From positions 1 through 20,704 of the IMG/VR virus record IMGVR_UViG_3300046777_001404: DNA of 20,704 bases. One strand, 5' to 3'. This document shows positions 1 through 20,704 of this stretch, one piece after another. The notes beneath the pieces were generated by a model. It made no database searches. It was not told the DNA's origin and worked only from the letters and a program-made list of their open reading frames with translations. A program made the position numbers and the translations under genes. The first letter of the stretch is position 1; each line of letters starts with the position of its first letter. This DNA is from a virus.

Positions 1-16
1 CTGTTGGGATAGCCAT
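1..16 (-). CDS. Start of a gene cut by the window edge, possibly major capsid protein
   Basis: Reading leftward, an ATG at 16-14 opens the codons M-A-I-P-T before the window ends. A purine-rich AGAAAGG lies about 11 bases upstream as a possible ribosome site. The gene follows the scaffold-like gene by 32 bases on the same strand. In many tailed phages the major capsid gene directly follows the scaffold gene, so that is the likeliest identity. Only five codons are visible, so the identity is inferred from position alone. Confidence 0.4.
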
Positions 17-48
17 TTATGGTCTAGCCTTTCTGTTTTAGGATCGGA

Positions 49-519
49 TTAGAGTCCAGACAATCTGATAACTTCATCCAGTTCTTCTTTGCTGTTAGCG
101 TTCATAAGTTTTTGCATAATGTCTCCGTTATGTTCTGGTGATACACCAGAGTCTGCGGAGTTTGTCATACGCTTGTATGCTGCAGCATCGTTTGGATCTA
201 CGTTAGGTGTTGCCTGGGTTTGGCCTACTTCAATACCGAATACATCGGCATAGTCTTCAAGCCATTTAGATACAGACTCTTCAGTTGGGTCTATATCCTG
301 TGGGATAAATGAAGCAATTTTGCTGTTTACCCCGCGACTTGCGAGGGCATCCTTTATTGCTCGTTCGCGCTGCGACTTGTTCAAAGACTCGAACTGAGAC
401 TTAAGCTCTTGTAGTTCTTTATCTTTTTGCTTAGCTGCTTTGCGTAGTTGCTTTACTAGGTCATTCGATGAGTCATCCATTGTGAAGTCGTCATCATCCT
501 CGTAGTCGTAATTGGACAT
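49..519 (-). CDS. Capsid scaffold-like protein
   Basis: This 156-residue acidic protein has the look of a phage head scaffold. The N-terminus is rich in Asp/Glu/Tyr (residues 4-16). A charged, Lys/Glu/Gln-rich helical stretch at about 20-55 probably forms a coiled coil. A central part reading SRGVNSKIASFIPQDIDPTE (62-81) and WLEDYADVFG (86-95) resembles actinophage scaffold proteins, and the polar tail ends in a short helix (about 133-156). Scaffolds guide assembly of the major capsid protein and then leave the prohead. The ATG at 519-517 has a purine-rich GGGAGAAGGA ribosome site. The gene is the last complete one before the presumed capsid gene. No catalytic motif is visible. The assignment rests on composition, size and position, not on a decisive motif. 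Confidence 0.7.
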   Translation of the reverse strand: MSNYDYEDDDDFTMDDSSNDLVKQLRKAAKQKDKELQELKSQFESLNKSQRERAIKDALASRGVNSKIASFIPQDIDPTEESVSKWLEDYADVFGIEVGQTQATPNVDPNDAAAYKRMTNSADSGVSPEHNGDIMQKLMNANSKEELDEVIRLSGL

Positions 520-610
520 AGTGGTCCTTCTCCCTATTAGTTGTTTGACGCAGGCCTCACATATCCTTGGGGCGGGTTATGTGGCTCCTACTACTGGTCT
601 TCTTGTCGCT

Positions 611-634
611 CCACTAGGCCAGTCGTTCTAGTGG
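611..634. other. Inverted repeat between the 449-aa gene and the scaffold gene
   Basis: CCACTAG at 611-617 and CTAGTGG at 628-634 are exact complements around a 10-base loop. They lie just beyond the stop codon (641-643) of the 449-residue gene, in a 121-base gap (520-640), the largest within the virion module. No U-tract follows on the minus strand, so it is not a canonical terminator. It could be an mRNA processing or attenuation hairpin that adjusts scaffold and capsid expression. I see no gene in the gap. Confidence 0.4.
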
Positions 635-640
635 CAGGCT

Positions 641-1990
641 TTATAGTATTCCGGCTCTGTCTCGTCCGATTGCACCAACACCAGGAGCACCACCAAATTT
701 GGCACTTTCTAGCGCTGTTAACTTCTTAGTTTCTTTTAATGCTTCTGCTGAACCAGGTAGGTCAAGAAGCAATGATTCTGCAGTCTGCTGTGTGTATGGA
801 GATCGCTTATAGATATCTGCTAGTTGTCCACCACGCATAGAAGCCTCTGCGATAGTAGATGCTGCTTGCTGATACTGCTTTCCAGTTACACCAGCTCTAG
901 CAAGTTCTTCAGCGCCGCCTACTGTTGCAGCAAGGCCTGCTCCAATTTGAGCACTACCAATTTCGGCTGCAGTTACCTTACGTCTAATCTCAGACAAAGC
1001 GTTCTTTGGGTCAATAGCATAGGCAAGGAAGTCACCATCGGTTAGGCTTGGATAGAACTGCTTAGCTGTAGCTATCAAGGCCTTAGATCCTTGGTTAAAT
1101 TTTACGCCTTCCATAATACGCTCTTCTAGCGTCACTGGATCTACGTTATTGGCAATTAATTTTTCAAATCCTTCTTGAACTCCAGTCGCACCCTTCTTGT
1201 AATAAGATTCAGGAACTCCATAATTCATCATAAGAGACTGATATCTGTCTTCAAGATTTAGGTATGTTGCCTCATCAATGGCCTTGAATCCATTTGCAAT
1301 ACGCTTAGCGTTTGCAGCAAAGCGCAACTTATACGCATCTGAATCGCGCAACTTGATAGTAAATTCTGCAGGTGATGCACCTGAAGTAATCAAACCCTTG
1401 AGCGGTTCTACTAGAGATTCTAGTCCGTACAGTTTGAATTGTGAGTATAGCAAATCGTATGCAGATTGACGTTCTGCTCTTTGAGTATCGTTAGGTATGG
1501 TTCTGCCAGCGACTGTGCTTACAGTTGTAGATCCAATAGCAGGAACCGCTGTTCCTGCAGGTAGCGTAGCTGAAGTTCCATCAGTATAAGTAACTATTGA
1601 TGAACCATCTGATTGTCTTACAACATCAGAAACTGTTTTAGCCCCACCAGTATTGGCAACATTGCTAGTTTGCGACTGCCTATATTCAATAGCAGTTTGT
1701 GAGTTTGGATTAGCAGCAACATATGCTTGTAATTTTGCCGCTCTTGCAGCGTTTAATGCTCTGCCTTGCTCTAGACCTGTTTTACCAGCAAGTGCTGCCA
1801 TATATTCTGCATCATTAAGATCTACATTTGGATCATAAGAATCAGCATATTTCTTAGTAACTGGGTTTACTCCACCACGTGATGCCAGATATTCCTCAGC
1901 AGTCATACCGCGAGATTTAGCATTTGCTGCAAGAGTTTCTTGAGTGCTCTTAGGAAGAGCTTTTATGTCTGTTAAAAATTGGTCAACCAT
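641..1990 (-). CDS. 449-aa protein of the virion module, probably structural or internal
   Basis: I do not recognise a named family. The protein has an Ala-rich helical N-terminus (1-110). Next comes a Gly/Ser/Thr/Val stretch (about 112-165, including DGTSATLPAGTAVP) that looks like beta or linker sequence. The C-terminal part is long and alpha-helical, with a module at about 178-262 (AEFTIKLRDSDAYKLRF, then NLEDRYQSLMMNYGVPESYY). A motif of similar shape occurs in the 498-residue neighbour (EAAFLKLIRDDVWFK), which suggests a shared building block. There is no signal peptide or obvious membrane segment. The ATG at 1990 lies four bases after the end of the upstream gene, with AGGGG as ribosome site. 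Between the portal and the scaffold, a minor virion or ejection protein is plausible. A tail lysin part is also possible, but no catalytic residues are evident. Confidence 0.6.
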   Translation of the reverse strand: MVDQFLTDIKALPKSTQETLAANAKSRGMTAEEYLASRGGVNPVTKKYADSYDPNVDLNDAEYMAALAGKTGLEQGRALNAARAAKLQAYVAANPNSQTAIEYRQSQTSNVANTGGAKTVSDVVRQSDGSSIVTYTDGTSATLPAGTAVPAIGSTTVSTVAGRTIPNDTQRAERQSAYDLLYSQFKLYGLESLVEPLKGLITSGASPAEFTIKLRDSDAYKLRFAANAKRIANGFKAIDEATYLNLEDRYQSLMMNYGVPESYYKKGATGVQEGFEKLIANNVDPVTLEERIMEGVKFNQGSKALIATAKQFYPSLTDGDFLAYAIDPKNALSEIRRKVTAAEIGSAQIGAGLAATVGGAEELARAGVTGKQYQQAASTIAEASMRGGQLADIYKRSPYTQQTAESLLLDLPGSAEALKETKKLTALESAKFGGAPGVGAIGRDRAGIL

Positions 1991-1994
1991 TTAT

Positions 1995-3491
1995 TTACCC
2001 CTGGAATCCGAAGTCACGTAGCACTTGCAATGCTGCAGTTGATACGTCTTCTTTTGCTTGAGCAGTATACTGCCAACGATTATCTTGACGAAGTTGCTTT
2101 CTAAAGTCATACAAGTTCATATCGCCTTTTTCTGTAATTGCAGAACGAAGCAATGGGTCGTTAAGATCAATCTGGTTAGGATCGCCAATTTCAAGGACGT
2201 TAGCCATTACTTGGCGATAGGGAGCAAAGACTTGCTTAAGGTTATAGCCCTGAGCAAGTAAGTCACGTACATATGCAGGTTGTCCCTGTGCTGCTAGTTT
2301 ACGAGCATCGCTTATCACACGGTTAACATCAATGTTGCCAGAGATGATTCCTTGTATAACTTGCTGTTCTGTTGTAGCACCTGGCAAAATATCGCTTACT
2401 TGGAATCCATTATCACGAGCTGCTTCGACCAACTTGTCATAGTTAGTAAGTGCCTCACCTGAGTAACCTTGAGTTACTTTGCCACCAATCATTCCTGCTA
2501 TTGGCTTGACAGATGCTGCAAGGAAGTCTGTAATAAAAGTTTCATCATCGCTACGATTAGTAATATAAAGATTCTCTGCTGCTTGACGTAGCGCTGCAGG
2601 ATCATTAGCCGCAGCAGAACCAATCTCTACAGCACGCTTCTTGAGTTTTGACTCAATCTTTGCAATTTCCATCTCATAGGCAGTTGTTCCTTTTGCCTGA
2701 CCAGATGCTTGCAAATCACGATAGTTGTAATACTGGACATAACGGTTCTTGATTTCTTTAGAGTTCTGCTTAAACCAAACATCATCACGAATTAGTTTTA
2801 AGAAAGCAGCCTCTGTCATACCAGGAGTATTTACATACTTCTTAAGTATCGCATTAAGACTTGGGATATTCTTAAACAAAGTCTCTGGTAGCGCTAAGTC
2901 AGTAGCGGTAGATGCAGCACCAAGTGCTGTTGCTTCTCTATCTGCAGGAGTAGGAGTTGGTGTTGTATCACCAGGCTTTGGCTTTGGCTTTGGCTTTGGA
3001 GTTCCAGGCTTTGGCGTAGGCGTAGGCGTTGGAGTAGGAGTAGGTGTAGGAGTTGGCGTTGGAGTAGGACTTGTAGGTCCTGTTGGTCCTGTTGGTGCTC
3101 CTCGATCTGGCGTAGAAGTGACAGTAGATGGCTTTGCTGCAGCCTTTTTACGTGCCTCTACAAGAATGTCATTAGACCTCTTAATTGCTGTATCAACTGT
3201 TTTGTTGAGTGAGTTATAGTCCTTGACTAATTTGTCAAACTCTCTTTGTTCTACTGTAGAAAGTTTATCTCCACGAGCAATTTTTCTAGCCCAAATTGCA
3301 AGCTGTGATTCATACTGCTCTAGTCTTGGCTTTAGAGTATTAGCATAATCAGTTTGGCTTTTAGAACGTGCACGTGCTTCAGCATCTATTTTATCCTTTG
3401 ATGCCTGTGCTTGTGCTTTTGCAGCGGCAGTTCTTGCTGCTGCTTGAGCGGCCTTTGCATCTGCAATTAACTTATCAACATCAATTGCCAT
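1995..3491 (-). CDS. 498-aa protein with Pro-Thr/Pro-Lys linker, virion-associated
   Basis: Three parts are visible. Residues 1-118 are Ala/Lys/Glu-rich and probably form a coiled coil. Residues about 119-183 are a low-complexity linker: GAPTGPTGPT, then a run of alternating Pro-Thr, then Lys-Pro repeats, then Pro-Thr again. Residues about 198-498 form a helical domain starting ALPETLFKNIPSLNAILKKY and ending DFGFQG, with EAAFLKLIRDDVWFK near 227-241. Extended Pro/Thr linkers often join domains of secreted or virion cell-wall-acting proteins. The ATG at 3491 overlaps the stop of the 221-residue gene (TAATG), which implies translational coupling. No lytic active site is recognisable. A two-domain internal or tail-associated protein is the best description. 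Confidence 0.65.
   Translation of the reverse strand: MAIDVDKLIADAKAAQAAARTAAAKAQAQASKDKIDAEARARSKSQTDYANTLKPRLEQYESQLAIWARKIARGDKLSTVEQREFDKLVKDYNSLNKTVDTAIKRSNDILVEARKKAAAKPSTVTSTPDRGAPTGPTGPTSPTPTPTPTPTPTPTPTPTPKPGTPKPKPKPKPGDTTPTPTPADREATALGAASTATDLALPETLFKNIPSLNAILKKYVNTPGMTEAAFLKLIRDDVWFKQNSKEIKNRYVQYYNYRDLQASGQAKGTTAYEMEIAKIESKLKKRAVEIGSAAANDPAALRQAAENLYITNRSDDETFITDFLAASVKPIAGMIGGKVTQGYSGEALTNYDKLVEAARDNGFQVSDILPGATTEQQVIQGIISGNIDVNRVISDARKLAAQGQPAYVRDLLAQGYNLKQVFAPYRQVMANVLEIGDPNQIDLNDPLLRSAITEKGDMNLYDFRKQLRQDNRWQYTAQAKEDVSTAALQVLRDFGFQG
2974..3069. repeat. Hexamer repeats encoding Lys-Pro and Pro-Thr linker
   Basis: On the plus strand, four GGCTTT units at 2974-2997 are followed after a short gap by nine GG(C/A/T)GT(A/T) hexamers from 3013 to 3066. 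Read on the minus strand in the frame of the 498-residue gene they give KPKPKPKP and a long PTPTPT run. The synonymous variation between units (GGCGTA, GGAGTA, GGTGTA and so on) suggests the peptide is maintained by selection and is not a fresh slippage product. Such tracts can change length between relatives. Confidence 0.85.
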
Positions 3492-4156
3492 TAGTCTAGG
3501 CCTCCAAGTTCTTTCATAAGAATCGTGTAGGCATCAGTTGCACGTACAGTCTTTGCCTCATCAGTTGCTTGCAACTTCTCTGTAATGAGTTGTTGTTCAT
3601 CTACTCCACCTTGGGTGGTTACAAAACCTTTACCAGATGTTTGTATAGAGGGTTGCTTACGCTGTTCAGCATTGACAACCTTTTTTATTTTTGCTTGCTC
3701 TGCTGGGCTAAGATCACGCTCTAGTAAATTGACTGCAATAGCATTAGCTAATTTAGCGGTTTGAGATGCGCTAGTTACATAGGTTTGACGGGTAGTTGTT
3801 GGACCATCATCATCTTCGCCACCTTCTGAAATGATACTTGTAAGTACATCATATCGTTGCGTAGGAGCAGTTGCTCCAACCATCTTGTCTAGGGCTACCT
3901 GACCCTGGTACTTTTCTTCTAGTTTTGCTAGAGCTGTGTAGTACTTAAGGTCAAACTTACTTGATACTTTACCTTTCCAGATACCTGCTTCTTTTAATCT
4001 TTCAGCCAAAGCAAGGCGTGCTTCGTCAGAAGCCTGTGAAATGTTCTTTACGAAAACATCAAAAGCAACCTCGCTACTGGTAGCTGATCCGCTAGTTTGT
4101 GTTGCAGGAGCATACATTGCTCGTGCAGCATCTGGACCGGAAGTTCTCTCAACCAT
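3491..4156 (-). CDS. 221-aa virion-module protein of unknown function
   Basis: This protein is polar and largely helical, with no membrane segment. A central stretch at about 44-80 (LAERLKEAGIWKGKVSSKFD, then YYTALAKLEEKY) has the spacing of small modules that recur in phage structural proteins. It is faintly like a peptidoglycan-binding repeat (aromatic/Gly turn, then T/Y..AL), but I would not call it that. A charged Gly/Asp patch (EGGEDDDG) sits mid-protein, and the C-terminus ends TDAYTILMKELGGLD. The ATG at 4156 overlaps the last 8 bases of the 1614-residue gene and has AGGAGA upstream. Its 3' end overlaps the next gene as TAATG. Coupling to the giant gene suggests the products work together, perhaps as partners inside the virion. 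Confidence 0.6.
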   Translation of the reverse strand: MVERTSGPDAARAMYAPATQTSGSATSSEVAFDVFVKNISQASDEARLALAERLKEAGIWKGKVSSKFDLKYYTALAKLEEKYQGQVALDKMVGATAPTQRYDVLTSIISEGGEDDDGPTTTRQTYVTSASQTAKLANAIAVNLLERDLSPAEQAKIKKVVNAEQRKQPSIQTSGKGFVTTQGGVDEQQLITEKLQATDEAKTVRATDAYTILMKELGGLD

Positions 4157-7100
4157 CAGTATCTCCTAATAACGATGCAAACAATGTATTGTAAGCACTC
4201 ATAGTATTTTCATTTGCTTTTGATAGTTCACGAATCTTGAGGATTGTAGAATCTTTCATAAAGGCAACAAGGTTTCTAGTTCCTGAAACTTTATCCAATG
4301 CTTCTCTCTGCATCTTGTAAGAGTCATAGAGGTCAAGCATTTCCTTAAGAGGCTTCTGTACAGAACTGCGTGTGGTTACAGTCTTATCATTGAGCATCTT
4401 GCGTAGGTCATCAATAGCGTTGATACGCTCAATAGCCTTCTTGCCGCCTTCATTGAGTTCTTCTTGAACTAATGGTCGTCCTGCCTTAAATGCCTTAGCC
4501 CAAGTCTGGAACTCATTGCGTGCCATAGTACGCTCAAAGTCTGTGATCTTAGTCTTCAAAGAAGTTTCGTAATCATTCTTCTTGCTGTAATAAACCTGTA
4601 GATCTGCAGCAGTTTGTACCTCGCGCAAGTAATCATCTACACGCTTGTTGTACTTAAGACCCATATCCTTCATAGTCTTGTAGGCATCCCAAGAGAAACC
4701 TGACTTGTGAGGAATAAGGAACGCTGCTCCTTGTGGATAGCGGTCAAATAGGTCCTTGTTCTTCTCTACGAAAGCACCTGATTCTTCTGCATATCGAATG
4801 ATAGCAACAGTCTTTCTCTCAGATTCTGGAATAGTAAATGGAATCTGGTTAGGGAATAACTCAACCCACTTAGCCATAGCTGCGTCGTAATCGCCAGGGT
4901 ACTGATCTAGCAAACCGTTCCAAGCCTGCTTGAAGTTTGCCTTACCATTATCTTTAATCCAGTCAGCCATATCAGCCTTAAGTTGAACCTGTGGAGATGC
5001 TGGTGCAAAGAAACCAAATACAAAACGTGTACCAAGAATACCTAAAACAGTGTTCTTAACGCGTTGACGGTACTCTTCTTGCTCCTGAATACTAGGAGGA
5101 ATGAGGTTACCTGTCTCATCATATTTCTGCGGTAGTCCGTGACCACCTGCTTCAAGGTATGTTACCGCTTTACGCCACGCACTTGCGTACTGTGAGTCGC
5201 GTTCATCCGTACTCATAGTTTCGTATAGACGATTAACGTGAGCAGGTAAGAAAGCAGATACAAATGAGCGTCCTACTGCGTACTTACCCATAGTAAGTTG
5301 GGTAATTGTGTCTGCAGCACCTGGTGCTCCAGCAACATCTACTAGGTTTGATATAACCTTCATAGATACACCTGCAAGTGGACCTGAAAACGTAGGAATC
5401 AAAGAGTCTTGGTTCAAAGATGGTGTGAGCATCTTGACTTGTGCGCCAAATTGCACAGGAAATGGTGTCTTAAAGTCAGCAGGAATACCTATTGCTGTCA
5501 TTGCACCACGTACTGCAGAGTAAATAGGCTCAATACCAGGATAGACGAAGTACTTTTCGCCTTGGTCATCCTCTTGAATCCAGCCATTGTGAGCAATTCC
5601 GTCATAAGTAAGCGCTGCTTTGCGAATAGCCATTGGGTTATAGGCAACAACGCGAGACATACGGCGATAGAAGTCCTCAGTTGCACGATAGAAACGTGAG
5701 AAGTTACGCGCTCCAAATGCTAACTGTGTACGAACCAGTGGATTATCCACATATTGCAGTACTTGAGATACTGCACGCTCTTCAACTAGCTCTGCAAACT
5801 GACGCTTTGCACGATCTGTAGCTGTGGCAATCTTCTTTGGGTCTGCTTGGTCAACCTTGCTGACAACAGAGTTGATATATGCCTGCTCAAAACCAGACTT
5901 TTTCATCTCTTTACGAATCTTAATGATCTCGTTAAAGACAATAGGCTGACGAGACATACGTGAGTTAGCAAGCCCTAGCCAAGTCCAACCCTTTGACATC
6001 AAAGATGCCGTTACGTTTCCTGATTCTGACAAAGGAACTAACTGAGGTCCAAGCACATATGATGGAATATCTGCATCATCTAACTTAGATACATCATCTA
6101 GTGATAGTTGACCGGAGATAATGTATTCTCCCTGATCATTCTGTACACGAATCTTATTAAGAAGATCTAGGTTAATCTCTTTAGGAGCATCTGGTGTAGC
6201 GCCACGCTTTTCAAAGATTTCTCTTGCTCGATTGTAAACAATCTCAGCGTGCTGTCTTTCATCAATGCCTTTTGCTGCAAGTTGTGCTTCTTTGCGTAGA
6301 GTTGGATTCTTTTGCATCCAATCCATAATCTTTTCTATAGCAAGAGCCTTACCCTCTGGTGTATTGCTAAGGTTTGCTACAGCAATAGCACCAAGTCTGT
6401 CGTTTGCATAGTAGTTAATACGCATAAGCCAAGTAAGTAGTGCTGCTTCGTCTTGGTTACCCAATGAACGAGCTTCAAACTTACGACCATCTTTTGCGAT
6501 TCCATACTTTTCAGCCTTTGGCTCATTGATTACAAGAGCTTCGCTGCGAACACCGTGTGAACGTGTGAAGATAGTTGACCGTGTGATGAAGTCACCACCG
6601 GTAGCAAAGTTACCAGCACCCTCAGATACAAGAGCCATAGAGTTATCTAGGTTTCCGTATACAAGATGCTCTGCAAGGATTGCCGCTTCTTCTTCAAACA
6701 TAGGCTTCATACCTAGTGCTTCACGATAGCGGTTAACTCGTCCAGATGTAAGAGCAGTAGCAACGATACGACGGGTCTGACCTACCGCACCACCTGCTGT
6801 ACTCTGCTTAAGAGTTTCAATCTCTGCTGCGATAGAAGCCTTAACAACAGGATCTGTTGTAATAGCCATTGCTTCTCTTTTTGCTTTAATCTCATCGCGT
6901 GCTTTGACAATCATATCGTCAACTGCTGTAATTTCAGCCTCGTACTTAGCTGCTTCATTCTTATTAAGAATACGAAGCACTCCACCTAGTGGATTGTCTG
7001 ACCAAGTTTTAGTCTTTCTTGCACCTTCTAGCGCTGTGTTAACGCGAGTTGAAAGATAACGACTCTTGGCAAGACCCCAAGGGCTACCACCAATAGCAAG

Positions 7101-8993
7101 GTGGACCATTAGGTCTTCAGATGCGTTACGAATAGCATAACGAGGACCGGCAAGTGTTAGGAATGACCAGTATCCAGTCATATCATCTACCCACTTTTTA
7201 TTGGCTTGACCAAACATTCTGCCAATAAGACCGCTACGCGCTGCTGCTCTGTCAATATCTACAAGGTTAGGCGTGGTCATAAAAGGGTTGTAGTCAGATG
7301 GGATTGCACCAAGATCTTGGAAGTCATCAGCAAAAGTTCCTACAGAGAACTTAGCGTCACCCTTAGTAACAGTCTGGTTAACAATTTTCTGACCAGCTTC
7401 TGTAAGGTTTAGACCGCGTGCTTCTGCGATAGTTCCCCAGATGCCCTTAACCATTTCCTTACGCTGACCAATTTCAGTTGATGCTTCAAAAGTTTCTTGA
7501 ATCATTCTTGCATCGTACTTAGTCATTACAAGACGTGCTAGACGGTATACCTGTGTTGAAGCATCTGGCGCAGTTACATCAAATACATCATCCTTGAACA
7601 TAGGAGCGATATTAAACTTAGACTTAAACTTATCTAAACGCTCACCAATTGCCCTAGATGATAAACGTAGAGCACCCTTTATATCTTGAGATGCTTTTAC
7701 CTTTTCACCAAGAAGTGTGGCATCTTCTGTAAGTGTCTTACGAATTCCATCTGTATCTGGTAGTTGACCGTATAGATCATCTATGATTCTAGGAGCAAAG
7801 CGGTCAATGTTAATGACTTTATCAGCACCAGTAACGATTGCTATACGTGCCTTACGAGTTGCATCTAAACGTGGAAGGATGACTCGCTTGCGTCCGATAG
7901 AACCCTTTAGTAGTCCAATAGATTCTTCTGTGTTTAGCAGGAAAGCCTTTGCAGAATTTGCATCTACTACGTCAGCTTTTTGAAATACTCTGATTACTTC
8001 TGGACCAAATTCAGGTGCAAGAACTTTAAGAGTATCGCGTGCTTCTACTAATTCTCTTCCCTTGGCATTAGAGTTTTGTAATCCTGTGTACTTAGCAAGA
8101 GCCGATCCATACTGATCCCAAAATGCTGCAGCTTTAGGATTAGCAAAATACTCTACTACCTTTTGCCCTTTGGTAACAGCATCAAGTGAGTACTTGCCAA
8201 CTACGTATAGAGAACGTAACTTTGATGCAACAACAAGTGGATCTGCAAATAAACGATAGGCAGCATCTGTGGTTCCAGAAACTATACCATAGACTAGGCC
8301 ATTCTTCTCAAGTGCTTCAGGAAGGATAGCGTTAGCAAATTGACGACCTGGAGAAAACTTAGCTCTATCCACTTCTGCAAGAGTGTCATTAAATAGATCA
8401 CGTGCTGCTTCAACATCAGTTACATTTGCAACAGTCTTATTACGTGGGTCTGCCAACATAATGTACTTTTGTTGCTCAGGTGTGGCAGTTGCAAATAACT
8501 TAGATACATCTTCGCCACCCTTGATACGCATAGCAATATCTACTGCGTCGCGTCCGTACTTTGCTCTGGCGTTTTCGATACGTCCTTCATTAAAGATTTT
8601 ATCGCCTTTATCGTTTGCCTTATCCCAAGCAAAACCAATTTCGCCTTCAGACAGTGGAATAGCAATAGCGCGATAAGCGCGAGTCATTGCATCAGATACT
8701 TCAATGGTACCCTTAACAGCAAGTGTTAATGGGTTGTAGTTAGCAGCATAGTGCCAAGCAGTACCAAGCCAGCCACGAGATGGCTTAGTAGCAGGGTCAT
8801 CTGTGCCATACTTCTTAACAAGGTCTGCCTGTTGGTCAGGAGGCAATGCAGCATACTTAGCTGCAGCTACCTCTTTAGGAAGATTAGATAGTTCTCTGTG
8901 TACAAAAAGAGATTTAACTAAATCATCAACTTGTTTTTTGGACTGACCTTGAAGGTTAGCAGCTAACGCTGCTGCTTTAAGATTATCACTCAT
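4149..8993 (-). CDS. Giant 1614-aa protein, candidate internal virion/ejection protein
   Basis: This is the largest gene in the window, in one uninterrupted frame. The N-terminus is Ala/Lys-rich (residues 1-70), followed by a mostly helical body. Notable stretches are WSFLTLAGPRYAIRNASEDL (about 604-630), a charged coiled-coil-like region (about 680-730), ARNFSRFYRATEDFYRRMSR (about 1093-1112), a Gly/Pro-rich region with short hydrophobic helices (about 1140-1230), and a Lys/Glu-rich C-terminal helix bundle (about 1450-1614). I see no polymerase, protease or lysozyme motif that I trust. Size, helical character and position between portal and scaffold resemble ejection proteins of podoviruses, or long polyvalent phage proteins that enter the cell with the DNA. 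A tape measure is less likely because no tail genes adjoin. The ATG at 8993 overlaps the upstream stop as TGATG. Confidence 0.6.
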   Translation of the reverse strand: MSDNLKAAALAANLQGQSKKQVDDLVKSLFVHRELSNLPKEVAAAKYAALPPDQQADLVKKYGTDDPATKPSRGWLGTAWHYAANYNPLTLAVKGTIEVSDAMTRAYRAIAIPLSEGEIGFAWDKANDKGDKIFNEGRIENARAKYGRDAVDIAMRIKGGEDVSKLFATATPEQQKYIMLADPRNKTVANVTDVEAARDLFNDTLAEVDRAKFSPGRQFANAILPEALEKNGLVYGIVSGTTDAAYRLFADPLVVASKLRSLYVVGKYSLDAVTKGQKVVEYFANPKAAAFWDQYGSALAKYTGLQNSNAKGRELVEARDTLKVLAPEFGPEVIRVFQKADVVDANSAKAFLLNTEESIGLLKGSIGRKRVILPRLDATRKARIAIVTGADKVINIDRFAPRIIDDLYGQLPDTDGIRKTLTEDATLLGEKVKASQDIKGALRLSSRAIGERLDKFKSKFNIAPMFKDDVFDVTAPDASTQVYRLARLVMTKYDARMIQETFEASTEIGQRKEMVKGIWGTIAEARGLNLTEAGQKIVNQTVTKGDAKFSVGTFADDFQDLGAIPSDYNPFMTTPNLVDIDRAAARSGLIGRMFGQANKKWVDDMTGYWSFLTLAGPRYAIRNASEDLMVHLAIGGSPWGLAKSRYLSTRVNTALEGARKTKTWSDNPLGGVLRILNKNEAAKYEAEITAVDDMIVKARDEIKAKREAMAITTDPVVKASIAAEIETLKQSTAGGAVGQTRRIVATALTSGRVNRYREALGMKPMFEEEAAILAEHLVYGNLDNSMALVSEGAGNFATGGDFITRSTIFTRSHGVRSEALVINEPKAEKYGIAKDGRKFEARSLGNQDEAALLTWLMRINYYANDRLGAIAVANLSNTPEGKALAIEKIMDWMQKNPTLRKEAQLAAKGIDERQHAEIVYNRAREIFEKRGATPDAPKEINLDLLNKIRVQNDQGEYIISGQLSLDDVSKLDDADIPSYVLGPQLVPLSESGNVTASLMSKGWTWLGLANSRMSRQPIVFNEIIKIRKEMKKSGFEQAYINSVVSKVDQADPKKIATATDRAKRQFAELVEERAVSQVLQYVDNPLVRTQLAFGARNFSRFYRATEDFYRRMSRVVAYNPMAIRKAALTYDGIAHNGWIQEDDQGEKYFVYPGIEPIYSAVRGAMTAIGIPADFKTPFPVQFGAQVKMLTPSLNQDSLIPTFSGPLAGVSMKVISNLVDVAGAPGAADTITQLTMGKYAVGRSFVSAFLPAHVNRLYETMSTDERDSQYASAWRKAVTYLEAGGHGLPQKYDETGNLIPPSIQEQEEYRQRVKNTVLGILGTRFVFGFFAPASPQVQLKADMADWIKDNGKANFKQAWNGLLDQYPGDYDAAMAKWVELFPNQIPFTIPESERKTVAIIRYAEESGAFVEKNKDLFDRYPQGAAFLIPHKSGFSWDAYKTMKDMGLKYNKRVDDYLREVQTAADLQVYYSKKNDYETSLKTKITDFERTMARNEFQTWAKAFKAGRPLVQEELNEGGKKAIERINAIDDLRKMLNDKTVTTRSSVQKPLKEMLDLYDSYKMQREALDKVSGTRNLVAFMKDSTILKIRELSKANENTMSAYNTLFASLLGDTDG

Positions 8994-9400
8994 CAGTTAC
9001 CCTGCGCTAGTGCTTCTTGATACAATACTGCAACTTCTCCAGTAGTATCATATGGAAGCATTGCTGCTAAAGAATCTGATAGTTTTACAACTGACTTGTT
9101 CATCATCAGCGCTTCTGAACCAGGACCAGGACCGCGATCTAAACCTGCAGTAATTGGTCGTGTTTCATCTGACATTGCAAATAATTCTGTTGGTGGTGTT
9201 CTTGTTGCGGCCTCACGCACATCTCCTGCACGTGCTGGGTTAACGTCACCAGTTTGTGCTAGCGGAGCACCAGACTTAATAGCCTGTGTCTCAACGCCTT
9301 CGCCGTATGCTGTGGAACCCATCTCTAACTTATCTGTACGTACTGAGTACTTGCTAGGACCTGATACACCTGCCAGTGGGTTCATTGGTGCAGTTGTCAT
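8993..9400 (-). CDS. 135-aa virion-module protein, unknown
   Basis: The start is taken at the ATG at 9400 because AGGAGG lies five bases upstream and the ATG overlaps the previous stop as ATGA. A longer in-frame opening at 9445 lacks such a site. The protein is polar, Gly/Pro/Ala/Thr-rich and probably partly disordered through the first 100 residues (for example DRGPGPGSEALMM). A short helical C-terminus reads LPYDTTGEVAVLYQEALAQGN-like, ending in GN. No catalytic or membrane features are seen. It lies between portal and the giant protein, so a head-interior or assembly cofactor role is possible. The function is unknown. Confidence 0.6.
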   Translation of the reverse strand: MTTAPMNPLAGVSGPSKYSVRTDKLEMGSTAYGEGVETQAIKSGAPLAQTGDVNPARAGDVREAATRTPPTELFAMSDETRPITAGLDRGPGPGSEALMMNKSVVKLSDSLAAMLPYDTTGEVAVLYQEALAQGN

Positions 9401-9609
9401 TTGTCCTCCTGTAATTTCTCTAAATCTGCTGTCATATCTTCCCAAGCCCTATTGGTTTGAGTAAGATGATTTGATTGATAAATTGCTAACTCCATTAGTT
9501 CACCTGTTAAGGTTTCAATTGATGAAGCTATGTTGTGTATAAAGCCTACACCTACAACGACAAGATCGAGCAGGCGTACTGGACGAGGAATGTATTTATC
9601 ATCTTTCAT
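9397..9609 (-). CDS. 70-aa protein with one hydrophobic segment
   Basis: Read from the ATG at 9609, the product begins MKDDKYIPRPVRLLDLVVVG. The segment LLDLVVVGVGFIHNIASSI (about 13-31) is hydrophobic enough for a membrane helix or buried helix. An amphipathic charged tail follows (AWEDMTADLEKLQEDK). GAGAGG lies 11 bases upstream. A GTG at 9621 would add four residues but has no spaced ribosome site. The gene ends as ATGA with the next gene. With its single hydrophobic stretch and charged C-terminus it could be a small membrane or virion-associated protein. Confidence 0.55.
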   Translation of the reverse strand: MKDDKYIPRPVRLLDLVVVGVGFIHNIASSIETLTGELMELAIYQSNHLTQTNRAWEDMTADLEKLQEDK

Positions 9610-9638
9610 CGCCCAGTACACCTCTCATTAAAAAGTTA

Positions 9639-9782
9639 TTATCCCTTTTTTACTGCGTTGCCACGACGGCCTGCTGGCATCATTGATGGTACTACCTTGC
9701 CTGGTCCTGCTGGCTTGGAAGTATCCTTCTTGCCTTCGACTGGCTTTGACATTGGTGCTGCTGCACGTGATCCTTGATTCAT
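9639..9782 (-). CDS. 47-aa basic, Pro/Gly/Lys-rich mini-protein
   Basis: The ATG at 9782 is preceded by a strong GAGGAGG ribosome site at a good distance, and the frame runs to a TAA at 9641-9639. The product is basic and low-complexity: Ala/Pro/Lys/Gly-rich, with GRRGNAVKKG at the C-terminus. It fills the space between the portal gene and the 70-residue gene, on the same strand, so it belongs to the operon. It is probably disordered and nucleic-acid-binding or a virion trace component. No family is recognised. Confidence 0.6.
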   Translation of the reverse strand: MNQGSRAAAPMSKPVEGKKDTSKPAGPGKVVPSMMPAGRRGNAVKKG

Positions 9783-9798
9783 ATTACACCTCCTCTGA

Positions 9799-11559
9799 TT
9801 ATGCTGCGCCGGTGATACCAGCTAGTAGTTGGGCTATATCGGGTCTTTGACCAGCAGCAGGGGCCATACCACCTTGTTCTTGTGGAGGTTGCGCTGAGGC
9901 TGGGGCGGGGGCCGCTCCTGCTGCTGGAAGTTGTTGTTCCATACCTGGTGCCATTGGTGGCATCTCTGGGGCTGGAGGTGGTGGTTCTGGTGTAAATGCT
10001 TTTTCGATTGTGCTCTCTAGCGATTGGCCCTTTTGCCGACCTTGGATAACAGACGCAATGCGGGTGATAATCTCACTAGGGTCTTGGCCTTGCGCTGCAA
10101 GGGCCGGAATGGCTTGAGCATACTGAGCAACAGCCACGCGCAAAGAATCGCGCATTTCTTCGATATCAACACGTTGTTCCTCCTGCGTAACATTCAAGTC
10201 CATTGGAATCTCACGACGTACATAATCACGAGAAACTAACTTGTCTGAACGCATTTGTAGTAAAGCAATGATGGCACGGTTTGGATCCATACCAGACATA
10301 ATTCCGTAGCGTACATCTACGCCGTACTCACCCTTGATGTCACGAGATGGTGTGTACTTGAGAACGTAAGGTGTTCCATCATCTGAACCTTTGATGGTCT
10401 TTGGAATACCACCAAATACTTTCTCATCTGCTTCAAAGCATACTGAGATAAGTTCTTGGAACATACGAGCAAACTGTGCCTGTGCTGCCTTGATCTGTGT
10501 ATCAAAGCCAGCCTGTAGTGCTTGCACACCACGGCCAGTAACTACTGATGCGTCAATATTACCTGAACGAGATTCAGGATAACGAGCACCCATACGTAGT
10601 TCACGCTCTAGCACACCAGATTCTGTAAAGACTCCAGGTGGTAGTTCTAGTGGAACACGACGAATACCTTGTGGGTTAGCAGAACGCATAATTGAATCTG
10701 GACCAAGAGCAAGTTCTTGCACATCTTGTGGGATAGCAATAGGTGCTTGGATAGACTTTTCTGCTGCTTGAATCTGCAATACTGCAAAGCGAGCACGAGC
10801 AAGTTGTACTGATAGAACATCATCAAACTGTCCACGTGCTTCACCATCTAATGATGAACGCATTACGACAGATGCCATTGCCTTACCTAAGATGTTAGGT
10901 GTGCGTGATAGAACAAGGTTCTTACGCTCTGGTAAGTACAACAGGTCTTGGTCCTTATCGTGGTACTTGACCATTGAGATATAAGGAGAAGACAGAGCGT
11001 ACTGGTTTTTACCTAGAATCAAATCGTAATACTCTGGGTATTGTGCAGCTAATGTCTCTGCATCTGTCACGATTACCTGTGTTACAGATAATACGCGACC
11101 ATAACGATCTAACTCTGGGTAGGTACCGAATGGATTGAGCATACGGATACGAGGGTTGTTGTCCTCAAAGTCCATCTCAACCATACCGATACCAAGACCA
11201 TAGGTGTTATACCAGTCTGCTGCTGTGTACATCTGCAGTTGTAGGTCAGAGTTTGTTACGTAAAAGTTTGCAATACGAGTTCTAGTATCTGCTGCCTTGC
11301 GTGCTGCATCTGAAACCATATTGGTTGCTGAGCAGTTAAAAGATGGCAGTGGTGCCATTGCTTCTGCTAGATCGCGTGCTGCTACGTCAATGAAGTTTGC
11401 AACCAGAGGCTTTGGATATTCCTCTGAAAACATTGCAGGGTATACCTTAGAGATATCTCCCTGACGCACCGAGAGCACATCACGCATACGTTGATCTCGC
11501 GCTGATGAGCGAGTACGTAAGCGTGCTAGCTTAGCGTCAACTTCTTTGACTGATAACAA
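9799..11559 (-). CDS. Portal protein
   Basis: A 586-residue protein directly downstream of terL and two small genes, with the length and pattern of a tailed-phage portal. The N-terminal helical part contains YPAMFSEEYPKPLVANFIDVAARDLAE (about 40-66), then WYNTYGLGIGMVEMD (116-130) and LNPFGTYPELDRYG (141-154), a signature seen in many portals where a Pro-containing strand follows the wing. The central part contains RSGNIDASVVTGRGVQALQ and a long helix (IKAAQAQFARMFQELISV), as expected for stem and crown. Residues about 520-575 are Pro/Ala/Gln-rich and likely disordered. The portal forms the ring at one capsid vertex through which DNA is packaged by TerL and ejected. The start codon is TTG at 11559 with AAGGA upstream; the next in-frame ATG would remove 24 residues. 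In relation to terL, the order is conventional. Confidence 0.85.
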   Translation of the reverse strand: MLSVKEVDAKLARLRTRSSARDQRMRDVLSVRQGDISKVYPAMFSEEYPKPLVANFIDVAARDLAEAMAPLPSFNCSATNMVSDAARKAADTRTRIANFYVTNSDLQLQMYTAADWYNTYGLGIGMVEMDFEDNNPRIRMLNPFGTYPELDRYGRVLSVTQVIVTDAETLAAQYPEYYDLILGKNQYALSSPYISMVKYHDKDQDLLYLPERKNLVLSRTPNILGKAMASVVMRSSLDGEARGQFDDVLSVQLARARFAVLQIQAAEKSIQAPIAIPQDVQELALGPDSIMRSANPQGIRRVPLELPPGVFTESGVLERELRMGARYPESRSGNIDASVVTGRGVQALQAGFDTQIKAAQAQFARMFQELISVCFEADEKVFGGIPKTIKGSDDGTPYVLKYTPSRDIKGEYGVDVRYGIMSGMDPNRAIIALLQMRSDKLVSRDYVRREIPMDLNVTQEEQRVDIEEMRDSLRVAVAQYAQAIPALAAQGQDPSEIITRIASVIQGRQKGQSLESTIEKAFTPEPPPPAPEMPPMAPGMEQQLPAAGAAPAPASAQPPQEQGGMAPAAGQRPDIAQLLAGITGAA

Positions 11560-11568
11560 TTGAGTTCC

Positions 11569-11814
11569 TTACTTAGACTTCTTGTATAATCCTGGATACT
11601 TCTTATTAGTTGCCTTCTTAGCATCTACTTCTGCCTTCTTAACACCAGCAGGTGAAGTACGACGTTGGATTTCTTTGATTGCATCTGGGCCTGTAAGCTT
11701 CTTAGGCATTGGCTTTTTTGTACCAGGCTTAGCGCCTTCCATCTTTGGCATAGGCTTCTTAACGCTAGGCTTAGTGCCTACAACTTTAGGCATAGGCTTT
11801 TTCATATTTGGCAT
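11569..11814 (-). CDS. 81-aa basic protein with three KKPMPK repeats
   Basis: The N-terminal half is three tandem 14-residue units, each opening with KKPMPK (residues 5-10, 19-24 and 33-38) and followed by a variable octet such as VVGTKPSV and MEGAKPGT. The second half is a Lys/Ala/Arg-rich helix (EIQRRTSPAGVKKAEVDAKK) with a Lys-rich end. The net charge is strongly positive, so binding to DNA, or to an acidic scaffold or capsid lumen, is plausible. The ATG overlaps the upstream stop as TAATG, so it is coupled to the other basic gene. No known family is recognised, and its place between terL and portal is unusual. Confidence 0.65.
   Translation of the reverse strand: MPNMKKPMPKVVGTKPSVKKPMPKMEGAKPGTKKPMPKKLTGPDAIKEIQRRTSPAGVKKAEVDAKKATNKKYPGLYKKSK
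11701..11802. repeat. 42-base tandem repeat encoding KKPMPK units
   Basis: Three in-register 42-base units lie in the 81-residue gene. Their conserved cores encode KKPMPK at 11802-11785, 11760-11743 and 11718-11701. On the plus strand the core reads GGCATAGGCTT(C/T)TT or a close variant. The exact 42-base period points to tandem duplication followed by divergence of the spacer octets. Confidence 0.8.
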
Positions 11815-12149
11815 TACTTTGCCTTCTTTGCTGTTGGCTTAGGTGCTGCCTTCTTAGGCGCTCCACCTGCTAGTGCTTCCATACGCTTTGCTGCTGCACG
11901 CTTTGATGCAGGTGACTTAGGACCTGCGATGAATGTTGCACGTGCTGCTGTGCGACGACGGTCATTGTTACGACGAGTTTCCATTAAGTCTGTTGCGCGT
12001 TCTACTTCTGAACGAGTTGGCTTTACGCCTGCAGTCTTTGCAATTCCTTTTACAATCTTTTCAGTCTTTGCTCTGCTTACTCCACCAAATGTTTCATTAG
12101 CTTTGTTGCGAGCCTTGCGAGCCTTATCTGCTGTTGATCCGTTAGCCAT
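11814..12149 (-). CDS. 111-aa histone-like basic protein
   Basis: The start is taken at the ATG at 12149, which has AAGGAG eight bases upstream. An earlier in-frame ATG (12200) lies within terL and lacks such a site. The product begins MANGSTADKARKARNKANE, continues with Arg-rich helices (METRRNNDRRRTAARATF) and ends in a Lys/Ala/Pro tail (PKKAAPKPTAKKAK) like histone H1 or bacterial HU-tail repeats. It probably binds nucleic acid by charge. Roles could be condensing packaged DNA, helping packaging or riding in the head. It sits between terL and portal, where some phages have a small head-completion gene. The function is not established. Confidence 0.65.
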   Translation of the reverse strand: MANGSTADKARKARNKANETFGGVSRAKTEKIVKGIAKTAGVKPTRSEVERATDLMETRRNNDRRRTAARATFIAGPKSPASKRAAAKRMEALAGGAPKKAAPKPTAKKAK

Positions 12150-12162
12150 TATTATCTCCTTA

Positions 12163-14022
12163 TTAGATGAACGTACGGTCTTTCTCGGCGAGCAGTTCAT
12201 CTATGTTGATAACTGTTCGTTTGCCTACCTCGTAACGAGACAGGAATGGGTTTTTTAAGTGGTGCGTCTTATGTAGTCCTTGGTTAAGCATCTCGCGTGC
12301 TCGGATCTCACAGAACCACAAGGCCATCACCATATCGGTCTTGCCTTTAGTAGTAGGTGACCACGTAATCAATTGCTCAATAAGCGCTTTGACGTTTTCA
12401 GTTTGGTCAGAAGGTAAGTGAATAAGGTTGTCGCGGTGGTGCTTTCCGTCGTGTTGTTTCGTTCCGAACAAGGTGGACATAGAAGCAACACCGAAACCGG
12501 AGTCCCACTTATTGGTTCCAGTATGGTGTTCTCGCAGTAACACACCCCGTGAGGCAAGGTTTTGGCGGATGCCTTCATCTTGCGTAAGGAATGATTGAAA
12601 AGCATTTTTTTCCACTATCCACTCACTGGGCTGGTAGAGGGATGTCCAGTCAAAGATTAACTGGCGTATCGCAGCAGGCGTTGGCCTAGTGATCTTAATA
12701 GCATCAACGATATAGCGTTTATGTGTAGCCCTATCAACAGCGTAACAAACGACGGCTGTATCACCAACCATAGCGGGATCAAGACCACAAATAAAAGAAA
12801 AGCCGTTAACATCACGCGGATGGCCTGGGTTACCAGGAACAAGGCGACCTGCTTTACGCATACCATCTATAGAACCTCGCACACATACCGGATCAAAGAT
12901 GGCATCATCTGAGATATCTTGTTGTTGATAGACCAAAGCCCAGGTACTTGCATCCATAGCTTGGCGTTCATTGTAAAGGTTGCGACCATTCCATCTAGGA
13001 TATAGGCCGTCTTCGTTCTTGTCAGATTCCATCTGACCATCAAAGGGAGCATCACTTGCAGGCCAGAGAGTTTCCCACTTGTCAGGGTCTTCGTGCGTAG
13101 TCAAAAGTGCTGGCATAGCCAAGTACTTCCACGGGACCAACCCACCTGGGTAGCGGTCTTCGTTACGTAGCTCGCGGTATAGGTCCATTGCAGAAACTCT
13201 GGTACCGATTACTACAAGTTTACCCGTAGGGTTCAAACGAGAGCGCACGTCCTGGGTTAACCAGCGAATCTGCTTTTCAAACTCGTTAGCGTTCTTTAAG
13301 GTAACAGCGTCATCTACAATAATCATATCTGCACGCTTACCGTAGATCTGACCACCGATACCAATGGCTTCGATGTTCGGGTCTTTTTCACTAGACTCAC
13401 GAAGCTCAGAACCAAAGGTGACGCGGGTGGCCTGCCAGGAGGCTGACTTAGAGTTAAACCCTACGCCAGCAGCGTAAGCCTGTTGGAGTGATTCATACAT
13501 CGGATGAGTCAGGCGTTGCTTGATGGCGTAGAGAAAGTCGGCAGCTAACTGCTGGGTCTGGGAAACAATCAAAACTCTAAAGTTGGGGTTACGTACTACC
13601 TGCCAGGTTACGTAGTCCACCGTGATCGTAATGGACTTGGCGTGGTTGGGCGGAATGTTAATCAGGATTCTATTACTAGCCAGTCCTGGCTCATACTTCA
13701 TAGAAGGGTGCATCCAGCCAGGCTCTCGACCTTCGATCATATCTACCAGGTTTTGCTGGTGTGGGAAGGTCTTAGAGTGCAGGAACTTTTCGCGGAACTC
13801 AGCAAAGGTTAAATCGTGAACATCACCGGAGGCAAAGGACTTGTCCTTAAGACCTAGCCGTGTTCGGTCAACCTTGTCTGTAAAGACCTTATCGGTACGT
13901 CGGTAGTACTCGTAGGTCTTAATGGATTTACCAGCCGAGGCACAAGCCTGCTCGATGGTCATACCCTCTGCTACACAGCCAAGGATGATTCTCTTGGCGA
14001 TGTCGGCACTATTGTCAGCCAC
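12163..14022 (-). CDS. terL: Terminase large subunit (packaging ATPase/nuclease)
   Basis: This 619-residue protein has both terminase domains. The ATPase part shows a variant Walker A loop ILINIPPNHAKS (119-130), Walker B MIIVDDA (233-239) and a coupling motif VIGTR (271-275). The RNase H-like nuclease part shows acidic residues in the expected places: D415 in GLDPA, E471 in VEKN and D563 in TDMVMAL. Together they power DNA translocation into the prohead and cut concatemers. Residues about 15-50 (MTIEQACASAGKSIKTYEYY) look like a helix-turn-helix of the kind found in small terminase subunits. I see no separate small-subunit gene in the window. The start is a GTG at 14022 with AGGAG five bases upstream. 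The Walker A lacks the usual Gly before Lys-Ser, having Ala instead. Confidence 0.93.
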   Translation of the reverse strand: MADNSADIAKRIILGCVAEGMTIEQACASAGKSIKTYEYYRRTDKVFTDKVDRTRLGLKDKSFASGDVHDLTFAEFREKFLHSKTFPHQQNLVDMIEGREPGWMHPSMKYEPGLASNRILINIPPNHAKSITITVDYVTWQVVRNPNFRVLIVSQTQQLAADFLYAIKQRLTHPMYESLQQAYAAGVGFNSKSASWQATRVTFGSELRESSEKDPNIEAIGIGGQIYGKRADMIIVDDAVTLKNANEFEKQIRWLTQDVRSRLNPTGKLVVIGTRVSAMDLYRELRNEDRYPGGLVPWKYLAMPALLTTHEDPDKWETLWPASDAPFDGQMESDKNEDGLYPRWNGRNLYNERQAMDASTWALVYQQQDISDDAIFDPVCVRGSIDGMRKAGRLVPGNPGHPRDVNGFSFICGLDPAMVGDTAVVCYAVDRATHKRYIVDAIKITRPTPAAIRQLIFDWTSLYQPSEWIVEKNAFQSFLTQDEGIRQNLASRGVLLREHHTGTNKWDSGFGVASMSTLFGTKQHDGKHHRDNLIHLPSDQTENVKALIEQLITWSPTTKGKTDMVMALWFCEIRAREMLNQGLHKTHHLKNPFLSRYEVGKRTVINIDELLAEKDRTFI

Positions 14023-14067
14023 GTGATCTCCTAAAATTTATTGGGGACGGGCCGGAATCGGTTTATT

Positions 14068-14096
14068 TTTATACTAGGCGAGGAAGGTTTTATCTA
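14068..14096 (-). promoter_or_regulatory. Candidate leftward promoter for the virion operon
   Basis: On the minus strand TAGATA (14096-14091) and TATAAA (14073-14068) are separated by 17 bases, a sigma-70-like spacing, with the TATAAA about 46 bases upstream of the terL GTG. The -35 match is only partial (T, G, A and A of TTGACA). A 16-base palindrome overlaps the -35, as an operator would. This is a geometry-based prediction. Confidence 0.35.
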
Positions 14097-14106
14097 CCAG
14101 TAGATA
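14091..14106. promoter_or_regulatory. Operator-like palindrome TATCTACCAGTAGATA
   Basis: TATCTAC at 14091-14097 and GTAGATA at 14100-14106 are perfect complements around two bases. The two-base loop is too tight for a comfortable RNA hairpin, so a protein dimer site in DNA is more likely. It lies over the -35 of the candidate terL-side promoter, which fits a repressor or activator of late transcription. The binding protein is unknown. Confidence 0.45.
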
Positions 14107-14136
14107 GTCCTATCCCCACTAAAAGTACTGGGCAGG

Positions 14137-14235
14137 TCGGGCTTAACGCCCGAAGGAGCTACAGCGAACTGAGGGGTAAGACTGAACTCGGCCTAGGGGC
14201 CTCGTAAGAGGCCAACCGCTGACTGCTCAGGGTCT
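14137..14235. other. Foldable noncoding segment upstream of terL
   Basis: Several short helices crowd into about 100 bases. TCGGGC (14137-14142) pairs with GCCCGA (14148-14153). GGCCTC (14198-14203) pairs with GAGGCC (14208-14213) around a GTAA tetraloop as read on the plus strand. CAGCG (14162-14166) can pair with CGCTG (14217-14221) to enclose the second hairpin. CTGAG (14169-14173) with CTCAG (14226-14230) would cross that helix, pseudoknot-like. If transcribed leftward from further right it could be a leader; it may also be a small RNA. It does not fit a tRNA cloverleaf. Confidence 0.35.
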
Positions 14236-14290
14236 TTCCTACTAAAGCCCCTTACTATATATAAGGCAGGAAATTTAACGCATTTCTCGT

Positions 14291-14321
14291 TTTACAAATG
14301 TGACCTTCATCACAGTATATA
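14291..14321 (+). promoter_or_regulatory. Candidate rightward promoter containing a CRP-type site
   Basis: TTTACA (14291-14296) and TATATA (14316-14321) form a weak -35/-10 pair with a 19-base spacer. The CRP-like palindrome lies inside the spacer, where a bound protein would block RNA polymerase. The first plus-strand gene starts about 540 bases downstream, so this may serve a long leader or a small RNA, or may not be a promoter. Confidence 0.25.
14299..14314. promoter_or_regulatory. Perfect CRP/GlxR-type palindrome TGTGACCTTCATCACA
   Basis: The half-sites TGTGA (14299-14303) and TCACA (14310-14314) are separated by six bases, which is exactly the consensus bound by CRP and by its actinobacterial relative GlxR (TGTGA-N6-TCACA). 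The site lies in the noncoding control region, where a regulator site is expected. No CRP-family gene is in the window, so a host regulator would be the binder. Binding is inferred from the match alone. Confidence 0.5.
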
Positions 14322-14459
14322 AAACCGCAGGTCAGAGGCTAGATCGCAGCTTTCACTTTAGCAAATATTTTTTGTTGGGGAGTACACCGCCCACACCTGC
14401 ACAATTCAACAATGGGGGGTGCCTGTTGCTGCGCGGTAGGCTAACCGTACGGCTTAGGG

Positions 14460-14493
14460 TTAGACAGTTGCGGGCTATCTGTCTGCCTTGTTA
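14460..14493. repeat. 34-base control-region repeat, copy 1
   Basis: This copy starts TTAGACAGTTGCG and ends CTGCCTTGTTA. Within it AGACAG (14462-14467) and CTGTCT (14479-14484) are perfect inverted arms separated by 11 bases, so the centres of the arms are about 17 bases apart. It matches copy 2 at 14698-14731 at all but four positions. It could be a binding site for a phage regulator or replication initiator. Confidence 0.6.
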
Positions 14494-14571
14494 GATAAAG
14501 AGCTAGGGCGCACTCTACCCCCGGCACCCTTACCCCTTAACCCCTTATCTATTAACTAACCGCTCACCCTT

Positions 14572-14648
14572 GCAGCTCTACCCTTGCAGCTACTAACCGG
14601 CGCAGCTCTCACCCGATACCGCAGCTCTTACCCTCTCACCTTGCAGCT
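14572..14648. repeat. Five GCAGCT motifs in a pyrimidine-rich tract
   Basis: GCAGCT occurs at 14572, 14586, 14602, 14621 and 14643, mostly in the context ACCC(T)TGCAGCT or CCGCAGCTCT. The steps are 14, 16, 19 and 22 bases. Further copies lie at 14346 and 14878. The irregular spacing argues against simple tandem duplication, while the clustering and shared flanks suggest binding sites, such as degenerate iterons near an origin. Confidence 0.45.
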
Positions 14649-14697
14649 ATCCCCGGCGATCCGGTTACCTATCGGGCTAGACCTTACCGGCTAACCC

Positions 14698-14731
14698 TTA
14701 GACAGTTGCGCCCTATATGTCTACCTTGTTA
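14698..14731. repeat. 34-base control-region repeat, copy 2
   Basis: This copy starts TTAGACAGTTGCG, as in copy 1, and ends CTACCTTGTTA. The right arm has changed to ATGTCT, leaving AGACA/TGTCT paired. The two copies lie 238 bases apart in the same orientation, flanking the GCAGCT cluster. A half-match, TTAGACAG, recurs at 16195 in front of another plus-strand gene. Confidence 0.6.
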
Positions 14732-14755
14732 CCCGGCTAATCGTTACCTAACCGT

Positions 14756-14789
14756 TACCTAATTAATGCGGTTAGAGTTGCATTAGGTA
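14756..14789. other. Inverted repeat TACCTAAT...ATTAGGTA
   Basis: TACCTAAT (14756-14763) and ATTAGGTA (14782-14789) are perfect complements. TAATGC (14764-14769) and GCATTA (14780-14785) form an alternative pairing inside. The element lies 75-105 bases upstream of the first plus-strand gene, beside TTGCAT (14778-14783) and TATAGT (14796-14801), whose spacing is too short for a standard promoter. An operator or an RNA switch with two alternative folds is possible. Confidence 0.4.
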
Positions 14790-14862
14790 GACCGGTATAG
14801 TACTTTAATCTCATTAGGGCATTACCTACCTAACTAAGCTCTAATAGATAAGGATCTAACTA

Positions 14863-15030
14863 ATGTTATATATAGGCGCAGCTCTTGCAATAGTTACCCC
14901 GGCGTATCTCTACGCAATTCTACCCGGCGTTACTATTACTTATGACGTAACTATCCTATTTACCCTGATCTCTCTACTATCGGTTTCTATTCTCGCCGGT
15001 ATCGTGGCACTAACTAAGGCGGTTAAGTAA
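14863..15030 (+). CDS. 55-aa two-helix membrane protein
   Basis: The ATG at 14863 is preceded by AAGGA at eight bases. The product starts MLYIGAALAIVTPAYLYAIL and has two hydrophobic segments (about 3-20 and 29-50), with a short Lys-containing tail (ALTKAVK). It would sit in the membrane as a hairpin. Its size and topology fit a small holin-like or anti-host membrane protein, but it is far from the transglycosylase, so holin is only a guess. The TAATG overlap with the next gene shows coupling. It is the first gene of the plus-strand cassette. Confidence 0.65.
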   Translation: MLYIGAALAIVTPAYLYAILPGVTITYDVTILFTLISLLSVSILAGIVALTKAVK

Positions 15031-15407
15031 TGACTAACACAATAGAGGCACAACTAAAGGGCGTTACCGATAAAGAGCTATCTAAAGAGCGTTTACTAGA
15101 GGAATACCTAAAGGATACTACTACCGTTTACACCATTTTAAGAGGTGTTAGCTCTAGCGGTATGACCCGCCATATATCCTTAGTAATCGCCGGGCAAGAT
15201 CACGAGGGCAAGGCGCAGATATGGGATATCACTTATCACGCCTCTAAGGTGCTAGGCGATAAGCTGCACGATAAGAATGGACACCGTACTATAAAGGTGC
15301 AAGGTGGCGGTATGGATATGGGTTTCCACGTAGTCTATTCACTTTCAAGCGTACTCTTTAAGGATCTAGACCGCGCCGGATACGTACTCTCTCACCGGTG
15401 GCTCTAA
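15030..15407 (+). CDS. 125-aa conserved-type phage hypothetical protein
   Basis: The pattern TVYTILRGVSSSGMTRHISL (32-51), then WDITYHASKVLG and QGGGMDMGFHVVYSLSSVLF (91-110), resembles a protein type found repeatedly in phages and plasmids. Its characteristic parts are an 'SGM(S/T)R' motif and a 'GGGMDMGFH.VY' motif. The biochemical function is unknown to me. The conserved Ser/Gly/Met/Arg and Gly/Asp/His positions could be functional. There are no membrane segments. Start and stop overlap both neighbours (TAATG at each end), so it is translated within a coupled chain. Confidence 0.75.
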   Translation: MTNTIEAQLKGVTDKELSKERLLEEYLKDTTTVYTILRGVSSSGMTRHISLVIAGQDHEGKAQIWDITYHASKVLGDKLHDKNGHRTIKVQGGGMDMGFHVVYSLSSVLFKDLDRAGYVLSHRWL

Positions 15408-15559
15408 TGAGATCCCGCAACTATTACCGCGTACGCCTAGCGGTGAGGGTAGGTTTCTGGGTAGCTCTTGCCGGTCTCGTGTATCTACTCTCCGGGTTTC
15501 TATGGTGGACCGGATCCGGATACTGTCCCGGATCTATGTCTAGCTGCGTAGGTCTCTAG
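15407..15559 (+). CDS. 50-aa single-pass membrane peptide
   Basis: It starts at the ATG overlapping the preceding stop (TAATG). The sequence is basic at the N-terminus (MRSRNYYRVRLAVR), hydrophobic through VGFWVALAGLVYLLSGFLWW (15-34), then Gly/Ser/Cys-rich (SGYCPGSMSSCVGL). The positive-inside rule puts the N-terminus in the cytoplasm and the two Cys outside, where they could form a disulfide. Family unknown. Confidence 0.6.
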   Translation: MRSRNYYRVRLAVRVGFWVALAGLVYLLSGFLWWTGSGYCPGSMSSCVGL

Positions 15560-15572
15560 GTAGGTGACTATC

Positions 15573-15594
15573 CGGGAGGGTGTAAGCCCTCCCG
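15573..15594. other. Strong GC hairpin between plus-strand genes
   Basis: CGGGAGGG (15573-15580) and CCCTCCCG (15587-15594) form a perfect 8-bp GC-rich stem with a six-base loop. It lies 14 bases after one stop codon and 41 bases before the next start. There is no T-run behind it, so it is either a factor-assisted terminator, an RNA-stability element or a pause site. Confidence 0.5.
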
Positions 15595-15634
15595 CGGTAG
15601 CCGGTACCTAGCCGGATATTAGAAAGGGTTACAT

Positions 15635-15775
15635 ATGAATAAGAGTAAGGTATTCACGCGCCTAGTAGATAGCTCTACACGCGAGATAGTAGGCGAGGGC
15701 GAGCTAACACCCGCAGCGGTTAAGAGACTAATCAAGCTCTACCGTGAGCACGGTCTATGGGTGGAGGTAGCTTGA
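15635..15775 (+). CDS. 46-aa hypothetical protein
   Basis: The ATG at 15635 has AAAGGG about seven bases upstream. The product MNKSKVFTRLVDSSTREIVG continues through EGELTPAAVKRLIKLYREHG and ends LWVEVA. It looks like a compact beta-turn-helix mini-protein: a beta start, then LTPAAVKRLIKLYREHGLW as an amphipathic helix. It ends as TGATG with the next gene. Function unknown. Confidence 0.6.
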   Translation: MNKSKVFTRLVDSSTREIVGEGELTPAAVKRLIKLYREHGLWVEVA

Positions 15776-16128
15776 TGATCCACGCGCAGACTATAAACGC
15801 AACCTCCCGCCGGGTAGTAGACACCTACACCCTAGAGAATAACTACCGTATAAAGATTTATACCTACCACGATAAGACCCGCAAGGCTTACCTAAGTGTG
15901 ATTAAAGAGTGCGTAGTGAGAGAGAGCGGGACGCCGGGGATCTATTTTGAAAGATCCCGCGCTCACGTAGACCTTAATCACCTATTAAAGAGTGAGAGGG
16001 CTACACGTTACGCGCTTAAGGATCTATCCGCAGCTCACGCCGTAGCTCTAGAGCTAGGCGCAGACTTACGCGATAAGAGCCTAGCTATCAATGCAGACAC
16101 ACCCGCGCAAGAGTTAGCTAACGCTTAG
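15775..16128 (+). CDS. 117-aa hypothetical protein
   Basis: The start is chosen at the ATG at 15775, which overlaps the preceding stop (TGATG) and has GGAGG seven bases upstream. An earlier in-frame ATG at 15757 has no such site. The N-terminal part looks like beta strands (TINATSRRVVDTYTLENNYR, IKIYTYHDKTRKAYLSVIKE). The C-terminal part is helical and Ala-rich (about 80-117). Several Arg/His residues and an alternating strand pattern suggest a small soluble fold. No family is recognised. Confidence 0.6.
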   Translation: MIHAQTINATSRRVVDTYTLENNYRIKIYTYHDKTRKAYLSVIKECVVRESGTPGIYFERSRAHVDLNHLLKSERATRYALKDLSAAHAVALELGADLRDKSLAINADTPAQELANA

Positions 16129-16133
16129 TAGTG

Positions 16134-16194
16134 TAGTATCGTGCTCTACCTATCCGGTAGAGTGCGGTACTATCTTACTAAATTAGTAGGATAG
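16134..16194 (+). other. Two overlapping RNA hairpins in the plus-strand cassette
   Basis: TAGTATCGTGCTCTACC (16134-16150) pairs over all 17 positions with GGTAGAGTGCGGTACTA (16156-16172) if G-U pairs are allowed (three of them), with a five-base loop. A second stem, CTATCTTACTA (16170-16180) with TAGTAGGATAG (16184-16194), has 11 pairs and a three-base loop. The stems share 16170-16172 and so compete at their junction. A TTAGACAG half-repeat follows immediately. The arrangement, between a stop and the next ribosome site, suggests an attenuator, RNA-processing site or protein-binding leader. Confidence 0.5.
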
Positions 16195-16218
16195 TTAGAC
16201 AGTAAAGGGGTTAGAGCT

Positions 16219-16377
16219 ATGACAGTAGAGAGAGTGCGCCATAGTGGCGCGTATGTAATCTCCGATTTTGTAGGAGAGGGCGCGGGAGAGTATCTATTTA
16301 CCCGCACTTACTACGGCTACACGCTACGCGACGCTAAGGCACAATTTAAGCTAGCACTAGAGAGCGAGGGTAAGTAA
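16219..16377 (+). CDS. 52-aa hypothetical protein
   Basis: The ATG at 16219 is preceded by AAAGGGG. The product reads MTVERVRHSGAYVISDFVGE, then GAGEYLFTRTYYGYTLRDAK and a helical end LALESEGK. It suggests three strands and a helix, a pattern seen in small phage proteins with 'YYGYTLRDAKAQF'-like ends. The TAATG junction couples it to the next gene. The stem-loops just upstream may regulate it. Confidence 0.6.
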   Translation: MTVERVRHSGAYVISDFVGEGAGEYLFTRTYYGYTLRDAKAQFKLALESEGK

Positions 16378-16541
16378 TGCAATTACAGGAGATAGATACT
16401 TTACAGGATCTTAAGCTATGGGTGGAGGAGAATATGCCTAGCGCAAGAGTAACGGAGGATATGTACGGCACTCTAGTCATTCACACTAACCTAGTCTCCA
16501 CTATGGGAGGTTACTTACACGAGAGGGAGGAAGAGGAATGA
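16377..16541 (+). CDS. 54-aa hypothetical protein
   Basis: It starts at the ATG overlapping the previous stop. The product MQLQEIDTLQDLKLWVEENM carries a first helix (LQDLKLWVEENMP), then strand-like VTEDMYGTLVIHTNLVSTMG and GGYLHEREEEE. Similar short proteins with 'TL.IHT.L....GGYL' are common in actinobacterial phages. The Glu-rich tail is partly a by-product of the purine-rich ribosome site of the next gene, which begins within its stop (ATGA). Confidence 0.6.
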   Translation: MQLQEIDTLQDLKLWVEENMPSARVTEDMYGTLVIHTNLVSTMGGYLHEREEEE

Positions 16542-16696
16542 GCGAGCCTAGACTTAATGATCCGATATCGGAGGAGCCAGAGCTATGGCGGTGCGCCGGG
16601 TGTAGTGAGTACTTTCACCCGGAGAAATATGATTGGCACGTGGACGAGGAATGTCCCGGTCCGTTAGGAGTAGGAGAGGGAGAGAGCAATGAGTAA
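16538..16696 (+). CDS. 52-aa Cys/His mini-protein
   Basis: The product contains WRCAGCSEYFHPEKYDWHVD followed by EECPG. This gives C19, C22, H27, H34 and C39, which could bind one zinc ion. The flanks are acidic. Single zinc-finger proteins of this kind may bind nucleic acid or host proteins. It overlaps the preceding gene (ATGA) and the following one by eight bases (ATGAGTAA). The metal-binding role is inferred from residue spacing. Confidence 0.55.
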   Translation: MSEPRLNDPISEEPELWRCAGCSEYFHPEKYDWHVDEECPGPLGVGEGESNE

Positions 16697-16766
16697 CGAT
16701 TTAGTTCAATGTGACTTTTGCGGTGAGTGGTATGAAAACGAGAGCGAAGGAGAGGGTAATGAGTAA
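16689..16766 (+). CDS. 25-aa CxxC micro-protein
   Basis: The smallest gene in the chain, reading MSNDLVQCDFCGEWYENESE followed by GEGNE. One CxxC (C8, C11) could form half of a zinc site or a redox pair, perhaps in a dimer. It has GGAGAGGG-type ribosome sequence in the gene before it, and eight-base ATGAGTAA overlaps on both sides. It may be a micro-protein or only a coupling leader. Frame position and similar N-terminus to the zinc-finger neighbour support translation. Confidence 0.45.
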   Translation: MSNDLVQCDFCGEWYENESEGEGNE

Positions 16767-16881
16767 GTGTCCAAGCTGTCACCGCTGGCAGGGCTATCAA
16801 TGCCCTACTAATTGTGGAGAGTTTAATTCTGTTGATGTATGTGAAAACTGTGGACTAAAACATAAGGGAGGAAGCAAGTGA
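16759..16881 (+). CDS. 40-aa zinc-ribbon-like mini-protein
   Basis: Reading MSKCPSCHRWQGYQCPTNCG, then VCENCGLKHKGGSK, it has Cys pairs C4/C7, C15/C19 and C28/C31 plus His. It looks like a small zinc ribbon with basic end. It starts through an ATGAGTAA overlap with the previous gene and ends GTGA with the following GTG start. Nucleic acid binding or partner recruitment is plausible, with no named family. Confidence 0.55.
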   Translation: MSKCPSCHRWQGYQCPTNCGEFNSVDVCENCGLKHKGGSK

Positions 16882-17036
16882 ATAGAGAGTACTTAGAAGC
16901 TAAGTTTGACTTATGTATCAATCAAGCTGAGAAAGATCTTCAGCAAGAGGAGATAGCAAGAGCTATTGCCAACCTACGCAGGGCTAACTCTGCCTTGTCG
17001 CAGCTATTCGGGTTCGAGGAGGAAGAGAATGAGTAA
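16878..17036 (+). CDS. 52-aa helical protein, GTG start
   Basis: The GTG at 16878 overlaps the preceding stop as GTGA and has GGGAGGAAGC upstream. The product is nearly all helix (NREYLEAKFDLCINQAEKDL, then EEIARAIANLRRANSALSQL) with a Glu-rich tail (FGFEEEENE). Heptad-like hydrophobics suggest a coiled-coil dimer. The acidic tail is encoded by the GAGGAGGAAGAG ribosome site of the following gene. Function unknown. Confidence 0.55.
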   Translation: MNREYLEAKFDLCINQAEKDLQQEEIARAIANLRRANSALSQLFGFEEEENE

Positions 17037-17328
17037 CTACATAGCACAACAGGTCGCTGATATGAAAAGAAAACTAGAGAAAGAAGCAAGCAATATCTAT
17101 ACCATACACCCGCGTAAGTCTGAGCTGATCCTCTTGTACGAGGTAGTGGACGAGAGCGGGAGAGCAGAGTGGGGCGGGGCTAATGCTGAGCACGCTATCC
17201 AATGGCTAAGCCTTGCGCCAAGAGAGGCACGCATACTGGTATCTGCGTGGGATAGTGATGAAGAGGACGCTCATTTAGTAGGCCAGACCATAGACATCAC
17301 CGAGATAGTAAGGGCAGCGAGCTTATGA
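17029..17328 (+). CDS. 99-aa conserved-type actinophage hypothetical protein
   Basis: The start is taken at the ATG at 17029, behind GAGGAGGAAGAG and overlapping the preceding stop as ATGAGTAA. An upstream in-frame opening at 16966 has no ribosome site. The body reads SELILLYEVVDESGRAEWGG, then ANAEHAIQWLSLAPREARIL, VSAWDSDEEDAHLVGQTIDI. The 'WGG.(A/D)A..A..WL' and 'VSAWDS..EDA..VG..ID(I/V)T' pattern is one I associate with small proteins in actinobacterial genomes, plasmids and phages. The function is unknown. It is an alpha/beta soluble protein without Cys or membrane helices. The stop overlaps the next start. Confidence 0.7.
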   Translation: MSNYIAQQVADMKRKLEKEASNIYTIHPRKSELILLYEVVDESGRAEWGGANAEHAIQWLSLAPREARILVSAWDSDEEDAHLVGQTIDITEIVRAASL

Positions 17329-17408
17329 GTTACTGGTTAGGGATAGCGGTGATAATGGTGATAGTCTATGTGCTTATAGTGTGGGAGGACAAGATCAATG
17401 GAGAGTAA
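17325..17408 (+). CDS. 27-aa membrane peptide
   Basis: Reading MSYWLGIAVIMVIVYVLIVW followed by EDKINGE, it is a single membrane helix with an acidic tail. It overlaps the preceding gene as ATGA and the next by 11 bases. Position just before the transglycosylase region makes it a candidate lysis accessory peptide. Being so small, it could also be a chance frame. Confidence 0.45.
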   Translation: MSYWLGIAVIMVIVYVLIVWEDKINGE

Positions 17409-17679
17409 AGAGGTTAGTGGCAAGCAAGCAATTCATTACCGCAATTACCGGAGAGCAAGAGACAAGGCATTAGTACGCCTAGCTCACCTGTATCCAGACA
17501 CATACAAGCAACTGCTTGATGAACAAAGGAGTTTCGATGAGCAAGAGGGCAAGACTTGGGTTATTAGTAGTAATAGTAGGCTTACTGTGGGCGTTCATAC
17601 CAGAGCGAACAACACACCTACCTTTGGAGATCCCGCAGATGCAGGAGCGGACGAAGGCTACGATGGAGGAGAAGCGTGA
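17398..17679 (+). CDS. 93-aa protein overlapping the lytic transglycosylase
   Basis: Residues 1-50 (KQAIHYRNYRRARDKALVRL, AHLYPDTYKQLLDEQRSFDE, then EGKTW) look like a real, helix-rich, basic phage protein of a type seen in actinobacterial phages. Residues 51-93 are low-complexity (Ser/Thr/Asn, then Gly/Asp/Ala) and overlap the transglycosylase frame. The ATG at 17398 has GGAGG about 11 bases upstream. The stop at 17679 overlaps a GTG that opens the next ORF. The tail may therefore be unconstrained, while the N-terminal half is the conserved part. Confidence 0.65.
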   Translation: MESKEVSGKQAIHYRNYRRARDKALVRLAHLYPDTYKQLLDEQRSFDEQEGKTWVISSNSRLTVGVHTRANNTPTFGDPADAGADEGYDGGEA

Positions 17680-17968
17680 GAACAAAGCACTTGCAGTTAG
17701 TTTCCTCAGAGCACTCGGTTACAACGCACAACAGCGAGAGTGTGCGGTCACACTTTGGACCCGTGAATCCCGCTTCGACCACCTTGCTCGCCCAAGAGAC
17801 TCTTCGGGCAAACCAGTTAGCTCAGCTTTCGGAATTGCTCAGCTCCTTAGAGAACGTAGTGGAGAACCTGAACTACAAATCCTTCACGCTGTACGATACA
17901 CTCAACACCGTTATCGAGGAAGTTTCTGCAGTGCTCTCCGCCACTCCGATAGAGTCGGCTGGTACTAA
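17537..17968 (+). CDS. Lytic transglycosylase-like cell wall hydrolase
   Basis: The 143-residue product has an N-terminal membrane anchor or signal (RLGLLVVIVGLLWAFI, 6-21) after basic residues. A spacer follows, then a transglycosylase domain at about 50-143. Visible hallmarks are LWTRESRFDHLA (73-84) with the probable catalytic Glu77, AFGIAQLL (97-104), HRYRG (124-128) and a C-terminal GWY, as in lysozyme-like muralytic domains of actinobacteria and their phages. It would cleave glycan strands of peptidoglycan at host lysis. The ATG at 17537 is chosen because AAAGGAG lies five bases upstream. An earlier in-frame ATG at 17516 lacks a good site. The gene overlaps the previous ORF by 143 bases and the next by 293 bases in other frames. 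No holin is certain. Confidence 0.82.
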   Translation: MSKRARLGLLVVIVGLLWAFIPERTTHLPLEIPQMQERTKATMEEKRENKALAVSFLRALGYNAQQRECAVTLWTRESRFDHLARPRDSSGKPVSSAFGIAQLLRERSGEPELQILHAVRYTQHRYRGSFCSALRHSDRVGWY

Positions 17969-17978
17969 GAATTGTTAG
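17676..17978 (+). CDS. 100-aa ORF overlapping the transglycosylase in another frame
   Basis: The GTG at 17676 overlaps the stop of the 93-residue gene as GTGA, and GGAGGAG lies just upstream, so translation by coupling is credible. The first 45 residues are Ser/Thr/His-rich and unremarkable. Residues about 46-90 (LAQLSELLSSLENVVENLN, then YDTLNTVIEEVSAVL) look like a real amphipathic or coiled-coil helix pair. It ends ten bases past the transglycosylase stop, right before the terminator. It may be a real overprinted gene or a shadow of the transglycosylase frame. I favour real slightly less than even. Confidence 0.42.
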   Translation: MRTKHLQLVSSEHSVTTHNSESVRSHFGPVNPASTTLLAQETLRANQLAQLSELLSSLENVVENLNYKSFTLYDTLNTVIEEVSAVLSATPIESAGTKNC

Positions 17979-17993
17979 GTTTCTAACCCTTTC

Positions 17994-18041
17994 CTAGCAA
18001 ACAAAAAGCCCTCGCCGTAACTGGCAGGGGCTTTTTGCTAG
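17994..18041. terminator. Bidirectional terminator between convergent cassettes
   Basis: AAAAAGCCC (18003-18011) pairs with GGGCTTTTT (18027-18035), and the stem continues inward with GCC/GGC after a small mismatch. The loop is about six bases. The outer CTAGC at 17994 and GCTAG at 18041 extend the symmetry. The T-run on either strand makes a good intrinsic terminator for both the plus cassette ending at 17978 and the minus cassette ending at 18084. Confidence 0.85.
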
Positions 18042-18083
18042 CACTCATAGGCGGGATTGCCTACCGAGATCTAAAGTGTAGCA

Positions 18084-18257
18084 CTATCCACCAGTAGAGT
18101 AAAACCCTTTACCCTTGAAGGTGACACCAGGTGAGTCCCACTTACGTACCATTGGTATGTGGCAGTCAAAGCAAGAAGGTTCACGTGGTTCCTCGTGGAT
18201 ACTACGTTCAATAGTTAATACTGTGTTGCAATCAGGGCAACGATAGTCATACTGCAT
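18084..18257 (-). CDS. FmdB-type zinc ribbon protein
   Basis: The start is chosen at the ATG at 18257, with AAGGAG seven bases upstream; it gives 57 residues opening MQYDYRCPDC. An earlier in-frame start would add 18 residues with no family likeness. Features typical of FmdB-like zinc ribbons are Y-x-Y-x-C-x-x-C (C7, C10), a second pair C29/C32, and the end GVTFKGKGFYSTGG. The family is widespread and named for a putative regulator. Zinc binding is likely, the true role uncertain. The gene overlaps the end of the preceding 60-residue gene and is last before the terminator. Confidence 0.85.
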   Translation of the reverse strand: MQYDYRCPDCNTVLTIERSIHEEPREPSCFDCHIPMVRKWDSPGVTFKGKGFYSTGG

Positions 18258-18429
18258 CTTCAGACTCCTTAAATATCCCAACGTACTCGCCATCAACGCG
18301 GTGGATATCATAATAAACTACGCCATCATTAGTAATACGATCAGCGTGATTGATAAACTTTATCTTTATATCTTCTGGTATCTCTATAACTTCACCGTCT
18401 TTAGGTCCACCGATTAGTTTTAGGTTCAT
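18247..18429 (-). CDS. 60-aa 'GGPKDG' phage protein
   Basis: The product reads MNLKLIGGPKDGEVIEIPED and goes on through IKIKFINHADRITNDGVVYY to YVGIFKESEDAV. The opening LIGGPxDG followed by short strands and a YY...H pattern is a type of small protein I associate with actinobacterial phages. The function is unknown. It is coupled to its neighbours: the start overlaps the upstream stop (ATGA) and the FmdB-like start lies inside its 3' end. Confidence 0.7.
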   Translation of the reverse strand: MNLKLIGGPKDGEVIEIPEDIKIKFINHADRITNDGVVYYDIHRVDGEYVGIFKESEDAV

Positions 18430-18809
18430 AGCTGAACCGCCTCATCTATGGGTAGATAACCTACTAACTTCTCAACCTTTTGCACCCTGTCAAACTCAGT
18501 AGTGGCAGGCATCTGGTGATTAAACCATACTGGCTCCGGTAAATCTAATAGATCAAAGGAGAAGATACCGGCAGGTGTAGAGTTAATGTAGAAGGGAACA
18601 AGGTCACGCTCTGCTGCTTGGGTGATGAGCTTGCGATACTTCATCTCTTCAATCAGCAAGGTGTTGTAGTGTGTAGCCCTGCACTTTAACTCTATGTAGT
18701 GTCCTGCTTGCTTAGAGATGCAGTCATAGGCATCGAAGATGCCCTCAGACTTTACTAAATCTGGGTACAAACTCTGTTGCAAGAAGGTAAATAATAACTC
18801 TTCGTTCAT
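18426..18809 (-). CDS. PD-(D/E)XK nuclease-like protein
   Basis: The 127-residue protein has FDAYDCISKQAGHYIELKCR (25-44), where D29, E40 and K42 fit the D...(E)xK catalytic core of PD-(D/E)XK nucleases. A following helix, LLIEEMKYRKLITQAAE, and the strand PFYINSTPAGIFSFDLLD complete the expected alpha-beta pattern. Such proteins process DNA, for example as restriction-like, recombination or repair nucleases. It overlaps the 45-residue gene by four bases (ATGA). Its short length fits a minimal core. The call is from motif and layout; the target is unknown. Confidence 0.65.
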   Translation of the reverse strand: MNEELLFTFLQQSLYPDLVKSEGIFDAYDCISKQAGHYIELKCRATHYNTLLIEEMKYRKLITQAAERDLVPFYINSTPAGIFSFDLLDLPEPVWFNHQMPATTEFDRVQKVEKLVGYLPIDEAVQL

Positions 18810-18943
18810 AAAGATTTACCCGCATCTTTTATACATTCCAATACCATTCCCATTTCAAGATCAGAAGGTAGATCTTCTATACTCCAACTGCCAGATAAAA
18901 CTAATTCATCTCGGACAAAATTAATAAGTTCTTTGTATGTCAT
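18806..18943 (-). CDS. 45-aa hypothetical protein
   Basis: The product begins MTYKELINFVRDELVLSGSW and continues SIEDLPSDLEMGMVLECIKD AGKSL. It is acidic and helical, filling the gap between the sigma-like gene and the nuclease-like gene and overlapping both (ATGA with each). The overlaps and strand support a real gene. No family is recognised. Confidence 0.6.
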   Translation of the reverse strand: MTYKELINFVRDELVLSGSWSIEDLPSDLEMGMVLECIKDAGKSL

Positions 18944-19572
18944 TGCCACGGACTAACCCCGCCTAGATTATCCTGCAATCTACGCAAAGACTGAGCGCAC
19001 CTACGATCTGCGGTAGAGATGGCGCACTCTAGTACCTGTGCTATCTGTTGCAGGGTAAAGCTCTCGTGATGACGCATACGCAAGAGAGCCTGGTCCTCTT
19101 GGTCTAACTTAAGAAAACCTTTCTTGATGTCAATGAGGTTAGCAAGTAGGTTGCCACCTTCTGCTGGAGATGATGAACCTTTAGGTTGCCCATCTCTAAT
19201 CATCTCTTGTGCTTGCTCTAATACTGTGCCATCTATGACTGATGCAATAACAAAGGGAAGCAACTGACCAAGGGTAGCTGACTCATAGTAGGCTTCGTCA
19301 TTAGTCTGATAACCAGACTTAGCAGCCTTCTCCTTGCGTGCGTATCGCTCTCCTGCACGCTTCATCTGCCACGCTATGCGTTGCTCGTTGTGCTTGCGTC
19401 GCTCTTCGATAGGTTCCATTAGATCAATGATGTGATCTTCTACTCTAGTCATAGCCCACGCCATCAACTCTTGCTTGATGTCATCCTTCTCAACGTGCTT
19501 GTTATACCTACGATGGATAGTGTTAGCAACACTAGGCACTAGGTCATAGATTACTGGGTGCAGTTCAGTCAC
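18940..19572 (-). CDS. Sigma-70-like transcription factor of the phage
   Basis: The C-terminal part (about 150-202) has a sigma region 4 pattern: KLDQEDQALLRMRHHESFTL, then QQIAQVLECAISTADRRCAQ and SLRRLQDN. This is a helix-turn-helix with the recognition helix around STADRRCAQSLRRL. The N-terminal part (about 10-48, ANTIHRRYNKHVEKDDIKQE, then LMAWAMTRV) is like sigma region 2, with the 'DDI.QE...WA' core. A spacer with Lys/Glu-rich helix lies between. Phage sigma factors redirect host RNA polymerase to viral promoters. The start is GTG at 19572, overlapping the upstream stop as GTGA. It lies away from the late genes, in the cassette expected to act early. Alternatively it may be a non-sigma HTH regulator. 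Confidence 0.72.
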   Translation of the reverse strand: MTELHPVIYDLVPSVANTIHRRYNKHVEKDDIKQELMAWAMTRVEDHIIDLMEPIEERRKHNEQRIAWQMKRAGERYARKEKAAKSGYQTNDEAYYESATLGQLLPFVIASVIDGTVLEQAQEMIRDGQPKGSSSPAEGGNLLANLIDIKKGFLKLDQEDQALLRMRHHESFTLQQIAQVLECAISTADRRCAQSLRRLQDNLGGVSPWQ

Positions 19573-19673
19573 GAGGCCTGCACTTCAGATTCTTTTGTCT
19601 TGACAGTATCAAGTATGCGTTGAGCCTGGATGTCTAGGGCTTTAGCCCAAGCTGGCTTTGGATGCTCACTCAT
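19569..19673 (-). CDS. 34-aa mini-protein upstream of the sigma-like gene
   Basis: The product reads MSEHPKPAWAKALDIQAQRI, then LDTVKTKESEVQAS. It is one amphipathic helix. It starts within the end of the previous gene and ends at the sigma start (GTGA). Its strand and overlaps favour a real gene; it could instead serve as a translational coupler for the sigma-like gene. No family recognised. Confidence 0.5.
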   Translation of the reverse strand: MSEHPKPAWAKALDIQAQRILDTVKTKESEVQAS

Positions 19674-19830
19674 TAGGCCACCTTGATTCAATATAATCGT
19701 TTAAGATTATTGCGTTAAACATTATGTCTGTGTATGTAATAAAGTACGCTTTGTCAGGATCCCTATAACTTGCATCAATTGAAGGCTTATCACCGGAAAG
19801 CACGTAAACAAGTCTTTCTATCTCATCCAT
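19666..19830 (-). CDS. 54-aa hypothetical protein
   Basis: The product begins MDEIERLVYVLSGDKPSIDA, continues SYRDPDKAYFITYTDIMFNA and ends IILNDYIESRWPNE. It is acidic and alpha-beta in pattern. The ATG overlaps the stop of the HNH gene (TAATG), and its end overlaps the next start by eight bases. It is part of the coupled minus-strand cassette. No family is recognised. Confidence 0.6.
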   Translation of the reverse strand: MDEIERLVYVLSGDKPSIDASYRDPDKAYFITYTDIMFNAIILNDYIESRWPNE

Positions 19831-20291
19831 TAGTTGACCTCGCTATGTCGTTTAATATATGCAGCAATAATATCAAGTGATACATTCCTGTTCTCTATGT
19901 TTCCTAGCATATGGTTACAACCAACACATAGCAGTTCACGAACAGCGCCTGTAGTGTGATTGTGATCTACTGCAAGGATACTCGTAGTCCCGTCTCTACG
20001 CTTCTTAGTTTCTGGCAAACCGCATATGGCGCATAGATGATTCTGCCGTGCCGACATAGATTCATAATCTTCAACGGTAATACCATATCGTTTCTTGTAG
20101 TGCTTGTTACGATTAGCGTTAGGGTTATTCTTTCTATAATTATCTATGTGTTTTCTTGCTTTGGCTTTGTGATACTCAGGGTCAGATGCGTACCTAGCAC
20201 GTGCCTGAGCACGTACTTTTTCTGCGTTCTTGGCACGCCACTCACGAGCATAAGCGTTGCGTTCTTCTTTGGTCATCAAGATTTTGGCCAT
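19830..20291 (-). CDS. HNH endonuclease VII-like nuclease
   Basis: The 153-residue protein has a basic helical N-terminus (1-70) and a recombination endonuclease VII-type domain at about 70-150. Hallmarks are HLCAICG (C87, C90), ILAVDHNHTTGAVRELLCVG (D109, H110, H112) and LLCVGCNHMLGN (C122, C125). The four Cys hold a zinc ion and the D-H-N-H core cuts DNA at branched structures, resolving Holliday junctions and packaging debris. It could also act as a homing-like nuclease, but its place inside an operon suggests a core phage function. The ATG at 20291 overlaps the preceding gene by 16 bases. A second start at 20276 (TGATG) would remove five residues. Confidence 0.88.
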   Translation of the reverse strand: MAKILMTKEERNAYAREWRAKNAEKVRAQARARYASDPEYHKAKARKHIDNYRKNNPNANRNKHYKKRYGITVEDYESMSARQNHLCAICGLPETKKRRDGTTSILAVDHNHTTGAVRELLCVGCNHMLGNIENRNVSLDIIAAYIKRHSEVN

Positions 20292-20671
20292 TTGCCATCC
20301 AAAACTAAGAGTGCGATAGCACTGTAGTTCAGTAGATCAATGAAGCTATCTCGCAATGACTCATTCTCTGGTGTTGCACCGCTATCAATCAGGTGGTTGA
20401 TGCGTGCAGTCTTGTCGTGCATACGCACACGCAATCCATTGAGCGGTCCACCAGGGGACAGACTGATGTTAGTTGGGCCGTAGTCTTTGTGCTTCTTGAT
20501 GAGCAGATTACCTGCACCATCTAAGACTTCCCAGACATCAGCTATGAACGTGTTGGCATCGGTCTTATTGTTAGCACTTCGCTTTGCGTATCCACGGAAA
20601 GGATCTGGAAGCCCAAATGCTGCAAAGTCTGTAGCATCGTGTCCCACTCGCTTCTTGTCATCGTCATACAT
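20276..20671 (-). CDS. DUF1599-like protein (nucleotide modification-associated domain 1 type)
   Basis: The 131-residue product contains KKHKDYGPTNIS (59-70), PGGPLNGLRVRMHDKTARI (73-91) and ESLRDSFIDLLNYSAIALL (104-122). This matches the pattern 'K..DYG..NI...P.G.LNGL..R..DK..R...L......ES..D...DL..Y..I' of the DUF1599 family, which is linked with phage nucleotide metabolism or base modification. The conserved Asp/Glu/Lys residues suggest a metal-dependent nucleotide hydrolase-like fold, though the reaction is not known. The ATG at 20671 has GGGGAG upstream. It leads into the HNH gene. Confidence 0.75.
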   Translation of the reverse strand: MYDDDKKRVGHDATDFAAFGLPDPFRGYAKRSANNKTDANTFIADVWEVLDGAGNLLIKKHKDYGPTNISLSPGGPLNGLRVRMHDKTARINHLIDSGATPENESLRDSFIDLLNYSAIALLVLDGKWPKS

Positions 20672-20704
20672 TCGACTCCCCTATCAGTAACTTTCTCGTA
20701 GCAT
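20664..20704 (-). CDS. 3' end of an upstream gene cut by the window edge
   Basis: One minus-strand frame is open from the window edge and ends at TGA (20666-20664), overlapping the start of the DUF1599-like gene by eight bases. The visible residues end RKLLIGESNV. Overlaps of this kind are the rule in this cassette. Thirteen codons are too few for an identity. Confidence 0.35.
   Translation of the reverse strand, partial: ATRKLLIGESNV

Follow-up and report, generated by a model that had tools for sequence, protein, structure and literature searches.

The best-known cases of genes that are dual-coded over their whole length come from very small viruses, whose genomes are tightly limited in size. 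In tailed phages, the lambda-type Rz/Rz1 spanins combine an envelope-disruption gene with another gene that lies inside it in a different frame, Rz1 being an outer-membrane lipoprotein of phages of Gram-negative hosts. Spanins have been the subject of a review (PMC6139136). Another alternate-frame pair, olg1/olg2 of Pseudomonas phage Fc02, is involved in superinfection exclusion (PMC9936078). In the microvirus phiX174 (Microviridae), gene K (50-221) is covered by gene A (to 136) together with gene C (from 132) (PMC11527146); of the three, K is regarded as the one that arose de novo (PMC8227390).

Here we analyse a locus in a 20.7-kb IMG/VR virus record, which in its entirety is referred to as the window and whose positions are used for numbering throughout. 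In this locus a transglycosylase-like gene, which we call B, is shared between an upstream ORF (A) and a downstream ORF (C). Among deposited phages, LanE43AprE7/F5 (OX376640, OX376641), isolated on 'Ca. Planktophila' (PMC10202952), come nearest in both the terminase (46%) and the transglycosylase-like protein (44%); for this reason the host of the window phage may reasonably be taken to be a freshwater actinobacterium. The explanation of the whole that we consider very probable is that the locus is a compact operon end in which B lies wholly within other coding sequences and C is a genuine gene that was written once over B.

Organization of the locus

A, B and C lie on the plus strand and together occupy all three reading frames, as can be read directly from the DNA (Table 1). 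B shares 143 bases with A and 293 bases with C, and A and C share 4 bases with each other; 143+293-4 = 432, which is all of B, so that 0% of B is single-frame. An earlier note on this DNA had set out the coordinates and frames of the three ORFs, the GTGA at which A and C meet and the Shine-Dalgarno-like sites of B and C, and in the sequence we find all of these as it described them. The two overlaps that it gave for B are also correct, but its estimate that at most about 14% of B would be single-frame is not, since the overlaps leave no base of B uncovered.

Table 1. Features of the A-B-C locus, in window positions.
Feature	Position	Strand	Basis and remarks
Z, 27-residue mini-ORF with a single membrane helix (MSYWLGIAVIMVIVYVLIVWEDKINGE)	17325..17408	+	sequence; upstream of A, 11-base overlap with A
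A, 93-residue ORF	17398..17679	+	basic N-terminal core conserved; last 46 codons shared with B
AAAGGAG, ribosome-binding-like site of B, within A	17525..17531	+	sequence; 5 bases 5' of ATG 17537
B, transglycosylase-like gene, 143 aa	17537..17968	+	phrog_35836 match, distant relatives with Pfam SLT, alignments, model
GGAGGAG, ribosome-binding-like site of C, within A and B	17665..17671	+	sequence; 4 bases 5' of GTG 17676
GTGA junction, read in all three frames	17676..17679	+	A stop TGA 17677-17679 overlaps C start GTG 17676-17678
C, 100-residue gene, most likely overprinted	17676..17978	+	B+1 frame; open frame, selection, predicted helix
Hairpin and T run, probable terminator of the plus-strand operon	18002..18037	+	RNA fold

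The start of Z forms an ATGA overlap with the preceding gene. A Z-like mini-ORF ends near the A start in 114/120 relatives, with an identical 11-base overlap in 91 of them, and Z may be a small membrane peptide of a holin-like or accessory kind. On the other side of the locus, the RNA fold of 17996-18044, which holds the strong hairpin of the probable terminator 3' of C, has an energy of -24.3 kcal/mol (z -4.3). A minus-strand match to the Rfam Thr_leader family at 17999-18070 (27.6 bits, gathering 55) falls on this hairpin and is almost certainly spurious. Elsewhere in the window, PHROG matches mark a sigma-factor-like gene (18940-19572, minus strand) and an endonuclease VII/HNH-like gene (19830-20291, minus strand), and a predicted protein encoded at 1995-3491 (minus strand) has a long PTPTPT/PKPKPK repeat linker in its middle.

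The C frame stays open where A is present

Relatives were gathered from IMG/VR by means of three different proteins plus further, more distant starting points; a DNA-level search of deposited phages found nothing. The set used for frame C consists of 188 distinct loci with an NTGA junction, at which the A stop overlaps the C start; one contig (L096), in which the junction is apparently missing, has ambiguous bases and was left out of the count. Frame C is free of stop codons in every one of the 188. Its length is 92-105 residues, and its end always lies 4-25 bases past the B stop.

A codon-shuffle comparison, as proposed in the earlier note, was run in two forms. If each relative's B protein is held constant while the codons are redrawn according to the codon use of the phage, ~3.5 stops are expected in frame C and the mean probability that the frame is open is ~0.012. 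Permuting B's own codons leaves the frame open in ~22% of shuffles, because that codon set is already depleted of stop-making codons. The depletion depends on context: B codons of the form NTA are found before a purine, where they would produce TAA or TAG in frame C, in 0/1181 contexts, whereas NTA before a pyrimidine is common (209/720), and control genes, taken from elsewhere in the window, have NTA ahead of a purine in 201/586.

A natural control is provided by 49 related enzymes without A and the junction, among them the enzyme of LanE43AprF5. The frame in the C register contains 1-7 stops in 47 of these, and the mean over all 49 is 3.9, near the calculated expectation. The two that are open (L264 and L268) are a near-identical pair, 37-40% like the query, and their open frame, with neither A nor junction beside it, is probably due to chance. 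Apart from truncated contigs and these chance-open frames, upstream A, the junction and an open C occur all together or are all absent. The earlier note had held that relatives keeping the enzyme but with stops scattered through the C frame would make C a shadow: within the A-B-C clade there are no such stops, and they appear only outside it, where they mark the C-less state.

Selection in the overlapping frames

Synonymous and non-synonymous change, a comparison likewise proposed in the earlier note, was evaluated with a home-made pairwise method in the style of OLGenie, in which differences in independent pairs are sorted by their effect in both frames; the logic of OLGenie for overlapping frames has been described (PMC7531306). 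Where the change is non-synonymous in B, C-altering changes are rarer than C-silent ones (C NN/NS 0.64, bootstrap 0.44-0.86), in contrast to the enzymes without C (1.38, 0.90-1.99). With B held synonymous, SN/SS for C is 0.18 (0.13-0.25) versus 1.56 (0.78-3.9) in C-less enzymes, a ratio that is less reliable than NN/NS because SS sites are few; in the single-frame part of A, SN/SS comes out at 0.5 but NN/NS at 1.2. On the 188-sequence set C NN/NS is 0.72 (0.51-0.95). When the gene is divided into thirds, the NN/NS intervals include 1, and the ratio climbs towards 1 at larger divergence, which fits saturation and limits the strength of the estimate.

In the overlap of A and B there is purifying selection on both (A NN/SN 0.40, 0.27-0.56; B NN/NS 0.35, 0.23-0.54). 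The proposal that B itself is a shadow is rejected, as B NN/SN is ~0.33 and distant homologs exist. Some residues of C are nearly fixed over variable residues of B: L76, above B positions 122-123, is found in 184/188, and L43 and R44 are nearly invariant in the loci having that segment. By this test there is purifying selection on C and, over the part of B that is shared with A, on both of these genes. Together with stop avoidance and the out-group control it agrees with two proposals of the earlier note, namely that all three frames are in use and that the downstream ORF could be a new gene.

The A-C junction and the probable mode of translation of C

A ends at the same junction in 121/122 loci, and in the 188 relatives the junction reads GTGA in 181 and ATGA in 7, with an overlap of A stop and C start in every one. 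The ribosome-binding-like site of C (TGGAGGAG/TGGAGGAA; GGAGGA) is kept in most relatives and is absent in the ATGA subclade (L370, L376, L377, L378, L379, L382, L386, L395). In this subclade the junction lies a few codons upstream, in a different sequence and without a clear ribosome-binding sequence, and the overlap of stop and start has been re-formed there. This is best explained by selection on the arrangement itself, as in termination-reinitiation, and the subclade is a natural test of translational coupling. We saw no slippery heptamer at the junction (GGAGGAGAAGCGTGA), making frameshifting less likely.

The pattern of the junctions suggests that C is probably translated by termination-reinitiation at NTGA. 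Ribosomes would translate A up to the TGA inside NTGA and re-initiate at the overlapping GTG or ATG to produce C, usually aided by GGAGGAG, while B would be initiated separately, inside A, at AAAGGAG.

Gene B

B matches families annotated as transglycosylase in PHROGs (phrog_35836, E=2e-8; another at 6e-5) and is distantly related to transglycosylase-annotated proteins of Streptomyces phages. The window B has no significant match in Pfam; of two such Streptomyces phage relatives, one matches Pfam SLT at E 4.1e-8 and the other at 2.7e-4, just below the cut-off, and the out-group relative reaches SLT at E 1e-3, likewise below the cut-off. E77-S78 and G99-I100-x-Q102, a GIAQ-type motif, are invariant in 57 aligned B sequences, C-less enzymes included. 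The earlier note had credited B with its own AAAGGAG site and a conserved-looking domain, and both hold up. On the basis of its sequence relatives, the invariant Glu77-Ser78 and the GIAQ-type motif, B is likely a transglycosylase, and E77 may be its catalytic glutamate.

The predicted model of B has an N-terminal hydrophobic helix (residues 3-19) and a helical fold (pTM 0.62). Compared with PDB structures it gave no confident match, with one lysozyme at E 4.2. B would be a membrane-anchored or exported muramidase-type enzyme that acts on the host wall. Bacterial genomes, when scanned, yielded neither a relative of B nor a pointer to the host, and in LanE43AprF5 no other endolysin was found among the 10/26 longer ORFs scanned.

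Predicted properties of protein C

C is predicted to form a single long helix (residues 32-89) with pLDDT mostly >90, and the model contains no membrane helix. Its leucines and valines follow a heptad pattern that is stronger than in B-preserving redraws (median z 3.4). Sequence searches gave no significant match for C in Pfam, PDB sequences or deposited phages, and structure searches in BFVD and PDB gave no match. Against PHROGs, 3/93 aligned members had weak matches only (best E 0.004), to families of unknown function; as C has no family in PHROGs, annotation probably misses it.

From the long helix and the heptad pattern, our best guess is that C is soluble, forms a coiled coil and is produced in concert with A. 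It would be an acidic, helical protein encoded inseparably with B, and, judged by this linkage, C is most likely an accessory or regulator of the wall-acting module of B. A more specific version, in which C is a de novo coiled-coil regulator of B (a timing or holding factor, say), linked to its enzyme through the coupling to A and by inseparability, we regard as unlikely. If C does regulate B, enzyme and regulator must evolve together base by base.

Origin of C

When the enzyme domain is placed on a tree, the sequences with C form one side of a branch (support 94/92), and C-less enzymes are found on both sides of the midpoint root, which is uncertain; recombination among these phages could distort this tree. 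There are relatives of B, those of Streptomyces phages included, that lack A and C, whereas no relatives of C itself were found, which argues that B is older and that C was written over it. To the earlier note A and C had looked like an original gene pair; the distribution of relatives speaks for the reverse order. The reading most likely from these sequences is that C was born a single time, written over an enzyme gene that already existed, and this would have happened in the common ancestor of one phage clade, which carries A upstream as well. The result would be the compact end of a phage operon, with the first third of B on the 3' end of A and the remainder on nearly all of C.

Alternative explanations

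Two other accounts of the open frame dispense with a protein C. In one, C is a shadow, kept open by the amino acids and codon bias of B, and its likeness among relatives is passive. B is indeed well conserved, so that many residues of C are forced, permuted B codons leave the frame open in ~22% of shuffles, and two distant C-less enzymes are open as well. These two outliers are, however, near-identical to each other, 47/49 C-less enzymes have stops, stop-making codons are avoided only in the context in which they make stops (0/1181), the start-stop junction is kept in 188/188, and both NN/NS and SN/SS fall below 1 in the C clade but not in the C-less enzymes, and we give this account only a very slight probability. 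In the other, what constrains the codons is not coding but a structured or regulatory RNA element of the B transcript, which would also lower third-position variation in B. Yet the avoidance is limited to the stop codons of one frame, and the first position of B codons, which is the third of C codons, varies more relative to the second position of B, as it does not in C-less enzymes. No Rfam family was found in A, B or C, the sole weak match being at the downstream terminator hairpin, and we attach almost no credence to an RNA element.

The remaining two accept C and differ from our reading in how it is made or when it arose. C might not be started separately at its GTG but be made exclusively by frameshifting from A or as an A-C fusion, and it does lie in the -1 frame of A and begin exactly at the A end. 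Against this, the junction lacks a slippery heptamer, GTG or ATG is preserved exactly where it overlaps the stop, in most cases behind a strong ribosome-binding-like sequence, and in the ATGA subclade the two codons shift together, all of which leaves a fusion product very improbable. C might instead be ancestral and have been lost along with A in the C-less enzymes, rather than gained in one clade; a single change on the tree may be read in either direction, and the root is uncertain. Against this, C-less enzymes flank the midpoint root, Streptomyces phage relatives at a greater distance are annotated as free-standing genes, and C has no homolog elsewhere, which together make loss improbable.

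Comparison with known systems

The closest relatives among deposited phages, LanE43AprE7/F5, are likewise tailed phages and have the closest terminase and B-like protein, but the enzyme gene of LanE43AprF5 has neither A nor C, is preceded by a gene that reads as WhiB-like and has 4 stops in the C frame. Since enzymes with and without C are both present in related phages, the birth of a gene by overprinting is here open to a before-and-after comparison.

Other tailed phages offer partial parallels. The Rz/Rz1 spanins resemble the present locus in that a tailed-phage gene acting on the host envelope has a nested alternate-frame gene; they differ in that the model of C contains no membrane helix and in that here no part of the host gene is left uncovered by its two partners. 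olg1/olg2 of Fc02 share with it an alternate-frame second gene in a tailed dsDNA phage, but the genes and the function are different.

The A-K-C genes of phiX174 have the most similar topology. There too the spanning gene is wholly covered by two others, the outer genes here overlapping by 4 bases, and K begins within A, runs across the A-C junction, at which A and C overlap by a few bases and every frame is read, and ends in C. None of the Pfam and PHROG results for the window A, B and C points to phiX174 proteins. The phiX174 genes belong to a small ssDNA phage, whereas the phages described here are tailed dsDNA phages, as indicated by their terminase; and the spanning K is regarded as a small de novo gene, whereas the spanning B is most likely the older gene and it is the nearly nested C that would be new. 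Relative to the phiX174 topology the present locus differs in the type of virus, in having an enzyme as its spanning gene, and in that the probable newcomer is an outer gene, one that lies almost wholly within the enzyme gene. A wholly dual-coded gene is here kept across a diverse clade of tailed phages, over an enzyme domain.
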